DNA of 64,000 nucleotides, from assembly GCA_023260985.1 (NCBI GenBank), contig JALRKY010000080.1, forward strand, positions 1-64,000. The letters are read 5' to 3'. The stretch comes from Altererythrobacter sp. Lineage in GTDB: Bacteria; Pseudomonadota; Alphaproteobacteria; Sphingomonadales; Sphingomonadaceae. Both the position numbers and the translations under genes were made by a program. A model generated the notes under the pieces. It worked only from the letters and a program-made list of their open reading frames with translations, did no database searches and had not been told where the DNA came from. Shown here one piece after another: positions 1 through 64,000 of this stretch; position 1 is the stretch's first letter; the number at the start of each line of letters is the position of its first letter.

Positions 1-1
1 C

Positions 2-598
2 TCGTATGAGCTTGTGTCGGACAATCTACTCGATCTGTCGCACGTCCAGTATCTCCATCCCGTCCTTACCCCGGAATCGGACCCCGATAGCTATTGGGAA
101 AATGATATCGTCCAGGACGGCGATGTGGTCACAACTACTTACAACGTGAGGCAAATCAAACCTACGCCATTCATCCGCCTGAATTGGCCGGACGCACCTG
201 AAAAAGTCGACAATATTGCCGGTGTCCGTTGGGAACCGCCCGCAGCGATGCTTTTGAAGGTGCACATGGAGTCAGCCTCTCCGGGCGACAATCGTTCTAT
301 GAAGACCTGGGGCGCGCATCTAGTTACCCCGGAAACCGAAACAACCTGCCACTACTTTTGGTCGTTCGCGCGCAATTTCCGCCACGAGGACCAAGAGTTC
401 AGCGACACATTGCGGGATACGATCAACTCGGTTTTCACCAATGAAGATGGTTGGATCATCGGTGAAATCCAGGCGAACATGGGGGGTGAGACCGACCTTA
501 TGTCACTGCGTCCAGTGGTCCTTCCAACGGACGAACCCGCTATTCGTGCCCGAAGGATCGTCAGAAAGCTGCTCAAGCAAGAGACGGCAGTTCATTAG
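2..598 (+). CDS. Rieske non-haem iron oxygenase, VanA-type, C-terminal part (truncated by window start)
   Basis: This is the catalytic C-terminal domain of an aromatic-ring oxygenase or O-demethylase oxygenase subunit. The frame is open through the first bases of the window, so the GTG at 14 is internal and the Rieske [2Fe-2S] domain lies outside. The motif DNLLDLSHVQYLHP at the start of the visible part supplies the conserved Asp and the two His ligands (H-x4-H) of the mononuclear iron. It closely resembles the vanillate O-demethylase oxygenase signature. Such enzymes take electrons from a separate reductase and monooxygenate or demethylate aromatic acids. The substrate cannot be read from this fragment. 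A strong hairpin terminator follows about 100 bp downstream. Confidence 0.8.
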   Translation, partial: SYELVSDNLLDLSHVQYLHPVLTPESDPDSYWENDIVQDGDVVTTTYNVRQIKPTPFIRLNWPDAPEKVDNIAGVRWEPPAAMLLKVHMESASPGDNRSMKTWGAHLVTPETETTCHYFWSFARNFRHEDQEFSDTLRDTINSVFTNEDGWIIGEIQANMGGETDLMSLRPVVLPTDEPAIRARRIVRKLLKQETAVH

Positions 599-703
599 AA
601 ACGCTGACAACACGGACCACTCAGTGGGGGCCGGTCAATCGACCGCACAGCGCAATCATCAATATCCCACCTTAAAGGGGCACGTCATTTGCGAATAAAA
701 TGA

Positions 704-732
704 CGCCGCCCAATTGGGCGGCGCCTTTATTT
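704..732. terminator. Bidirectional rho-independent terminator
   Basis: A perfect 20-base palindrome (704-723, GC-rich arms around an AATT centre) is followed on the plus strand by CCTTTATTT. On the minus strand it is followed by a T-rich TCATTTTATT. It sits between the end of the oxygenase gene on the plus strand and the end of the minus-strand gene at 753, so it can end both transcripts. Confidence 0.75.
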
Positions 733-752
733 GCGACTGTGACTTTGTGAGA

Positions 753-1526
753 TTAGCGGTTTGCACCTCTTGCCAAGGTAGCGTTGTATACACGCTCGCT
801 GTTACATTCCATTATAGGATTAAACGTTTGGAACGCACGCATCCATCCACCTTCGTTAGCTATTATGTCCTCGAAGCGGCCCTTCTCTTGCATGTCAGGA
901 AACCATGTGGAGATTTTAACACCGTATTCATTATTAGGGTCTTCCCCGGCCCCTGGCAGATGGTAAGCAACGGTCGCCTTTACCTCGTTCTCGTCGAGAT
1001 ATTCAAACCACGATTTCTGTACGGCGAATAAATCAAGCACAGATTTTCCATCCTTGAAGGTGCAATCAGTAAAGTCCACGACCGCCGTGCTGCTTGGCGC
1101 AGTAGGCTGTGGCCGCACAATCATGCTGGTGCTGAGTGATTGGGAGCCGCAGGTCCAAACCTCATTGAATTCAGCTAGAAGTTCTCCGCCATTGGCGACC
1201 CAGTCGTCCTTGGCTTGACCCATTGCTTCAGCACTGGGGGATGCACCAAACCAAAACGCGGCCTTCCCGCCATTTAACTCGGAGTGATAATGAGGCGTTA
1301 GGACCCAAGCAAAATAATTGTTGAGGCCTCGCTCATTTGACCAGCTGTTCCATTTGGAAGCCACATCCATCAGGTCCACAAGAGATTTGCCGTCATTATA
1401 CTGACAGGCGATCGTCTCAACTTTGCCCCAGCTAGGTGCGGACATGTGGTCGTCTGCGGATACTGGTGCTGCTAACAGTGTTGCAGCCATAGCCGAAGCC
1501 GCCAAAAGATTTATTTTGAGTTTCAT
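753..1526 (-). CDS. Secreted protein of unknown function with two tandem homologous domains
   Basis: This is a 257-residue protein with a clear Sec signal peptide (MKLKINLLAASAMAATLLAA, cleavage near VSA-DD). The mature part consists of two copies of a domain of about 85 residues. Both begin with C-x3-DGKS-[LV]-x-DL-x2-V, continue through aromatic-rich segments, and end with W-x-AN-[GE]-GE/GW followed by a closing Cys. Each copy keeps a first and last cysteine, suggesting one disulfide per repeat in the periplasm or outside the cell. A purine-rich SD (GGGGGG) precedes the ATG. I do not recognise a named family. Its AT-richer composition matches its two neighbours rather than the rest of the window. 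Confidence 0.75.
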   Translation of the reverse strand: MKLKINLLAASAMAATLLAAPVSADDHMSAPSWGKVETIACQYNDGKSLVDLMDVASKWNSWSNERGLNNYFAWVLTPHYHSELNGGKAAFWFGASPSAEAMGQAKDDWVANGGELLAEFNEVWTCGSQSLSTSMIVRPQPTAPSSTAVVDFTDCTFKDGKSVLDLFAVQKSWFEYLDENEVKATVAYHLPGAGEDPNNEYGVKISTWFPDMQEKGRFEDIIANEGGWMRAFQTFNPIMECNSERVYNATLARGANR

Positions 1527-1561
1527 ATAAGTATACCCCCCAAAGATTCTCGAAATGCAAA

Positions 1562-2176
1562 CTAATTTTGAAAATCGTAGTACCCATCCAAAGGGATCAT
1601 TAAGTGATCGAAACCGGTGCCCTTAAACATCAAATAGGGCGCGCCGCTGGTAAAATCAGTAGTAGTATTCGCGATAGTGGAAACGTCTGCAGGCATCATC
1701 ATAAGATGGGGACCGCTAACGATCCAATGCGCCGCATTAGCTTCTTCGATAGACATAGCAGTGTGGTCAAAGTTGTCTGCACCCATGTCGCCATGGAGCA
1801 TCCACATCCAGCCATCGGTCTCTAAGGCAGGTTGTTCGCCTGCCATATAGGCCTTCATCCAAGCTTGAGCCGCTTCATCCGAGCAAGCCGGGACGGCCTC
1901 CCGAACAGTTGCATACCCAGTGACAGGCATTGTCATTGGACTAGCTGATTGGCATGTCCATCCGTTGGTGCCTTCTTGCAAAACCGTTCCATCAGGTGCG
2001 ATAACAGTTGCGTTTTCTCCGATGAATGAAGGAGCAGCTGTAGTAAGCGCCCATAAAATCCATTCACTTTCATTGTGCGCAACAGCGGGTTCCCCCGTAT
2101 CTACAGGAGCTTCTGCATTGTTAGCAGAGCACGCGGCAAGCAGGGTTGCGCTAAACGCAATGATTGTCTTTTTCAT
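1562..2176 (-). CDS. Putative lipoprotein of unknown function
   Basis: This 204-residue protein starts MKKTIIAFSATLLAACSANN, a type II (lipoprotein) signal peptide with lipobox LLAAC, so the mature Cys would be lipid-anchored. I chose the ATG at 2176 because an AGGGAGAT Shine-Dalgarno sits just upstream; a longer frame to 2206 lacks a signal peptide at its start. The mature protein has two further cysteines (NGWTCQS, PACSD) and Trp/Met-rich stretches (WMWMLHG, HLMMMP). No catalytic motif is apparent. It lies between two other exported proteins on the same strand in the AT-richer segment beside the tRNA, and may share a transcript with them. Confidence 0.65.
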   Translation of the reverse strand: MKKTIIAFSATLLAACSANNAEAPVDTGEPAVAHNESEWILWALTTAAPSFIGENATVIAPDGTVLQEGTNGWTCQSASPMTMPVTGYATVREAVPACSDEAAQAWMKAYMAGEQPALETDGWMWMLHGDMGADNFDHTAMSIEEANAAHWIVSGPHLMMMPADVSTIANTTTDFTSGAPYLMFKGTGFDHLMIPLDGYYDFQN

Positions 2177-2266
2177 ACGAGATCTCCCTGACTTTCTATA
2201 TCCCAATATTTTTCATGAAATGAAAATTATTTGGAAATCGATTTTTGTGAAAATGTGCTGATCTAA

Positions 2267-2701
2267 TCAGAGTTTTAATTCGGATACGTCAAATCTCGCT
2301 GTCTTATTGATGAAATCTATTTCACCAATAGCCAAATTAAGTTTACCATTTGATACCGCATCGAAAGTATAAAGCTTAAATACCGTTCCAGATTTCACCC
2401 AAACACCTTGGAGGGTGGCCGTTACTACCTCCTCTCCATTTTGCGTCCAAGCGAACCCTGTGAATTCGCCCATGCTGGCTAAATCCTGTTTGCTCGTAAA
2501 ATCATATGACAAATAAACGCGGCCATAGGGACCTGCCTCTCCAGACAGCGAGGCTTTGAATGTTTCTGCATCAACATCCACAGCATCAATTTCGAATTCA
2601 GCCACGAATTGCTCATTAACATCAAATGATCGCGCCAAGGCCGCAGAGCCCGACATTGCAGTTAAAAGCAAAGTTGCCAATATAACTGATAGAAAACGCA
2701 T
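2267..2701 (-). CDS. Small secreted beta-rich protein of unknown function
   Basis: This 144-residue protein has a signal peptide (MRFLSVILATLLLTAMSGSAALA) and a mature domain of about 120 residues rich in alternating hydrophobic residues, as in a beta-barrel or beta-sandwich. It contains no cysteines after the signal peptide. A good SD (AAGGAG) precedes the ATG. It would be the first gene of a possible leftward transcript including the genes at 1562 and 753. I do not recognise the family. Its base composition is clearly lower in GC than the core genes beyond the tRNA. Confidence 0.65.
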   Translation of the reverse strand: MRFLSVILATLLLTAMSGSAALARSFDVNEQFVAEFEIDAVDVDAETFKASLSGEAGPYGRVYLSYDFTSKQDLASMGEFTGFAWTQNGEEVVTATLQGVWVKSGTVFKLYTFDAVSNGKLNLAIGEIDFINKTARFDVSELKL

Positions 2702-2718
2702 TTGACGCTCCTTCGTTT

Positions 2719-2746
2719 AAGATATTGAAATTTAAAAATATATCTT
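2719..2746. promoter_or_regulatory. Inverted repeat in AT-rich upstream region
   Basis: AAGATAT (2719-2725) and ATATCTT (2740-2746) form a 7-bp inverted repeat with a 14-base AT-rich spacer. It lies just upstream of the SD of the secreted-protein gene starting at 2701. It could be an operator or a leader hairpin; nothing ties it to a known regulator. Confidence 0.3.
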
Positions 2747-2910
2747 GTTTGATTTCAAAATTGATTCGAGAGGCTAAGAGATAAATATTTCATGTCAATA
2801 ACAATTTTATGTTCACTTTTTGTTTGGAGCGCGTCCACAACTGAGATCATTCGGGCCAGCAAAGCTTCGCGAACTGATTTTATGTTAAGTGGGTGGCTGA
2901 AGCTGGGTCG

Positions 2911-3375
2911 TTAGCGGACTTTGGGTTTTCTGCCTCTCGTTCTTTGTGATCCGGACACTACCGTATCGAGAGAGAACATCAGGTCCTCCGCCTCGTGAAA
3001 AAATACAGACATCGCGTGCCGCTCAGCCTTGGCCTCAAGCGTTTCTTGTCCGTGTCTATACTGCAAATGGTTTGCGCCCTTCCTGATCGTCTCAGGCTTT
3101 CTAGCGCCGTGGTATCGGCAGGTCTTACACCCCCATGCAGCGGGGTTCTTGCAGCGTTCTTTGGTACGCTTGGATTTGGCCTCACGACGCGCAGTTCCTA
3201 AAAGCCCGCGGCTCACTTTCCACAACGTATGCCCCGCCGTTAACCCGCCCTCCCCCGGGGGGGGGTAAAGGACGATAGGGTGGTGGAATAGATCGCCTTC
3301 TTCGGTGAGCGAGACCTCAAATCTCCAGGCGGTTAGACGGCTCGCCGAAGCGCAAACAACGGCTGACTGCGACAC
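2911..3375 (-). CDS. HGG-type zinc-finger-like protein, mobile-element associated
   Basis: The central part (RCKNPAAWGCKTCRYHG, then KPETIRKGANHLQYRHGQ) matches the Cys/His motif of small phage- and island-encoded proteins whose usual form is C-x-NPA-x(n)-C-x2-HG followed by a K-G-x-N-x2-x-x-HG segment. These are often found beside integrases or terminases, and their function is not established. The frame opens with GTG at 3375 immediately next to the tRNA 3' end. The N-terminal third is not typical of the family and includes a nine-base C run (on this strand) at about 3257-3265, so a frameshift or a later start (for example GTG near 3213) is possible. It supports a mobile origin for this segment. 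Confidence 0.5.
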   Translation of the reverse strand: MSQSAVVCASASRLTAWRFEVSLTEEGDLFHHPIVLYPPPGEGGLTAGHTLWKVSRGLLGTARREAKSKRTKERCKNPAAWGCKTCRYHGARKPETIRKGANHLQYRHGQETLEAKAERHAMSVFFHEAEDLMFSLDTVVSGSQRTRGRKPKVR

Positions 3376-3435
3376 CTTATTTTACAGGATTTTTACAGGA
3401 AGAAGGCCGGTCTAGCGCCTAACTAATTGAAAAAT

Positions 3436-3512
<77 letters not shown>

Positions 3513-3626
3513 GTGGCGCGGTCAGCGACAAGCGAGCGGCGCGCTTAGCAAAGCACCGTCCCACCTGCCAGCCGAAAATCGCGCGCCCTTGCCGGTCGCG
3601 GTTAACGCAGCAGCCCCGCGCATTAG

Positions 3627-3821
3627 GGATTTGGCAATTCTGGCCCGCTACTCCGGCAGGGCCTCGTCGCGCTGCGCACGATCCGTGCGCGGGGCCAGGA
3701 GACCAACGCCCCGGCGCTGGCGCTTTGGCGCGAATTCCATGCCCTGCGCTCGGCGCTGCTCAGCCTGCCAATCGATGCCCAGGCTGAGGCCGAAACCGCA
3801 AATCCGCAGGTCGCCTCCTGA
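3627..3821 (+). other. Open frame without a start codon, possible gene remnant
   Basis: In the 347-bp gap between the tRNA and mmcB, one frame is open from a stop at 3624 to a TGA at 3819. It encodes about 64 residues with protein-like, helix-favouring composition (for example ALALWREFHALRSALLSL). It contains no ATG, GTG or TTG start. It may be the end of a broken gene, a frameshifted small gene, or chance in GC-rich DNA. I see nothing else in 3513-3626. Confidence 0.2.
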
Positions 3822-3824
3822 AGC

Positions 3825-3853
3825 TTGACCGTGTTCGTGATCTGTTCCAGTCT
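3825..3853 (+). promoter_or_regulatory. LexA (SOS) operator within the mmcB promoter
   Basis: GTTC (3833-3836), seven bases, GTTC (3844-3847) is an exact match to the alphaproteobacterial LexA box GTTC-N7-GTTC. A -35-like TTGACC lies at 3825-3830, and the box fills the 17-bp spacer to a weak -10 at 3848-3853. The mmcB ATG follows at 3860. A repressor bound here would block the promoter, so mmcB should be induced by DNA damage. Confidence 0.7.
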
Positions 3854-3859
3854 GGCCCG

Positions 3860-4363
3860 ATGCCGACGCCCCTGATCACCAATCCCGATTCGCCACCATC
3901 GACAGTGTACGACGCGGCAGCGGTCGCGCGCGGCGTCGGGCGGCTGTTCGCGCGCAACGACATCTGGTGCCTCACCGAAATGCCGCTGCGTAATGGCCGC
4001 CGCGCCGATCTGATGGGAGTCGATGCCAAGGGGCAGATCGTAATCGTGGAGATCAAGGTCGCGCGCGGCGATTTGCTGGGCGATACGAAATGGGGCGAAT
4101 ATCTCGATTTCTGCGACCGGTTCTTCTGGGCCCTGCCCCCCTCGCTCGACCGCGCCCCGCTGGAAGGGGAGGCATTCCGCCCCGATTGCTGCGGCGTGAT
4201 CGTGGCCGATGGCTATGATGCGGAGATATTGCGCCCGGCCCCGCTGCAGCCGCTCAACGCTGCACGTCGGAACAAGGAGTTGCAGCGGCTAGCCCGTGCT
4301 GCGCTGCGCCGCCATGCCGGGCTGATCGATCCGCTCTGCGCGAAACTGTCTGGCGCGCAATAA
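3860..4363 (+). CDS. mmcB: MmcB family DNA repair protein
   Basis: This 167-residue protein matches the MmcB family, a nuclease-like fold linked to the SOS response in alphaproteobacteria. The conserved core runs from about residue 22 (VARGVGRLFARNDIW) through a PD-(D/E)XK-like pattern: E in LTEMPL, GRRADLMGVD, then IVIVEIKVARGDLLGD with the E-x-K pair. The tail is LARAALRRHAG. The exact LexA box 13 bp upstream of the ATG supports DNA-damage control. The biochemical activity of MmcB is not well defined; nuclease activity is inferred from the fold-like motif. Confidence 0.8.
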   Translation: MPTPLITNPDSPPSTVYDAAAVARGVGRLFARNDIWCLTEMPLRNGRRADLMGVDAKGQIVIVEIKVARGDLLGDTKWGEYLDFCDRFFWALPPSLDRAPLEGEAFRPDCCGVIVADGYDAEILRPAPLQPLNAARRNKELQRLARAALRRHAGLIDPLCAKLSGAQ

Positions 4364-4424
4364 ACCCTGCACTCGCGGCTTCTAACCCGTCGCAATTTGC
4401 GATTACAGCGGCTAGAACGCCCCC

Positions 4425-5144
4425 ATGCTGATCGCACTCGCCATTGCTGCATTGTCGATGACGGCAATCGTCGCATTGCGCTATTTCGCCAGCAGTGGGT
4501 TCTTCGCCTGGCTCGCCGGACGCAAGCGCCCTGGCCAATATGCTGCGCTGGGCGCGCAGATCCGCCGCGAGATCGGCTGGTCGCTGGCCTCAGCGGCAAT
4601 CTATGGCGTGCCCGCAGGGCTGGTGGCCTGGGCCTGGCAGAATCTGGGCTGGACGAAGATTTACAGCGAAATCGGCGCGTACCCCCTGTGGTATCTGCCG
4701 CTTTCGCTGCTCATCTATCTCTTCGCGCATGACACGTGGTTCTATTGGACCCACCGCTGGATGCATGCGCCACGGCTGTTCCGTCTGGCGCATTCAGTCC
4801 ATCATGCCAGTCGCCCCCCGACGGCATGGGCCGCGATGAGCTTCCATCCGCTCGAAGCGATTACCGGTGCCGTGGTGATCCCCGCGCTGGTATTCGTGGT
4901 GCCGATCCATCTAAGCGTGCTGGCGTTGGTGCTAACAATAATGACGGTAATGGGCGTCACCAACCATATGGGGTGGGAAATGTTCCCGCGCTGGCTTATC
5001 CGCTCGCGGATTGGCGATTGGGTGATCACTGCGAGCCATCACCAGCGCCATCATGAAGAGTATCGCTGCAATTATGGCCTTTATTTCCGCCTTTGGGACC
5101 GGGTATGCGGCACCGACCGCGGATTGACGGAGAAATTCGGATGA
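4425..5144 (+). CDS. Sterol desaturase / fatty acid hydroxylase superfamily membrane protein
   Basis: This 239-residue integral membrane di-iron oxygenase has about four or five hydrophobic segments. The histidine clusters expected of the superfamily are all present: HDTWFYWTHRWMH (102-114), HSVHH (123-127), NH at 180-181 and HHQRHH (205-210). These ligate two irons for O2-dependent hydroxylation or desaturation of a lipid. The actual substrate (sterol-like lipid, fatty acid or carotenoid) cannot be decided from sequence. Its TGA overlaps the ATG of the downstream DUF2141 gene (ATGA), so the two are translationally coupled. Confidence 0.85.
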   Translation: MLIALAIAALSMTAIVALRYFASSGFFAWLAGRKRPGQYAALGAQIRREIGWSLASAAIYGVPAGLVAWAWQNLGWTKIYSEIGAYPLWYLPLSLLIYLFAHDTWFYWTHRWMHAPRLFRLAHSVHHASRPPTAWAAMSFHPLEAITGAVVIPALVFVVPIHLSVLALVLTIMTVMGVTNHMGWEMFPRWLIRSRIGDWVITASHHQRHHEEYRCNYGLYFRLWDRVCGTDRGLTEKFG

Positions 5145-5590
5145 ATCGCATCGCCGTCTTTGGCCTTGCGGCTGTCGCTGCCGCCTTCTTGCCTGGGGCC
5201 ACCCCCCCGAAGGCCGGCGAAATTGCCGTTACAGTAACCGACCTGCGCTCAGCAAAGGGCGCTGTACGGGCTTGCCTGACCTCGCGGGCAGACGGGTTTC
5301 CCAGATGCCGTCAGGATGCCGCGGCACTTGAGACCGTAGTGCCGGCCGCGAACGGCAGGGTCCAGTTCATCTTCACCAATGTGAAGCCTGGCCGCTATGC
5401 CGTGGCGGTTTTGCATGACGAGAATGGGAATGGCAAGGCCGACCGCGCGCTGGGAATGATGCCCAAGGAAGGCTTCGGCTTCTCGCGCGACGCCAAGGTC
5501 ACCACAGGGCCGCCAAAGTTTGACGCCGCCGCTTTCGACTATGGCGGCGAAGCCTCCACCCTGTCTATCCGCATGCGCTACATGCTCTGA
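5141..5590 (+). CDS. DUF2141 domain protein, exported
   Basis: This 149-residue protein has a signal peptide (MNRIAVFGLAAVAAAFLPGA) and one DUF2141 domain. The family signature is clear: GRYAVAVLHDENGNGKAD, then GMMPKEGFGFSRDA. The start at 5141 overlaps the stop of the sterol desaturase gene (ATGA); an upstream in-frame codon at 5093 would only add residues lying within the previous gene. Two cysteines in the mature part may form a disulfide. The function of DUF2141 proteins is unknown. Pairing with a desaturase-family gene suggests a role in envelope lipid or pigment metabolism, but that is inference. Confidence 0.8.
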   Translation: MNRIAVFGLAAVAAAFLPGATPPKAGEIAVTVTDLRSAKGAVRACLTSRADGFPRCRQDAAALETVVPAANGRVQFIFTNVKPGRYAVAVLHDENGNGKADRALGMMPKEGFGFSRDAKVTTGPPKFDAAAFDYGGEASTLSIRMRYML

Positions 5591-5714
5591 TCGGCCCCGG
5601 CCGCGACTTGGCGTCACGCCGCCGTTGAACCGCGGCATCATGCTTTTCTGCGCAGCTTAAAGGTAAGTTTACCATGTCGCGCCAAAACCAATGGCTGGCT
5701 CACTAGTCAGGAGC

Positions 5715-5846
5715 ATGATTGGGCCATGGGTAGCTTGCGCGGCAGCTTCGATACGCCGGACCGAAGATGGCGAAATAGTGGTGCTGGGCGAAATCGAGCA
5801 AGACATCCCGCTGATCGAACGCGCCGCTCGCAAATTGCTCGGCTGA
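5715..5846 (+). CDS. Possible small protein, 43 residues
   Basis: In the 327-bp gap 5591-5917 a short frame begins at ATG 5715 and ends with TGA at 5844. Its second half reads EDGEIVVLGEIEQDIPLIE followed by RAARKLLG, which looks like real protein with an acidic amphipathic helix. AGGAG precedes the ATG by only one base, which is too close for a normal SD, so the true start may differ. I recognise no family. Nothing else convincing is seen in the gap. Confidence 0.4.
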   Translation: MIGPWVACAAASIRRTEDGEIVVLGEIEQDIPLIERAARKLLG

Positions 5847-5917
5847 TCCGACGCGGCGTCGCCGGGCGCAGACACTTCGCGCTAGCCAGCCGCAGCGGTG
5901 CGGGATAGAACGCGCCA

Positions 5918-6856
5918 ATGTCTGTTCGGGCAAGGCGCGCGATGATCTGGATCCTTGGAGCCGTGCTGGCGATTGTTTGCTCGCTCGCCGTCGCGCTGCT
6001 GATTGCAATACGAATCAACGGCGCGGCGGTACTCGACCGGGTCGATCGCATTACCGGGGGCTCGCGCGAAGTTGAGTTGCTCGAACAGGCACGCTTCGGT
6101 CCGGGCGTCAGGCAAGTGCTCGACGTTTACGGAACCGCTGCAAACGCATCCGAACCGCGACCCGTGCTGCTCTTCCTCCACGGTGGCGGCTGGAACAGCG
6201 GGGATCCCGCCGATTACGGCTTCATAGGCCGCGCCTTCGCACCCGAAGGCTTCGTGGTCGTAACCGCCGGATACCGCCTGCATCCCGAAGCAGTGTTCCC
6301 CGCCATGCTCGAGGATACCGCCAGCGCAATCGCCTGGACCCGCGTCAATATAGCGCGGCTGGGCGGCGATCCCAGCCGGATCGTGCTCGCGGGCCATTCG
6401 GCGGGCGCATACAATGCGGCGATGAGCACGCTCGACCGACAGTGGCTGGCGCGCGAAGGGCTGGGCCCCGATGCCATCGCCGGAGTGATCGGCCTCGCCG
6501 GTCCGTATGACTTCTTCCCCTTCACCAGTGATTCCGCGCGCAACGCCTTCGGCCACGTTCCCGATGGCGAGACCACCCAGCCGATCCGTTTCGCGCACCC
6601 TGGCGCCCCGCCAATGCTGCTGCTGCATGGCGACAAGGACACTGTAGTTCGGCCGCGCAACAGCCACGCGCTTGCCACCAAGCTCGAGGCGGTCGGCGCC
6701 CGCACCACTACCCGGATCTACGCCGGGATGGACCACACCGACGTGCTGATTTCCCTCGCCAGCCCGTGGCGTGGAAGGCGTCCAGTGCTGGGCGACATGG
6801 TGGAATTCGCGCGATCGGTGCGTGCTTCAGTTCCGGTTCAGGACAAAATTGGCTAG
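5918..6856 (+). CDS. Alpha/beta hydrolase (esterase, HGGGW type)
   Basis: This 312-residue protein has an N-terminal membrane anchor or signal segment (about 9-32) and an esterase-like alpha/beta hydrolase domain. The oxyanion-hole motif HGGGW is at 88-92, the nucleophile elbow GHSAG gives Ser161, and the acid and base are probably Asp241 (HGDKD) and His273 (GMDHTD). This layout is that of the HSL/BD-FAE esterases and kynurenine-formamidase-like enzymes; the substrate is unknown. It precedes the M48 protease gene by 12 bp on the same strand, so they may be cotranscribed. Its domain probably faces the periplasm. Confidence 0.8.
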   Translation: MSVRARRAMIWILGAVLAIVCSLAVALLIAIRINGAAVLDRVDRITGGSREVELLEQARFGPGVRQVLDVYGTAANASEPRPVLLFLHGGGWNSGDPADYGFIGRAFAPEGFVVVTAGYRLHPEAVFPAMLEDTASAIAWTRVNIARLGGDPSRIVLAGHSAGAYNAAMSTLDRQWLAREGLGPDAIAGVIGLAGPYDFFPFTSDSARNAFGHVPDGETTQPIRFAHPGAPPMLLLHGDKDTVVRPRNSHALATKLEAVGARTTTRIYAGMDHTDVLISLASPWRGRRPVLGDMVEFARSVRASVPVQDKIG

Positions 6857-6868
6857 CACTGCAGCAAC

Positions 6869-8224
6869 ATGCGCCTGTTCTGCCATTTCGTCGCCTTCCT
6901 TGCCGCGCTGCTGCTGACGGTCCAGCCCGCCGCCGCGCAATCGGTGCTGCGCGATGCGGAGACCGAAGCCATGCTCGAGGACATGGCCGCACCGCTGGTG
7001 AGAGCTGCCGGGCTGGATCCGGGCAATGTCGACATCGTGCTGATCAATAACCCCAGCATCAACGCCTTCGTCGCCGGCGGGCAGATCGTCTACATCCACA
7101 GCGGGCTGATCAACGCAGCCGACACCGCCAATGAAGTGCAGGGTGTGATCGCACACGAACTGGGCCACATTACCGGCGGCCATATCGTGCGTTTCGACGA
7201 AGGCATGGCTGCGGCGAGCAACATCTCCATCCTGAGCCTGCTTCTGGGCGTCGGCGCCGCACTCGCGGGAGCGGGTGAGGCTGCGATCGGCATCATGCAG
7301 GCTGGGCAGCGCGCCGCGCTTGGCAAATTCCTGGCCTTCAGCCGCGTGCAGGAATCCTCGGCCGACGCGGCAGGCGCCGAGTTTCTTTCCAAGGCCGGCA
7401 TTTCGGGGCGCGGATCGCTGGCCTTTTTCGGCAAGCTGCAGAGCCTCGAGTTCCGCTATGGTGTGAGCCAGGACGACGATGCCGCCTTCACCCGCACTCA
7501 CCCGCTTTCGGGCGACCGCATCGCGAGATTGCGCGAGGCTTATATAGTCGACCCGGCGTGGAATGCGCCCGACGATCCCCGGCTGCAGGCGCGCTTCGAG
7601 CGGGTCAAGGCCAAGCTCTATGGCTATCTTTCCGAGCCGCAGAGGACCCTCGCGGCCTATCCCAAATACGATACAAGCGTCCCCGCGCGCTATGCCCGCG
7701 CCTATGCCTATCACAAGGGCGCGCTGATCGATGACGCTTTGGCAGAGGCCGAAGGGCTGCTCGCAACCGATCCGGAAAATCCCTATTTCCTAGAGCTGGC
7801 GGGCCAGGTCCTGCTGGAATCGGGCAATCCCGAAGGCGCGCTACCCTATCTCCGCAAAGCCACCGAGAATAGCTCCAGCCAGCCATTGATCGCGGCCATG
7901 TTCGGCCATGCGCTGATTGCGACAGAAGACCAATCGCGCTTCGAGGAAGCGGAAAAAGTGCTCAGGGCAGCCGTCGTGCGCGACCGCCTCAATCCCTTCG
8001 CCTGGTACCAGCTCGGCGTGGTCTATGCCGCGCGCGGCGACATGCCCCGGGCACGGCTCGCCAGCGCCGAACAGCAGGTAATGAGCCGCCGCTATCCCGA
8101 GGCACTGCGCAACGCACAGGCCGCCGAAATGGGGCTGGAGCGCGGCACGCCCGACTGGATCCGTGCGCAGGATATCGCACTGCAGGCCCGCGCCGAGCTT
8201 GAGCGCATGCGGGATCGAAAGTGA
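6869..8224 (+). CDS. M48 family metalloprotease with TPR repeats (BepA-like)
   Basis: This 451-residue periplasmic zinc protease has a Sec signal peptide (to about AAAQS, residue 24). The M48 domain carries the zinc motif HELGH (96-100), and the third ligand Glu probably lies in ESSADAAGAEFL. A C-terminal TPR-type solenoid runs from about 260 to 440 (YPKYDTSVPARYARAYAYH, GNPEGALPYLRKA). This is the architecture of E. coli BepA, which degrades or helps fold outer-membrane proteins such as LptD. The gene overlaps the next one (8221-8224), and a DsbA-like protein and another M48 protease follow, suggesting an envelope quality-control operon. Confidence 0.88.
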   Translation: MRLFCHFVAFLAALLLTVQPAAAQSVLRDAETEAMLEDMAAPLVRAAGLDPGNVDIVLINNPSINAFVAGGQIVYIHSGLINAADTANEVQGVIAHELGHITGGHIVRFDEGMAAASNISILSLLLGVGAALAGAGEAAIGIMQAGQRAALGKFLAFSRVQESSADAAGAEFLSKAGISGRGSLAFFGKLQSLEFRYGVSQDDDAAFTRTHPLSGDRIARLREAYIVDPAWNAPDDPRLQARFERVKAKLYGYLSEPQRTLAAYPKYDTSVPARYARAYAYHKGALIDDALAEAEGLLATDPENPYFLELAGQVLLESGNPEGALPYLRKATENSSSQPLIAAMFGHALIATEDQSRFEEAEKVLRAAVVRDRLNPFAWYQLGVVYAARGDMPRARLASAEQQVMSRRYPEALRNAQAAEMGLERGTPDWIRAQDIALQARAELERMRDRK

Positions 8225-8241
8225 ATTCGAACAGGGGCAAG

Positions 8242-8943
8242 ATGGCCGACAATTTCAAGACTTCGCTTCGCACCGCCGCGCTGGCGTTGCTGTTCGGCTT
8301 CGCTGGCGCCGCGATCTGGTCCTATTCGGGCCTCGGCGACGCGCGCACCAAAAGCTATCTCCTCGCCAATCCCGACATCCTGCCGCAAATGGCCGAAGCC
8401 TATCAGTCGCGCCAGGCGAAGGACCGTTTGGCGGGGATTTCGGTGCAGGTCATGACGCCTTTCCCCGGCGCGATACTGGGCAATCCCGATGGCTCGAAAG
8501 TGCTGGTCGAGTTCACCGACTACAATTGCCCCTATTGCGCGATGAGCCAGGCCGACGTGCACCGGCTGGTCGAATCCGACCCCGAAGTGAAGATCGTCAT
8601 TCGCGAATGGTCGATCTTCCAGGGCAGCGAAGTCGCGTCGCAAATGGCGCTGGCAGCTGCGAAGCAGGGCAAATACGCCGCCTTCCATGACGCCATGTTC
8701 CGGCTTGGCCCGGTTTCGCCCGAAAGCGTGGAGGCAGCCGCGCGCGAAGCCGGGCTCGACCTGGAGCGCGCGCGTGCCGACGCAGCCTCGCACGAAGTGG
8801 CGCAGGAACTCGCGCGGAATCACGAACTGGCCGGCCGGCTGGGCTTTTCCGGCACGCCCAGCTGGGTAACAAAAGATAGCGCCTTCGAAGGCGCAGTGGG
8901 ATATGGCGCGCTCAAGGAGGCGCTTGAGCCCGGCGACAGCTGA
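8242..8943 (+). CDS. DsbA-family thiol:disulfide oxidoreductase
   Basis: This 233-residue thioredoxin-fold protein has an N-terminal membrane anchor (about 10-28) and the active site CPYC at 96-99 in the context FTDYNCPYCAM. The cis-Pro loop is seen in FSGTPSWVTKD. It resembles the BdbD/DsbA group acting in the periplasm. I chose ATG 8242, preceded by AGGGG at good spacing; a GTG at 8221 overlapping the upstream stop is an alternative. Its stop overlaps the next ATG (TGATG). Sitting between two metalloproteases, it probably helps oxidise or isomerise disulfides of envelope proteins under the same control. Confidence 0.85.
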   Translation: MADNFKTSLRTAALALLFGFAGAAIWSYSGLGDARTKSYLLANPDILPQMAEAYQSRQAKDRLAGISVQVMTPFPGAILGNPDGSKVLVEFTDYNCPYCAMSQADVHRLVESDPEVKIVIREWSIFQGSEVASQMALAAAKQGKYAAFHDAMFRLGPVSPESVEAAAREAGLDLERARADAASHEVAQELARNHELAGRLGFSGTPSWVTKDSAFEGAVGYGALKEALEPGDS

Positions 8944-9926
8944 TGGCTGGCGGGCGCAGCCTGGCTCTGATTACTTCGGCAATGGCGCTGGCCCTCGCCG
9001 CTCCGCTCGGCGCGGCGGTACAGCAGGTCGGGTCTGCGCAGGCTCTGCTAATCTTCTCCGAGCGGCAAGCGCTCGAACAACGGCTCCAGGATATTGGCTG
9101 GAAACTCGCGACTGCCAACGCCCCTTTCTGCGATCAGGCCATCCCCGCAGTCGGCCTGCAACTGCACGACATGGCAAGCTATGGCGCCCCCGAGACCATG
9201 CGCCCGCTGCTTGGTCTAACGAGCGATTTCGCGGTGCTGACAGTCGCCTCGGGCTCGCCAGCGGCTGCGGCGGGATTGGCGCCAGGCGTCGAGATCGCAG
9301 CGATCGACGGGGAGGATCTCAATGGCTGGGCGACGAGTGGTTCGCGCGACTGGCGGCGAACGGTCCGCGCGCATGACCTGATCGACACGCGGCTCGCGGC
9401 GAACGGGTCGGTCGCTCTGGCGCTGGCGGCTGGGGCGCGGATCGCGCTCGACCCGGTGATGGCCTGCGCCTCGCGGTTCGAGCTCGGCGGCAGCGGCAAG
9501 CGCGCAGTCGCTGAGGGATCACGTGTGATCATCGACCGCGACTTTCCCGGCTTTGATTATGCGGAAGACGAACTCGCCGCCGCAATCGCGCATGAACTTG
9601 CGCATAATCTGATGAGGCATCGTGCCTGGCTCGACGCGGCCGGGCGCAAGCAGAAGAACGTCCGGCTGACCGAACGTGAGGCCGACCGGTTGATGCCGTG
9701 GCTGCTTGCCAATGCCGGTTACGATCCCGGCGCGGCAATTCGCTTCATGCAGTTGTGGGGACCGCGCCATTCGGGCGGCATCCTGCGCAAGCGCAGCCAT
9801 GACGGGTGGGACGAGCGCGCCGAAGGGATCAAAGCCGAAACGGCACTGGTCGAACATTTGCGGCGCAATGAAGGCATCGCCGACTGGGGAACGCAATTCC
9901 GCCGCGAGATCGCTCCCGCAGAATAG
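8943..9926 (+). CDS. PDZ-containing M48-like metalloprotease
   Basis: This 327-residue exported protein has a signal peptide (to about residue 24), a PDZ-like domain (about 90-150, GSPAAAAGLAPGVEIAAIDG) and a gluzincin-type zinc site HELAH (217-221), with a later Glu in LTEREADRLMPWLL as probable third ligand. It ends without TPR repeats, unlike the M48 protease two genes upstream. The start overlaps the stop of the DsbA-like gene. It should act in the periplasm on proteins bound through PDZ. It is the last gene of the three-gene envelope operon, since the next gene is convergent only 3 bp away. Confidence 0.8.
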   Translation: MAGGRSLALITSAMALALAAPLGAAVQQVGSAQALLIFSERQALEQRLQDIGWKLATANAPFCDQAIPAVGLQLHDMASYGAPETMRPLLGLTSDFAVLTVASGSPAAAAGLAPGVEIAAIDGEDLNGWATSGSRDWRRTVRAHDLIDTRLAANGSVALALAAGARIALDPVMACASRFELGGSGKRAVAEGSRVIIDRDFPGFDYAEDELAAAIAHELAHNLMRHRAWLDAAGRKQKNVRLTEREADRLMPWLLANAGYDPGAAIRFMQLWGPRHSGGILRKRSHDGWDERAEGIKAETALVEHLRRNEGIADWGTQFRREIAPAE

Positions 9927-9929
9927 CGG

Positions 9930-10526
9930 TCAGTCGTCGATAACCTTGGCGTACATCGAGTTCATCGGCCGCTCCATCACCCGGCGCACCATCGGCTCGA
10001 AGAAGCTCAGTGGCGCGCTGTGGTAATTAGGGTCGAACGCCGCCTGGTCGTATTTCTCGCAGAAATGCGCGCAGGCCTCGAAGTGCAGATGGCCGCGATA
10101 TTGCTCGCGGATATCGCGATCCATGCCGACGTGATGGAAATAGTAATAGCCCTGGAACGCGCCGTGCTTTTCGCAGATCCAGTGATATTCCTCAGGCACG
10201 AACGGCTTGATGATCGCCGCAGCCACATCGGGGTGATTGTAGGTGCCCAGCGTGTCGCCAATGTCGTGCAACAGCGCCATGACCACATAGCGTTCGTCGC
10301 GCCCGTCGCGATGCGCGCGCGTCGCGGTCTGCAGGGAATGTTCGAGCCGGCACACCGGGAATCCGCCGAAATCGCCCTTGAGCAGCATCAAATGGTCGAG
10401 CACCCGGTCGGCTAGGCCCTTTGCGAAGGTGCGGTATTCGCGCCCGATGATTGCCCAATCCTCGGCAGTGCCTTCGGTCATGGCGGTGAATTTGGCGTGC
10501 TCGCCCGGATGTTCCAAAGTGGCCAT
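9930..10526 (-). CDS. HD-domain protein, PhnZ/MIOX-like
   Basis: This 198-residue protein has an HD-fold metal site: H63 (RLEHSLQTA), the HD pair 87-88 (LLHDIGD), H98 (YNHPD) and H121 (CEKHGAFQG). The context LEHSLQTATRAHRDG plus LLHDIGD is close to the HD-type mixed-valent di-iron oxygenases (PhnZ, myo-inositol oxygenase) rather than to ppGpp or cyclic-dinucleotide phosphohydrolases. The assignment stays tentative. The ATG at 10526 has an AAGGAG upstream at good spacing. It is divergent from the sensor kinase gene beginning at 10622, with no phosphonate genes nearby. Confidence 0.7.
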   Translation of the reverse strand: MATLEHPGEHAKFTAMTEGTAEDWAIIGREYRTFAKGLADRVLDHLMLLKGDFGGFPVCRLEHSLQTATRAHRDGRDERYVVMALLHDIGDTLGTYNHPDVAAAIIKPFVPEEYHWICEKHGAFQGYYYFHHVGMDRDIREQYRGHLHFEACAHFCEKYDQAAFDPNYHSAPLSFFEPMVRRVMERPMNSMYAKVIDD

Positions 10527-10621
10527 CGTTCCTCTCCTTGCAGACGGACAGTGTAACGCGCGCGACGGCAAGCGGCAAAACAAACTGCACCCCGCCGCAC
10601 AAATCGGCTAAGGGATTGGCA

Positions 10622-11842
10622 ATGGCCATGCTGCCTTTTCGCCCTACGCCCTTCTTCGCAAACAAGAATCGGGCATTCTGGAACCTCCAGCTCGCCGGTT
10701 GGGGAGGCGCATTCCTGCTGCGCGCGAGCGCGGCAATCGCCAATGGGCAGCCGTGGGATCTTGTCGCAGTGATCCTGGTGGCGACGATCACCGGCTTCTC
10801 GATCAGCCTGATAATCTCGGTGGTCTATCGCCAGTTGATCAGCAAGCAGCCGCTATTTGCCTGGGGTGCAACCACGCTGGCGCTGATGGTGGCGGTGACG
10901 ATCTACGCCTCGATCGATGCCTGGGTGCAGGGCATCTATTACGCAGGGATTCGTGAAACCACCTTCGCGCAGCGTTTCATCGGCCTAAGCTACATCCCGC
11001 TGACGCTGCTGGGTGGCTGGAGCGCGCTCTATTACGCGATCAACTACTTCCTCACCGTGGAAGAACAGGCCGACCGGCTCGAGCGGCTCGAAGCGCAGGC
11101 GACCAGCGCGCAACTGGCCATGCTCCGTTACCAGCTCAATCCCCATTTCCTGTTCAACACGCTCAATTCGATCAGCACGCTGGTGCTGCTGAAGCAGACC
11201 GAGCCGGCCAACGCCATGCTCTCGCGCCTGTCGGCCTTCCTGCGCCACACGCTGATCATGGAGCCCGGCAGCCAGGTGACTCTGGCGCAGGAGGTTGAAA
11301 CGCTGCAGCTCTATCTCGATATTGAGCGTATGCGGTTCGAAGAGCGGCTGAGAACCGAATTCAAGATCGACGACGCGGCGCGTGACGCGCTGCTGCCTTC
11401 GATGCTGCTCCAGCCGCTGGTGGAGAATGCAGTCAAATACGCCGTTTCGCCGCAGGAGGAAGGCGCGCGCATCTCGCTCAGTGCCCGCATGCGAGGGCAT
11501 CGCCTGCAGATCAAGGTCGAGGATACCGGGCCCGGGCTGGCAGGGCCGCGGCAGGGCGACCTGCCGCGCTCGCACGGCGTGCCCGGCCGACCGACTTCGA
11601 CCGGGGTAGGCCTCGCCAATATCCGCAACCGGCTGGCGCAGGCCTATGGCCCCAACCACCGGTTCGAAACTCGCTCCGGCGCGGGCGGCGGCTTCACCGT
11701 GCTGATCGAAATCCCCTATGAGACAGCCACGGTGGATACGCCTGCCTCCGAAGCGACACCCCCCGCTCAGCCGGAGCTGCCGGCCAAACAGACGCCCGCG
11801 GCAAGCGTTGCACGCGGGCGCAGCATGGAACCCAACGCATGA
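10622..11842 (+). CDS. LytS-type sensor histidine kinase
   Basis: This 406-residue membrane kinase has four hydrophobic segments in about residues 24-143, then a His_kinase domain with the family motif QLNPHFLFNTLNS (phospho-acceptor His175). A HATPase domain follows with N-box LVENAVKYA and the glycine motifs DTGPGLAG and GVGLANIRNRL. A Pro/Ala-rich tail of about 45 residues follows. ATG 10622 is preceded by AAGGGA. The stop overlaps the start of the LytTR response regulator (ATGA), so they form one two-component system. There is no recognisable extracytoplasmic sensor domain, so a membrane-embedded signal is likely. The signal is unknown. Confidence 0.88.
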   Translation: MAMLPFRPTPFFANKNRAFWNLQLAGWGGAFLLRASAAIANGQPWDLVAVILVATITGFSISLIISVVYRQLISKQPLFAWGATTLALMVAVTIYASIDAWVQGIYYAGIRETTFAQRFIGLSYIPLTLLGGWSALYYAINYFLTVEEQADRLERLEAQATSAQLAMLRYQLNPHFLFNTLNSISTLVLLKQTEPANAMLSRLSAFLRHTLIMEPGSQVTLAQEVETLQLYLDIERMRFEERLRTEFKIDDAARDALLPSMLLQPLVENAVKYAVSPQEEGARISLSARMRGHRLQIKVEDTGPGLAGPRQGDLPRSHGVPGRPTSTGVGLANIRNRLAQAYGPNHRFETRSGAGGGFTVLIEIPYETATVDTPASEATPPAQPELPAKQTPAASVARGRSMEPNA

Positions 11843-12636
11843 CAATCCGTACTATCCTGGTCGATGACGAGAGACTGGCCATCGAGGGCCTGCAGCTCCG
11901 GCTCGAGCCGTTCGAGGACATCGAAGTGATCGCCACCTGTTCGAACGGGCGCGAAGCGATCCGCGCCATCAAAACCGAAAAGCCCGACCTGGTGTTCCTC
12001 GACATCCAGATGCCAGGCTTCGACGGCTTTGGCGTCGTCAAGGGCGTGATGGAGATCGAGCCGCCGCTGTTCGTGTTCGTCACCGCTTATGAAGAGCATG
12101 CGCTCCGCGCGTTCGAGACCAATGCGGTCAATTACCTCATGAAGCCGGTCGACCCCGACAAGCTGGCCGACACGATCGAGCGCGTGCGCCAGCGGCTGGC
12201 GGAAAAGAAGTCCGCCGAGGAAGCCGACAAGCTCATGAGCGTTCTGGCGGAAGTCGCGCCGGACAAGGCGGAGGAATTCTCGGCCGCCGACGGCGAAGCG
12301 AGCGACCGTTTCGAAAAGCTGATCAATGTGAAGGATCGAGGCCAGATTTTCCGCGTCGATGCCAACGCGATCGAGCGGATCGAAGCGGCCGGCGACTATA
12401 TGTGCATCTACACTGCGGACAATTCGCTGATCCTGCGCGAGACGATGAAGGATCTCGAGCGGCGGCTCGATCCGCGCGTGTTCCAGCGCGTCCATCGCAG
12501 CTGGATCGTCAACCTCAACCTCGTGCGCCAGGTGCGCCCGCACACCAATGGCGAATGCTTCCTGGTGCTTGAGAGCGGGGCCGAAGTGAAGGTCAGCCGG
12601 TCCTACAGGGACGTCGTGGCGCGCTTCGTCCACTGA
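11839..12636 (+). CDS. LytTR-type response regulator
   Basis: This 265-residue regulator has a receiver domain (1-120) with acidic pocket DDE (9-11) and phosphorylated Asp55 (LVFLDIQMPG), a Lys in MKPVDPD, and a linker rich in charged residues. A C-terminal LytTR DNA-binding domain follows (about 165-265, HRSWIVNLNLV and VSRSYRDVV). It is coupled by ATGA to the LytS-type kinase. LytTR regulators bind direct repeats; no obvious pair of such sites was seen beside this gene. A second, unlinked pair of the same type lies at 41977-43963. Confidence 0.88.
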   Translation: MTIRTILVDDERLAIEGLQLRLEPFEDIEVIATCSNGREAIRAIKTEKPDLVFLDIQMPGFDGFGVVKGVMEIEPPLFVFVTAYEEHALRAFETNAVNYLMKPVDPDKLADTIERVRQRLAEKKSAEEADKLMSVLAEVAPDKAEEFSAADGEASDRFEKLINVKDRGQIFRVDANAIERIEAAGDYMCIYTADNSLILRETMKDLERRLDPRVFQRVHRSWIVNLNLVRQVRPHTNGECFLVLESGAEVKVSRSYRDVVARFVH

Positions 12637-12644
12637 TTTGTTAT

Positions 12645-12741
12645 CGCTCGCGCCTCCGCGCGAGCGTCCTCGACGAAATTCCTCCGCTTCGCGTCGGGCG
12701 CCTGCGAGCGCACGGTCGTGCTTGCGGTCGCTTCGCGACCG
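12645..12741. repeat. Intergenic cluster of short GC-rich hairpins
   Basis: Between the regulator gene and nadC lie perfect inverted repeats: an 8-bp stem at 12645-12652/12659-12666 and a 7-bp stem with a TTC loop at 12725-12731/12735-12741. A less regular GC-rich hairpin lies between them. This looks like a REP-like extragenic palindromic element. It may also end transcription or stabilise mRNA, although no T-run follows. Confidence 0.4.
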
Positions 12742-12755
12742 ACTATTGAGAGCCT

Positions 12756-13616
12756 ATGGCTTTCTCTCTCCCCGGCTTCGACCTCGCCGCATTCGTGCGC
12801 GACACGCTGGCCGAAGACCTTGGAACGGGCCTGCCCGGCGGCGGGCATGACGTCACATCCGAAAGTGTGATCCCGGCAGACGCGCGCTTTTCAGGCGTGA
12901 TGGACAGCCGCGACGCGATCATGGTCGCGGGGCTGCCGATTGCCGAAGCCTTTTTCCGCGCGCTCGACCCCGCGATGGAAATCGAAGTGCTGGTCGAGGA
13001 AGGCATGCAGGTCGGCCCCGGCACAGACCTGATGCGCCTCAGCGGCAATGCCCGCGCCATGCTGACTGCGGAGCGCAGCGCGCTCAACACCGTGCAGCAC
13101 CTCTCGGGCATCGCCACGCTGGTGCGCACCTATGTAGATGCGATGGACAATCTCCGCTGCACGCTGCTCGACACACGCAAGACCATTCCCGGCCTGCGCA
13201 TGCTCGAGAAATACGCGGTTCGGATGGGCGGCGGCCGCAATCACCGCATGGGGCTGTGGGATGCGGCGATGATCAAGGACAACCACGTGCTGGTTGCCGG
13301 TTCGGTCGGCGAAGCGGTGCGGCGCGCGGTCGCAGCTGGCGTGACCGAGATCATCTGCGAAGTCGACCGGCTCGACCAGATCGAACCGTCGCTCGCAGCC
13401 GGGGCGACACGCCTGCTGCTCGACAATATGGATGCCGATACGTTGCGCGAAGCGGTGGGCATCGTGAACGGGCGCGTCCCGACTGAGGCATCGGGCGGGA
13501 TCAATCTCGACACGATCAAACCCAAGGCCGCGAGCGGGGTGAATTACGTTTCTGTCGGGCGACTGACACAAAGCGCGCCCGCCGCCGATATCGGGCTGGA
13601 CTTCACGCCTTTGTGA
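12756..13616 (+). CDS. nadC: Nicotinate-nucleotide pyrophosphorylase (carboxylating), quinolinate phosphoribosyltransferase
   Basis: This 286-residue cytosolic enzyme of NAD biosynthesis converts quinolinate and PRPP to nicotinate mononucleotide, CO2 and pyrophosphate. Family motifs are clear: ERSALNTVQHLSGIAT, LLDTRKTIPGLRMLEKYAV, GGGRNHRMGLWDAAMIKDNH and the barrel end EASGGINL with NYVSVGRLT. Length is normal for NadC. nadA and nadB are not in the window, so this gene is isolated from the rest of the pathway. It is followed by an intergenic palindromic repeat and the convergent tadA gene. Confidence 0.95.
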   Translation: MAFSLPGFDLAAFVRDTLAEDLGTGLPGGGHDVTSESVIPADARFSGVMDSRDAIMVAGLPIAEAFFRALDPAMEIEVLVEEGMQVGPGTDLMRLSGNARAMLTAERSALNTVQHLSGIATLVRTYVDAMDNLRCTLLDTRKTIPGLRMLEKYAVRMGGGRNHRMGLWDAAMIKDNHVLVAGSVGEAVRRAVAAGVTEIICEVDRLDQIEPSLAAGATRLLLDNMDADTLREAVGIVNGRVPTEASGGINLDTIKPKAASGVNYVSVGRLTQSAPAADIGLDFTPL

Positions 13617-13627
13617 ATTGGAACCCT

Positions 13628-13720
13628 CGTCATCACGAGGGACCAAGCCCCGCGGCGATCCAGGGCGGTCAAACGCCACCATCTGGATTTCCGAGTCGCC
13701 TGCGGCTACTCGCAATGACG
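13628..13720. repeat. Long imperfect extragenic palindrome, probably a dispersed repeat
   Basis: CGTCATCACGAGGG at 13628 and CTACTCGCAATGACG ending at 13720 form the outer stem. The inner arms GATCCAG and CTGGATT form the next stem. The whole folds into one long imperfect hairpin between nadC and the convergent tadA. The outer word (CGTCAT...CGAG / CTCG...ATGACG) is typical of dispersed extragenic palindromes in many bacterial genomes. Only one clear copy is in this window. Confidence 0.5.
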
Positions 13721-13774
13721 GCACTGCTGCTTGGCCTTCCCTCGCAAGCGCTCGCGCAGGCTGAACAATTCGAC

Positions 13775-14230
13775 TTACCTTCGCGCCTTGAAGAAATCGC
13801 GCAGCAATTCGGCCGCTTCACTTTCGCCCATGCCGGTATAGACTTCGGGCTTGTGCAGGCACTGGTTCTGCTCGAACACAAGCGCGCCATGCTCCACTGC
13901 GCCGCCCTTGGCATCGGGCGCCCCATAGTAAAGCCGCGCTATCCGTGCGTGGCTGATCGCCCCTGCGCACATGGCGCAAGGCTCGAGCGTGACATAGAGG
14001 TCGCAGCCGATCAGCCGCTCGCTGCCCAGCTTCGCCGCCGCTTCGCGCAGCGCCACGATCTCGGCATGGCCAGTGGGATCAGGCGGGGTGCGAGTGCGGT
14101 TGGCGGCGACGGCCAGCACTTCGTCACCGCGGGTCACCACCGCTCCGATCGGCACCTCGCCTTCCGCCGCCGCAGCACGCGCGGCATCGAGCGCCAGCTG
14201 CATCGGATGCGGGATCGGCCACTTGGTCAT
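13775..14230 (-). CDS. tadA: tRNA adenosine(34) deaminase TadA
   Basis: This 151-residue cytidine-deaminase-fold enzyme converts A34 to inosine in tRNA-Arg(ACG), which is needed to read CGU, CGC and CGA codons. The zinc site is complete: HAE at 55-57 (PTGHAEIVAL) and PCAMC at 84-88 (TLEPCAMCAGA). KGGAVEHG is consistent with the family. Length is normal. It is convergent with nadC and divergent from rpmB, whose promoter lies in the 148-bp gap upstream of the tadA start. Confidence 0.92.
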   Translation of the reverse strand: MTKWPIPHPMQLALDAARAAAAEGEVPIGAVVTRGDEVLAVAANRTRTPPDPTGHAEIVALREAAAKLGSERLIGCDLYVTLEPCAMCAGAISHARIARLYYGAPDAKGGAVEHGALVFEQNQCLHKPEVYTGMGESEAAELLRDFFKARR

Positions 14231-14271
14231 ATCCGCGCGCTAGCCGCACTCGGGCAAAGCCGCAACTTTGC

Positions 14272-14300
14272 TTGACGATTCGGCAGGTCGCCGCTATGCG
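14272..14300 (+). promoter_or_regulatory. Sigma-70 promoter of rpmB
   Basis: TTGACG (14272-14277), a 17-bp spacer, then TATGCG (14295-14300). Transcription would start near 14307, about 70 bases before the rpmB ATG. It lies in the tadA/rpmB divergent gap. Confidence 0.55.
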
Positions 14301-14378
14301 CCCGGCCTTTCGGGAAATCCCGGCGAATTGCGGGCCGTCGAATCGGCTGCCCTCCACTTTGAACGAACGAGAGATATC

Positions 14379-14666
14379 ATGTCGCGTATTTGCGAACTGA
14401 CCGGCAAGGGCCGCCAGGTGGGCCACAATGTGAGCCACGCCAACAACAAGACCAAGCGGGTGTTCCTGCCGAACCTGCAGAACGTAACGCTTCTGAGCGA
14501 AAAACTGGGCCGCAGCTTCAAGTTCCGCGTGTCGACCCATGGCCTGCGCTCGGTCGAGCACAATGGCGGGCTCGACAACTGGCTGCTCAAGGCCAGCGAC
14601 GAAAAGCTTTCGGCCAATGCGCTGAAGGTGAAGCGCGAGCTGAAGAAGGCCGGCGAAGCAGCTTGA
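14379..14666 (+). CDS. rpmB: 50S ribosomal protein L28
   Basis: This 95-residue L28 has the family pattern from its first residues ([33 protein letters not shown]) and ends lysine-rich. The ATG at 14379 is chosen because L28 begins there; the open frame upstream to 14268 is leader. It forms a single-gene transcript with promoter at 14272-14300 and a clear terminator at 14702-14729. It lacks the zinc-binding Cys pairs of the CxxC L28 type, with a single Cys near the N-terminus. Confidence 0.95.
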
Positions 14667-14701
14667 TTCCCTGCCCGAAAGGGCAAGGTTCAAAGCAATC
14701 G

Positions 14702-14729
14702 GCGTGCGGGGAAACTCGCGCGCTTTTTT
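14702..14729 (+). terminator. Rho-independent terminator of rpmB
   Basis: The 7-bp stem GCGTGCG/CGCGCGC (14702-14708 with 14717-14723, one G-U pair) and an 8-base loop are followed directly by six T residues (14724-14729). Confidence 0.75.
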
Positions 14730-14751
14730 GCGTCTGGATTTGACGGACCGC

Positions 14752-15675
14752 TCAGTCCTGTTGGCTAACGAACAGCAGCGGGTCGAGCCGCGCTTCGTGC
14801 CACTTGAGGCTCCAGTGCAGATGCGGGCCGGTTGCCCGCCCGCTCGCCCCGGCATTGCCGATATGCTGACCTTGCGTCACCCGGTCGCCCAGTTTCACCA
14901 TCAGCTGCGAAGCATGGAGGAAGGCGCTGTTGAGCCCCTGCCCATGGTCGATGATCAGCAATTTGCCTTCGAGAGAGAAATCATCCGCCGCCAACACCAC
15001 CACGCCATCGGCAGGAGCGACGAAGGGCGTGCCAGCGCCCAGAGCGATGTCGAGCCCCGAATGGTAGCTGCCCGGCACTCCGCGATAGACCCGCTGCGAG
15101 CCGAAGCGCCCCGAGATTCGCCCCTTCGCCGGCCAGCGGAAGCTTTGCCGCCAGCCTTGCGCGCCGGTCTCTTGTGCGCGCGCAGCAGCAATGGCCTCAA
15201 GCTCGGGCATGCGGCGGGCAAGGAAGGACTCGCTCGCCGCGCCGCCGGGCCTGCGCGCAACATTGACGTGTTCGATGTTCCAGGCCCGCGGCGAAACTTC
15301 CAGCGTCTGGCTGAATCGCGACCCTTCAGCCAGTTCGCCCGACAGCACCGCTTCGCCAGCCGCGTCGCGATCGAAAGCGGCGAAGAAGCGGCCGTCGGGC
15401 GCCAGCTGCACTTCTGTCTCGCCAAGCCGCAGCGACCGTGTGCCCGCCATGACCTGCCCGGTGATCCAGCCGCCCTGGGTCACTTCGCCGCGATAGCTCA
15501 GCTTCTGCGGATCGGCGTTGTCGCTGGAAGGCAGCGCATCCATGGCCATGCTGGCGAGCGCGAGCGCGAGTAGTTGGCGCGGCGCTTCCTTGATCTCGGG
15601 ATCGTCACCGCAGGCCGCGAGTAGCGCCAGCGCCGCCGCCGGCGAAGCCAGACGGGCGGGGCACGCGCCGGTCAT
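14752..15675 (-). CDS. M23 family peptidase (LytM-type), lipoprotein
   Basis: This 307-residue protein starts MTGACPARLA and has a short hydrophobic stretch ending in lipobox LLAAC (Cys22), so it is probably outer-membrane anchored. The C-terminal third is an M23 domain: GRFGSQRVYRGVPGSYHSGLDI (zinc His and Asp), then GPHLHWSLKW (the HxH motif). All ligands of an active LytM endopeptidase seem present, so it likely cuts or regulates cell-wall peptide cross-links. ATG 15675 overlaps the stop of the DUF2093 gene upstream (ATGA). The region between is a beta-rich presumed regulatory domain. Confidence 0.85.
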   Translation of the reverse strand: MTGACPARLASPAAALALLAACGDDPEIKEAPRQLLALALASMAMDALPSSDNADPQKLSYRGEVTQGGWITGQVMAGTRSLRLGETEVQLAPDGRFFAAFDRDAAGEAVLSGELAEGSRFSQTLEVSPRAWNIEHVNVARRPGGAASESFLARRMPELEAIAAARAQETGAQGWRQSFRWPAKGRISGRFGSQRVYRGVPGSYHSGLDIALGAGTPFVAPADGVVVLAADDFSLEGKLLIIDHGQGLNSAFLHASQLMVKLGDRVTQGQHIGNAGASGRATGPHLHWSLKWHEARLDPLLFVSQQD

Positions 15676-15881
15676 CGTTGCCCCAGCAGGCGCCGCGTCG
15701 CGATTTCGCACGAGGCATAGGCCTCCTGCAGTTCGGCGCTCCAATAACGCAGCTCTTCCAGTTCGATCGCATCGCCGCTCACTGCACAGCGCACGAACTT
15801 GCCGCCACGCAGCACCCTGAACGTGCTCGGCCCGTAATAGAGCTTGGCCTCTCCATCTCTTGACGACATCAACATGGCCAT
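15672..15881 (-). CDS. DUF2093 domain protein
   Basis: This is a small protein of about 69 residues matching DUF2093 (SSRDGEAKLYYGPSTFRVL, then ELRYWSAELQEAYAS), a family confined mainly to alphaproteobacteria with unknown function. The start is uncertain between two ATGs (15881 and 15875); no strong SD is visible for either. Its TGA overlaps the ATG of the M23 lipoprotein gene, and it follows xseA by about 30 bp on the same strand, so xseA, this gene and the M23 gene likely form one transcript. Confidence 0.75.
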   Translation of the reverse strand: MAMLMSSRDGEAKLYYGPSTFRVLRGGKFVRCAVSGDAIELEELRYWSAELQEAYASCEIATRRLLGQR

Positions 15882-15911
15882 ACTTTTAGCAAGTGCTTGC
15901 CGAACGGGCAA

Positions 15912-17384
15912 TTAACCGAAGAGATCGTCCTGCCGGGACGAGTCCGGTGCGGGTTTACGCGCTGGCTTGTGCGGCGAAGGAGGCGGAGACGGCGGCGCGT
16001 CTGCCGGGACCACATCGAGCCGCCCGTCCGCGAATTGCAGCGCCAGCGCGGCTTCTTTCGCGGCGAGCGCGCGGCTGGTCAGTGCCCTGTCATTGGCATC
16101 GCGCACGATCGCATAGCCGCGCCGCAGCGGTTCCTCGGGGTGGAATTGCTGCGCGAGCCGGGCAAGCGCGCCGAGCGCTTCGCGCTTGCGCTCTATCGGT
16201 CGAGTGATCAGCTCGGGCACCAACCGCACGCTTTCGAGCTGGCGCTGCGCATCCCCCGCGCTGCGCCGCAGGAGCGTGGGCGAGAGCCGCGCCGAAGTTC
16301 CGGCCAATTGCTCCCGCCCACGGCCCGCACGGTCCATCAAGCCGCGCCGCAAGCATTCGCCCAACTCGTCGAGCCGCTGTGCATGCGGCTGGAGCAGCTG
16401 GTCGAGCCGCGGCATACGCCGCACCCGCGCCTCTAGTCGCTCGCGCCCCAGCTCGGCCGGGCGCAGCACCGCCCGCCACTGGCGATTGGCGAGATCGGCC
16501 ACCGTGGCGACCAGGTCGGCCCGCACCGGCACAGCGATCTCGGCCGCCGCGGTGGGTGTGGGAGCGCGAAGATCGGCGGCATAGTCGGCCAGTGTCGTGT
16601 CGGTTTCATGCCCCACCGCCGAAATCACCGGGATGGTTGATTCGGCGATCGCGCGGACCACGACTTCCTCGTTGAAGCTCCACAAATCCTCGATCGATCC
16701 GCCACCGCGCGCGACGATCACCACGTCGGGGCGCGGGATCGGCCCGTCCTCGCCGAGCGCGGAAAAGCCGCGCATCGCGTTGGCGACCTGCTCTCCAGCG
16801 CCCTGCCCCTGTACCAGCACAGGCCAGACCAGCACATGCGAAGGGAAGCGATCAGCCAGGCGGTGCAATATGTCGCGGATCACCGATCCGGTAGGCGACG
16901 TCACCACCCCGATCACCCGCGGGAGGAACGGCAGCGGGCGCTTGCGTTCTCGCGCGAACAGCCCTTCGGCCTCTAGCTTGGCCTTGGTTTTCTCGAGCAG
17001 CGCGAGCAGCGCGCCTTCGCCTGCGATCTCCAGGCTGTCGATCACGATCTGGTATTTCGAGCGCCCGGGATAGGTCGTGAGCTTGCCGGTGGCGATCACT
17101 TCGATCCCGTCTTCGGGCGAGAATTGCAGCCGCTGGGCACTGCCGCGCCACATCACCCCGTCGAGCACGGCATTCTCGTCTTTCAGCGCCAGATAGAGGT
17201 GCCCCGATGCCGCGCGCTTGACCCCCGACACCTCGCCGCGCAGCCGCACGAAGCCGAAACGATCTTCGACCACGCGCTTCAACATGTTCGAAATCTGGGT
17301 GATCGAGAGCGGCGCGGCGTTGTCGCCTTGCCGATTGCGCGCTACCAGCCCGCCATCTTCTTCACTCTCATCGGGGGCGATCAT
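15912..17384 (-). CDS. xseA: Exodeoxyribonuclease VII large subunit
   Basis: This 490-residue protein matches XseA: N-terminal OB fold ([29 protein letters not shown]), the ExoVII core ([55 protein letters not shown]), then a long helical region and a Pro-rich tail. With the small subunit XseB (not in the window) it degrades single-stranded DNA to short oligonucleotides. I chose the ATG at 17384, which follows AGAAGGA; a second ATG at 17390 is two codons earlier. The start overlaps that of divergent purD, so its promoter must lie inside purD. Confidence 0.92.
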
Positions 17385-18663
17385 GAACATCCTTCTTCTG
17401 GGCTCGGGCGGCAGGGAACATGCGCTGGCCTGGAAGCTGGCGCAATCCCCGAGCTGCACAAAGCTGTATGCCGCGCCCGGAAATCCCGGGATTGCCGAAG
17501 AAGCAGAGCTGGTCGCGCTCGACGCGACGGACCACGGCGCAGTCATCGCTTTCTGCAAGGCCCATGAAATCGCGCTGGTGGTGGTGGGGCCGGAAGCCCC
17601 GCTGGTCGACGGGCTGGGCGACAGCCTGCGATTGGAGGGCATTCCTGTGTTCGGCCCGTCGAAGGATGCGGCGCAGCTCGAAGGCAGCAAGGGTTTCACC
17701 AAGGATTTGTGCGAACGCGCAGGGATCCCCACGGCGGGCTATGTCCGCACCAGCTCGCTGAAGCAGGCGCTGGAAGCGCTCGGCCGTTTCGACCCGCCCT
17801 ATGTGCTCAAGGCCGACGGGCTGGCCGCGGGCAAGGGCGTGGTGATCGCCGAGACATGGTCGGAAGCCGAAGCCGCGCTCGAGGACATGTTCGGCGGCAC
17901 TTTGGGCGCGGCGGGCGCGGAAGTGGTGATCGAGGAATTCCTGACCGGCGAGGAAGCCAGCTTCTTCGCGCTTACCGACGGCAGCTCGATCGTGCCCTTC
18001 GGCACTGCGCAGGACCACAAGCGTGTGGGCGACGGCGACACCGGCCCCAACACAGGCGGCATGGGGGCCTATTCGCCCGCGCCGGTGCTGACCGAAGAGC
18101 TGCAGGCACGTGCCATGCGCGAAATCATCGAGCCGACCGTGCACACCATGGCGGCCGAAGGCATGCCCTATTCGGGCGCGCTCTATGCCGGGCTGATGCT
18201 GACCGGCGATGGCCCCAAGCTGATCGAGTACAACGCCCGCTTCGGCGATCCCGAATGCCAGGTGCTGATGATGCGGCTGGACGACGATCTGGCGTGGATC
18301 ATGTGGCTCTGCGCGCGCGGCGAGCTCGACCAGCTGAGCAGCGGCTCTCCGAAGTTTGACGCCGGGACTGCGCTCACCGTTGTGATGGCGGCAAACGGCT
18401 ATCCCGGCACTCCCGAAAAGGGCGGCACGATCGACCTCGATGGCGCTGAATCCGAAGGCGCAAAGGTGTTCCATGCAGGCACCGCACTGAAAGACGGGCA
18501 GCTGATTGCCAATGGCGGGCGCGTGCTCAACGTCACCGCGCGTGGGGGCAATGTCACCGAAGCGCAGGCCGCTGCCTATCATGCAGTCGATGCGATCGAC
18601 TTTCCTTCGGGTTTCTGCCGCCGCGACATCGGCTGGCGCGAAGTCGAGCGGGAGCGTAGTTAG
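17383..18663 (+). CDS. purD: Phosphoribosylamine-glycine ligase (GARS)
   Basis: This 426-residue enzyme performs the second step of purine synthesis, joining glycine to 5-phosphoribosylamine with ATP. It begins [19 protein letters not shown], the family N-terminus. The ATP-grasp domain shows [53 protein letters not shown] and [14 protein letters not shown] 17383 is preceded by GGGGGCG. The ATG shares two bases with the xseA start on the other strand, so its promoter and SD lie within xseA. A DUF1330 gene follows 24 bp downstream. Confidence 0.95.
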
Positions 18664-18687
18664 GACCGGAACGAGGGAGAGAGCATC

Positions 18688-19107
18688 ATGAAGGTAGAGA
18701 ACCAGGTCACACCAACGCCTGAGCGAATGATGGAGTTCTTCGGGTCGCATGAGGATGGCCCCTTCGTGATGGTCAACCTGCTCAAGTTCAAGCAGAGGGC
18801 CGAATATCCGGACGGCACAGACCGAGGCATGTCGGGCGCCGAGGCCTATGCGATCTACGGCGTCGAAGTGACCGAGATAGTCCGTAAACTTGGCGGGCGT
18901 CCGATCTACAGCGGCGCGATTACCGGCCTCATGCTAGGTGAAGTCGAGGAGATTTGGGACATGGTGGCGCTGGTGGAATATCCATCGCTCGCCGCCTTCC
19001 AGGGAATGGTCATGTCGCCCGATTACCAGGCGGTCGCAGTGCACCGCACTGCAGGCCTAGCTGGCCAACTCAATATCAGGACCAAGGCGGCGGGCGAAAA
19101 GGGTTGA
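18688..19107 (+). CDS. DUF1330 domain protein
   Basis: This 139-residue protein has a ferredoxin-like alpha/beta fold typical of DUF1330 (GPFVMVNLLKFKQRAEYPDG, then AYAIYGVEVTEIVRKLGGR, then WDMVALVEYPSLAAFQGMV). The DUF1330 part covers most of the chain. Function of the family is unknown; members resemble dimeric EthD/ABM-type proteins. GAGGGAGAG precedes the ATG. It follows purD closely and may be cotranscribed, but no functional link to purine synthesis is evident. Confidence 0.78.
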   Translation: MKVENQVTPTPERMMEFFGSHEDGPFVMVNLLKFKQRAEYPDGTDRGMSGAEAYAIYGVEVTEIVRKLGGRPIYSGAITGLMLGEVEEIWDMVALVEYPSLAAFQGMVMSPDYQAVAVHRTAGLAGQLNIRTKAAGEKG

Positions 19108-19168
19108 TCGCGGTCAATGCCCCGTGGTGCGGGGCATGCTCGAATGCGCGAGCAGCAAGGTTAGGCAT

Positions 19169-19551
19169 ATGCGGCGGAAAGTGATCCCTGTTCTCATCCT
19201 GCTTGCAGCCGCAGCGTGCCAGCAGGCCTATGGCGCGGGCAGCGTGGAAAGTACGCCGCCGTCAGCGCCGGTCAGCGAGGCCGAGCATCACCGGCTCGCA
19301 TTCGTGCAGGCCGCCTGTGGCGGGTGCCACGCGGTCGAGGCTCCGGGCCTTTCGCCCGGCCCCAATCGCCGCCCCTTGCCGACATCGCCAATCGCGAAGG
19401 CCTGACCCGCGCGACGCTGGTCACCTGGCTCACCAATGCGCACAATTACCCCGAAGTGATGGATTTCGATCTCGACCAGCCGCAAGTAGAAGAGATCGCC
19501 GACTATATCCTCACCCTGCGCAGCGAAGGCTACAAACGGGTGCCAGACTAA
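19169..19551 (+). pseudogene. c-type cytochrome lipoprotein gene with an apparent one-base deletion
   Basis: The first frame (ATG 19169) encodes a lipoprotein signal (VIPVLILLAAAACQQ) and the haem-binding motif CGGCH in VQAACGGCHAVEAPGLSPGP, but it hits TGA at 19403. From about 19367 a different frame carries the natural continuation PPLADIANREGLTRATL, then YPEVMDFDLDQPQVEEIADY with ILTLRSEGY, ending at 19551. That is a normal C-terminus of a small class I cytochrome, with the axial Met probably in YPEVMDF. Restoring one C near 19367-19372 joins them into a protein of about 127 residues (PNRPPLADIAN). It is either a recent frameshift or a sequencing error. Confidence 0.75.
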
Positions 19552-19630
19552 GCGCAGAAAAACCCGTTTGGCGCGGGCAGGCAATTCGTGATAAATCGCC
19601 TGCAGGGCCGCATCGAGGGGAGAGTTCTCG

Positions 19631-20410
19631 ATGGCTCATCACCATGGCCTCTATTACGTCGGCTTTGTCCTGCTGTTCATCCTGGTCGGTTTCTGGGCCA
19701 GCTACTGGTCGCCGATCGCCAATGTTCCGCTGGCATTCCATGTCCACGCGATCAGCTCGACGACCTGGTTGTGGCTGCTGATTATTCAGAGCGTCGCGAT
19801 CCATCGCCGATCGAACGCGTTCCACAAGCAAAAGGGCCGGGCCAGCTCCGCGCTGTTTCCTTTCCTGATCCTCGGCTTCGTGATGATCATCGAGGTCTCG
19901 GCGCAGCGCTATGCCAAGGGCGAAAGCGAATTCATCATGCACCACGACCCCGCCTTCGGGATTGGCATGGTAATCGCGATTTCGGCCTATCTCGCGCTGT
20001 TCTACCAGGCGCTCAAGAACCGCCGGAACATCAATCTGCACGCTGGATACATGCTGGCGATCCCGCTGATCCTGTTCGAATCCCCGTTCAGCCGCGTAAT
20101 AGATAGCCTGTTCCCATGGATGAGCTTCATCGGAAGCGGAGACCTGCACACGGCGCAGGATACGATCGTCATTTCCGATGGGACGGCGATCGCATTCGCG
20201 ATGACGCTCTATTTCATGGACCGCAAACATGGCGCGCCGTGGCTGGTCGCGTCCTTCTTCATGGCGCTCCAGGCAGTGGTGATGTGGAATGCGCCCTTCA
20301 TACCGCAATTCGGCCCACTGCGATGGCGGGGATCGCCGCGGGCGGGCTGGCAGGATGGCTTGGCTGGCGCGGGGGGCGTTCCAGCCAAGAGAGCGGCAGC
20401 AACAGCCTGA
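19631..20410 (+). CDS. Integral membrane protein of unknown function (about 7 TM)
   Basis: This 259-residue protein has seven hydrophobic segments, starting MAHHHGLYYVGFVLLFILVG. It contains scattered His residues within or beside membrane segments (FHVHAISSTTW, INLHAGYML), which might bind metal or haem. ATG 19631 is preceded by GGGGAGAG. The last 30 residues (from about 20320) are hydrophilic and Arg/Gly-rich. In another frame the same DNA reads MAGIAAGGLAGWLGWRGG, a good membrane helix, so the C-terminus may be frameshifted. No named family is recognised. It follows the broken cytochrome gene, and the pair may be functionally related. Confidence 0.65.
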   Translation: MAHHHGLYYVGFVLLFILVGFWASYWSPIANVPLAFHVHAISSTTWLWLLIIQSVAIHRRSNAFHKQKGRASSALFPFLILGFVMIIEVSAQRYAKGESEFIMHHDPAFGIGMVIAISAYLALFYQALKNRRNINLHAGYMLAIPLILFESPFSRVIDSLFPWMSFIGSGDLHTAQDTIVISDGTAIAFAMTLYFMDRKHGAPWLVASFFMALQAVVMWNAPFIPQFGPLRWRGSPRAGWQDGLAGAGGVPAKRAAATA

Positions 20411-20418
20411 GCGGATTC

Positions 20419-21414
20419 TTAGCCGAGCTTCGCGTCCATCAGCGCCCTGAGGTCGACTTCGGTTCGCGCGCCATAATGCGAGATAATCTCGGCTGCTGCA
20501 ATCGCGCCGCGCCGCAGGCACCGCTCAAGCGGCTCGCCATTGACGTGGCCATAAAGGAAGCCGGCAGCGAAGAGGTCGCCCGCGCCCGTGGTGTCGACCA
20601 CTTCGTCGATCGGTTCGGCGGCGACTTCGGCGCGCTCGCCATTGTGGATGGCGACTGCACCGTCGGCGCTACGGGTGACAACCAGCGTCGGCACCTTGCC
20701 ATGAAGCTCGGCGATGCCGTCTTCAATCGTATCGGTGCCCGTTAGCGCGAACAGCTCGAGGTGGTTGGCGAACAAGATGTCGATCAGACCGTCTTCGATC
20801 AGCGCGCGGAAATCGTCGCCATGGCGATCGATCACGAACACTTCGGACAGGGTGAAGGCCACTTCGCGCCCGGCAGCACGCGCCGCCTCGATCGCGCGGC
20901 GCATCGCTGCGCGCGGTTCCTTGGGATCCCACAGGTAGCCTTCGAGGTAGAGCACCTTGGCAGCCGCCACCGCTTCGGCATCGAGTGCCGATGGCGGCAG
21001 GAATTGGCTAGCGCCCAGGAAAGTATTCATCGTGCGTTGCGCATCGGGCGTGACGAATATCAGGCAACGCGCCGTTGGGGGATTTCCCTCGCGCGGTGCG
21101 ACATCGAAATCGATTCCCACGGCGCGGATGTCATGCGCAAAGACTTTGCCCAACTGGTCGTCCGCGACCTGGCCGATGAAGGCGCATTGCGCGCCGAGCG
21201 CCGAGAGACCCGCCAGCGTGTTGGCTGCCGAACCGCCCGAAATCTCGCGCGCCGGGCCCATTGCATCGTAGAGTTCCTTGGCCCGCTCGGTGTCGACCAG
21301 AGTCATCCCGCCGCGATTGAGCTGGAGCTCTTCGATCAGCTCATCTGAGGCGGGGGACATCACATCGACAATGGCATTGCCGATGGCGATCACGTCATAA
21401 CGGGGCTTGGTCAC
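20419..21414 (-). CDS. PfkB family carbohydrate kinase, adenosine kinase-like
   Basis: This 331-residue ribokinase-fold enzyme begins with YDVIAIGNAIVDVMS and has the PfkB motifs ISGGSAANTLAGLSALG (substrate binding) and DTTGAGDLFAAGFLYG (anion hole and catalytic Asp, about residue 287). Length and motifs fit the adenosine kinase group common in alphaproteobacteria, which makes AMP from adenosine and ATP, but related sugar kinases cannot be excluded. It is convergent with the membrane-protein gene, only 8 bp away, and stands alone on its strand. Confidence 0.85.
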   Translation of the reverse strand: MTKPRYDVIAIGNAIVDVMSPASDELIEELQLNRGGMTLVDTERAKELYDAMGPAREISGGSAANTLAGLSALGAQCAFIGQVADDQLGKVFAHDIRAVGIDFDVAPREGNPPTARCLIFVTPDAQRTMNTFLGASQFLPPSALDAEAVAAAKVLYLEGYLWDPKEPRAAMRRAIEAARAAGREVAFTLSEVFVIDRHGDDFRALIEDGLIDILFANHLELFALTGTDTIEDGIAELHGKVPTLVVTRSADGAVAIHNGERAEVAAEPIDEVVDTTGAGDLFAAGFLYGHVNGEPLERCLRRGAIAAAEIISHYGARTEVDLRALMDAKLG

Positions 21415-21540
21415 GCGAATTCCTGATTGAGTTGCCTAAACTAATCCAATCCGCACCGCCTAGCGCCCCGCAGCGCGCGCGCCAAGGGCGGATTGTCGCG
21501 CAGGCGTTGACTTGGGACGAGATCGTTAGGAAACGGTGCC

Positions 21541-21990
21541 ATGCCCGATCTGCGCAAACTCTTCATTTCGCTCGCCCCGCTACCGCTGCTCGCCGCCTGC
21601 GTTTCCGTCGGCAGCCCACCCCCGGTGAGCCAGCCGCGCCTCGGGCACGTCACTACCGCACCGCCCGCCGTGCGCGTGCCCCCAAACAATCCTGCGCCGC
21701 CGACATCAGGCTTCATCGCGCCGCAAGTGATGCGGCTGCCCGGGCTCGAGAATGTCATCGGCGCAAGCGCAGCCCAGCTGGAACGGCGCTTCGGCAAGCC
21801 GCGGCTGGACGTGCTCGAAGGCGATGCTCGCAAGCTGCAATTCGCTGGCGAGCCCTGCGTGCTCGACGTGTTCCTGTATCCGATGCAGCCGGGGGCTGCG
21901 CCGGTCGCGACCCATGTCGAAGCGCGCCGCGCCAGCGCAGGCCGCAATGTCGATCGCGCAGCCTGTGTTGCCGCGCTCGGAGGCGGATGA
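21541..21990 (+). CDS. Putative lipoprotein of unknown function
   Basis: This 149-residue protein has a lipoprotein signal peptide (LFISLAPLPLLAAC, Cys20) and a Pro-rich linker of about 35 residues. A compact domain follows (VMRLPGLENVIGASAAQLERRFG, then LDVLEGDARKLQFAGEPCVLDVFLY), with Cys residues at both ends that may pair. The domain resembles small beta-rich modules that recognise or assemble envelope parts, but I cannot name the family. It has no obvious operon partner: adenosine kinase diverges upstream and a broken gene follows 81 bp downstream. Confidence 0.7.
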   Translation: MPDLRKLFISLAPLPLLAACVSVGSPPPVSQPRLGHVTTAPPAVRVPPNNPAPPTSGFIAPQVMRLPGLENVIGASAAQLERRFGKPRLDVLEGDARKLQFAGEPCVLDVFLYPMQPGAAPVATHVEARRASAGRNVDRAACVAALGGG

Positions 21991-22071
21991 TCGCCGGATT
22001 TCGGCGGTAACCCCGTCTTAAGCCTGTCCTGCGATCGCGGTCCCCATGGAAATTCAGGAGAGCCGCGCATC

Positions 22072-23011
22072 ATGAGCATCCAGTTTGCCGATCTGGCCCG
22101 CCGCGTCGCCGAAGACGGACAAGTGAGCGCCGAGGAACTATTCTCGCTGCGCCAGCTGGGTTGGGGCGACGGAAAGATCTATCGCGAGGCAGCCGAGGCG
22201 ATCTTCGCGATCAATCGCGCGCTTAAGCAGCCTGCGTCTGAATGGGTCGATTTCTTCGTCGAAGCGATCGGCGAATGCATGCTCAACGTCAGCGAGCCCA
22301 GAGGCAGGTGCAGCGACGACGAAGCGAGCTGGCTTATCGGAGCCATCGACGACGATGGCAAGGTCGACAGCATGGTCGAAATTGAACTGCTCGCCCGCGT
22401 GATCGAACGCGCACAGAACGTGCCTGAATTCTTCAAGGATTATGTGCTGCGCCAGGTCGAACGCGAGATCATGACTGGGGTTGGCCCGGCGCGCTGCGGT
22501 GGTGAGCTCTCGGCCACGCAAATCAGCGCTGCCGAATGCCGCATCCTGCGCCGCGTGATCTTCGCCAGCGGCGGACATGACCCGGCCGCAGTCACCCGCA
22601 AGGATGCCGAAATGCCGTTCCACCTGAAGGATGCAGCCATGCAGGATGAGAATTCGTCGCTGTGGGACGAGCTCTTCGTCGATGGCGTGGCGAACTATCT
22701 CAAGGGGTTCCAGCTGCAGAACGCCTAGCTCAGCCACGAGCGGGTGAAGGAGCTCAAAAGCTTCGTGGCTGACAACCGCGCCCGCGGCCGCCGCTTCTTT
22801 GGCGCGATGGCGCGCGAAGTGCCGCAGGCGCGCAATCACTTCGGCAAGGTCTTCGGCAGGAACGACAAGGCCAGAACTATGTCGAGGCGGCTGCCGCCGG
22901 GACCTGGCCGAGGATTTCGAGCAGGAATGGCTCGAGAAGATGATCGGTGCCGATGGCGAGGTTGGCGATCTCGAGCGCGCTCTACTGGCCCAGATTATCG
23001 ACGGAGGTTGA
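22072..23011 (+). pseudogene. Broken gene: stop codon plus two apparent one-base deletions in an acidic helical protein
   Basis: The intact first part (22072-22728, 218 residues) is acidic and helical, with repeated segments such as GAIDDDGKVDSMVEIELLARV that recall TerB-like or EF-hand-like modules. After an in-frame TAG at 22726 the same frame continues with good coding sequence (LSHERVKELKSFVADN). Near 22880 the likely continuation moves to another frame (QNYVEAAAAG), then near 22905 to the third (RDLAEDFEQEWLEKMIGADG, ending ALLAQIIDGG). Each switch equals one lost base. The ancestral protein would be about 312 residues. Function is unknown; the final segment repeats the DG-x-V pattern. 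Confidence 0.7.
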
Positions 23012-23057
23012 GAACGGGATCTGCGGATTGCGTCAGCCTCAGCCGAAGCAGGCGAAA

Positions 23058-23414
23058 TCAGACCATGAAGCTTTCGCCGCAACCACAGGCCCCCTTGGCA
23101 TTGGGATTCTCGAACACGAAGCCTGCGGTGAAGTCGTCCTCGACCCAATCCATGGTCGAGCCGACGAGATAGAGCACGCTGGCGCCGTCGATGTAGAATA
23201 CGCCGCCCGGCGTCTCGATCTTCTCGTCGAACTTCGCTTCCTCGTTCACGTATTCGACCGAATAGGCGAGGCCCGAACAGCCGCGCCGCGGGGTCGACAG
23301 CTTCACGCCAATCGCACCTTCGGGCGCCTTGGACATCAGCTCGGCAATCCGCGCTTCGGCGGCAGAAGTAAGCTTGACGACAGCGGGGATCTGGCGGGTC
23401 TTGGCTTCGGTCAT
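23058..23414 (-). CDS. sufA: SUF-system A-type iron-sulfur carrier
   Basis: This 118-residue A-type carrier has the three ligand cysteines: RRGCSGLAYSVEY and KGACGCGESF. It accepts Fe-S clusters from the SufBCD scaffold and hands them to apoproteins. I chose ATG 23414, whose first base overlaps the upstream stop (TGATG); an in-frame GTG one codon earlier is possible. It is the last gene of the leftward suf operon. A second A-type protein, at 51811, lies outside the operon. Confidence 0.9.
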   Translation of the reverse strand: MTEAKTRQIPAVVKLTSAAEARIAELMSKAPEGAIGVKLSTPRRGCSGLAYSVEYVNEEAKFDEKIETPGGVFYIDGASVLYLVGSTMDWVEDDFTAGFVFENPNAKGACGCGESFMV

Positions 23415-23914
23415 CACAGCATCCCCAGTTCGAGCCGCGCTTCGTCGCTCATCTTGTCAGGGCCCCATGGCGGGTCCCACACCAGGCTCACTTCCGCATC
23501 GCGAATGCCGGGCACGCTGGACGCGCGCAGCTCGACTTCTCCGGGCATGCTTTCAGCCACGGGGCAATGCGGCGTGGTGAGCGTCATGGTGATGATCGCA
23601 TCGGCTTCGTCGGTGATCTCGACCCCGTAGATCAGCCCGAGATCGTAGATGTTCACTGGGATTTCCGGATCGTAGATTTCCTTGAGCGCGGCCACCACCG
23701 CTTCATAAAGCTCGCCGCCCGGTTCGCCCGCGCCGAGGTTCTCGGGCTTCTTCTGCAGGAACCCTTCGAGGTAATCGCGCTTGCGCTCAAGCTTCTCCGC
23801 AGGGGTTTCGTCGGGATCAACCGCGTCTTCCACGCGCGCGCGGGGCGGCTTGACCACCTCTTCATTGGGCGCCGGTGCGGCCACGAACTGCTTTTCCTCG
23901 GCCGGTTTGTTCAT
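23414..23914 (-). CDS. sufT: SUF-associated DUF59/MIP18-family protein SufT
   Basis: This 166-residue protein has a disordered, charged N-terminal stretch (1-60) and a DUF59 domain: LKEIYDPEIPVNIYDLGLIYG, ITMTLTTPHCPVAESMPGEV (conserved Cys) and SLVWDPPWGPDKMSDEARLEL. DUF59 proteins help mature Fe-S proteins; in suf operons they are called SufT. Overlaps with sufS upstream (ATGA, 23911-23914) and with sufA downstream (TGATG) show translational coupling. The long N-terminal extension is typical of the alphaproteobacterial form. Confidence 0.88.
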   Translation of the reverse strand: MNKPAEEKQFVAAPAPNEEVVKPPRARVEDAVDPDETPAEKLERKRDYLEGFLQKKPENLGAGEPGGELYEAVVAALKEIYDPEIPVNIYDLGLIYGVEITDEADAIITMTLTTPHCPVAESMPGEVELRASSVPGIRDAEVSLVWDPPWGPDKMSDEARLELGML

Positions 23915-25149
23915 GCGAATATCCTCCGCGTGCGGGCGATGCCTTCGAGCAGCGCCACAATATCGCTTTCATCCGAATAGATCCCGAAACTGGCGCGCGC
24001 GGTTGCCGGCACCCCCAAATGGTCCATCAGCGGTTGCGCGCAGTGATGCCCGGCGCGGATCGCCACATCCGCTTCATCCAATATGGTGCCCAGATCGTGC
24101 GGGTGAACAGTCCCGTTCCCTTGGCCGAGCGCAAAGCTGACGATACCCGCGCTGTCGGCCGGGCCGAACAAAGTGATGTCGTTCATCGCGCCGAGCTCGT
24201 CGCGCAGCTTCGCCACAAGCGCGCGTTCATGCGCGTGAACATTGTCGAGCCCGATGGCTTCGATGAAATCCACTGCGGCATGCAGCGCGATGGCTTCAGA
24301 GATTGCGGGGGTGCCCGCCTCGAACCGCTGCGGCGGCGGAGCATAGGTGGTCTTTTCGAAAGTCACGCGGTCGATCATCGAGCCGCCGCCCTGATAGGGT
24401 GGCATGCTGGCGAGAATTTCGCCGCGCGCCCACAGCGCGCCGATCCCGGTCGGGCCGTAAAGCTTGTGTGCGCTGAACACGTAGAAATCGCAGCCGATCG
24501 CCGCCACATCGACCTTCAGCCGCGGCGCGGCCTGGCAGCCGTCGAGCAGCAGCTTTGCGCCTACGTCGTGGGCCAGAGAGGCAGCGCGCTTCGCATCGAG
24601 TACCGAGCCAAGCACATTCGAGACATGCGCCAGCGCCACGAGCTTGTGCCTCTCGGTCAGCATGGCTTCCGCGGCGTCGAGATCGATGCAGCCATCGGAG
24701 GTGAGCGGGCAAATATCGATCTGCGCGCCGGTACGCTCGGCCAGCATCTGCCACGGCACGATGTTCGAATGATGCTCGAGCGTGGAAAGCAGGATGCGGT
24801 CGCCCGGCCCGATGTTTTCCATGCCCCAGGTCGCCGCGACGAGGTTGATCGCTTCGGTCGCGCCGCGCGTGAAGACGATTTCGTCCTCGCTGCCGCCAAT
24901 GAACTCCGCCACACGCCGCCGCGCACCTTCATAGGCAAGCGTCATTTCGGCCGAGCGCGCATAGACCCCGCGATGGACGGTGGCGTAATCCTCGCCCAGT
25001 GCGTGCGCCATCGCATCGATCACTACGCGTGGCTTCTGCGCGGTCGCGGCGGTGTCGAGATAGTGCCAGGGCTTGCCCTCGCGCGTCCTTATGCCGGGGA
25101 ACTGCGCCCGCACATCGCCAAGCCGCACCGAGGCCGACAACTCGTTCAC
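23911..25149 (-). CDS. sufS: Cysteine desulfurase SufS
   Basis: This 412-residue PLP enzyme takes sulfur from cysteine for Fe-S assembly. Motifs of group II desulfurases are present: YLDTAATAQKP, EGARRRVAEFIGG, LEHHSNIVPW, the PLP lysine in FSAHKLYGPTGIG and the catalytic Cys in IRAGHHCAQPLM. The start is a GTG at 25149 overlapping the sufD TGA (GTGA). This start gives the normal family N-terminus VNELSASVRLGDVRAQFPGI; the longer frame would run into sufD. SufE is not in the window, so its sulfur acceptor is either encoded elsewhere or replaced. Confidence 0.93.
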   Translation of the reverse strand: MNELSASVRLGDVRAQFPGIRTREGKPWHYLDTAATAQKPRVVIDAMAHALGEDYATVHRGVYARSAEMTLAYEGARRRVAEFIGGSEDEIVFTRGATEAINLVAATWGMENIGPGDRILLSTLEHHSNIVPWQMLAERTGAQIDICPLTSDGCIDLDAAEAMLTERHKLVALAHVSNVLGSVLDAKRAASLAHDVGAKLLLDGCQAAPRLKVDVAAIGCDFYVFSAHKLYGPTGIGALWARGEILASMPPYQGGGSMIDRVTFEKTTYAPPPQRFEAGTPAISEAIALHAAVDFIEAIGLDNVHAHERALVAKLRDELGAMNDITLFGPADSAGIVSFALGQGNGTVHPHDLGTILDEADVAIRAGHHCAQPLMDHLGVPATARASFGIYSDESDIVALLEGIARTRRIFA

Positions 25150-25895
25150 AGCGCGGCCTCGTCGAGCTTCGCCAGCGCGCGTTCGAGCATGGCTTCGGCC
25201 TGCGCTTCGTCGGCCATGGCGACGAAGGCATCGCCGATAAAAGCCTGCACCAGCAGCTTGCGCGCCACTGCGGGCGGAATCCCGCGCGCCGCCATGTAAT
25301 AGGCCGCTTGCTGGTCGAGCTGGCCGACCGCCGCGCCATGCGCGCATTTGACGTCGTCAGCGAAGATCTCGAGTTCGGGCTTGGCATTGGCCGAAGCGCC
25401 CCTTTCGAGCAGGATCGCGCGGAAATTCTGCGACGCATCGGTCTTCTGCGCGTGGCGGACCACTTCGATCCGGCCAAGGAAATTGCCCGTCGCATGGCCC
25501 CATTGCACCGCGCGCACGACCTGGTTCGAGGTTGCACCCGGATGCGCGTGGATCGTGCGGGTGACGAATTCCTGCCGGTTGTCGCCGCCACCAATGGTTA
25601 CTCCGCCAAATTCGAAATGCGCGCCTTCTGCAAGCGTCACTTCGACTTCGAGGCGAGCGTAAGGCCCGGCGGCGTTGATCGCATAGAGTTCGAAGCGGGC
25701 ATCGCGGCCCACGGCAACGCGCAGCCGCTCAACCCCTTCGCCGGCAAGGCGCGTTTCGACCAGCGCTTCGCCAGCGGGTACGGCAAGCTCCGCCCAGTGC
25801 GCCAGCGCCTCGGCGTCGGCCGCAGCGAGCCAGCCGGAATCGGCGTAGCGCCAATCCTCGTCTCGCGTGGTCGGAAGGGTGGCCAGTTCGCTCAT
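25146..25895 (-). CDS. sufD: SUF scaffold protein SufD, short form
   Basis: This 249-residue subunit of the SufBC2D scaffold is much shorter than E. coli SufD (about 420 residues). It keeps the N-terminal TTRDEDWRYAD motif, the beta-helix core and the C-terminal region DVKCAHGAAVGQLDQQAAYYM with GIPPAVARKLLVQAFIGD, which packs against SufC. The loss is mainly in the N-terminal helical part. Such short forms are, as far as I know, usual in sphingomonads. It overlaps sufC (ATGA) and sufS (GTGA), consistent with fixed-ratio synthesis. Confidence 0.88.
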   Translation of the reverse strand: MSELATLPTTRDEDWRYADSGWLAAADAEALAHWAELAVPAGEALVETRLAGEGVERLRVAVGRDARFELYAINAAGPYARLEVEVTLAEGAHFEFGGVTIGGGDNRQEFVTRTIHAHPGATSNQVVRAVQWGHATGNFLGRIEVVRHAQKTDASQNFRAILLERGASANAKPELEIFADDVKCAHGAAVGQLDQQAAYYMAARGIPPAVARKLLVQAFIGDAFVAMADEAQAEAMLERALAKLDEAAL

Positions 25896-26635
25896 GCCGC
25901 GACCGCTGCGTAGCCTTCCTGTTCGAGCTGGAGCGCAAATTCGGGGCCGCCCGACTTCACGATCCGGCCCGCGACCATCACATGCACCACATCGGGCTTC
26001 ACGTAATCGAGCAGGCGCTGGTAGTGCGTGATCAGCAGCACGCCCTTGTCGGGGCGACGCATGATCGCGTTGATGCCTTCGCCCACGATCCGCAGCGCAT
26101 CGATATCGAGCCCGCTGTCGGTTTCGTCGAGCACGGCGAATTTCGGGTCGAGGATGCCCATCTGGACCATTTCGGCGCGCTTCTTCTCGCCGCCCGAAAA
26201 GCCGACGTTCACATTGCGCTTGAGCATGTCCATGTCGAGCCGCAGCAGACCGGCCTTTTCCTTGGCCAGCTTGAGGAATTCGCCACCTGAAAGGGGCTCT
26301 TCGCCGCGCGCTTTGCGCTGGGCGTTGAGCGATTCGCGCAGGAACTGGACATTGGACACGCCGGGGATCTCGACCGGATATTGGAAGCCGAGGAACAGGC
26401 CTGCGGCGGCGCGTTCGTAAGGTTCGAGTTCGAGCAGGTCCTCGCCCGCGAATTCGACCGAACCCTCGGTCACTTCATACCCGGGCCGGCCGCCCAGCAC
26501 ATAGGCCAGCGTGGACTTGCCCGCGCCATTGGGGCCCATGATCGCGTGCACCTCGCCAGCGTTCACGGTGAGTGAGAGGCCCTTAAGGATTTGCTTGCCG
26601 TCAATCTCGGCGTGGAGGTTATCGATCTTCAGCAT
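25892..26635 (-). CDS. sufC: SUF ATPase SufC
   Basis: This 247-residue ABC-type ATPase drives the SufBCD scaffold. Walker A is GPNGAGKS, the signature is VGFSGGEKKRAEMVQMGI, Walker B is FAVLDETDSGLDID, and the switch His lies in LITHYQRLLDYV. The soluble SufC type is identified by these spacings and the C-terminal VHVMVAGRIVKSGG. The start overlaps the end of the DUF559 gene by 17 bp and the stop overlaps sufD by ATGA. Confidence 0.93.
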   Translation of the reverse strand: MLKIDNLHAEIDGKQILKGLSLTVNAGEVHAIMGPNGAGKSTLAYVLGGRPGYEVTEGSVEFAGEDLLELEPYERAAAGLFLGFQYPVEIPGVSNVQFLRESLNAQRKARGEEPLSGGEFLKLAKEKAGLLRLDMDMLKRNVNVGFSGGEKKRAEMVQMGILDPKFAVLDETDSGLDIDALRIVGEGINAIMRRPDKGVLLITHYQRLLDYVKPDVVHVMVAGRIVKSGGPEFALQLEQEGYAAVAA

Positions 26636-27152
26636 TTCGTGTCCTGCTTGCGCTAGAGCGCGGTCTGGGCGCGCTGTCGCGTTGGTGCTTGCGACGGGCC
26701 TCGCCCTTGTCGGCGATGCGCATGCGCATCCCGACGGTGATCCGCTGGAGCACTGCGTCCATGTTCTCGAGAATGTCCTGCGCCTTGATTCGCATCACGC
26801 GAATGCCAACCGCTTCGAGGCTCTTGTCGCGGCGCTTGGCGATGGCCTCGTTCGCGCCTTCCTCGTCGATCGCGATGGCCATGCCAAGGTTGTGGCAACC
26901 GAAATCGACAATGGCCGAACCGATTACCGCATGGCGGGTGAATTTGTAGCGCCCCATGTCGGCCTTGGCGAAGCGCGCCGCCAGCGCCTTGTGCGCCTCG
27001 GAGGAATGGCGGCGCATCTCGCGCGCCTGCTCGTGCAGCGCATCGAGCCGCTTCTCCGAGATTTCCCAGCCACGGCCCTTTTTCTTGAGCGCGGGGGAAG
27101 TGTCGTCCTGCTCGGACGCAGGCTTGATCTGAAGTGTTTTGCGGTCGGTCAT
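26619..27152 (-). CDS. DUF559-like (endonuclease-fold) protein within the suf operon
   Basis: This 177-residue protein has a charged N-terminal region (1-50) and a DUF559-like core from about 55 to 150: REMRRHSSEAHKALAARF, GRYKFTRHAVIGSAIVDFGC, LGMAIAIDEEGANEAIAKRRD and GIRVMRIKAQDIL. DUF559 is a very-short-patch-repair-like nuclease fold; here the usual ELDG-x2-H is changed to AIDEEGANE, so activity is doubtful. ATG 27152 overlaps the upstream TAA (TAATG), and its end overlaps sufC by 17 bp. Its place in the SUF operon is striking, yet no role in Fe-S assembly is known to me. Confidence 0.7.
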   Translation of the reverse strand: MTDRKTLQIKPASEQDDTSPALKKKGRGWEISEKRLDALHEQAREMRRHSSEAHKALAARFAKADMGRYKFTRHAVIGSAIVDFGCHNLGMAIAIDEEGANEAIAKRRDKSLEAVGIRVMRIKAQDILENMDAVLQRITVGMRMRIADKGEARRKHQRDSAPRPRSSASRTRNAEDR

Positions 27153-27396
27153 TAGACTTCGATGCTCATCAAAAGCGCCAGCATGACGACGAAGCCAGCG
27201 GACCCGGCGATGAGGCCGCGCAGCCTCCAATTCCCATCCGGATCGCGGAGAAACGATAGTCCGACAGTGCCGAGGGTCAACAAAGCCGTTAGCGGCAGCG
27301 TATAAGCGAAGTCTCGGTCAACGAGTGTAAGAACGGCGGCCACCAGTAAAGGCAGGGCAGCGACCAGTGGCAGCCATGTAGCAATTGCCTTGCTCA

Positions 27397-27397
<1 letters not shown>
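27152..27397 (-). CDS. Small membrane protein within the suf operon
   Basis: This 81-residue protein has three hydrophobic segments (about 8-25, 32-50 and 60-78) joined by short polar loops. ATG 27397 overlaps the sufB stop (TGATG), and its TAA overlaps the next ATG; a GTG at 27400 is an alternative start. I recognise no family. Position between sufB and the DUF559 gene with overlaps at both ends shows it is translated as part of the suf operon. Confidence 0.7.
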
Positions 27398-28889
<1,492 letters not shown>

Positions 28890-28893
<4 letters not shown>

Positions 28894-29300
28894 ACCGCTA
28901 CTCGCTGCGCCACGAGCTGCGTCAGCGGGATGCCCGCCAGCGCGCCGCGCAATGCCTGGTTGATCACCGGCCAGTGCGGCTTGACCGAACAGGCGTGATC
29001 GACCGCGCAATCCTGTCCTTCGACGCATTGAGTAAGCGCAATCGGCCCTTCTACCGCTTCGACGATATCGGCCACAGTGATCGCGGCGGCCGGGCGTGCC
29101 AGCTGCAATCCGCCGCCCGCGCCGCGCACGCTGCGCAGCAGCCCGGCCTTGCCAAGGATGCTAACGAGCTTCTGCACCGTCGGCAGCGGCAGGCCGGTCT
29201 CTTCTGCCAGCTCGGTCGCCGAAGTGCGTCCGCCGCCACAATGGCGCGCGGCCGCGCTCATCGTAACGACCGCATAATCGGCAAGGTTTGACAGGCGCAT
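28890..29300 (-). CDS. iscR: Rrf2-family iron-sulfur regulator IscR/SufR-like
   Basis: This 136-residue winged-helix regulator starts [20 protein letters not shown] and holds the [2Fe-2S] ligand cysteines C92, C98 and C104 (C-x5-C-x5-C), the same numbering as E. coli IscR. It should sense Fe-S status and repress the suf operon when clusters are plentiful. It is the first gene of the operon and overlaps sufB by ATGA. An inverted repeat resembling the IscR type 1 site lies at 29314-29338 just upstream, so autoregulation is likely. The start at 29300 gives the family N-terminus. Confidence 0.92.
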
Positions 29301-29313
29301 GGCACTCCAGCTC

Positions 29314-29368
29314 AAATCGGACTGATTCGTTCCGATTTCTAGTTAGGAGCGCAAATGCGAGGTTTCAA
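29314..29368 (-). promoter_or_regulatory. Promoter and IscR-like operator of the suf operon
   Basis: On the minus strand a -35 TTGAAA (29363-29368), a 17-bp spacer and a weak -10 TAACTA (29340-29345) precede a perfect 8-bp inverted repeat, AAATCGGA-N9-TCCGATTT (29314-29338). The core matches 13 of 17 positions of the E. coli IscR type 1 consensus as I remember it. The repeat covers the expected start site, 14 bp before the iscR ATG. The rest of the iscR/pyrD gap (29369-29631) shows no further feature I can name; it is AT-rich towards pyrD. Confidence 0.6.
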
Positions 29369-29631
29369 TGCGAATCGCGCAGTTGCGAGCCGCTCTCAAA
29401 CTAGCTCAGTCGCGCTCGGCGCCCAATTGTTCCGCCTCTTCGCATCGCTGCTCCGAGCCCTTCGGGTCGCAGGTTCCAACTAGCCGATTCAATGCCACGC
29501 GGATTGTATGTAAACGACAAGAATTGATTTGAATCACAAAATTCTTTGCCGTCAAATTGAAATATTTAACCAAAATCGTCAGCTACTACGAAAGCTCGAC
29601 AGCGCGCCGCGCGCTTGCCATAGGCGAAACG

Positions 29632-30672
29632 ATGCTTTTCCGCCTCCTACGCCCCGCGCTTTTCTGCCTCGAATCAGAATGGGCCCACCGACTCGCGATC
29701 GAGGGCCTCAAATTTATGCCGCGGCGCCCGCCCGCGGCGCCGGGGACGCTCTCCATCGATGTGGCCGGGATCGTCTTTCCCAACCCGGTCGGCGTGGCCG
29801 CAGGGTTCGACAAGGATGCCGAAGTGCCCGACGCACTGCTCGGACTGGGCTTTGGTTTCGCCGAGGTCGGCTCGATCACGCCCATCCCTCAATCGGGCAA
29901 TCCCAAACCGCGCCTGTTCCGCCTTTCTGAGGACCGTGCGGTGATCAATCGCATGGGTTTCAACAATGGCGGCGGCGAAGCCGCGCTAGAACGACTGGCG
30001 CAGCGCAAGGGCCGACCGGGCGTGCTCGGCATCAATATCGGCGCGAATAAGGATTCGGCGGACCGGATCGGCGATTACGCCATCATGACGCGGCTCATGG
30101 CACCGCACGCCAGCTATCTAGCGGTCAATATTTCAAGCCCCAACACGCCCGGGTTGCGCACACTGCAGGACGAAGCTGCGCTGACGGAGCTGCTGGACGC
30201 AGTATTGGCCGCGCGCGACGAAGCAATGCCCGAGGGCGCTCCACCTGTGTTCCTCAAGGTCGCCCCCGATCTCGAACCCGCCGATATCGACGCCATCGCG
30301 CGGATAGCGCTCGAAAAGCGGCTGGGCGCGCTCATCGTATCAAACACCACCGTCTCGCGGCCCGCGCTCCGTTCCCGCCATGCGGGAGAGGTGGGCGGGC
30401 TTTCCGGCGCGCCGCTGCGCCTGCTTGCGCTCCAGCGCGTGCGCGATTTCCGCAAGGCGACCGGTGGTGCCATTCCGCTGGTTGGAGTGGGCGGGATCGC
30501 CAGCGCCGAAGACTCGTGGGAGCGGATCAAGGCTGGCGCGAGCCTAGTGCAGATCTACAGTGCGATGGTCTATGAAGGGCCGACCCTTGGCGCCAGGATA
30601 GTGCGCGGGCTGGAGCGGTTGATGCGCCGCGAAGGGTTCGCAAGCATTGCCGAAGCCATCGGAAGCGAATAA
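29632..30672 (+). CDS. pyrD: Dihydroorotate dehydrogenase (quinone), class 2
   Basis: This 346-residue FMN enzyme of pyrimidine synthesis oxidises dihydroorotate to orotate and passes electrons to the quinone pool at the inner membrane. The N-terminus (MLFRLLRPALFCLESEWAHR) is the membrane-associating helix of class 2. Motifs include VGVAAGFDKDAEV, INRMGFNNGG, VNISSPNTPGLR (catalytic Ser) and VGVGGIASAEDSWERIKAGA. I chose ATG 29632 because it gives the family N-terminus; the frame is open to 29557. The ggt lipoprotein gene follows 10 bp downstream. Confidence 0.93.
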   Translation: MLFRLLRPALFCLESEWAHRLAIEGLKFMPRRPPAAPGTLSIDVAGIVFPNPVGVAAGFDKDAEVPDALLGLGFGFAEVGSITPIPQSGNPKPRLFRLSEDRAVINRMGFNNGGGEAALERLAQRKGRPGVLGINIGANKDSADRIGDYAIMTRLMAPHASYLAVNISSPNTPGLRTLQDEAALTELLDAVLAARDEAMPEGAPPVFLKVAPDLEPADIDAIARIALEKRLGALIVSNTTVSRPALRSRHAGEVGGLSGAPLRLLALQRVRDFRKATGGAIPLVGVGGIASAEDSWERIKAGASLVQIYSAMVYEGPTLGARIVRGLERLMRREGFASIAEAIGSE

Positions 30673-30682
30673 TCCTCCGCGC

Positions 30683-32410
30683 ATGAATGCCAAGCCCATC
30701 GCGCGATTGATCGCCAGTCCGCTTCTTGTTGGCCTTGTCCTATCGGGCTGCGCCTCTACTGCCGCAATTGCCGAAAGCGGCCCGCCACACTCGGCCGAAA
30801 GCGCTGTAAGCGCGGCCGATCCGCGCGCGCAAGCTGCGGGCGAGGCGATGCTGGCGGCGGGCGGCAACGCCACCGATGCTGCGATCGCAGTGATGCTGGC
30901 GCTGACCGTGGTCGAACCGCAAAGCTCGGGGATAGGTGGAGGCGGCTTCCTGGTACGCGGCGCGGCCGATGGCGATGTCACGACCTATGACGGTCGAGAA
31001 AAGGCGCCGGCGGGAGCGAGCCCCGACTGGTTCCTGCGCGCCGACGGCTCGCTACCGAGCTTTGAGGAATCGGTCCAGAGCGGCCTCAGCGTAGGCGTGC
31101 CGGGGAACATCCGCATGGCAGCGATGGCGCATCACGAACACGGCAGGCTGCCCTGGGCCAAGCTGTTCGAACCGGCAATCGCCCTTGCAAGCGGCGGATT
31201 CCAGATCAACAACCGCCTCTACAATGCACTGAGTGCCAATCCCGAACATTCGGGATTCAGCCATGAGGCGCGGCAGCTCTACTTCGACGCCGACGGCAAG
31301 GTTTTGCCCGCTGGCAGCATGGTGAAGAACGAGGTCCTGGCGCAGGCGTTCGAGCGGATCGCGAGCGAAGGCCCCGACGCCTTCTACCTGTCCGACATGG
31401 GCAAGAAGCTCGTCGCCCAAGTGGCGCAAGCGACACCGCGCGAAGGCGCGATGACGATGAGCGACCTGACTGAGTATGACGCGAAGCAGCGCGATGCGGT
31501 GTGCGGCAGCTACCGCAAGTATCGCGTCTGCAGCATGGGCCCACCCAGTTCAGGCGGTGTCGCCGTGTTGCAGATTCTCGGCCAACTCGAACGCTTCGAT
31601 CTTACGGCATTGGGCAAAGACAATCCGGTCACTTGGCACCTGTTCATCGAATCGCAGCGGCTCGCCTATGCCGACCGCGAGCTATACATGGCCGACCCGG
31701 ATTACATCGACGTGCCGGTCGCCGGGCTGATCGCCTCCGACTATGTGGCGACGCGCAGCGCACTGATCGACCCAGGCAAGCGCAACGACAATGTTGCCCC
31801 CGGAACCCCAGTCGGCGCAAAGCTGGCGCTGGTAGATGGAGACGAGCCCGAGGAGCATGGCACGTCACATTTCGCCGCGGTCGATAGTGAAGGCACGATG
31901 GTCAGCTACACTTCGACTATCGAAAGTTCGTTCGGTTCTGGCCTGATGGCAAACGGCTTCTACCTCAATAACGAACTGACCGATTTCAGCCGTTCGCCCG
32001 AAGTAAAAGGTCGGGTCGTTGCCAATCGAGTCGAAGGTGGCAAGCGCCCGCGCAGCTCGATGTCCCCCACGGTCGTGTGGGATCCGCAGGGCCATCCCTT
32101 CATGGTTATAGGCGCAGCAGGTGGCCCAACGATCCCGGTGACAACCACTCGCGCGATTATCGGCGCGATCGATTTCGGCCTGTCTGCGCAGGAATCGCTC
32201 GCGCTTCCGTTCCTGATGGCTGTCGGCAACGCGCTGATGCTTGAACAGGGCACTTGGCTCGCATCGACCGCACCGCAGTTCGAAGCACTGGGGCACTCGC
32301 GGATCGTGCTTCGCGAGGCGCCGATCAAGGGCAATGCGATAGTGCGCGAAGGTGAGCAGTGGATGAGCGCGCGCGACCCGCGAATCGAGACCGGGCTCGA
32401 CGTGCCTTGA
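30683..32410 (+). CDS. ggt: Gamma-glutamyltranspeptidase, lipoprotein
   Basis: This 575-residue N-terminal nucleophile hydrolase cleaves gamma-glutamyl bonds of glutathione and related peptides outside the cytoplasm. A lipobox (VGLVLSGCAS) follows a short signal, so it is probably membrane-anchored in the periplasm. Ggt motifs: AGGNATDAAIAVMLALTVVE, SGIGGGGFLV, YDGREKAP and the autoprocessing Thr in EEHGTSHFAAVD, then SSMSPTVVW. All expected active-site parts are visible. It follows pyrD by 10 bp; the two may share a transcript. Confidence 0.9.
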   Translation: MNAKPIARLIASPLLVGLVLSGCASTAAIAESGPPHSAESAVSAADPRAQAAGEAMLAAGGNATDAAIAVMLALTVVEPQSSGIGGGGFLVRGAADGDVTTYDGREKAPAGASPDWFLRADGSLPSFEESVQSGLSVGVPGNIRMAAMAHHEHGRLPWAKLFEPAIALASGGFQINNRLYNALSANPEHSGFSHEARQLYFDADGKVLPAGSMVKNEVLAQAFERIASEGPDAFYLSDMGKKLVAQVAQATPREGAMTMSDLTEYDAKQRDAVCGSYRKYRVCSMGPPSSGGVAVLQILGQLERFDLTALGKDNPVTWHLFIESQRLAYADRELYMADPDYIDVPVAGLIASDYVATRSALIDPGKRNDNVAPGTPVGAKLALVDGDEPEEHGTSHFAAVDSEGTMVSYTSTIESSFGSGLMANGFYLNNELTDFSRSPEVKGRVVANRVEGGKRPRSSMSPTVVWDPQGHPFMVIGAAGGPTIPVTTTRAIIGAIDFGLSAQESLALPFLMAVGNALMLEQGTWLASTAPQFEALGHSRIVLREAPIKGNAIVREGEQWMSARDPRIETGLDVP

Positions 32411-32489
32411 GCCGCACAGCCACTTGCCCATAAACGCGGCCGAGCTTAATCCCTTGCGATAAACAGAAAAACGGCGCGAGGAGCCTGGG

Positions 32490-34280
32490 GTGCTGCAAGA
32501 CATCGATTCTGCCAAAAATCTGGTCGAACTCTTCCTGAGGCGCGCTGATGAGAAAGGCGATGCGCCCTTCCTCGGCAGCAAGCGGGGCGGCCAGTGGGTA
32601 ACGCAGAGCTGGCGAGAAGCGGCTGAGCGGGTCTGCCTGCTGGCGGAGAGCCTGCGCAGCCTCGGGCTCAACCCCGGCGACCGTGTGGTGCTGGTCAGCG
32701 AGAACCGGCCCGAGTGGTGCATTGCCGATCTTGCAATCATGGCCGCAGGCTGCGTCACCGTGCCCGCCTACATCACTAACACCACCCGCGATCACAGCCA
32801 CATCCTCGACAATTCGGGCGCGCGCGCGGTGTTCGTTTCCGACGAGAAGCTGCTCGGGCCGCTTCATCCCGCGATCCAGTCGACCGGGCTGGTCGAGCAT
32901 GTCATCGGGATCGAGGACTTGCACCGGCACCAGTCGGGCAGCTTCGACTACCATTCCTGGGAACGAATGACGTCTGGAGACGCGCCGGCCGCGCGCAAGG
33001 CGGTGGAAGAGCAGCTTGCAGGCATCGGGCGCGAACAGACGGCCTGCATCATCTACACCAGCGGCACCGGCGGTGCACCGCGCGGCGTGCTGCAGCACCA
33101 TGGCATGATCCTGTGCAATGTGGCGGGCGCAGCCGAAATCCTGATCGACGATTTCGGGATCAAGGACGATCGCTTTCTGTCGTTCCTCCCGCTCAGCCAT
33201 GCCTATGAGCACACCGGCGGACAGTTCCTGCCGATCGGAGTGGGCGCGGAAATCTTCTATTCCGAAGGGTTGGAAAAGCTCGCCAGCAATATCGAGGAAA
33301 CCCGCCCCACGATCATGGTGGTGGTGCCGCGCCTGTTCGAAGTGCTGCGCACGCGCATCATGAAACAGGTCGAGAAGCAGGGCAAGTTCGCCAACTACCT
33401 GATGGACCGCGCATTGATCATGAGCGAGGTGGGCTGCAAGCGGCTGCGCGACAGGCCGATGAACTTCATCCTCGAGAAGACGTTGCGCCCCAAGATTCGC
33501 GGGCGTTTCGGGGGGCGGATCAAGGCCATGGTAAGCGGCGGTGCACCGCTGAACCCCGAGGTCGGCACTTTCTTCGAAGCGATGGGCCTCACCATGCTTC
33601 AGGGCTATGGCCAGACCGAGGCCGGGCCGGTGATCAGCTGCAACCGCCCCGCGGCGGGCCTCAAGATGGACACTGTCGGCCCGCCGATGCGCGGCGTCGA
33701 AGTGCGGATCGCGGATGACGGCGAGATCCTCGTGCGCGGCGAACTGGTAATGCACGGTTACTGGCGCAACGATGCCGAAACCGCACGCACGATCGTCGAC
33801 GGCTGGCTCCACACGGGCGACATCGGACATCTCGACGAAGTCGGGCGAATCGTCATAACCGACCGCAAGAAGGACATGATCGTCAACGACAAGGGCGACA
33901 ATATCGCGCCGCAGAAGATTGAGGGCATGCTCACGCTGCAGCCCGAGATCGCGCAGGCGATGGTGAGCGGCGACAAGCGGCCCTACGTCGTGGGCCTAAT
34001 CGTGCCTGATGCCGAATGGGCGGTCGACTGGGCCAAGGCCAATGACGAAAAGTTCGACATGAAGGCATTGCAGGACTTGCCCGCTTTCAAGACTGCGGTC
34101 CGCGCCGCGATCGACCGGGTCAACCAGGATCTCTCAGTGATCGAAAAAGTGCGCGGCTTTGCCTTCGCGGACGAGGCATTCTCGATCGAGAACGAAGAAA
34201 TGACGCCGAGCATGAAGATCCGCCGGCACAAGATCCGCGAGCGCTACCAGGATCGGATCGATGGGCTCTATCGAAGCTAG
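32490..34280 (+). CDS. Long-chain acyl-CoA synthetase (AMP-forming)
   Basis: This 596-residue ANL-superfamily enzyme activates fatty acids to acyl-CoA through an acyl-AMP. The P-loop reads IIYTSGTGGAPRG (one residue differs from the usual T-G-x-P-K-G). Further motifs: LPLSHAYEHTGG, MVSGGAPLNPEV, GYGQTEAGPV, WLHTGDIGHLDEVGRIVITDRKK (adenylate and hinge) and SMKIRRHKI near the end (C-terminal Lys). The FACL/Fad15-like layout with a long insertion fits long-chain acyl-CoA ligase. The start is GTG at 32490 with AGGAG about 8 bp upstream. The start of a small lipoprotein gene follows at once. Confidence 0.88.
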   Translation: MLQDIDSAKNLVELFLRRADEKGDAPFLGSKRGGQWVTQSWREAAERVCLLAESLRSLGLNPGDRVVLVSENRPEWCIADLAIMAAGCVTVPAYITNTTRDHSHILDNSGARAVFVSDEKLLGPLHPAIQSTGLVEHVIGIEDLHRHQSGSFDYHSWERMTSGDAPAARKAVEEQLAGIGREQTACIIYTSGTGGAPRGVLQHHGMILCNVAGAAEILIDDFGIKDDRFLSFLPLSHAYEHTGGQFLPIGVGAEIFYSEGLEKLASNIEETRPTIMVVVPRLFEVLRTRIMKQVEKQGKFANYLMDRALIMSEVGCKRLRDRPMNFILEKTLRPKIRGRFGGRIKAMVSGGAPLNPEVGTFFEAMGLTMLQGYGQTEAGPVISCNRPAAGLKMDTVGPPMRGVEVRIADDGEILVRGELVMHGYWRNDAETARTIVDGWLHTGDIGHLDEVGRIVITDRKKDMIVNDKGDNIAPQKIEGMLTLQPEIAQAMVSGDKRPYVVGLIVPDAEWAVDWAKANDEKFDMKALQDLPAFKTAVRAAIDRVNQDLSVIEKVRGFAFADEAFSIENEEMTPSMKIRRHKIRERYQDRIDGLYRS

Positions 34281-34284
34281 GTGA

Positions 34285-34761
34285 TTGAGTGCGCTTCTCC
34301 TTGCTTTGGCCGCCTTGAGCGGCTGCACCATGGCCCTCGCGAACGGCCAAGCTGTGGCGGGCGGTTTTGAGCCGGGGCACTACCTCCCCGAACTCTCGAT
34401 CCAGAATGACGGCTCCGGACATGCCCTGATCCAGCTCGAGAACCTGGAATCCGGAACAAAGCACCTCTATTACGTTGCTCGTTCGTCATCGGCGGAAATC
34501 AGGTTCGTACCGGTCGGTCGCTATAGCTTGAGTTTTGCCATGGACGGCAGGCTGGCAGCCGATTGCGTGACGCTGGTGTCTGCCAAGATGGTAGTCAGGT
34601 TCGAGGAACCGTTCGAGTTCACTGTCGAAGAAAAATACGTCCAGACTGCGAACGAATTCTATACCGACATCGTCGTGATGAATCAGTGGGCGACCCTGTT
34701 TGGCGTCGAAGATGGCAACGGTCCTTCCGATGCGATAACTATTGAAGATTTCAATCGTTAA
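34285..34761 (+). CDS. Putative small lipoprotein of unknown function
   Basis: This 158-residue frame starts with TTG at 34285, the first codon after an in-frame stop, and gives a lipoprotein signal with lipobox LAALSGC (Cys14). No alternative start preserves the signal, so TTG is preferred though the SD (AGGTGA) is very close. The mature protein is beta-rich with one later Cys (ADCVTLV). I recognise no family. It immediately follows the acyl-CoA synthetase gene and may be cotranscribed. The 82-bp gap to the next, convergent gene holds short inverted repeats but no clear T-run. Confidence 0.55.
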   Translation: MSALLLALAALSGCTMALANGQAVAGGFEPGHYLPELSIQNDGSGHALIQLENLESGTKHLYYVARSSSAEIRFVPVGRYSLSFAMDGRLAADCVTLVSAKMVVRFEEPFEFTVEEKYVQTANEFYTDIVVMNQWATLFGVEDGNGPSDAITIEDFNR

Positions 34762-34843
34762 GGGCTGGGCCTCGCGTACCTGCGTGCTGTGGCACGAGGG
34801 ATCGCGGTATCCTGCGATCGCCTGACTGATACTTGCGAGCGGT

Positions 34844-35374
34844 TCAGGCCGCCTCGGCTGCTTCGATATATTCCGGGTAGAAGCTCGGTTCGCGGTCAGA
34901 CCAACCGGGCGCGGTCGCGGCGGCCTCGCTGAGGCTCTGCAGGAGCATCTTTCGTTGTTCGGGGTGGATCTGCGGCAAGGCGGCGGCGGCGCAGAAGCCG
35001 CTTGGCAGCCAAGGACGCACATCGGCGCCAAGCAGGCGTTCGTAGAGGAAGCGAAAGGCCGAAAAGCTGACGATCCGTTCCTGCGAAAGATCGAAAGCGG
35101 CAACGCGTACCAGCTTGCCGATGAAGCCTTCGACCTGCGCGATCGTGGCATCGTGCGGGATGGTGGCGCGAAGCGCCTTCAACTCCTGGTAGGCGACATA
35201 CTGGCTACGGATCGCGGCGTTTTCGCCTTCGCTGCGCGCCCACAGCTTGAAGGCGTCCTGCCGTCCCAGCCCGATGTCGAGGCTGCGCTTGATGTAACGC
35301 TGTTCCGCGGCCGAGAAGCTCGCGAATTCGCGCATCTCGTTGATCGTCATCGATGCGGTGCCGGCAATAGCCAT
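34844..35374 (-). CDS. Conserved-looking hypothetical protein, helical
   Basis: This 176-residue, soluble, alpha-helical protein (FSAAEQRYIKRSLDIGLGR, then AYQELKALRATIPHDATI, then LEVRFLYERLLG-like FRFLYERLLGADVRP) shows no catalytic motif. ATG 35374 follows AGGGAGC; a TTG seven codons upstream extends the frame but is less likely. No family recognised. It is between the convergent small lipoprotein gene and thiSG on the same strand; a 65-bp gap separates it from the thiSG stop. Confidence 0.6.
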   Translation of the reverse strand: MAIAGTASMTINEMREFASFSAAEQRYIKRSLDIGLGRQDAFKLWARSEGENAAIRSQYVAYQELKALRATIPHDATIAQVEGFIGKLVRVAAFDLSQERIVSFSAFRFLYERLLGADVRPWLPSGFCAAAALPQIHPEQRKMLLQSLSEAAATAPGWSDREPSFYPEYIEAAEAA

Positions 35375-35439
35375 GGCGGATGCTCCCTGTTTCAAGGAGC
35401 AGGTTCGCGCAATGTGGTTAATTTAGCGTTAGCTATCGA

Positions 35440-36420
35440 TCAGATTAGTCCCGCGAGCGGCGAACTCGGGTCGGCATACATGCGGCGGCCCATGCGCCCG
35501 GCAAGATAGGCCTCGCGCCCGGCCTCGACGCTGAGCTTCATTGCCCGGGCCATGCGGATCGGGTCTTTCGCTTCGGCGATCGCAGTGTTCATCAGAACAC
35601 CGTCGCAACCGAGTTCCATTGCCACTGCCGCATCGCTCGCAGTGCCGACGCCCGCATCGACCAGCACCGGCACATTGGCACCTTCGACGATCAGTCGAAT
35701 CGTGACGCGGTTCTGGATGCCGAGGCCCGATCCGATGGGCGCGCCCAGCGGCATCACCGCCACCGCACCTGCTTCTTCCAGCTGCTTCGCGGCGATGGGA
35801 TCGTCGACGCAATAGACCATGGGCAGGAAGCCCTCTTTCGCGAGGATTTCGGTCGCCTTGAGCGTTTCGCGCATGTCGGGGTAGAGCGTGCGAGCTTCGC
35901 CCAGCACTTCGAGCTTCACCAAATCCCAGCCGCCCGCCTCTCGCGCCAGCCGCAACGTGCGGATCGCGTCATCGGCGGTGAAGCAGCCCGCGGTGTTGGG
36001 CAGGTAGGTGATCTTCTTGGGATCGATGTAGTCGGTCAGCATCGGCGCCTTGGGGTCGCTGACATTGACCCGACGCACCGCCACAGTCACGATCTCGGCG
36101 CCGCTCGCCTCCAACGCCGCCGCGTTCTGACCGAAATCCTTGTACTTGCCTGTACCGACGATCAGCCGACTTCGGAAAGTCCGCCCGGCCACGCTCCAGG
36201 TGTCATCGTCGGAGCCGCCGCCCACGAAATGCACGATCTCCAGCGTGTCGCCGTCCTGCAGCGGCGCTTCAGGCAGCGTTGAGCGCGGCACGATCTCACG
36301 GTTGCGCTCGACCGCCACCTTGGTGGGATCGAGCTCTAACTCGCGAACCAGTGCGGCGATAGTTTCAGCGGTGGTCCGGCGGCTCTCGCCGTTGAGGGTG
36401 ATTGTCTTGGCGGTGTTCAT
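35440..36420 (-). CDS. thiG: ThiS-ThiG fusion: sulfur carrier and thiazole synthase
   Basis: This 326-residue fusion has two parts. Residues 1-69 are a ThiS sulfur carrier ([10 protein letters not shown] to [10 protein letters not shown]) with the diglycine that would be thiocarboxylated, now continuous with the next domain. Residues 74-326 are ThiG, the TIM-barrel thiazole synthase, with GTGKYKDF, the Schiff-base Lys169 in LVKLEVLGE, and [16 protein letters not shown]. The fused form is known from some other bacteria. How the internal diglycine is used or released is unclear. No TPP riboswitch is seen upstream; merC is only 18 bp away and the two share a transcript. Confidence 0.9.
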
Positions 36421-36438
36421 ACCAGCGCCACATAGCCC

Positions 36439-36810
36439 TCAATGCGCGTGACGCAAGTTGAGGATGTGTCCGGTCGACACCAGCGCCACGCCGATCATGG
36501 TCAGCACCACTTCGTAGAGCCCGTGCGGAACGGCAAGCGCGCCGCCCATGAAGGTCAGGCCCATCATCGCGGTGACGAAAGGCAGGCGGCGGCGATGCCT
36601 GAGCGCCCCCCAGCCGATCGCGACCGCTGCGATGATCAGCGCCAGCGCCAGTCCGAAGCGATGGATTTCGGGGACCAGCAGCAATTGCCCACCAAGCCCC
36701 AGCACCGAAACCAGCAGGGTCGTGAGCACGCAATGCAACAGGCAAAGGCTCGATAGCCAGATGCCTGCGCGGTCGAGCCGCCGCCGAATCGAGATGGAGT
36801 TGTGCGCCAT
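36439..36810 (-). CDS. MerC-domain membrane protein
   Basis: This 123-residue protein has four hydrophobic segments and the MerC motif CLLHC near the start (about residues 23-27). MerC proteins move mercuric or other metal ions across the inner membrane, but many chromosomal members are tied to other metals. ATG 36810 is chosen because the longer frame upstream crosses a likely operator. A Zur-like palindrome at 36827-36843 lies just upstream, which suggests zinc-responsive control. It is followed by thiSG 18 bp downstream, as one transcript. Confidence 0.78.
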   Translation of the reverse strand: MAHNSISIRRRLDRAGIWLSSLCLLHCVLTTLLVSVLGLGGQLLLVPEIHRFGLALALIIAAVAIGWGALRHRRRLPFVTAMMGLTFMGGALAVPHGLYEVVLTMIGVALVSTGHILNLRHAH

Positions 36811-36826
36811 GGCGAGCCTGCCCTTT

Positions 36827-36843
36827 ATGTAACGGTGTAACAT
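36827..36843. promoter_or_regulatory. Candidate Zur/Fur-family operator in the merC/ctaA divergent gap
   Basis: ATGTAACGGTGTAACAT is an imperfect palindrome (arms ATGTxAC / GTxACAT). It resembles Zur boxes of the form ATGTTAT...ATAACAT, matching 14 of 23 positions in a wider comparison from memory. It lies 17 bp before the merC start. It may act on merC-thiSG and, less likely, on ctaA on the other side. Confidence 0.4.
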
Positions 36844-36943
36844 CTTGCAAGTGTTGCAAGCGATAGTGCGGCGATTCGGCTTGCACTTTCGGCGGGCAGT
36901 GCCGATTAGCTGCGCCATGTCAGCAAGCGCAGGCCAATCAGCA

Positions 36944-37990
36944 ATGAGCGAATCTCCTAACCATGCAACTCTGCGCCCGCTGGCGCTGGTGCGCTGGCTA
37001 TATGTTGTCGCAGCAATGGTAGTGGTGATCGTGGCTGTCGGAGGGATCACCCGCCTGACGGAGAGCGGGCTTTCGATCACTCAGTGGAACCCGGTCACTG
37101 GCGTGCTTCCGCCAATCGGCGAGGCGGCTTGGCAGGCCGAGTTCGAACTTTACCGCAAGACGCCCGAGTATCTCTACGAAGCGGGGCCAGCCGGAATGAC
37201 GCTGGCCGATTTCAAGTTCATTTTCTTCTGGGAATGGTTTCACCGCCTGATCGGTCGGCTGATCGGGCTAGCCTATGCGCTGCCGCTGGCATGGTTCTGG
37301 ATCAAAGGTGCGATCCCGCAGGGATACAAGCCGCGCCTGCTGGCGCTGCTGGCGCTGGGGGCACTGCAAGGTACCTTCGGCTGGCTGATGGTGCGTTCGG
37401 GACTGAGCGGGCAGATGACCGATGTCAGCCACTTCTGGCTTTCGATCCACTTGCTCACGGCCTTCTTCACACTTGGCGGGTTAGTGTGGACAGCGCGCGA
37501 CCTGCAAGCGCTGGCGCAAAACCCCACCGCGCAGCCCGCACGGTTGACCGGCCCGTCATTGATCGTTGCCCTGGTGCTGTTCGTGCAATTGTTGCTGGGC
37601 GCTTGGGTGGCTGGGCTCAATGCAGGCCATGCCGCTTATGACTGGCCATTGATGAATGGGGAGTTTTTCCCTCAGCCCGATCTGTCGCGTGGATGGGCGT
37701 GGGCGCTGACTCACGATCCCTTCCTGCTCCATTTCCTGCATCGCTGGTGGGCCTGGGTCGCTGTGGGCGCGCTCATCTGGCTGGCGCGTCGAGTGCGCAA
37801 GGCCGAGCGCAGCGCCTCGATCGCGATCCACAGCGCTTTCGGCGTGATGGTGATACTCGGCATCGCCACCGTGCTGACCGAGGTATCGCTTTGGGTGGCG
37901 GTGGCGCACCAGTTGACCGGCGCGCTGCTGGTCGCGAGCGTTGCCTGGGGCATGCATGCCGATGGGCGGCGAAGGGTCCTTTACGCGTGA
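36944..37990 (+). CDS. ctaA: Haem A synthase (CtaA/COX15)
   Basis: This 348-residue membrane enzyme oxidises haem O to haem A for cytochrome c oxidase. It has about eight membrane helices and the conserved His positions: FFWEWFHRLIGR, SIHLLTAFF, LHFLHRWWAWV and AVAHQLTGALL. The N-terminal motif VGGITRLTESGLSITQW is diagnostic. An ATG at 36917 would add nine residues; I prefer 36944 because family members begin shortly before the first helix. The stop overlaps cutA (GTGA). Other cta genes are not in the window. Confidence 0.92.
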   Translation: MSESPNHATLRPLALVRWLYVVAAMVVVIVAVGGITRLTESGLSITQWNPVTGVLPPIGEAAWQAEFELYRKTPEYLYEAGPAGMTLADFKFIFFWEWFHRLIGRLIGLAYALPLAWFWIKGAIPQGYKPRLLALLALGALQGTFGWLMVRSGLSGQMTDVSHFWLSIHLLTAFFTLGGLVWTARDLQALAQNPTAQPARLTGPSLIVALVLFVQLLLGAWVAGLNAGHAAYDWPLMNGEFFPQPDLSRGWAWALTHDPFLLHFLHRWWAWVAVGALIWLARRVRKAERSASIAIHSAFGVMVILGIATVLTEVSLWVAVAHQLTGALLVASVAWGMHADGRRRVLYA

Positions 37991-38304
37991 GCGCGCTGAT
38001 CTGGTGCCCCTTTCCCGATCGGGACAGCGCCCGCGCGGCGGCCCAGACACTGCTCAACGAGAAACTGGTAGCTTGCGTGAACCTGCTCGGCCCGATTGAA
38101 TCGATTTTTGACTGGCAAGGTGAGCGGAGCAGCGCCGCGGAAATTGGCGTGCTGTTCAAGACCGATGAGGGCTTGCTCGATCGCGCGATCACTCGTTTGG
38201 AAGTGCTGCATCCCTATGATACGCCAGCCATTCTCGGCTGGCGCTGTGATTCCGCTGCAGGAGCAACGCGCGCCTGGCTCGGCCTGTTGGGTCAGGGAGA
38301 TTAG
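37987..38304 (+). CDS. cutA: CutA divalent-ion tolerance protein
   Basis: This 105-residue trimeric ferredoxin-like protein has the family landmarks LVACVNLLGPIESIFDWQG, EIGVLFKT and HPYDTPAILGW. CutA1 proteins have been linked to copper tolerance, but their role remains unsettled. The GTG start overlaps the ctaA TGA (GTGA), so it is coupled to haem A synthesis, consistent with a metal-related role around cytochrome oxidase. A signal peptide is absent; it is cytosolic. Confidence 0.9.
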   Translation: MSALIWCPFPDRDSARAAAQTLLNEKLVACVNLLGPIESIFDWQGERSSAAEIGVLFKTDEGLLDRAITRLEVLHPYDTPAILGWRCDSAAGATRAWLGLLGQGD

Positions 38305-38312
38305 GGATTGGA

Positions 38313-39023
38313 ATGTGGTCGCGCCGCTCCGCCTTGGGTGCGATGGCAGGGATGGCGTTGACAAGCCTTGCCGGGTTAGCTCGGGCCGCAGACGGCCTGC
38401 GGTTGCCGCAAGTACCGATGCGGTTGGCACGGCGGCTCATACGAGAATTTCAGGATGGCGATAAGATTCTTGTTGAACGCGAATGGCTCGTAAACTTTTC
38501 CATGCGCCCTGGGGGGATCGCTGTCGACGGGCGCCAACTCCATGCCTATGTCCAGGCGCCGCCGCGCATCGTGGCCATCGCCGAGATTGAGCGAAATCGT
38601 TCTACTGAGGGCCTGTTTCCGATCCTGCTCGACAGCACGGGCATGATCGCTTCAGTCGGGCCGTCAGAAGCTTATGGGGACGTTGATGCCGCCGTGCGGG
38701 CGGCCGAGCAGATCTTTGCCCGTGCTGCGGTTTCGGAATCGGAGTCAAAGACGCACAGGCGCCTCCTAGCGCAATTGCAGCAGGCGGGAAGCTCGATGCT
38801 CGACCAAATGCCGCGCGACCTGTTTTTCCCGCGTCGGCTTGCTCTGCATGAAACCCGCCCGCTGGCCCTGCCCGATGGCACGACTGGCGAATTCGAACTG
38901 GTTTACACGGCGCAAACCACCCCGGGCGCGGCATGGCTCGATCGAGCCGAGCGGCGGGTCACGACCCGGCTGGCAGGCAGCGAGAGATTCTCGTCTGAGA
39001 CGTGGAGCCTGGCCGAAACCTGA
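38313..39023 (+). CDS. Exported protein of unknown function
   Basis: This 236-residue protein has an N-terminal signal with twin arginines (SRRSALGAMAGMALTSLAGLA), perhaps Tat-type though the motif is incomplete. The mature part is mixed alpha/beta with the stretch GLRLPQVPMRLARRLIREF and no cysteine. No catalytic motif is recognised. ATG 38313 follows cutA by 8 bp, so ctaA-cutA-this gene may be one transcript. Function unknown. Confidence 0.6.
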   Translation: MWSRRSALGAMAGMALTSLAGLARAADGLRLPQVPMRLARRLIREFQDGDKILVEREWLVNFSMRPGGIAVDGRQLHAYVQAPPRIVAIAEIERNRSTEGLFPILLDSTGMIASVGPSEAYGDVDAAVRAAEQIFARAAVSESESKTHRRLLAQLQQAGSSMLDQMPRDLFFPRRLALHETRPLALPDGTTGEFELVYTAQTTPGAAWLDRAERRVTTRLAGSERFSSETWSLAET

Positions 39024-39077
39024 TCCTGTCTGAGGTGCATGGTATTATTTTACCTCCTCCGAAAAGCGCGGTTTTGC

Positions 39078-39106
39078 TTGACTTGCGCGTCTCCAAACGA
39101 CATTTG
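39078..39106 (+). promoter_or_regulatory. Probable promoter of rplM-rpsI
   Basis: TTGACT (39078-39083), a spacer of 16-17 bp and a weak -10 (ACATTT or CATTTG, 39100-39106) lie about 100 bp before the rplM ATG, in the gap after the previous gene. The leader of about 90 bases could hold translational control, but I see no defined hairpin. Confidence 0.4.
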
Positions 39107-39201
39107 CGCCGCGATCTCGCACCTGCGGCATTGCGCCGCGGGGAGGATTCGGGCCGGAGCGATGTCGCTGCAGCCCTATAGATATCTAGGAATATGAACC
39201 C

Positions 39202-39681
39202 ATGAAGGCGCTCAGCAAGCAGACCCGGTCCGTGAAGCCGGCCGAGGTCGAAAAGAAATGGCACCTGATCGATGCCGACGGCCTGGTTGTAGGCCGCGTC
39301 GCGACAATCATCGCCAATATCCTGCGCGGCAAGAACAAGCCGAGCTACACCCCGCATGTCGACTGCGGCGACCACGTCATCGTCATCAATGCCGACAAGG
39401 TGAAGTTCACCGGTCGCAAGATGGCCGACAAGGTCTATTACAAGCACACCGGCCACCCGGGCGGCATCAAGGAAACGACTCCCGCCAAGGTGCTGGAAGG
39501 CCGCTTCCCCGAGCGTGTGCTTGAAAAGGCAGTCGAACGCATGATCCCCCGCGGCCCGCTTGGCCGCCAGCAGATGAAGGCGCTGCATCTCTATGCCGGC
39601 ACCGAGCACCCGCATGACGGCCAGAAGCCCGAAACGCTCGACGTCGCTTCCATGAATCGCAAGAACAAGGTCACCGCATAA
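39202..39681 (+). CDS. rplM: 50S ribosomal protein L13
   Basis: This 159-residue L13 carries the family motifs [54 protein letters not shown] and [16 protein letters not shown]. It is about 15 residues longer than E. coli L13 through a polar C-terminal tail, as in other alphaproteobacteria. The stop overlaps the rpsI start (TAATG), so the pair is coupled. It follows a promoter candidate at 39078-39106. Confidence 0.96.
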
Positions 39682-40202
39682 TGGCTGACGAAACCAACAA
39701 CGAAACGGTCACCGATCTGGCCGAGCTCAAGACCATCGCCGGCGACGCCCCTGAAGGTGACGCAGCGGTGATCGCCGTTGCCACTGCACCGCTGCGCGAG
39801 CAGGAGCTCGACGCGCACGGCCGCGCATATGCCACTGGCCGCCGCAAGGACGCAACCGCACGCGTGTGGCTGAAGCCCGGCGCCGGCAAGGTCATCGTCA
39901 ACGGCCGCGAGCAGGAAGTTTACTTCGCGCGCCCGACGCTGCGCCTCGTCATCGACCAGCCTTTCGCGATCACCGATCGCCAGGGCCAGTATGATGTCGT
40001 CGCGACAGTCAAGGGCGGTGGCCTGTCGGGTCAGGCAGGCGCCGTGAAGCACGGCATCGCTCAGGCGCTGAGCAAATATGAACCGGCCCTGCGGTCGACG
40101 GTTAAGGCCGCCGGCTTCCTCACCCGCGACAGCCGCGTGGTTGAGCGCAAGAAGTACGGCCGGGCCAAGGCTCGCCGCAGCTTCCAGTTCTCGAAGCGCT
40201 GA
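39681..40202 (+). CDS. rpsI: 30S ribosomal protein S9 with acidic N-terminal extension
   Basis: This 173-residue S9 has a standard core from about residue 47 ([55 protein letters not shown]) to the basic end SFQFSKR that reaches the P-site tRNA. The first 40-45 residues are acidic ([20 protein letters not shown]) and absent from E. coli S9 (130 residues). The start overlaps the rplM stop. A strong terminator follows at 40231-40256. Confidence 0.95.
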
Positions 40203-40230
40203 TCCTTTCGGCTCTTCGGCACCCAAAAGA

Positions 40231-40256
40231 GGGCGGTCCTGCGGGGCCGCCCTTTT
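40231..40256. terminator. Terminator after rpsI, possibly bidirectional
   Basis: The stem GGGCGG/CCGCCC extended by three inner pairs (one G-U), with a 4-base loop, is followed by TTTTCG. On the minus strand it is followed by TCTTTTG, so it may also end the phosphoesterase transcript coming from the right. Confidence 0.7.
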
Positions 40257-40280
40257 CGTTTGTAGCGTGGAAACCGCGAG

Positions 40281-41033
40281 CTAGGGGTGGAAGTCGCGCG
40301 ATTCGACGGAGATGGCGCCTGAGGAATCGATCCGCAGCACATTGTACGAAGGCGGGGCATTGTGCCGCAGCCGGGTCGAGAGCGTGCCCGCACCGATCAT
40401 TCGCATCGCCTGGTTGTCGCGCGAGCGCACCTGATCGAACGGGAAATGGACATGGCCCGAAAGGACCGCGCTGGCCCCTGCCGCCGCCAGCTTTGCGAAG
40501 GCCATGTCGCCGCGGATCGTCGGGTTCTTGCGCCCATCCGCTTCAGCCAGCAACGGGTGGTGGCACGCGACCAGCTTCGGCCGAGGATCTGGGCGCAGGG
40601 CCTCAAGCCGCGCCAATGCCGCATCGAGATTGCGGCGTGTCACTACCCCGTCGGACCACGGCCAGCGCATCTGCGCGGGCACGTTTGTATCGAAAGGCAC
40701 AATCAGCGCATGGTCGAGCGCGATCTCCGCGCCGACGGCCCGCTCCAACGCACCGAAACGGGCATAGGGTCGACGAAACCGCTCCCACGGGTTGTAATAG
40801 GGCATGTCGTGATTGCCCGGCTGCAGCATCACCGGCACGCCCAGGCTTGCAAACCATTCGGCCGCTTCAGCATATTGCCGATGAGTAGCGCGCTGCGTCA
40901 GGTCGCCAGTGCAAATCAGTGCATCGGGCCCTTCCGCATCCACCGCCGCTTCGAACCATGCCATTGCCGCGCGGTCCTCGACCCCGAAATGGGTATCGCT
41001 GAAATGGAACAGGATCGAAGTATTTTCCGGCAT
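40281..41033 (-). CDS. Calcineurin-like metallophosphoesterase
   Basis: This 250-residue protein shows the complete metallophosphoesterase set: HFSDTHFG (D-x-H), CTGDLTQRA (GD), PGNHDMPYY (GNHD), VACHHPLL and SGHVHFPF (GHxH). It binds two metals and cleaves a phosphate ester; the arrangement resembles the 3',5'-cyclic nucleotide phosphodiesterase class III group (CpdA-like). The substrate is not fixed by sequence. ATG 41033 is chosen; the frame extends six codons further. A small membrane-protein gene lies upstream on the same strand. Confidence 0.85.
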   Translation of the reverse strand: MPENTSILFHFSDTHFGVEDRAAMAWFEAAVDAEGPDALICTGDLTQRATHRQYAEAAEWFASLGVPVMLQPGNHDMPYYNPWERFRRPYARFGALERAVGAEIALDHALIVPFDTNVPAQMRWPWSDGVVTRRNLDAALARLEALRPDPRPKLVACHHPLLAEADGRKNPTIRGDMAFAKLAAAGASAVLSGHVHFPFDQVRSRDNQAMRMIGAGTLSTRLRHNAPPSYNVLRIDSSGAISVESRDFHP

Positions 41034-41076
41034 GGAGCAGGCGCCTAGCACATCTACCCTTTGAAGGAAGTGTCTG

Positions 41077-41361
41077 TCAGATTCGCCCGGTGAGGATTAG
41101 CCACGCCGCCAGTGCGTTGAGCACCGTGTAAATCAGATAGGCCCAGGCCAGCCCGGGCCAACCGTTAGCGGCGAGCATGAGCGCCGCAAGCAGGATCAGG
41201 AATTCGGTGAGCAGCGTCAGCCGACCGCCAAGCATGTGCACGAACCACGGCACATGCCCCGGCAGCGGGTGGCGGCTTTCGAGCACCGCCTTATGCAGCG
41301 CGAAGTTGCCGATGCCCAGCAGGAAGATGATCGCGATCGCCACAATTATATTATTGCGCAA
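41077..41361 (-). CDS. Small membrane protein of unknown function
   Basis: This 94-residue protein has three hydrophobic segments (about 6-22, 45-66 and 70-90). It begins MRNNIIVAIAIIFLLGIGNF and carries a conserved-looking loop ESRHPLPGHVPWFVH. No family recognised. Same strand as the phosphoesterase, 43 bp before it, so the two may be cotranscribed. Confidence 0.65.
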   Translation of the reverse strand: MRNNIIVAIAIIFLLGIGNFALHKAVLESRHPLPGHVPWFVHMLGGRLTLLTEFLILLAALMLAANGWPGLAWAYLIYTVLNALAAWLILTGRI

Positions 41362-41549
41362 ACGCCGGTCGATGGGAAATGGTTGTTCATCGGGCCTTGT
41401 CGATCATCGGTCCGAACTCTGCATCGCCGGTCGAACCTTAGTGCACCGCTGTCGAGCTAAGGCTGCACCTGCGAGCTGATGACCGTAGTTTTCATCTCGC
41501 GGCAAGGCCCCCCTCCCCCTTCTGGAGGTCGCTGCGAATGGAGGAAATT

Positions 41550-41858
41550 ATGTTGAAGTCCGCACTTGCGGCAGCAAGCCTCGGTGCTCTGCTCGCAACC
41601 GCCCCCGCGGTTGCCGGCGAACAGGATGGCCGGTCGATTCACGTGACCTACGGCGATCTAAACCTCGCTGCTGCCGCCGGGCAAGACCGGCTCGAAGGGC
41701 GCATCGTCCGGGCTGCGCGCAAGGTTTGCGGCGTGGGATCACCCACAACCCGCCCGCGCCAAATCGGCACGGCACAGCGCAACTGCATGGCCGCCGCCAT
41801 GAAAAGCGCGCACAGTCAGATGGCCGACGCGATCGACGAACAAAAGCTGGGCGCCTGA
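41550..41858 (+). CDS. UrcA family protein
   Basis: This 102-residue exported protein has a signal peptide (MLKSALAAASLGALLATAPAVAG) and a short mature domain matching UrcA: VTYGDLNLAAAAGQDRLEGR, then RIVRAARKVCG and a second Cys in QRNCMAAAMKSA. The two cysteines probably pair. UrcA proteins are common in sphingomonads and caulobacters; function unknown. ATG 41550 has an excellent SD (GGAGGAAA); the frame opens four codons earlier. A terminator follows at 41894-41937. Confidence 0.8.
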   Translation: MLKSALAAASLGALLATAPAVAGEQDGRSIHVTYGDLNLAAAAGQDRLEGRIVRAARKVCGVGSPTTRPRQIGTAQRNCMAAAMKSAHSQMADAIDEQKLGA

Positions 41859-41893
41859 CCCGGCATTACTGACTGCACCCCCTGTGCAGGCTT

Positions 41894-41937
41894 GCGGCCT
41901 GAGCCCTTTCCAGTCCCGGGGCTCGGGCCGCTTCTTT
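41894..41937 (+). terminator. Rho-independent terminator after urcA
   Basis: A 13-bp stem GCGGCCTGAGCCC/GGGCTCGGGCCGC with one G-U pair and a 12-base loop is followed by TTCTTT (41932-41937). Confidence 0.65.
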
Positions 41938-41976
41938 ATCTGCAATCTGTGGGGTCGCCCCGGAAAACGCCGCGAC

Positions 41977-42723
41977 TCAGCGGCCGGCCATCGCCTTGAC
42001 CTTGGGGAGATAGGTGCGGCCGATCCGCAAGGCATCGCCGCATTCGAGCTCCGCCGACCAGACGCCCAGCCCGTCATGCCTGAGGCCTCGGATGTGATCC
42101 TTGCGCAGGATGGTCGAGCGGTGAATGCGGATGAATTGGTCCGGGTCGAGCCGCTGTTCGAGGCCCGCAATCGTTTGCAGCAGCAGATAGCTGCGACCGC
42201 CATCGTTCTGGTCGCCGACGAACAGGCGAACATAGTCGCGTTCCGCATCAATGCGGCACACTTCGCTCACCGCAATCCGCAGCAGCTCGGAACGATGCGG
42301 CACCCATAGTTCCTCGAGCCATTCGCTCTCGCTGCTGCGCGGGTTTCCGCGCCGCGCCACGGCGCGTTCGATCGCGCGTGCCAGGCGGTCTGCGGCCACA
42401 GGTTTTAGGACATAGTCGATAGCGTCGAGATCGAATGCCTCGACCGCAAAATTGTCATGCGCAGTCACGAAGATCACCGCCGGCGGATTGTCCTTGCGGG
42501 CCAGCTCGCGCGCGACACCCAGCCCATCGAGTTCGGGCATGGTCATGTCCAGCAGCACGAGATCGGGCAACAGGGCATCGATCAGGCGCAGCGCCGCCGC
42601 TCCGTCGCTCGCTGTACCTACGACACTGATCGAGCCAAGCTCGGCGCAGATCACCTGGATGCGCTCAACGGCCAGCGGTTCATCGTCGACAATCATCGTT
42701 CTCAATGGAGACTCAGATTGCAT
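41977..42723 (-). CDS. LytTR-type response regulator (second pair)
   Basis: This 248-residue regulator has a receiver domain with DDE (13-15) and phosphorylated Asp59 (LVLLDMTMPELDG), plus a Lys in LKPVAADRL. A C-terminal LytTR domain follows (about 145-248, HRSTILRKDHIRGL and GRTYLPKVKAM). It lies four bases after its partner kinase on the same strand. It shares the layout of the regulator at 11839 but is clearly diverged in sequence, so the two likely respond to different signals. Confidence 0.87.
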   Translation of the reverse strand: MQSESPLRTMIVDDEPLAVERIQVICAELGSISVVGTASDGAAALRLIDALLPDLVLLDMTMPELDGLGVARELARKDNPPAVIFVTAHDNFAVEAFDLDAIDYVLKPVAADRLARAIERAVARRGNPRSSESEWLEELWVPHRSELLRIAVSEVCRIDAERDYVRLFVGDQNDGGRSYLLLQTIAGLEQRLDPDQFIRIHRSTILRKDHIRGLRHDGLGVWSAELECGDALRIGRTYLPKVKAMAGR

Positions 42724-42727
42724 AGCT

Positions 42728-43963
42728 TCAGCCGTTGCGGGTCAAGGGTAGGCGAATTTCGGTGCGATATCCACCCGGCACCGCCCTCGATTCAAGCGTG
42801 ACGTCGGGCCCGAAACGCGCTTCGATCCGGTCACGCACATTGGCAAGACCGATGCCGAAGCCCTTGCGCGCCGACTCGGGCACGCCCGGGCCATCATCGC
42901 TGACGGTGATCACCAGCCGGCCGAACTCCTCACGCGCGGAAACGGTGATGGTGACCGGTCGGCTTACCGGCGAAACGGCATATTTGACCGAATTTTCAAC
43001 CAGTGGCTGCAGGATCATGCCGGGTACGCGGGCGTCGGCAAGATCGCGCGGAAGTTCGAAACTGCTGCGCAGCCTCTCTGGAAACCGCACCGCTTCGATC
43101 TCGAGGTAGAGCTTCTGCAAGTCGAACTCGTCTTCGAGCGGCACATCGCTAGTGGGATCGTCGGCCAGACTATGGCGATAGAAACGCGACATGGTCTGGA
43201 TCATCTGCTCGGCGCGCTCCGCCTTGCCGGTCATGACCAGCGAAGAAAGTGAATTGAGCGTGTTGAACAGGAAGTGCGGATTGACCTGGTAGCGCAGTGA
43301 ACGCAGTTCGGCAGCTTTGGCCGCATTGCGGAATTCCTGTTCGCGCCGCTCCGCAACGCGCGCCTTCTCACCCGTCAGTAAGGCGAGGTAGATTGCGCAC
43401 CATGCCAGCATCATGAAGTAGCGGCTGAAGGCGATGTCTGTCAGCGAGCCGAGCGAGTCGAGAAAGCCCATTTCTTCCGGCTGGCCATCGGCCATCGATT
43501 CGCTTTCGGGGAAAAGGTTGCGTTCGGTTTCCGATGTGCCCCCAGATGCAGTGTCATGCGCAGTGGCAGTCGCTGCATTGCCGCCGTCGGTCACTCCGGC
43601 ATCCTTCATTATGCGCTCGTTGATGAGGCGCTCCATCTTCACGTTCATGTCGGCGAAGACGACGGCGTTGATCTGCGCCAGCAGCAATGCAGCGGGCAGC
43701 GACAACACCAATGCGGCAGCGGTCTTCTTCCAAATGGCGCCCGCATCGAACAGGCGAAGCACCGCCCATAGCACCAGGGTGACCGCCATGCCGCCTAGCA
43801 CGACGGCACCGCGTCGGACCATCATTTCGGGCGAATGGCCGATGCCGATGATCTCCCACCGCGCAGACGCGAGCAGGAAATACATCGCCCAAAGCACCAC
43901 CACTGAAATCAGGACGGTACGAAAGGCGACCCTTGGCTGCGGCTTGGCTGAGGCTGTCGTCAT
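42728..43963 (-). CDS. LytS-type sensor histidine kinase (second pair)
   Basis: This 411-residue kinase has four membrane segments (about 15-33, 52-70, 80-103 and 180-197). A large polar loop (104-178) rich in Ser, Thr, Glu and Asp lies between the third and fourth segments and probably faces the periplasm. The His_kinase motif QVNPHFLFNTLNS gives His230, followed by a HATPase domain (LVENSVKYAVSP, DDGPGVPESARKGFGIGLAN). ATG 43963 follows AAGGGG; a TTG two codons upstream is possible. The loop is a plausible sensor absent from the kinase at 10622. Confidence 0.87.
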   Translation of the reverse strand: MTTASAKPQPRVAFRTVLISVVVLWAMYFLLASARWEIIGIGHSPEMMVRRGAVVLGGMAVTLVLWAVLRLFDAGAIWKKTAAALVLSLPAALLLAQINAVVFADMNVKMERLINERIMKDAGVTDGGNAATATAHDTASGGTSETERNLFPESESMADGQPEEMGFLDSLGSLTDIAFSRYFMMLAWCAIYLALLTGEKARVAERREQEFRNAAKAAELRSLRYQVNPHFLFNTLNSLSSLVMTGKAERAEQMIQTMSRFYRHSLADDPTSDVPLEDEFDLQKLYLEIEAVRFPERLRSSFELPRDLADARVPGMILQPLVENSVKYAVSPVSRPVTITVSAREEFGRLVITVSDDGPGVPESARKGFGIGLANVRDRIEARFGPDVTLESRAVPGGYRTEIRLPLTRNG

Positions 43964-44063
43964 TACCAATGCCCCTTAACCCCGGAGGTCGCCCAAGGCC
44001 AATCCGTCGTCGGCTACGGAATGGTGTTCATCGAAAGTTCATCGAGTGACCAACGACGCGAAA

Positions 44064-45590
44064 TCACCCTCGCGCGAGCAGATTTTCCTTTGCAATCCGC
44101 TCTTTCCATTGCGCTGGAGCCAGTGTGTGGACATTGGTGCCCTGGCTGTCGACCGCAACGGTAACGGGCATATCCTTCACCGTGAACTCGTAGATCGCCT
44201 CCATCCCGAGATCCTCGAAAGCGACGACCTTGGCCTCCTTGATCGCGCGTGCGACGAGGTAGGCCGCGCCGCCCACCGCCATCAAATAGGCGACCTTGAA
44301 GCGGCTGATCACTTCGACCGCATTGTGCCCACGCTCGGCCTTGCCGATCATCGCCAGCAGCCCGAGATCGAGCATCATCTCGGTGAACTTGTCCATACGG
44401 GTGGCGGTGGTCGGGCCGGCCGGGCCCACTACTTCGCCCATCACCGGATCGACCGGGCCGACGTAATAGATCGCACGCCCCTTGAACTCGACCGGCAGTT
44501 CCTCGCCCTTGTCGAGCATGTCCTGGATGCGCTTGTGCGCCGCATCGCGCCCGGTCAGCATCGCGCCGCTGAGCAGCAGTCGGTCGCCCGCTTGCCAGCT
44601 GGCGACTTCCTCGGGCGTGAGATGGTCGAGATCGACCCGCTTGGCCTCCTTGTCCGGCTGCCAGTGAACATCGGGCCACTGGTTGAGATCGGGCTGATCG
44701 AGATAGGCGGGGCCCGAACCGTCCATCACCACATGCGCGTGGCGGGTGGCGGCGCAATTGGGGATCATCGCCACCGGTTTGCCCGCGGCGTGGCACGGCC
44801 AGTCGAGAATCTTGACGTCAAGCACGGTCGACAGCCCGCCGAGACCCTGTGCACCCACGCCCATCGCATTGACCGCATCGAAAATGTCGATCCGCAGCTG
44901 CTCGATATCGTTCTGCGCGCCGCGCGCTTTCAGCTGGGCCATGTCGATCGGCTCCATCAGCGATTCCTTGGCGAGCTTCATGCAATGCTCGGCCGTGCCG
45001 CCAATGCCGACGCCAAGCATGCCCGGAGGGCACCAACCCGCGCCCATCGAAGGGATCTGCTCGACCGCCCAGTCGACGATGTTGTCGCTGGGGTTCATCA
45101 TCTTGAATTTCGACTTGTTTTCGCTGCCGCCGCCCTTGGCCGCAACGTCGATCGAAATCGTGTTGCCGGGCACCATTTCGACCGACAGCACACAGGGCGT
45201 GTTGTCGCGCGTGTTCCGGCGAGTGAAAGCCGGATCTGCCAGGATCGAAGCACGCAGCTTGTTCTCGGGGTGGTTATAGGCGCGGCGCACCCCTTCATCG
45301 ACTACATCCTGCAGCGAACGCGCCGATTCGAGCCGGCATTGCTGGCCCCATTTGATGAAGACGTTGACGATGCCGGTGTCCTGGCAGATCGGCCGGTGCC
45401 CTTCGGCGCACATCCGGCTGTTGGTCAGGATCTGGGCGATCGCATCCTTCGCGGCCGGGCCTTGCTCGGCCTTATAGGCCTCGCCCAGCGCGGTGATATA
45501 GTCCACCGGGTGATAATAGGAGATAAATTGCAGCGCATCCGCCACGGTCTCGATCAGATCGTCTTCGCGGATTGTGATCATGTCGCTCAT
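44064..45590 (-). CDS. Fumarate hydratase, class I
   Basis: This 508-residue [4Fe-4S] hydratase interconverts fumarate and malate in the TCA cycle. Class I motifs are clear: RPICQDTGIVNVFIKWG (one cluster Cys), GWCPPGMLGVGIGGTAEHCM (two Cys), and the C-terminal domain GRAIYYVGPVDPV with GPAGPTTATRMD. ATG 45590 gives the family N-terminus; the open frame extends upstream. Being an Fe-S enzyme, it would depend on the SUF operon at 23-29 kb. It is divergent from the methyltransferase-like gene, 142 bp away. Confidence 0.93.
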   Translation of the reverse strand: MSDMITIREDDLIETVADALQFISYYHPVDYITALGEAYKAEQGPAAKDAIAQILTNSRMCAEGHRPICQDTGIVNVFIKWGQQCRLESARSLQDVVDEGVRRAYNHPENKLRASILADPAFTRRNTRDNTPCVLSVEMVPGNTISIDVAAKGGGSENKSKFKMMNPSDNIVDWAVEQIPSMGAGWCPPGMLGVGIGGTAEHCMKLAKESLMEPIDMAQLKARGAQNDIEQLRIDIFDAVNAMGVGAQGLGGLSTVLDVKILDWPCHAAGKPVAMIPNCAATRHAHVVMDGSGPAYLDQPDLNQWPDVHWQPDKEAKRVDLDHLTPEEVASWQAGDRLLLSGAMLTGRDAAHKRIQDMLDKGEELPVEFKGRAIYYVGPVDPVMGEVVGPAGPTTATRMDKFTEMMLDLGLLAMIGKAERGHNAVEVISRFKVAYLMAVGGAAYLVARAIKEAKVVAFEDLGMEAIYEFTVKDMPVTVAVDSQGTNVHTLAPAQWKERIAKENLLARG

Positions 45591-45690
45591 CGAAGCTGTG
45601 CTCCTGTCGGTCGATTCAACCGCCCCATAGACGCGTGCTGCTCCTAGCGTCAAAGCGCTTGGCTGCAAGCACCGCAATCGCTAGAGCAGT

Positions 45691-45718
45691 TTGACGTAGT
45701 GTATTGTTTATGTAATAC
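45691..45718 (+). promoter_or_regulatory. Promoter of the methyltransferase-like gene and tolC, almost leaderless
   Basis: TTGACG (45691-45696), a 16-bp spacer and TAATAC (45713-45718) form a good sigma-70-like promoter. The ATG at 45733 is 15 bases past the -10, so the 5' leader would be only about 8 bases. TGTATT-N8-AATACA overlaps the -10 as an inverted repeat and could be an operator. Confidence 0.5.
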
Positions 45719-45732
45719 AGCCGACGGAAATC

Positions 45733-46320
45733 ATGACCGAGACCAATATGCCCGCAGCCCGCAAGGCTATGATTGACAGCCAGCTCCGCACCAGCGGCGT
45801 GAACGAGCCTTTCGTTCTCGCGCGCATGGGCGCGGTCGCGCGCGAGGATTTCGTGCCGGAAGGCGCGCGGGCGATCGCCTATGTCGATCGCGCCGTGCCG
45901 CTTGGAAATGGCAAGCATCTCGCCGCCCCGCTGGTGCACGGCAGGATGCTTGCCGAAGCGCGCCCCGCCGCGAGCGACAGCGCGCTCGTAGTCGAAAGCG
46001 GATCGGGATATCTTGCCGAACTTCTACGGCCGCTGGTCGACTCGCTCGCCACGATCTCGTCGGACGAGATCGCCAAGGGCAAGCGCGGCCGCAAGAGCTA
46101 TTCGCTGGTGCTGGTGGATGGCGCGATCGAGCAGCTTCCCGAATCGCTCGCCAAGCAGCTCGAAGAAAACGGCCGCATCGTCACTGGCATCGTGCAGCGG
46201 GGGGTAACTCGCCTCGCCGTAGGCCGCAAGGTTGCGAGCAGCGTCACTCTGCAGCCGGTTGCCGATATCGGCATCCCCGTGCTGCATGCGTTCAATCGCC
46301 CCAAGGAATGGAGTTTCTAA
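45733..46320 (+). CDS. Protein-L-isoaspartate O-methyltransferase family protein, shortened
   Basis: This 195-residue protein is homologous to Pcm (AMIDSQLRTSGVNEPFVLARM, AREDFVPEGARAIAYVDRAV). The SAM motif I, normally V-L-E-I-G-T-G-S-G-Y, reads VVESGSGYLAEL, and most of the usual segment with the ribose-binding acidic residue is missing (motif I runs quickly into ISSDEIAKGKRGRKSYSLVLV). Methyl-transfer activity is therefore doubtful. Placement just before tolC with overlapping ends is, as far as I recall, conserved in sphingomonads, suggesting an envelope-related role. The promoter leaves almost no 5' leader. Confidence 0.75.
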   Translation: MTETNMPAARKAMIDSQLRTSGVNEPFVLARMGAVAREDFVPEGARAIAYVDRAVPLGNGKHLAAPLVHGRMLAEARPAASDSALVVESGSGYLAELLRPLVDSLATISSDEIAKGKRGRKSYSLVLVDGAIEQLPESLAKQLEENGRIVTGIVQRGVTRLAVGRKVASSVTLQPVADIGIPVLHAFNRPKEWSF

Positions 46321-47807
46321 CCTTGCCTAAACGGAGCCCTCCGCTGCGGCGCATTGCCGCTGTTCTCCTGCTGGGCTCCGCGTTGGCCCCTGCGACCGCA
46401 CAGGCCGACAGCCTGCGCGAAGCGCTCGCCAGTACATATGAAACCAACCCCACCCTGCAGGCGGCTCGCGCACAACAACGCGCCGCCGACGAGGAAGTGC
46501 CGATCCAGCGCGCGCAGGGGCTGCCCAATGCAAGCGCGACCGGAAATCATGTCGAATTTCTGCGGACCTCGCCCAACAGCTTCACCGCGCCAGAGCGGCG
46601 CCTGCAGATCGGCCCCGATCTCAATGTGCCGGTCTATTCGGGCGGCGCGGTTCGCAACGGGATCAAGGCGGCAAAGGAACGGGTAGCGGCGGGACAAGCG
46701 GATCTGCGCGGCATCGAAAGTGCGATCTTCAGCCAGGTCGTTGCCGCCTATATGGATGTGCTGCGCAGCGAAGCACTGGTGGCGCTTTCGGCCAACCAGG
46801 TCGGAGTCCTAACCGTCAATCTGCAAGCGACCAGCGACCGGTTCGAAATCGGCGAACTGACTAGCACCGACGTGGCGCAGTCGCAGTCGCGCCTCGCGCT
46901 GGCGCAGGGCGACCTGCGCAATGCGCAAGCCAATTTGATCTCCTTCCGCGAGAACTACATCCAGCTGGTTGGCCGCGCGCCGAGCAATTTGGAACCGCCG
47001 CCGCCGCTGCCGGGCCTTCCCGAAACCGTGGGCGAAGCGGTGGTTGCCGCACTCGACAACAACCCCGACCTGATCGCCGCGAAGGAGCGCGCCAGCGCCG
47101 CAGGCTTCGATTCCGAAGTGGCCGGCGGAGGGCGCCTGCCGAGGGTGGGCCTGTTCGCCGGGCTCGACTACACCGATTATTTCGGTACGCTGGGCGGCCC
47201 AATCTCCTCCAACTTCAGGCAAAGCGAGACCACCGCCAATGCGGGGGTCCAAGTCACAATCCCGATCTTCCAGGGCGGCCTTCCGGCAGCGCGCCAACGC
47301 CAAGCCTATGCCCGCGAAAGCGCCGCGCTAGAGAACGTCATCGCGACCGAGCGCGACGTGATTGCGCAGGTCCGCGCAGCCCATTCGAGCTGGCAGGCCT
47401 CCAATGCGGTTATCTTCAGTTCGGAGGCGGCGGTTTCCGCTGCCGAGCTGAGCCTCGAAGGTGTGCGCGCGGAAAATTCAATCGGCAACCGCACGATCCT
47501 GGACGTGCTCAACGCGGAGCAGGAGCTGCTTTCCGCTCGCGCCCAGCTGGTGACCGCGCGGCGCAACGCCTATGTCGCGGGCTTCAGCGTGCTGGCGGCA
47601 ATGGGGCGGGCCGAAGCGCGTGACCTCAACCTCGACACCGGCGTACTATATGATCCCGAAGTCAACGCTCGCCGGGTGCGTGGCCAGCTGTTCGACTGGC
47701 AGCGCGATGAAGAACCTGCTGCAACATCAACGAGAACCGTTGACATCCCCGCGCCTGACGCGATGATTGGCCCGCCCGGTGAATCGGGAGACGCCACCAC
47801 CGATTGA
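46308..47807 (+). CDS. tolC: TolC family outer-membrane efflux protein
   Basis: This 499-residue protein is an outer-membrane channel of tripartite efflux or type I secretion systems. A signal peptide (IAAVLLLGSALAPATAQA) is followed by two OEP repeats, with SLREALASTYETNPTLQAAR and later EAVVAALDNNPDLIAAKERA, and ETTANAGVQVTIPIFQGG plus NRTILDVLNAEQELL, as in E. coli TolC. A Pro/Thr-rich tail of about 35 residues follows. ATG 46308 overlaps the previous gene by 13 bp. It pairs with pumps encoded elsewhere. Confidence 0.92.
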   Translation: MEFLTLPKRSPPLRRIAAVLLLGSALAPATAQADSLREALASTYETNPTLQAARAQQRAADEEVPIQRAQGLPNASATGNHVEFLRTSPNSFTAPERRLQIGPDLNVPVYSGGAVRNGIKAAKERVAAGQADLRGIESAIFSQVVAAYMDVLRSEALVALSANQVGVLTVNLQATSDRFEIGELTSTDVAQSQSRLALAQGDLRNAQANLISFRENYIQLVGRAPSNLEPPPPLPGLPETVGEAVVAALDNNPDLIAAKERASAAGFDSEVAGGGRLPRVGLFAGLDYTDYFGTLGGPISSNFRQSETTANAGVQVTIPIFQGGLPAARQRQAYARESAALENVIATERDVIAQVRAAHSSWQASNAVIFSSEAAVSAAELSLEGVRAENSIGNRTILDVLNAEQELLSARAQLVTARRNAYVAGFSVLAAMGRAEARDLNLDTGVLYDPEVNARRVRGQLFDWQRDEEPAATSTRTVDIPAPDAMIGPPGESGDATTD

Positions 47808-47859
47808 CGTCACCTGCCCGCCGGGCGCAGCTTAGTCGAACAACAGGGGATCGCGCGCA

Positions 47860-48351
47860 ATGGCGCAGCATGGTGAAGCTTCGGTCGAAGAGATTCTCGA
47901 ATCGATCAAGAAGGTGATTGCGCGCGACAATCTCGACACCGCGCAGGCCCCTGCCCCTCGAACGCTCGCGCGCGAGGTCGACGAAGACGACGATTCCGAC
48001 ATACTCGAACTCACCAGCATGGAGTTCGCACAGGACCCGCTGCGCCAACCCGATGCCGGCATCGAATATGACGCGTACGACTCTGAATCTGACGAGGCCG
48101 ATGAGGCTGACACACCGCTGACCACCGATTCGGTGCGCCAGTCGATGCGCGAGAATTTCGAAGCACTGGCAATGCTCGCCGAGCCGGGCGCCCGGCCACA
48201 GATCGTATGCTCGGGCGAGACTTCGCTCGAAGGGCTGGTGCGCGAAATGCTGCGCCCGATGCTGGCCGAATGGCTCGACAAGAACCTGCCGGGCATGGTC
48301 GAAAAGATGGTCCAGGCTGAAATCGCGCGGATCGCGGGCAAACGCCGCTAG
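47860..48351 (+). CDS. DUF2497 protein (PopZ-like)
   Basis: This 163-residue acidic protein has DUF2497 features: the N-terminal helix ASVEEILESIKKVIARDN, an acidic disordered centre (EDDDSDIL, ESDEADEADE), and C-terminal helices LEGLVREMLRPMLAEWLDKN with LPGMVEKMVQAEIARIAGKR. This arrangement is that of Caulobacter PopZ, which forms a polar hub and tethers the chromosome origin region via ParB. In many alphaproteobacteria valS follows; here an S9 peptidase gene comes next. Function is inferred from family architecture. Confidence 0.8.
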   Translation: MAQHGEASVEEILESIKKVIARDNLDTAQAPAPRTLAREVDEDDDSDILELTSMEFAQDPLRQPDAGIEYDAYDSESDEADEADTPLTTDSVRQSMRENFEALAMLAEPGARPQIVCSGETSLEGLVREMLRPMLAEWLDKNLPGMVEKMVQAEIARIAGKRR

Positions 48352-48385
48352 CGCCAAGCCGGTCGAGCAGTTAAGCCTGCTCGCC

Positions 48386-50530
48386 ATGACCAGGTCACAC
48401 GCGCTACTCTTCGCCGCCGCGCTGCTCGCGGCCCCCGCCACTGCACATGACCACGGCCCCGCCGCTCCGCCGATGCAAGCGCAGGACCTTGTCACAATGC
48501 CCCGGCTCGGCGCGGCCGTCACTTCGCCCGACGGGCGGCTGGCGATCTATCGAGTTACGGAGGCTGACGCCAAAACCTATGCACGCAGCGGCGAATGGTA
48601 TCTGATCGACCTCGCCGATCCCGAAGCGGGTTCAGTCAAGCTCTACCTTGGCGACGGCGCTTCAGACTTGGCGTTCGGTCCAAACGGAGCACTCTATTTC
48701 CTGTCGGATCGCGCAGACACAGGGGATGCGTCGTCCGGCGGCGGCTACGCCCGACTCTGGCGCGTCGAATTGCACGCGGGTGGCGTTACGGGCGCTCCCA
48801 CAATCGTCGCCGATTTCGTAGGCACCGCGATCGACGGATTCAAGCTTTCGCCCGATGGCAAAAGGCTGGCGGTGTGGGCGCCGATCGCGCGCGACTGCCC
48901 AGGCTTCGGGTGCGAAAGCGACGGCAAGGCGCATTTACCCGGGCCGGGCAGCGGGCGTCTTTACGACGCGGCCGACGGCTTCGTCCGGCATTGGGACCGC
49001 TGGACCACGCCCGGCATATTCAATCGCGTGTTCGTGTTCGACCTGACGGACGGGAAAGTGGCGGGCGGAGGTGTGCCGCTCGACGGGCGCGACCCGGCAA
49101 CCGACCTCACCGGCAACACGCCCACCATGCCCTTCGGCGGGGCCGAGGATGTCGCGTGGGCGCCCGACGGCACAGGCGTCTATTTCGTGGCGCGCGTCGC
49201 CGATGCAGCAGAGCCGCGCTCGACCGATCTCGACATCTACTGGTCCGATCTTTCGGGCTCGACCCCGGTCGAACTGACCGAAGCCAATCTTGCATATGAT
49301 TCAGCCCCTGCCCCGTCCCCCGACGGGCGTTGGCTGGCCTATCTCGCAATGGAACGGCCTACTTATGAGGCGGACCGGCTAGTGATCCAGCTACGCGATG
49401 TGCGGACTGGAAAGACCCGCGCACTAACACAGGATTTCGACCGCAGTTTCGACAGCATCGCATGGACCCCCGATTCGCGCTGGATCGTCGCCACGGCAGG
49501 CGACATGCTCGACACTCCTGCGTTCCGGATCGATCCGCGCACCGGCGCAGTCGAGCGGCTTGACCTGATGGCGGGCAATGAAGCGCATATTGCGGGCGTG
49601 ACTCCGCTTCCGGACGGCCGCTTGCTGTTCACGCGCGATTCGATCGGAGCGCCGCACGAACTCTATCTCTCGAAAGACTGGAAGCAGGCGCGCCTGCTCA
49701 CCGACATCACGATGAGCCGGATGGGGCAACTGGCGACGACCGTCACCAGCCGCTTCAGCTTCACCGGGGCGAATGACGACACGGTTTGGGGCCAGATCAC
49801 CCGCCTCGAAAAGCAGGAGGGGCCAATCCCGGCCATCCTCTACATCCACGGCGGGCCGCAGGGCTCGTTCAACGATGGCTGGTCGAGCCGCTGGAACCCG
49901 CGCGTGCTCGCAAGCCAGGGCTATGCCGTGATCTCGGTCGATTTCCACGGCAGCACCGGATACGGCCAGGCTTTCACCGATGCGATCAACCGCGACTGGG
50001 GCGGCAAGCCGCTCGAAGACCTGCAACTTGGTCTTGCCGCCGCGCTCGCGCTCGACCCACAGATCGACGGTAGCAATGCCTGCGCAATGGGCGCCAGCTA
50101 TGGCGGCTACATGGTCAACTGGATCGCCGGGAGGTGGCCGGACCGCTTCAAATGCCTGGTCCAGCACGACGGGCTGTTCGAGATGCGCAGCTTCTATTTC
50201 GCGACCGAGGAATCGTGGTTCCCGCGCTGGGACTTCGGTGGGTCTTACTCCGAAGCGAGCGAAACCTACGAGAAGTGGAATCCGGCGAACCATGTCGGCA
50301 AATGGCAAACGCCAATGCTGGTGGTCACTGGTGAGAACGACTTCCGCGTTCCCTATACGCAGGGGATCCAGAGCTTCACCGTGCTGCAGGAACGCGGCAT
50401 TCCCGCGCAACTGCTGGTCTTCCCCGACGAAAACCACTGGGTGCTGGGCGCCAAGAACTCGCTGCAATGGCACAATACCGTGTTCGACTGGCTTGCGCGC
50501 TGGTTGAAGCCCCAAGCCCCCGCCGAATGA
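48386..50530 (+). CDS. S9 family prolyl oligopeptidase-type peptidase
   Basis: This 714-residue exported peptidase has a signal peptide (LLFAAALLAAPATA), an N-terminal beta-propeller (about 40-430) and a C-terminal alpha/beta-hydrolase domain. The catalytic triad is visible: Ser571 (GASYGGYM), Asp652 (GENDFRV) and His684 (DENHWVL). It resembles the acylaminoacyl or dipeptidyl peptidase (DPP/AAP II) group, cleaving short peptides in the periplasm. Its stop overlaps the start of the ferredoxin gene (ATGA). Confidence 0.9.
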   Translation: MTRSHALLFAAALLAAPATAHDHGPAAPPMQAQDLVTMPRLGAAVTSPDGRLAIYRVTEADAKTYARSGEWYLIDLADPEAGSVKLYLGDGASDLAFGPNGALYFLSDRADTGDASSGGGYARLWRVELHAGGVTGAPTIVADFVGTAIDGFKLSPDGKRLAVWAPIARDCPGFGCESDGKAHLPGPGSGRLYDAADGFVRHWDRWTTPGIFNRVFVFDLTDGKVAGGGVPLDGRDPATDLTGNTPTMPFGGAEDVAWAPDGTGVYFVARVADAAEPRSTDLDIYWSDLSGSTPVELTEANLAYDSAPAPSPDGRWLAYLAMERPTYEADRLVIQLRDVRTGKTRALTQDFDRSFDSIAWTPDSRWIVATAGDMLDTPAFRIDPRTGAVERLDLMAGNEAHIAGVTPLPDGRLLFTRDSIGAPHELYLSKDWKQARLLTDITMSRMGQLATTVTSRFSFTGANDDTVWGQITRLEKQEGPIPAILYIHGGPQGSFNDGWSSRWNPRVLASQGYAVISVDFHGSTGYGQAFTDAINRDWGGKPLEDLQLGLAAALALDPQIDGSNACAMGASYGGYMVNWIAGRWPDRFKCLVQHDGLFEMRSFYFATEESWFPRWDFGGSYSEASETYEKWNPANHVGKWQTPMLVVTGENDFRVPYTQGIQSFTVLQERGIPAQLLVFPDENHWVLGAKNSLQWHNTVFDWLARWLKPQAPAE

Positions 50531-50925
50531 GCCTACGCGCACCCCTCGAGGAGGCCGAACTTGCGCTGGCCAAGCTCGGCAGTGAAAGCATCGAGCGACA
50601 TATCTTCCTTTGCGCGATGAGCGAGAAGCAGAAATGCTGTTCGCGCGAAGAGGGCGAGGCGGCCTGGAAATACCTCAAGCGGCGCCTCAACGAGCTCAAG
50701 CTGGCTGGGCCCAAGCGTATCAGTCCAGACGGGAGGCCCTGCGGCGGCGTACAGCGCACCAGGGCCGACTGCCTGCAGGTCTGCGCGGCAGGACCGATCG
50801 CTGTCGTGTGGCCCGATCGTGTCTGGTACCACTCGGCGCGCGAGGATGTGCTGGAGCTGATCATCCAGCAGCATCTGATTGGCGGCGAACCGGTCGAGGA
50901 ATTCCGCCTGCGAAGCGCGCGTTAG
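50527..50925 (+). CDS. Thioredoxin-like [2Fe-2S] ferredoxin
   Basis: This 132-residue protein has the thioredoxin-like ferredoxin pattern: HIFLCAMSEKQKCCSREEG, then RTRADCLQVCAAGPIAVVWP with the C-x3-C pair, and a tail ending LELIIQQHLIGGEPVEEF. These features match the shethna-type or Aquifex Fd4-like ferredoxins and the ferredoxin domain of NuoE relatives. The protein carries electrons in the cytosol; partners are unknown. The start overlaps the S9 peptidase stop, though a functional link is not obvious. Confidence 0.85.
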   Translation: MSLRAPLEEAELALAKLGSESIERHIFLCAMSEKQKCCSREEGEAAWKYLKRRLNELKLAGPKRISPDGRPCGGVQRTRADCLQVCAAGPIAVVWPDRVWYHSAREDVLELIIQQHLIGGEPVEEFRLRSAR

Positions 50926-50935
50926 GCGCGACCGT

Positions 50936-51229
50936 TCAATCTTCGTCGGGTTGCGGCAGATTGTTGTCGACCGAGGCATCGTGCCCGGTGCCATTCGACA
51001 GGAACACGAGGCCCATCAAGGCACTGGTGAGCAGCATGGTAACGCCGAGCCCCAATGCCACGGCAATGTAGAAATGCACCGAGATCGCGCCGTTCGATTT
51101 GTAGAGCAGCGCCAGTGCGATGAGCACGACTCCCACCGTCGCAAGGAACATGAAGCGCATGATCCGGCGATAACGCGCCCAGGCGAAAGCGGCCTTTTCG
51201 GGATCGTCGAGGGGGGATTTGCCAACCAT
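50936..51229 (-). CDS. Small two-helix membrane protein, conserved in sphingomonads
   Basis: This 97-residue protein has an N-terminal DPEKAAFAWARYRRIMRFM segment, two membrane helices (about 26-43 and 52-75) and a tail GLVFLSNGTGHDASVD. The pattern DPEKA-x-AWARYRR and GLVFLS-x-GTGHD is familiar from hypothetical sphingomonad proteins. The start is uncertain: ATG 51229 is used here; ATG 51250 or upstream codons are possible. It is convergent with the ferredoxin gene and divergent from the CBS gene. Confidence 0.65.
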   Translation of the reverse strand: MVGKSPLDDPEKAAFAWARYRRIMRFMFLATVGVVLIALALLYKSNGAISVHFYIAVALGLGVTMLLTSALMGLVFLSNGTGHDASVDNNLPQPDED

Positions 51230-51345
51230 GCCCGCCACATGGCCTCTCATGTCGTTCGATGCAACGTCGCATTTCGGACTGCATGATTCGCCTTTTGCGC
51301 ACAAAAATGTCATTCTTCGCAAGGGAATCGAAGAGGAGACATGCA

Positions 51346-51777
51346 ATGAGCATCGCGCTGATCACTCAGGATCGCAGCGCCGCGAACGTCATTTCCTGCG
51401 ATGCGTCGACACCCATGCGCGAAGCGGTGAAGCTGCTGGCGGAGAAACGCATAGGCGCACTTCCGGTCTTGCGGGGTGGCTCAGTGGTCGGGATCTTCTC
51501 CGAGCGCGATGTGATCTACCGGTTGGCGCAGGAAGGCGAGATCTGCCTCGACCGCCCACTTGCCGAAGTGATGACGGCCCCCCCAATTACCGTCGATACG
51601 AGCACGCTGGTCGACGATGCGCTGGCACTTATGACGCGGCGACGGATCCGCCACCTGCCGGTGATCGAAGGCGGCGCGATGGTGGCCTTCATCTCAATCG
51701 GCGATCTGGTGAAGCACCGCATTGACCAGGTCGAGCACGAGGCTGAGGCGATGCGGATCTATATCCAGACCGCTTGA
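51346..51777 (+). CDS. CBS-domain pair protein
   Basis: This 143-residue protein consists almost only of two CBS domains (about 8-60 and 75-125), with GALPVLRGGSVVGIFSERDV and RRIRHLPVIEGGAMVAFISIGD. A CBS pair binds adenine nucleotides and usually regulates another protein; here it is free-standing. ATG 51346 is preceded by GAGGAGA. Divergent from the small membrane-protein gene; followed by the ErpA-like gene 33 bp downstream. Confidence 0.88.
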   Translation: MSIALITQDRSAANVISCDASTPMREAVKLLAEKRIGALPVLRGGSVVGIFSERDVIYRLAQEGEICLDRPLAEVMTAPPITVDTSTLVDDALALMTRRRIRHLPVIEGGAMVAFISIGDLVKHRIDQVEHEAEAMRIYIQTA

Positions 51778-51810
51778 TGATTTCCCCTGCGGTTCCTACA
51801 TCCGGCCGCA

Positions 51811-52140
51811 ATGGCTGACGCACTCACCCTTTCGCCCGCTGCCGCCAAGCGAGTGGCGTTGATCGCCGAGAAACAGGCGAAGCCTGCTATTCTGCGTCTG
51901 GCGGTGGAAGGCGGCGGCTGCTCGGGCTTCCAGTACAAGTTCGACCTGGCCGATGCGCCAGAGGCCGACGACATGGTGAGCGAGACCGATGGCGTCCGGC
52001 TGGTGGTCGACGCCATAAGCCTGGATCTCGTCGCGGGCAGCGTGGTCGATTTCGTCGAATCGCTGGGCGGTGCGGCCTTTCGCGTCGAGAACCCGCAAGC
52101 CGCTGCTGGTTGCGGCTGCGGATCAAGCTTCGGGATTTGA
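51811..52140 (+). CDS. erpA: A-type iron-sulfur carrier, ErpA/IscA-like
   Basis: This 109-residue HesB-type protein has EGGGCSGFQYKFDLADAPE and the C-terminal GCGCGSSFG, giving the three cluster cysteines. It is distinct from SufA at 23058 and lies outside the suf operon, which suggests the ErpA role of delivering clusters to essential targets, but IscA-like function cannot be excluded. It lies between the CBS gene and xthA on the same strand. Confidence 0.85.
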   Translation: MADALTLSPAAAKRVALIAEKQAKPAILRLAVEGGGCSGFQYKFDLADAPEADDMVSETDGVRLVVDAISLDLVAGSVVDFVESLGGAAFRVENPQAAAGCGCGSSFGI

Positions 52141-52177
52141 ATTAGACCCGAGGACGATGTTCGGGCACTAAGCCCTC

Positions 52178-52975
52178 ATGAAAATTGCCACATTCAACAT
52201 CAACGGTATCAAGGCTCGCCTGCCGCGCCTGAAGGAATGGCTCGTCGAAACGCGCCCCACGGTCGCCTGCCTGCAAGAGATCAAGAGCATGGACGAGAAC
52301 TTCCCGGGCCATGAGTTCGAGGAGATCGGCTACCGCGCCCTCTGGCACGGACAGAAGTCCTTCAACGGCGTCGCCATACTGGTTGATGCGGAAGCCGGGA
52401 TCGAAGGCCCCATCGAAGTGCAGCGCGGGCTGGGCATCCCAGGCCCCGACGATTCGGGTCAGGAACAGGCGCGATATCTCGAAGCCGATGTCGGCGGCTT
52501 ACGCATTGTGTGCATCTACCTGCCCAATGGCAATCCGCAGCCGGGCCCGAAATTCGACTACAAGCTGGTATGGATGCAGCATTTGCGCGCCCGCATGGCG
52601 CAGATCTTGGCCGAGGAGGTTCCCGCCGCTGTACTGGGCGATTTCAACGTGATCCCGGAGGACAATGACGTGTGGTCGGTGAAATCCGTGGCCGACGATG
52701 CGCTGATGCAGCCCCAATCGCGCGCGGCCTACTCGCGCTTGCTGGGAGATGGCTGGACCGACGCGGTGCGCACGCACAATCCGCGCGGCGACGTGTGGAC
52801 CTATTGGGACTACCAGGCGGGCGCCTGGAAACGCGACCACGGCTTCCGCATCGACCACATATTGCTTAGCCCCGAGCTGGCCGACCGGCTCGAAGCGGTT
52901 GGTGTCGATCGCGCACATCGCGGGCGCGAAAAAGCGAGCGACCATGCGCCGGTATGGGCCGTTCTGCGAGGCTGA
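52178..52975 (+). CDS. xthA: Exodeoxyribonuclease III
   Basis: This 265-residue AP endonuclease and 3'-5' exonuclease of base-excision repair carries the family motifs: MKIATFNINGIKARL, VACLQEIKSMDENFPG (metal Glu), LGDFNVIPEDNDVW, YWDYQAGAWKRDHGFRIDHI and KASDHAPVWA (catalytic Asp-His). Length is normal. No LexA box is seen upstream. A hairpin downstream separates it from the convergent SleB-type gene. Confidence 0.95.
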   Translation: MKIATFNINGIKARLPRLKEWLVETRPTVACLQEIKSMDENFPGHEFEEIGYRALWHGQKSFNGVAILVDAEAGIEGPIEVQRGLGIPGPDDSGQEQARYLEADVGGLRIVCIYLPNGNPQPGPKFDYKLVWMQHLRARMAQILAEEVPAAVLGDFNVIPEDNDVWSVKSVADDALMQPQSRAAYSRLLGDGWTDAVRTHNPRGDVWTYWDYQAGAWKRDHGFRIDHILLSPELADRLEAVGVDRAHRGREKASDHAPVWAVLRG

Positions 52976-52985
52976 TCCAATGCAA

Positions 52986-53012
52986 AGGGCCCCAACCTTA
53001 CGGCGGGGCCCT
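52986..53012. terminator. Hairpin between convergent xthA and hydrolase genes
   Basis: A perfect 8-bp stem AGGGCCCC/GGGGCCCT with an 11-base loop stands between the two convergent stop codons. T-runs on both sides are weak (GTATTT on plus, TTGC on minus), so termination efficiency is uncertain. Confidence 0.5.
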
Positions 53013-53038
53013 CCTGTATTTCATCCATTCGCTCCTAT

Positions 53039-53701
53039 TCAGCGATAGAAGATGTGCCGGCTGATAACGGCGCGCACCACTTTCTTGTTGCTCCAACTCG
53101 GGCGCACATATTTCGCGTGGAAATAGAGCGAATCGCCCGCTTCCGATTCCCACAAACCTTCATGCGCGATGCGGGCGATTGCCTTGGCGCGCTGCCAGGC
53201 TTCCGTACCGGTCTTGATGCGCGGCATTTCACCGTCGCTCACGAAGGAAAACTGCGCGCGCTGGTAAACCACGCCGCAATAGCTTGGCGGGAAGCGCGGG
53301 TTGTCAGCGCGGTTGATCACCACTTGCGCCACAGCCAGCTGGCCGGCGAGCGGTTCGCCGCGCGCTTCGAAATAGACCGCGCCGGCAAGGCACTGCATCT
53401 GTTCGGAAAGCGCAAGTTCGGTATCGGTGGCGGCAACGAGCTGGCGCAGCGAGCCTGTCTTGGACGGCTGCGCATCGCCAGCGTCGGCAGCTTCATCGGT
53501 GACGACGGTCGGTTGTACCACTTCCTGAGAGATGAACACGGGGGTGGATGCACTATTCGATCCACCGGCGGTGTTCCCCGCCTCGATCTGCCCGGGATCA
53601 GTCTCCTGGGCAAAAGCGCCGGATGTGTCGGCGCTGGCAAATGTAAGGCCAAACAAAACCGCACCAGCGGCAAGCCCGAGCCTGTGGCTCCTGCGAATCA
53701 T
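53039..53701 (-). CDS. SleB-type cell wall hydrolase
   Basis: This 220-residue protein has a signal peptide (LGLAAGAVLFGLTFASADTSG), a Ser/Thr/Asp-rich linker and a C-terminal hydrolase_2 (SleB) domain from about residue 105: CLAGAVYFEARGEPLAGQLAV (catalytic Glu), VINRADNPRFPPSYCGVVYQ and FHAKYVRPSW. It should cleave peptidoglycan, probably as a lytic transglycosylase-like enzyme. Two cysteines in the domain are conserved in the family. The 201-bp gap upstream (53702-53902) holds short hairpins but no clear promoter. Confidence 0.85.
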   Translation of the reverse strand: MIRRSHRLGLAAGAVLFGLTFASADTSGAFAQETDPGQIEAGNTAGGSNSASTPVFISQEVVQPTVVTDEAADAGDAQPSKTGSLRQLVAATDTELALSEQMQCLAGAVYFEARGEPLAGQLAVAQVVINRADNPRFPPSYCGVVYQRAQFSFVSDGEMPRIKTGTEAWQRAKAIARIAHEGLWESEAGDSLYFHAKYVRPSWSNKKVVRAVISRHIFYR

Positions 53702-53902
53702 ATATCCATATTTTTAGGCGGTGGACGCGCACAGACGCAGGCTTGGACCGATCGCGCTTTTGCGCGTTTGTTACGGTCCGATTTATCGGCCTGCCGGCCG
53801 CCCCCCGTCTGCGTGCTTGCACCCCAGCCTTATTGCCGAAGGGCGCCGCCTGCGCACCTGGAAGTTAGCGGGCCACGTAGAGTCGAGCGGCGAACAGTCA
53901 AG

Positions 53903-54238
53903 TCAACGCGGCAAGGATGCGACGAACCGTTCTCCATCAGCGATATCTGCCTCCAAAATCCAGGTGTCGGGGTCCTGTCGCTTGCGTTTCTCGAGGTATT
54001 CGAAAATTTCCTGCAGATTTTCAGGATTTTGCCTCCTTGCAGCAATATAAGGCCGTGAGCCGTCCAGCTGCGGCAATCTTTCGAAAAGTACTGCTTGGCC
54101 GCCACGATAGATAGTTAAGATGAGGATGGTTCCGGCATCCTTTTCGCCCTTGGCGATAACGCTTGCGAAACCACCTTGCGATTCGATTGCACGGATCAGA
54201 CCGGCCACTTCGAGATGTGCTGGAAGCCGCGCATCCAT
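53903..54238 (-). CDS. DUF1491 family protein
   Basis: This 111-residue protein matches DUF1491, an alphaproteobacterial family: MDARLPAHLEVAGLIRAIES, then GEKDAGTILILTIYRGGQ, ERLPQLDGSR and IFEYLEKRKRQDPDTWILEADI. Function unknown. The start ATG at 54238 matches the family beginning. It lies 108 bp after ptsN on the same strand; between them no T-run terminator is evident. Confidence 0.82.
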   Translation of the reverse strand: MDARLPAHLEVAGLIRAIESQGGFASVIAKGEKDAGTILILTIYRGGQAVLFERLPQLDGSRPYIAARRQNPENLQEIFEYLEKRKRQDPDTWILEADIADGERFVASLPR

Positions 54239-54346
54239 CTGCGCTAGCTATCCTTGCCTGGGCACACCGACATAAGGGGCCGCGTTCTCACTCGGCAATC
54301 CGGCACGTCTCCGGTCACGGGAGCCGCAACCGCTCCGTGCAATCCA

Positions 54347-54808
54347 TCATGCAGCATCGCGGTCGAGATGGTTGCTCAGCAGCGCAAACATCGCTTCGGC
54401 ATCCGGCGCTTCGAGCAACGCTTCGCGCTTGGCGTCGTCCCGCACCAGTCGCGAAATCGCCGCCAGCGCATGCAAATGCGCCGCACCCGCGTTCTCGGGA
54501 GAAAGCAGGCCAAACACCAGATCGACCGCCATACCGTCGGCCGCATCGAAATCGACGGGCGATTCGAGCCGCAACAGCACCGTAACCGGGCGATTCACTT
54601 CAGAAGACCGGGTGTGCGGTATCGCGACGCCATTGCCGAATCCGGTCGAGCCGAGCTTTTCGCGCACCTCGATCCCATCAAGCGTTTGCACAGGATCGAC
54701 CGCATAGGCGCGCCCAAACAGCGCAGCGACCCGTTCCAGAACATCCTGCTTCGATTCAAGCCGAACGGTTGCGACCGCGTCGGGAAGCAATTGAAAATTC
54801 GCGTTCAT
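54347..54808 (-). CDS. ptsN: PTS IIA-like nitrogen regulatory protein PtsN
   Basis: This 153-residue EIIA-Ntr protein has the phosphorylated His65 in GNGVAIPHTRS and other family features (ERVAALFGRAYAVDP, DLVFGLLSPENAGAAHLHAL). It takes phosphate from NPr in the nitrogen phosphotransferase system and regulates metabolism and potassium or nitrogen responses. ATG 54808 is used; the frame extends 12 codons upstream. It follows hpf on the same strand, a common arrangement (hpf-ptsN). Confidence 0.9.
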   Translation of the reverse strand: MNANFQLLPDAVATVRLESKQDVLERVAALFGRAYAVDPVQTLDGIEVREKLGSTGFGNGVAIPHTRSSEVNRPVTVLLRLESPVDFDAADGMAVDLVFGLLSPENAGAAHLHALAAISRLVRDDAKREALLEAPDAEAMFALLSNHLDRDAA

Positions 54809-54941
54809 GTCAGCTTGCAATACATCCAATGACAATACCGGCAACTGTTGGCGATATGGCCGCCGCCCTTTGTAAGCGCCATGCCTTCAGCAACATTAAA
54901 GAGCCGTCGAGCTTGCCGCATTCTATCCTGCGGCACTTGAT

Positions 54942-55526
54942 TTAGCGAGGCTCAACCCAGCCGATCGACCCATCGGAGCGGCGATAGACCATATTATTCC
55001 TGCCGGTGCCAGCATTTTTGAAAAACAGCGCATTCGTATTGCGCAGATCGAGCATCATCACAGCGTCGGCCACGCTGGCTTCGGGGATATCTACGCTGGT
55101 TTCAGCGATGATCGGCGGTGCATCGCTGGTGACTTCATCTTCCGCCTCATCGCTTGCAAAGATGGTGTAAGCCGCTTCTTCGAATGCGTAGGCGGCTTCC
55201 TCTTGGCGCTGGGCGTGCGCAGCCTGCTCGTGCCTGTCGGTCAGGCGCCGTTTGTAGCGGCGCAGCTGCTTGTCGATCTTTTCCGCGGCTCCATCGAGCG
55301 CCAAATGGGCATCTTGCGCTTCGGCATGTGCCTTGAGGATCAATCCCTGCATGACATGCGTCACTATGTCGCATTTGAACATGCCTGCCGGCGCCTTGCC
55401 GAAAGTGACATGCGAGGACAGCGCACGATCGAAATATTTGTCGACCATCCCGCCAAGGCGTTCCGCCACATGGTCCTGAAGGGCGGCGCCCGTTTCGATC
55501 TGATGACCCGAAACCCGAATATCCAT
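54942..55526 (-). CDS. hpf: Ribosome hibernation promoting factor, long form
   Basis: This 194-residue protein has the YfiA/HPF domain (MDIRVSGHQIETGAALQDHV, VTHVMQGLILKAHAEAQDAHLAL-type helix, AAEKIDKQLRRYKRRLTD). A C-terminal dimerisation domain follows (about 135-190, SVADAVMMLDLRNTNALFF, MVYRRSDGSIGWVEP) that pairs 70S ribosomes into 100S. The ATG at 55526 starts the family sequence; the upstream open frame overlaps dnaQ and is discarded. hpf and ptsN are usually linked. Confidence 0.92.
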   Translation of the reverse strand: MDIRVSGHQIETGAALQDHVAERLGGMVDKYFDRALSSHVTFGKAPAGMFKCDIVTHVMQGLILKAHAEAQDAHLALDGAAEKIDKQLRRYKRRLTDRHEQAAHAQRQEEAAYAFEEAAYTIFASDEAEDEVTSDAPPIIAETSVDIPEASVADAVMMLDLRNTNALFFKNAGTGRNNMVYRRSDGSIGWVEPR

Positions 55527-55578
55527 GATGGCCCAATCTCCTTTCTGTTCTTTCGAGGCCGCACCGGCCCCGAAAATT

Positions 55579-56271
55579 TCAGTTCGACCAGAGTGGGGAG
55601 TCGATCTGGTCGACAAATGCCTTGTGCCGCGCCAGTTCCTCATCGGTCGGCGCATGTGGCCGTGGTTCACGGAGGGGTCGCATTGCAGCGGTAGCTGCAA
55701 CGGAGTGAGAAATTTCAACCTCGACCAGAGCGGTTTCCGCCGCGAGCTCGAGCCCGATCTGGCGACCACCAGTGAGTTCGACATAGACCTGCGCCAACAG
55801 CTCTGCGTCGAGGAGCGCGCCATGCTTAACGCGGTGGCTGCGATCGATCCCGTAACGGGTGCACAGTGCATCGAGCGAAACCTTCGCGCCGGGATGACGT
55901 TTGCGCGCGATCGCAACGGTGTCGATCATCCGGTCGTTGTTGACCCGAGCCATGCCGATCCGCTCAAGCTCGGAATTGAGGAAGCCGAAGTCGAACCCGG
56001 CGTTGTGCGCCACCAGCGGCGCATCGCCGAGGAACTCCATCAGTTCTTCGGCGCGCTCGGCAAAGCGGAGCTTATCCGAAAGGAACGAGATTGACAGGCC
56101 GTGGACGGCTTCTGCCGCAGCGGGCATGTCTCGTTCCGGGTTGAAATAGGCATGGAAGCTGGCGCCGCTTGGCACCCGGTTGATCATTTCGATGCATCCG
56201 ATTTCTACCATCCGGTCGCCCGAAGCTGGGTCGAGGCCGGTGGTTTCGGTGTCGAAAACGATTTCCCGCAT
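55579..56271 (-). CDS. dnaQ: DNA polymerase III epsilon subunit, proofreading exonuclease
   Basis: This 230-residue 3'-5' exonuclease is part of the replicative polymerase. Exo I is in IVFDTETTGLDP (Asp7, Glu9), Exo II in VAHNAGFDFGFLNSEL and Exo III in HRVKHGALLDAELLAQVY. The C-terminal tail (RPHAPTDEELARHKAFVDQ) would bind the polymerase alpha subunit. ATG 56271 gives the normal N-terminus. It is the downstream end of the ppsR-maf-aroE-coaE-dnaQ run, next to the proposed origin. Confidence 0.93.
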   Translation of the reverse strand: MREIVFDTETTGLDPASGDRMVEIGCIEMINRVPSGASFHAYFNPERDMPAAAEAVHGLSISFLSDKLRFAERAEELMEFLGDAPLVAHNAGFDFGFLNSELERIGMARVNNDRMIDTVAIARKRHPGAKVSLDALCTRYGIDRSHRVKHGALLDAELLAQVYVELTGGRQIGLELAAETALVEVEISHSVAATAAMRPLREPRPHAPTDEELARHKAFVDQIDSPLWSN

Positions 56272-56332
56272 CGATTTCAATATCGGACTCGGTTTGGCAT
56301 TTGGCAAGCAATTCTGCGCGGCAAAATGCCGT

Positions 56333-56929
56333 CTATTCTCCGGCCGAAAGTCGCTCGATCAATGCGACCACTTCGGCTTCGGTTTCCGCATGCGACACGT
56401 CGGTGTTGATCACATGGTCTGCCTTCGCGCGCTTTTCCGCATCGGGCACCTGGAGATCGAGCATGTGGGCGAATTTCTCGGGCGTCATACCGGGCCGAGC
56501 GAGCACTCGCTGGCGCTGGGCATCGGTCGGGGCCGAGACGACGACCACCGTATCGACCTGTTTTTCTCCGCCCTTCTCGAACAACAACGGGATATCGAAC
56601 ACCACGATCGGCGCGCCACCATGTTCGATCATGAAATCGGCGCGACGCGCCGCAACTGCGGGATGGACGATTGATTCGAGCCGGGCGAGAGCTTGCTTGT
56701 CGCCAAACACCTGCGCGCCAAGCGCCTCGCGCTTGACCCCTTCAGGCCCGGTCGAGCCAGGGAAGGCCGCTTCTATCGCAGGAAGCAACTCAGCACCGGG
56801 GCGTTGCATCCGGCGCACTTCGGCATCGGCGTCGAACACGGGAACGCCGTGGCGGATGAACATTTCCGCGACGGTCGACTTGCCCATGCCGATCGATCCG
56901 GTGAGGCCAACAATGAGCGGTCGGGTCAT
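56333..56929 (-). CDS. coaE: Dephospho-CoA kinase
   Basis: This 198-residue kinase performs the last step of coenzyme A synthesis. The P-loop is GLTGSIGMGKST (8-19), with FDADAEVRRMQRPG, DIPLLFEKGGEKQVDTVVVV and RVLARPGMTPEKFAHML as family motifs. The ATG overlaps the aroE stop (TGATG). dnaQ follows 61 bp downstream. This coaE-dnaQ linkage is conserved in alphaproteobacteria. Confidence 0.93.
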   Translation of the reverse strand: MTRPLIVGLTGSIGMGKSTVAEMFIRHGVPVFDADAEVRRMQRPGAELLPAIEAAFPGSTGPEGVKREALGAQVFGDKQALARLESIVHPAVAARRADFMIEHGGAPIVVFDIPLLFEKGGEKQVDTVVVVSAPTDAQRQRVLARPGMTPEKFAHMLDLQVPDAEKRAKADHVINTDVSHAETEAEVVALIERLSAGE

Positions 56930-57780
56930 CAGGTGAGCATCTCCCTCAGTTCGTCATCGTGCCGGCGCGGCGGCGCTTCCCCGAAGAAGCGCTCGAACGC
57001 GAGCGCCGCCTGCCCGATAAGCATATTAAGCCCATCGAGTGTGCGGTGCCTGGCGGTGCAAGCCACCTTGAGGAAGACAGTATCAACCGGATCAGTCACG
57101 ATGTCATAGGCGATCGCGCCCGGAGGCGCGTGGCTCCAGTCGAAGGCAAGTGGTGGCTGGCCGCGCATGCCCAGCGGCAAGGCATTGACCACCAGGTCGA
57201 GGCAGCCCTCACGGTCATCAAAGGGAAAATCGGTTGGATCAGCAAAGTGCGCGAGCTCGATTGCATGGTGCTCGCCTTTGGGGGTAAGTTCATCGAGCAT
57301 GGCGCGCGCCTTGGCTGGATCGCGCGCGGCGAGCACCAATGTGAAACCCTCGTCAGCAAGCGCCGCAACAATCGCGCGCGCTGCGCCGCCTGTACCGAGC
57401 ACCCGCGCCATACGAAACAGGTGCCGCTGGCTCAGCTCGTAGTGCAGCGGCTCGAGGAAACCACCCGCGTCGGTATTATAGCCGACCAGCTGCTCACCCT
57501 CGCGAACGATCGTGTTGACCGCGCCGATACGCGCCGCCAGCGGATCGAGCCGGTCGAGCAGCGTGATCACCGCCTGCTTGTGTGGCATGGTGACATTGCA
57601 ACCGCGCCAGTCGGGATCCGCGCGACGGTTATCAAGGTAATCTGCCAGTTGCCCCATAGTGACATGCACGGCCCGGTAAGCGGCATTGAGGCCCAAATGA
57701 GCAATCCAGAAACCATGGATCGCGGGGCTTTTTGATTGGGTGATAGGATCGCCTATAACTTCGGCGTAGGGAAGGCTCAC
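56929..57780 (-). CDS. aroE: Shikimate dehydrogenase (NADP+)
   Basis: This 283-residue enzyme of the shikimate pathway reduces 3-dehydroshikimate. Substrate-binding motifs: GDPITQSKSPAIHGFW, GCNVTMPHKQAV (catalytic Lys), AVNTIVREGEQLVGYNTDAGG. The nucleotide-binding loop is VLGTGGAARAIV. The start overlaps the maf stop (ATGA), and the stop overlaps the coaE start (TGATG). Confidence 0.93.
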   Translation of the reverse strand: MSLPYAEVIGDPITQSKSPAIHGFWIAHLGLNAAYRAVHVTMGQLADYLDNRRADPDWRGCNVTMPHKQAVITLLDRLDPLAARIGAVNTIVREGEQLVGYNTDAGGFLEPLHYELSQRHLFRMARVLGTGGAARAIVAALADEGFTLVLAARDPAKARAMLDELTPKGEHHAIELAHFADPTDFPFDDREGCLDLVVNALPLGMRGQPPLAFDWSHAPPGAIAYDIVTDPVDTVFLKVACTARHRTLDGLNMLIGQAALAFERFFGEAPPRRHDDELREMLT

Positions 57781-58361
57781 GATTCCAACTCCCCTAGCTC
57801 GCGCAGAGCTGTGAGCACGCCGAGCAGCGGCATGCCGAGCACGGTGAAGTGGTCACCTTCGATCGCGTCGAACAATTGCACACCCAGCCCTTCGATACGG
57901 AACACGCCAACGCAGTGGCTGACTTTGGGCCATTCGGCGTCGAGATATCGCTCGATGAATCCGTCGCTCAGTTCGCGCACATGCAGCCGTGCAAGCGAAG
58001 CCTCGCTCCATTCGCAAGTATCGTCGCGCACCAATGCCGCGGCGCTATGCAGTTCCATCACCTTGCCCGAAAAGAAATGCAGGTGCTCTGCCGCCCGCGC
58101 GCGGCTTTCAGGCTTGTCGAAACGCCGCCCGCCACACATCACCAGGCTGTCGCTGCCGATTACCAACCGCCCAGGATGCGTGCTTGCCACTGCTTGTGCC
58201 TTTGCGACACTCAACGCTTCGGCGATCTCGCCTGGAGCGCACTCCACCAACCCAGCTTCCAACACTCGCTCATCGAGTGATGCAGGGATCGCTTCATGTG
58301 CAATACCTGCTACATCGAGCATGGCGCGACGCGACGCGCTCTTCGAAGCGAGCAAGATCAT
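57777..58361 (-). CDS. maf: Maf family nucleotide pyrophosphatase
   Basis: This 194-residue Maf protein has the signature LLASKSASRRAMLDVAG (SxSxRR), GSDSLVMCGGRRFDKP and the later FRIEGLGVQLFDAIEGDHFTV. Maf proteins hydrolyse non-canonical nucleoside triphosphates such as modified pyrimidines. The subgroup looks closer to YceF (m7GTP-type) than to YhdE, without certainty. Overlaps with ppsR (ATGA) and aroE (ATGA) show coupling. Confidence 0.88.
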   Translation of the reverse strand: MILLASKSASRRAMLDVAGIAHEAIPASLDERVLEAGLVECAPGEIAEALSVAKAQAVASTHPGRLVIGSDSLVMCGGRRFDKPESRARAAEHLHFFSGKVMELHSAAALVRDDTCEWSEASLARLHVRELSDGFIERYLDAEWPKVSHCVGVFRIEGLGVQLFDAIEGDHFTVLGMPLLGVLTALRELGELES

Positions 58362-59206
58362 ATTGCGCCTTCACCCTCTTTGTCGCCAGGTCTCGGCCTA
58401 TCGGTGCGCTCCTGCATGAAGCGGATCACTGCGGCAGCGGTTTCCTCGATCGATCGGCGCGTTACGTCGATCACTGGCCAACCATTATCGGCAAACATGC
58501 GGCGCGCAAACTGCACTTCCTCGCGCACTTTTTCGCCATCGACATAGGAAGTCTCGGTGCCTTCATTGAGCGACAACAGCCGGTTGCGCCGCACCTGCAC
58601 CAGCCGTTCGGGGGCGGTGGTAAGCCCCACCACGAGTGGGCGACGGAGCCCGAACAGCGTTGGTGGTGGTGGAGATTCCATTACCAACGGGATATTCGCA
58701 ACCTTGTATCCGCGATTGGCGAGATAGATGCTGGTCGGCGTCTTCGAACTGCGCGATACGCCAGCGAGTACGATATCCGCCTCTTCCCAATCTTCCCATC
58801 CTACGCCGTCATCATGCGCGATAGTATAATGAATTGCTTCGACTCTGCGGAAATAGGCCTCGTCCATCAGGTGCTGGCGGCCGGGCCTACCATGCGCTTC
58901 CTCGCCGAGCTGGACTTCGAGCGCCGCCGTGACCGCATCGAGCACCGGTACAGCGGGTAGGCCAAGCTGGCGGCAATGCTCCTCCAGCCTTGCGCGGGTT
59001 TCCGGATTCACGAGCGTGAACAGAACTAGGCCAGGGCTGTTTGTGAGTGACGGCACGATCCGGTCGAGATGTTGGCGTGAACGCACCATCGGCCAGAAAT
59101 GGCGCACGACGTCTGGATTGTCGAATTGCGCGAGCGCCGCCTTGGCGATCATCTCGAGCGTTTCTCCGGTCGAGTCCGAAACGAGGTGGAGGTGCATGCG
59201 TTGCAT
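58358..59206 (-). CDS. ppsR: Pyruvate,water/phosphate dikinase regulatory protein (DUF299)
   Basis: This protein of about 282 residues is a bifunctional ADP-dependent kinase and phosphorylase regulating PEP synthase or pyruvate phosphate dikinase. Family motifs: HLHLVSDSTGETLEMIAKAAL and the P-loop-like AGVSRSSKTPTSIYLANRG, then KVANIPLV. The start lies at 59206 or 59197 (the latter gives MHLHLVS). It is the first gene of the leftward coupled operon and borders the proposed origin; the Rickettsia RP001 and Caulobacter homologues occupy the same position, as I recall. Confidence 0.88.
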   Translation of the reverse strand: MQRMHLHLVSDSTGETLEMIAKAALAQFDNPDVVRHFWPMVRSRQHLDRIVPSLTNSPGLVLFTLVNPETRARLEEHCRQLGLPAVPVLDAVTAALEVQLGEEAHGRPGRQHLMDEAYFRRVEAIHYTIAHDDGVGWEDWEEADIVLAGVSRSSKTPTSIYLANRGYKVANIPLVMESPPPPTLFGLRRPLVVGLTTAPERLVQVRRNRLLSLNEGTETSYVDGEKVREEVQFARRMFADNGWPVIDVTRRSIEETAAAVIRFMQERTDRPRPGDKEGEGAI

Positions 59207-59537
59207 TGCGTGGTAGTTGCATCCTTGCTGGGAATGCCTGTGGAGAATGCAAGGCATAAACCACGGGAGAGGCCTGCCGACAAGTTTGGGGAGAGATTCC
59301 ATGCCCGCTATCAGCTTTATCGCCAGTGAGTTTGTAGACATCGAGCGTCGCTATCAACAGGCTGGGGATAGCGCGAATAAGTTTGACTCGACCTAGGTAA
59401 TCCCACGATTCGCAAGCCGGACGGTACTTTGCTCCGCGGGAAAAATCGGGCAGGAGCCACTTGTCCCCGAAATCCACAAGGCCAACAGACTCCTAAATCC
59501 TTTTATAAATATAATTATATTGATTGGATAAGACATC
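59207..59537. other. Proposed chromosomal replication origin (oriC) between ppsR and hemE
   Basis: This 331-bp gap contains a 14-bp perfect AT palindrome (59508-59521) inside an AT-rich run (59501-59521) that could be the unwinding element. DnaA-box-like 9-mers lie at 59239-59247 (TGTGGAGAA, 8 of 9), 59351-59359, 59363-59371, 59470-59478 and 59523-59531 (each 7 of 9, against TTATCCACA or its complement). Four GANTC methylation sites are at 59295, 59385, 59407 and 59488. The flanking genes point away on both sides, and the gene order (dnaQ, coaE, aroE, maf, ppsR | hemE, hemJ, rho) is that of the alphaproteobacterial hemE/RP001 origin region. It also contains the hemE and ppsR promoters. No perfect DnaA box and no CtrA site (TTAA-N7-TTAA) is visible. 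Confidence 0.6.
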
Positions 59538-60557
59538 ATGCCCGGCTTGCTTCTCGACACTTTGCGCGGTCAAAAGGGTGATCGGGTACCCATATGGCTG
59601 ATGCGCCAGGCAGGGCGTTACCTTTCAGAATATCGCGCATTGCGTGCCGAAAAGGGCGGATTCCTCGAACTCGTCTACGATAGCGAAGCCGCGGCGGAGA
59701 TCACGATCCAACCATTGCGCCGGTTCGGCTTCGACGGGGCGATCCTGTTCTCGGATATCCTGATCGTGCCGCATGCGATGGGACAGGGGCTCGAATTCCT
59801 CGCGGGCGAAGGCCCCAAGCTGTCGCCACCGCTACTAGACGCGCGATTGGAGGATTTCACCGCGCAACCCGAACGGTTCGAAGCGATCTATGAAACCGTG
59901 CGGCTGTGCCGGGCGCAGCTCGGCGAAAGCGTGACCATGCTCGGTTTCGCGGGCAGCCCCTGGACCGTCGCGACCTATATGGTGGCGGGCGAAGGCAGCC
60001 GCGACCAACATGACACGCGCGAGTTGGCCTATGTCGATCCGGCGCGGTTCGAGGAAATTATCGGCGCCATCGTCGACGTGTCGATAACTTATCTGCGCGG
60101 GCAGATCGATGCTGGGGCCGAAGCAGTGCAATTGTTCGACAGTTGGGCCGGCAGTCTCGCACCAGACCAATTCGACCGCTGGGTGATTGCGCCCAATGCC
60201 GCGATCACCGCCGCGCTCAAGCAATCTCATCCGGGTACGCCGGTGATCGGCTTTCCCAAGGGCGCGGGAGCCAAGCTTGCTGCCTATGCCAATGAGACCG
60301 GGGTTGACGCAGTGGGATTGGATGAGACGGTCGATCCCGAACGGGCGGATCGCGAATTGCCCAAGGGCATGCCGGTGCAAGGTAATCTTGATCCACTGCT
60401 GCTGATGGCGGGCGGTGCGCCCCTGGTCGATCGCGCGCGCTTCATCCTCAGGACTTTCGCCGATCGCCCGCATGTGTTCAATCTGGGCCACGGGATCGGA
60501 CAGTTCACGCCGATCAAGCATGTCGACCAGCTCGTTGCGGCCGTGCGCGGACAGTGA
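59538..60557 (+). CDS. hemE: Uroporphyrinogen decarboxylase
   Basis: This 339-residue enzyme of haem synthesis converts uroporphyrinogen III to coproporphyrinogen III. Motifs: PVWLMRQAGRYLSEYR-like start (WLMRQAGRYLSEYRAL), ILFSDILIVPHAMGQGLEF (catalytic Asp), GFAGSPWTVATYMVAGEGS and FNLGHGIGQFTP. A good SD is missing; GGAT in the DnaA-like site lies about 9 bases upstream. Its start is 17 bp after the AT palindrome of the proposed origin. hemJ follows 52 bp downstream in the same direction. Confidence 0.95.
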   Translation: MPGLLLDTLRGQKGDRVPIWLMRQAGRYLSEYRALRAEKGGFLELVYDSEAAAEITIQPLRRFGFDGAILFSDILIVPHAMGQGLEFLAGEGPKLSPPLLDARLEDFTAQPERFEAIYETVRLCRAQLGESVTMLGFAGSPWTVATYMVAGEGSRDQHDTRELAYVDPARFEEIIGAIVDVSITYLRGQIDAGAEAVQLFDSWAGSLAPDQFDRWVIAPNAAITAALKQSHPGTPVIGFPKGAGAKLAAYANETGVDAVGLDETVDPERADRELPKGMPVQGNLDPLLLMAGGAPLVDRARFILRTFADRPHVFNLGHGIGQFTPIKHVDQLVAAVRGQ

Positions 60558-60609
60558 TGATTGTGGCGGGGGATGACGCGGTGGTGAACTGCGCCTACAT
60601 AAGCGAGCG

Positions 60610-61065
60610 ATGCAGGACGTCATCGCCATGACCTATCTTTGGCTCAAGGCTGGCCACATCATTTTCGTGGTCTTCTGGATGGCGGGCCTTTTCATGCTCC
60701 CGCGGCAACTTATCTATGTCCACCCGGCGCAACCCGGTTCGGAAGAGGAAGTACTATGGGTTCACCGCATGGGCCTGTTGCGCAAGGTCATCCTCACGCC
60801 GAGCTTGGTGGTGGTGTGGGTGCTTGGCCTGCTCATGGCGGCCGAATTAGGCCTGTTTGCGGCCGCGCCGGGATTGGGCTGGCTTCATGCCAAGCTGCTC
60901 TTCGTGCTGCTGCTCACTGGCTATCACGGCTTCATGGTCGCGCAATCGAAGAAGGTTGCCGCCGGAGAGCGGCCGCTCAGCGAAAAACAACTGCGCATGC
61001 TGGGCGAAGCGCCCGGCCTGCTGCTGGCGATTATCGTGGTGCTGGCGGTGCTCCGCCCTTTCTGA
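60610..61065 (+). CDS. hemJ: Protoporphyrinogen IX oxidase HemJ
   Basis: This 151-residue membrane protein is the oxygen-independent-type protoporphyrinogen oxidase of many alphaproteobacteria and cyanobacteria. It has four membrane segments and the motif YLWLKAGHIIFVVFWMAG, then LPRQLIYV and a conserved His in LHAKLLFVLLLTGYHGFM and Arg in LRMLGEAPGLL. Haem binding by the His pair is known for the family. It lies between hemE and rho, the standard order at this origin. Confidence 0.9.
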   Translation: MQDVIAMTYLWLKAGHIIFVVFWMAGLFMLPRQLIYVHPAQPGSEEEVLWVHRMGLLRKVILTPSLVVVWVLGLLMAAELGLFAAAPGLGWLHAKLLFVLLLTGYHGFMVAQSKKVAAGERPLSEKQLRMLGEAPGLLLAIIVVLAVLRPF

Positions 61066-61092
61066 ACCATTTGCTCGGCGAACAATCGGCGA

Positions 61093-61121
61093 TTGACGGC
61101 GGTTTCCGCGGGTCGTATTTT
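61093..61121 (+). promoter_or_regulatory. Promoter of rho
   Basis: TTGACG (61093-61098), a 17-bp spacer and TATTTT (61116-61121) precede rho. The ATG at 61251 is about 120 bases from the expected start, leaving a long leader that could allow Rho-dependent autoregulation. Confidence 0.55.
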
Positions 61122-61250
61122 GAAATCCTCTAACCGGCATGAGGCTTCGCATTCGGTGAAGCCAAGGTCTGCTTTCTCCAAGCCCATATGCCTCACTCAA
61201 AAGACGAGGCGACGACCTGTAGGCCAATCCAGAGACGGACATATATTGCA

Positions 61251-62516
61251 ATGCATCTCAAAGACTTGAAACGTAAGACACCGGCCGAACTAGTCGCCAT
61301 GGCTGAAGAGTTGGGTGTCGAAGGCGCATCGACCATGCGCCGGCAGGATCTGCTGTTCAGCATCCTGCGCGAACTTGCTGAAGACGAGGAATATGAAGAG
61401 AAGATCATGGGTGTCGGCACCATCGAGGTGCTGCAGGACGGATTTGGCTTCCTGCGCTCGCCTGAGGCGAACTATCTCGCCGGGCCCGACGACATTTATG
61501 TCTCGCCCAACCAGATCCGAAAATGGGGCCTGAGGACTGGCGACACGGTTGAAGGTGAGATCCGCGCCCCGCGCGACGGTGAGCGCTATTTTGCCCTCAC
61601 AAGCCTCACGAGCGTCAATTTTGACGATCCGGAGGCGGTGCGCCACCGCACCAATTTCGACAACCTCACACCGCTCTATCCGGACAAGAAGCTGACTCTT
61701 GATCCGGTCGACCCGACCGTGAAGGACAGGAGCGCGCGGGTGATCGACATCATCGCGCCGCAGGGCAAGGGCCAGCGCGCGCTGATCGTGGCGCCGCCGC
61801 GCACCGGCAAGACCGTTCTGCTGCAGAACATCGCCAAGGCGATTACCGACAATCACCCCGAGGTGTTCCTGATCGTGCTCCTGGTCGACGAACGACCCGA
61901 GGAAGTCACCGACATGCAGCGCAGCGTGAAGGGTGAGGTTATTTCCTCAACCTTCGACGAGCCTGCGACGCGCCACGTGCAGGTCGCCGAAATGGTGATC
62001 GAAAAAGCCAAGCGCCTGGTCGAACACAAGCATGATGTGGTGATCCTCCTTGACTCGATCACGCGCCTCGGCCGTGCCTATAACACCGTGGTTCCGAGCT
62101 CAGGCAAGGTACTGACCGGCGGTGTCGACGCCAATGCCCTGCAGCGCCCCAAGCGTTTCTTTGGCGCAGCGCGCAACATCGAGGAAGGCGGTTCTCTTTC
62201 GATCATCGCCACCGCGCTGATCGATACCGGCAGCCGCATGGACGAAGTGATCTTTGAAGAGTTCAAGGGCACCGGCAACAGCGAAATCGTGCTCGACCGC
62301 AAGGTCGCAGACAAGCGCATCTTCCCGGCGCTCGATGTCGGCAAGTCCGGCACCCGCAAGGAAGAACTGCTGGTGGGCAAGGACAATCTGTCGAAGATGT
62401 GGGTGCTGCGCCGCATCCTCATGCAGATGGGCACCATCGATGCGATGGAATTCCTGCTCGATAAGATGAAAGATTCGAAGTCGAACGAAGACTTCTTTGC
62501 GACGATGAACCAGTAA
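61251..62516 (+). CDS. rho: Transcription termination factor Rho
   Basis: This 421-residue hexameric RNA helicase has an N-terminal helical domain ([20 protein letters not shown]), an RNA-binding cold-shock-like domain ([20 protein letters not shown]) and an ATPase domain. The P-loop is APPRTGKT (181-188), Walker B is [16 protein letters not shown], and the Q- and R-loops are in [20 protein letters not shown]. It lacks the insertion of actinobacterial Rho. ATG 61251 is the family start. A long leader (from about 61128) and a hairpin terminator at 62525 flank it. Confidence 0.97.
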
Positions 62517-62524
62517 ACATTGTT

Positions 62525-62568
62525 GGGTCCGCGCCATTGCGCATTATGGCGCGGGCCCGCTTGCCTTT
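62525..62568 (+). terminator. Hairpin terminator of rho
   Basis: A 13-bp stem (62525-62537 with 62546-62558, one G-U pair) with an 8-base loop is followed by GCTTGCCTTT. The T-run is weak, but the stem is long and GC-rich. Confidence 0.6.
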
Positions 62569-62595
62569 GGGCGCTATCCAGCTATCACCGGGCCA

Positions 62596-62988
62596 ATGCT
62601 GCGCCAATATGTCTATATCAGCACTGCGGACGGGATCGGTCCCGAGGATATCGCTTCGATCCTCGACTCGTGCCAGCACAACAATAGCGAGCGCAATGTT
62701 ACTGGCCTGCTGCTCTACAACGGGCGCAATTTTCTCCAGCTACTCGAAGGCGATGTAGAGGATCTGTCCTGGGTGATGCGCAAGATCGAAGCCGATCCGC
62801 GCCATAACGGGGTTTCGATTATCGAGGATATCGCCATTGCCGGGCGCGCCTGCCCCGACTGGCTCATGCGGCATATCCGCATTGTCGACCAGGTGCCCGA
62901 GAGGCGTGTGGCGCTCGACGCCGAACTGCCCGCCGCGCTCGAGCCGAACCTGCGGCGGATCATCCTGAATTTTGCGGCACTGAACTAG
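62596..62988 (+). CDS. BLUF-domain photoreceptor
   Basis: This 130-residue protein is a free-standing BLUF domain sensing blue light through FAD. The key residues of the AppA type are present: Tyr7 (YVYIS), Asn30 (QHNNSERNVTG), Gln48 (NFLQLLEG) and Trp89 (CPDWLM). A short helical tail follows and no output domain is fused, so the signal is probably relayed to a partner protein. It lies just after rho and its terminator. The partner gene is not evident in the window. Confidence 0.88.
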   Translation: MLRQYVYISTADGIGPEDIASILDSCQHNNSERNVTGLLLYNGRNFLQLLEGDVEDLSWVMRKIEADPRHNGVSIIEDIAIAGRACPDWLMRHIRIVDQVPERRVALDAELPAALEPNLRRIILNFAALN

Positions 62989-63022
62989 GCGCGAAGCTCG
63001 CTACGCAATCGAGCACGCAGCC

Positions 63023-63424
63023 CTAGGCCTTTTGGTGATCCAGCTGCGCAGCCATCATTTCCCAGACCTTGTTTATGGCCTTGAGTGGGCGAACCATCAC
63101 TTTGAAATCCTTGATCAAACCATCCTCGTCGAAAGCGATCATGTCGATCCCATTGACGTGGATGTCATCCATCTCGGTGGTGAATTCGAGCACGACAGTG
63201 TCGTCGCCCACAACTTCGCGCACATAGGTGAAGCTGCCATTTCCCAGCGTCGCCCCCGCTGCAGTGAGATAGGCGACCACGATCGGCTTGCCCACTTGCG
63301 GGGTGTGGACGACAGGCGAGTGAAACACCGCGTCATCGCGCATTATGGCGGCGAGTGCGGCAGGATCGCTTCCTCCTTCGATCACTTCGTGCCAGCGCTT
63401 GAGGCCTTCGGCTGCAATGCTCAT
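63023..63424 (-). CDS. SnoaL/NTF2-like small protein
   Basis: This 133-residue protein has an NTF2-like cone fold: RWHEVIEGGSDPAALAAIMRD, DAVFHSPVVHTP, VVLEFTTEMDDIHVNGID and the final helical region. SnoaL-like proteins include enzymes and ligand-binding proteins, and the function is not indicated. It is divergent from the BLUF gene end and follows the dienelactone hydrolase-type gene by 26 bp on the same strand. Confidence 0.75.
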   Translation of the reverse strand: MSIAAEGLKRWHEVIEGGSDPAALAAIMRDDAVFHSPVVHTPQVGKPIVVAYLTAAGATLGNGSFTYVREVVGDDTVVLEFTTEMDDIHVNGIDMIAFDEDGLIKDFKVMVRPLKAINKVWEMMAAQLDHQKA

Positions 63425-63450
63425 TGGATGCTCCCTATAATCCGCGATGT

Positions 63451-64000
63451 TCAGCCGAGATGTTCGGCGAAAAAGGCCTTCGTGCGGTTGTCGGCGAGCT
63501 GCGCGCCCGCTTCGTTGCGGCGGTTGCCGCTTTCAGTGGCGAAGCCATGGTCGAGCCCTTCGTAATCATAGAGCGTGACCCGCGGATGATCGTCCAGCCC
63601 GGCATGCATCGCGGCTTGCGCTTCAGGTCCGACGAAATGGTCTGCGGTAGGCACGTGCAACAACAGGGGATGCGCGATGCCGTGCTTCTCGCCCAGCATC
63701 TGGTCGATCATCACCCCGTAATAGCCGACCGAGGCGTCGATATCGGTGCGCGCTGCAGTCATATAGGCGAGCTTGCCGCCCAGGCAGTAACCGACGCAGC
63801 CGACCTTCGGCACGCCGGCCACACGGCGGATCCAGTGGATCGTCGCTTCGATGTCCTTCACCCCGTCATCGGGATTGTATTCCCCGAAATAGCCGAGCGC
63901 TTCCTGGAATTCGGCTTCGACGTCCGGGTCGAGCTGGATGCCCGGCTTCATGCGGAAGAACAGGTCGGGCGCGACCGCGAGATAGCCTTCGGCCGCCCAG
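63451..64000 (-). CDS. Dienelactone hydrolase family protein (truncated by window end)
   Basis: The frame is open across the end of the window on the 5' side (WAAEGYLAVAPDLFFRMKPG), so the ATG at 63951 is internal. The catalytic triad of dienelactone hydrolases is visible: Cys in VGYCLGGKL, Asp in TADHFVGPE and His in LDHGFATE. These enzymes hydrolyse lactones or esters in chloroaromatic breakdown, but many family members have other, unknown substrates. The missing N-terminus would carry the first beta strands. Confidence 0.85.
   Translation of the reverse strand, partial: WAAEGYLAVAPDLFFRMKPGIQLDPDVEAEFQEALGYFGEYNPDDGVKDIEATIHWIRRVAGVPKVGCVGYCLGGKLAYMTAARTDIDASVGYYGVMIDQMLGEKHGIAHPLLLHVPTADHFVGPEAQAAMHAGLDDHPRVTLYDYEGLDHGFATESGNRRNEAGAQLADNRTKAFFAEHLG

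Follow-up and report, generated by a model that had tools for sequence, protein, structure and literature searches.

A putatively exported Altererythrobacter protein of two duplicated domains, predicted to form a fused ferredoxin-like alpha+beta barrel

The ABM-type homodimers, among them SnoaB, OAC, YgiN and methylmuconolactone methylisomerase, are known as cytoplasmic single-domain proteins. Alpha+beta barrels can be built either from single domains that dimerize or from a domain that was duplicated and fused (PMC4835899). Chlorite dismutases (Cld), DyPs and HemQ, which make up the CDE group, carry two ferredoxin-like domains joined in tandem on a single polypeptide; in the Cld and DyP proteins, helix alpha3 bears the haem ligand and a cleft runs between beta5 and beta7 (PMC4835899). 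A further fused two-domain barrel of ~205 residues, 2PGC, was solved by JCSG from the Global Ocean Sampling (GOS) marine metagenome; PMC2557142 names it simply as a structure belonging to a novel GOS family.

Here we describe a 257-aa protein encoded in a 64-kb stretch of Altererythrobacter sp. DNA (the window; Table 1) that resembles each of these systems in part. It shares the tandem, single-chain arrangement of the CDE barrels (Foldseek; PMC4835899) but lacks the alpha3 His at the conserved column and shows no sequence similarity to them. Its single-domain relatives have the fold of the ABM-type homodimers, whereas the present family is predicted to be exported, carries paired cysteines, and has no Pfam ABM match. 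2PGC, unannotated like the 257-aa protein, gave the best TM-score among the matches listed (0.70 by target length), yet the two are 9–10% identical and neither phmmer nor a profile produced a sequence match. True sequence relatives sharing both the two-domain layout and the Cys columns occur in an alphaproteobacterial family that we label f56 (loci L023 and L057–L065); these differ in forming tandem arrays beside Rieske oxygenase, MFS, and TonB-receptor-like genes, and most carry two His residues absent from the window protein.

Table 1 Features of the window and of related loci (L numbers denote loci in other genomes)
Feature	Coordinates	Strand	Basis or remark
CDS, putatively exported two-domain protein, 257 aa	753..1526	minus	ORF, half-vs-half alignment, AlphaFold2 model, 95% identical ortholog in XM-24bin4 (L004)
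Predicted signal peptide, residues 1–24	1455..1526	minus	By eye: n-region KLK, hydrophobic stretch, cut after VSA
N-terminal ferredoxin-like domain (predicted), residues 35–138, with Cys41 and Cys126	1113..1424	minus	DSSP of model, profile
C-terminal ferredoxin-like domain (predicted), residues 147–253, with Cys155 and Cys241	768..1088	minus	DSSP of model, profile
Putatively exported, lipoprotein-like unknown, 204 aa, lipobox-like LAAC	1562..2176	minus	Co-directional, 35 bp upstream of the 257-aa gene
Putatively exported unknown, 144 aa, first gene of the three-gene segment	2267..2701	minus	ORF, searches
Terminator-like hairpin, 10 pairs, 9 G-C	702..725	minus, also scored on plus	Between the 257-aa gene and the convergent oxygenase gene
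Shared segment, three genes, 2.16 kb	663..2825		93% DNA identity with Altererythrobacter sp. XM-24bin4, flanks unrelated
tRNA-Arg (CCG)	3436..3512	minus	3' end toward low-GC 1–3435; GC change falls here
Clade-B paralogues	L023:6380-8749, L058:8009-10379, L059:7594-9967, L060:7310-8883, L061:8450-10022; also L057, L062, L063, L065		
Putatively exported protein, 228–229 aa	L023:5667-6356, L060:6601-7287, L063:9286-9972		One tested, without Pfam match

An initial annotation of the window had placed a gene for a secreted protein at this position; the gene is real, and the strand, absent from that record, is minus. Its product begins with a predicted signal peptide, relatives start with similar leaders in our alignment, and residues 21–30 have low pLDDT in the AlphaFold2 model. 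From this leader we infer that the protein is exported; given its even, conserved number of cysteines, it may be an exported, disulfide-bonded protein. The proposal of a surface or secreted module is consistent with the leader as far as export goes; nothing points specifically to the surface, and a periplasmic or extracellular location would be equally possible.

The two halves of the protein each open with an exact copy of the motif C-x3-DGKS-[LV]-x-DL (C41-QYN-DGKS-L-V-DL and C155-TFK-DGKS-V-L-DL) and end in a Trp/Gly-rich block (VANGGELLAEFNEVWTC and ANEGGWMRAFQTFNPIMEC, respectively) followed by a closing cysteine, C126 or C241. Local alignment of one half against the other scored 95, against a mean of 27.6 (sd 4.8) and a maximum of 56 in 5,000 shuffles; because the score so exceeds the shuffle maximum, we regard the duplication as real, and the two copies with the landmarks described in the initial annotation stand. 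The domain length of about 85 residues given there does not, as it corresponds to the Cys-to-Cys distance (86 residues in the N half and 87 in the C half), whereas the folded domain, whose strands span residues 35–138 and 147–253 in the model, comprises ~105. DGKS itself was considered as a nucleotide-binding loop and rejected: the GxxxxGKS context is missing, and the site lies just ahead of helix alpha1 in a ferredoxin-like fold.

The N and C halves are 26% identical, and the N half is nearer to the N half of an f56 protein (36%), which excludes a recent duplication; judged by these identities, the duplication is ancient. In a tree of 25 domains, N halves grouped with N halves and C halves with C halves above chance, with modest support, and the C half of the window protein grouped with an f56 C half (support 86/78). 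This tree, which covers 115 columns only and has long branches, is suggestive of a fusion that predates the split of these lineages, or of a fused gene passed between them.

AlphaFold2, supplied with a 33-row alignment, returned a model of the 257-aa protein with a mean pLDDT of 82.8 and a pTM of 0.76. By DSSP, the N half consists of E35-43, H49-65, E72-78, E90-96, H99-112, H114-123 and E124-138, and the C half of E147-157, H163-179, E185-191, E203-209, H212-224, H227-235 and E239-241/E245-253. The order beta-alpha-beta-beta-alpha-alpha-beta is common to both, so that the repeat symmetry seen in the sequence is kept in the predicted structure. Both modelled halves, as well as a single-domain relative modelled alone (pLDDT 91.8), contain the beta-alpha-beta-beta-alpha-beta domain typical of the dimeric / ferredoxin-like alpha+beta barrel superfamily (Pfam clan CL0032).

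Foldseek searches of the PDB with the 257-aa model gave 157 matches at E<=0.001, headed by fused alpha+beta barrels: 3dtz, a putative chlorite dismutase (E 1.2e-7), and 2pgc (E 1.8e-7; TM 0.58 by query length), with an anthrone-oxidase-like protein, putative monooxygenases, chlorite dismutases, and DyPs among the further leading matches. The alignments extend over both domains of the fused-barrel structures (TM up to 0.58 by query and 0.71 by target length), consistent with the two-domain barrel arrangement of CL0032. The matches speak for the fold; as their identities are ~10%, function is not transferable. The single-domain model retrieved SnoaB, hydroxynitrile lyase, OAC, 4-methylmuconolactone methylisomerase, YgiN, and ABM proteins.

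The 257-aa protein is thus very probably, on the strength of its model, an alpha+beta barrel of two fused ferredoxin-like domains, and the models of this family span the range of both routes described for such barrels (PMC4835899). The domain is new in sequence and not in fold, an unnamed branch of the familiar ferredoxin-like alpha+beta barrel. The idea of a new module has accordingly to be given up: the fold is the known dimeric, or ferredoxin-like, alpha+beta barrel, in which fused duplicates are standard (Foldseek; PMC4835899). The initial annotation's thought of a surface adhesin or structural protein would fit an exported product with a lipoprotein-like neighbor, but a compact single barrel of one or two domains, lacking an anchor and long intraprotein repeat arrays, makes such a role quite unlikely.

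That the domain is unrecognizable by sequence, as first suggested, was borne out. With the cut-off relaxed to E 10, the 257-aa protein still matched nothing in Pfam-A or NCBIfam, and sequence searches of the PDB with it or with the profiles gave no chain whose E-value was meaningful. A Pfam scan of 33 relatives gave sub-threshold matches to DUF3303 (0.086) and NIPSNAP (0.14), in one member each, both of them families of the dimeric alpha/beta barrel clan; further sub-threshold Pfam and NCBIfam names were scattered over unrelated families (NCBIfam 0.002–0.3) and were taken as noise. The Pfam model PF03992 (ABM) was matched neither by the 257-aa protein nor by the scanned relatives. With 0 Pfam families matched, the 257-aa protein does not enter CL0032 by family match, which bars filing under a named family and not in the superfamily, since the latter is defined by fold. 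Searches of viral contigs (with the protein as query) and of plasmids found no sequence relative, and viral structures gave no convincing fold match.

Single-repeat proteins, whose existence the initial annotation had proposed to check, were recovered by protein and profile searches. They measure ~125–152 aa and look exported, having leader-like starts (genomes G143, G237, G274, G282, G433, G557, G507, G610, and G080). In f56, 11 of whose 18 genomes match, two-domain genes stand in tandem, with as many as four in an array. When genomes were drawn evenly and searched by profile, matches appeared in 8/385 of the class and 2/399 of the phylum, both of the latter in the organism's own family, so the protein family is uncommon and, in this sampling, confined to Alphaproteobacteria. 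The organism's own genome holds a single-domain paralogue (G000:C62:63402-63623; L026:8364-8687), open over 107 aa and with a match that stops after two thirds of the domain; this copy is probably truncated or frameshifted. In genome G392 (L029:3096-3866), two adjacent single-domain ORFs, the first identified by profile and the second by eye, resemble a two-domain protein split in two.

Cysteines occupy the columns of C41, C126, C155, and C241 in 25/25 two-domain proteins. Seven of the eight single-domain proteins have two in the mature part, and the eighth has three, one possibly in the leader; a subgroup (L031 and L027) is without Cys at the conserved columns and has two others nearby. Together with the predicted export, this pattern suggests one disulfide per domain, probably C41–C126 and C155–C241. 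G46 and P78 vary least over the family as a whole, and only Gly, Pro, and Cys columns are near invariant. The aromatic residues W59, W62, Y71, W74, W92, F93, and W109 are kept in the window protein's subgroup, defined as that protein, its XM-24bin4 ortholog, and the first array gene of four f56 genomes.

The other f56 array genes (clade B, n = 19) encode two invariant His residues in the C-domain, in the columns of window residues Q170 (helix alpha3) and I205 (strand beta7), and we regard their products as candidate exported porphyrin or metal proteins. The likeness to the Cld/DyP haem site is by structural element; the exact residue is not matched. Extending a haem or porphyrin role of the chlorite dismutase/DyP/HemQ type to the window protein would draw on these paralogues, whose His residues fall on the ligand helix and the cleft-lining strand of Cld/DyP, and on the fused Cld/DyP/HemQ-group barrels among the best Foldseek matches. 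We nevertheless consider it improbable. In the window protein, the helix that carries the proximal haem His of the CDE barrels has Gln170 in the column that is His in 19/19 clade-B proteins; the ortholog and the four array members of its subgroup likewise have Q/A and I/L/V in the two columns, and the mature part of the single-domain relatives is poor in His or lacks it. Because both His are absent, we do not file the window protein as a haem protein.

We tentatively favor, by analogy, a barrel located in the periplasm whose ligand would be a small hydrophobic compound. The protein would be exported and fold as one barrel from two fused domains, each closed by a disulfide; it would be the one-chain counterpart of single-domain family members that presumably associate as homodimers. 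Its cavity may bind a small hydrophobic or aromatic compound outside the cytoplasm, in the role of a carrier, a buffer, or a cofactor-free processing protein. This suggestion arises because fold relatives bind such molecules, the structures matched by the single-domain model act on small organic molecules where they have been characterized, aromatics are conserved, and catabolic genes lie near several relatives: Rieske oxygenase, cupin, MFS, and TonB-receptor-like genes beside the f56 arrays, and P450, SDR, and SnoaL-like genes (by eye) around the G507 member. The neighborhoods lend weak support, since catabolic context is conserved within f56 only. At every f56 locus read far enough, the 228–229-aa protein of Table 1 lies between the two-domain array and the MFS gene.

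The nearest rival is an enzyme of the SnoaB, OAC, or methylmuconolactone isomerase kind, a cofactor-free oxygenase, isomerase, or cyclase that would act outside the cytoplasm; it seems to us somewhat doubtful. In its favor, the single-domain relative has such enzymes among its closest fold matches, and catabolic genes occur near the f56, G433/G557, G507, and G392 members; against catalysis, a family-wide conserved polar set is absent. As a broader and rather unlikely speculation, tandem paralogues of an exported alphaproteobacterial barrel branch may have specialized, some keeping the His pair of a Cld-like cleft to bind porphyrin or metal outside the cytoplasm, and the window type, having lost or never had the pair, binding another hydrophobic ligand, with the set traveling on mobile segments of exported genes.

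What emerges is an ordinary fold, an unnamed sequence family, and a real, ancient duplication, with the array paralogues as one lead. Exported hypothetical proteins of scattered alphaproteobacteria are now placed in a fold that binds small hydrophobic molecules or porphyrins, and the family gains a domain definition together with testable residues, namely the paired cysteines, the aromatics, and the two His of the clade-B paralogues; alignments A3 and A5 could seed a curated family.

The 257-aa gene stands, as the initial annotation had it, with two other exported unknowns, both on the same strand. Neither the 204-aa nor the 144-aa protein had a Pfam or NCBIfam match above cut-off, and among 76 genomes of the family, outside the organism's own, the former has one relative and the latter none. 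Downstream, the terminator-like hairpin is singled out by stem strength and position, the scan yielding about as many sites in shuffled sequence. Beyond it, window positions 2–598 hold a gene for a VanA-like Rieske oxygenase (PF19112, 1.9e-42), reduced to its C-terminal portion by the contig start and convergent with the 257-aa gene. The oxygenase gene falls outside the segment shared with XM-24bin4, and none was evident in the 12.8 kb read from that genome; its association with the 257-aa gene, not kept there, was set aside as a conserved link and remains a weak hint.

The rest of the 64-kb window has no match to the 12.8 kb of XM-24bin4 compared. GC content is 0.493 in window positions 1–3435 and 0.629 in the remainder, where sampled 3.4-kb stretches are all at least 0.591. 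Because a 93% identical segment has different flanks in the two genomes, GC is low, and a tRNA-Arg gene adjoins, the three-gene segment was probably acquired horizontally, and positions 1–3435 probably belong to a genomic island that is truncated where the contig ends, at window base 1. Neither an integrase nor a clear second att site turned up; the tRNA end recurs, with 2 mismatches, at one further position, on contig C2. A chimeric contig is a possible alternative source of the low-GC stretch. The 257-aa gene would have arrived together with its two exported neighbors, and we hold the whole account, an exported, horizontally acquired fused barrel that binds a small ligand, with evenly balanced confidence, averaging a firm fold and a tentative function.

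A 177-aa neighbor from XM-24bin4 had no match when the genome that holds the window was searched for it. Adjoining the shared segment in XM-24bin4, a 174-aa exported protein (L004:4183-4707) resembles the 144-aa unknown by eye (EGDMEGYGKVYATYHLTYD vs GEAGPYGRVYLSYDFTSK), and the two are possibly paralogues.
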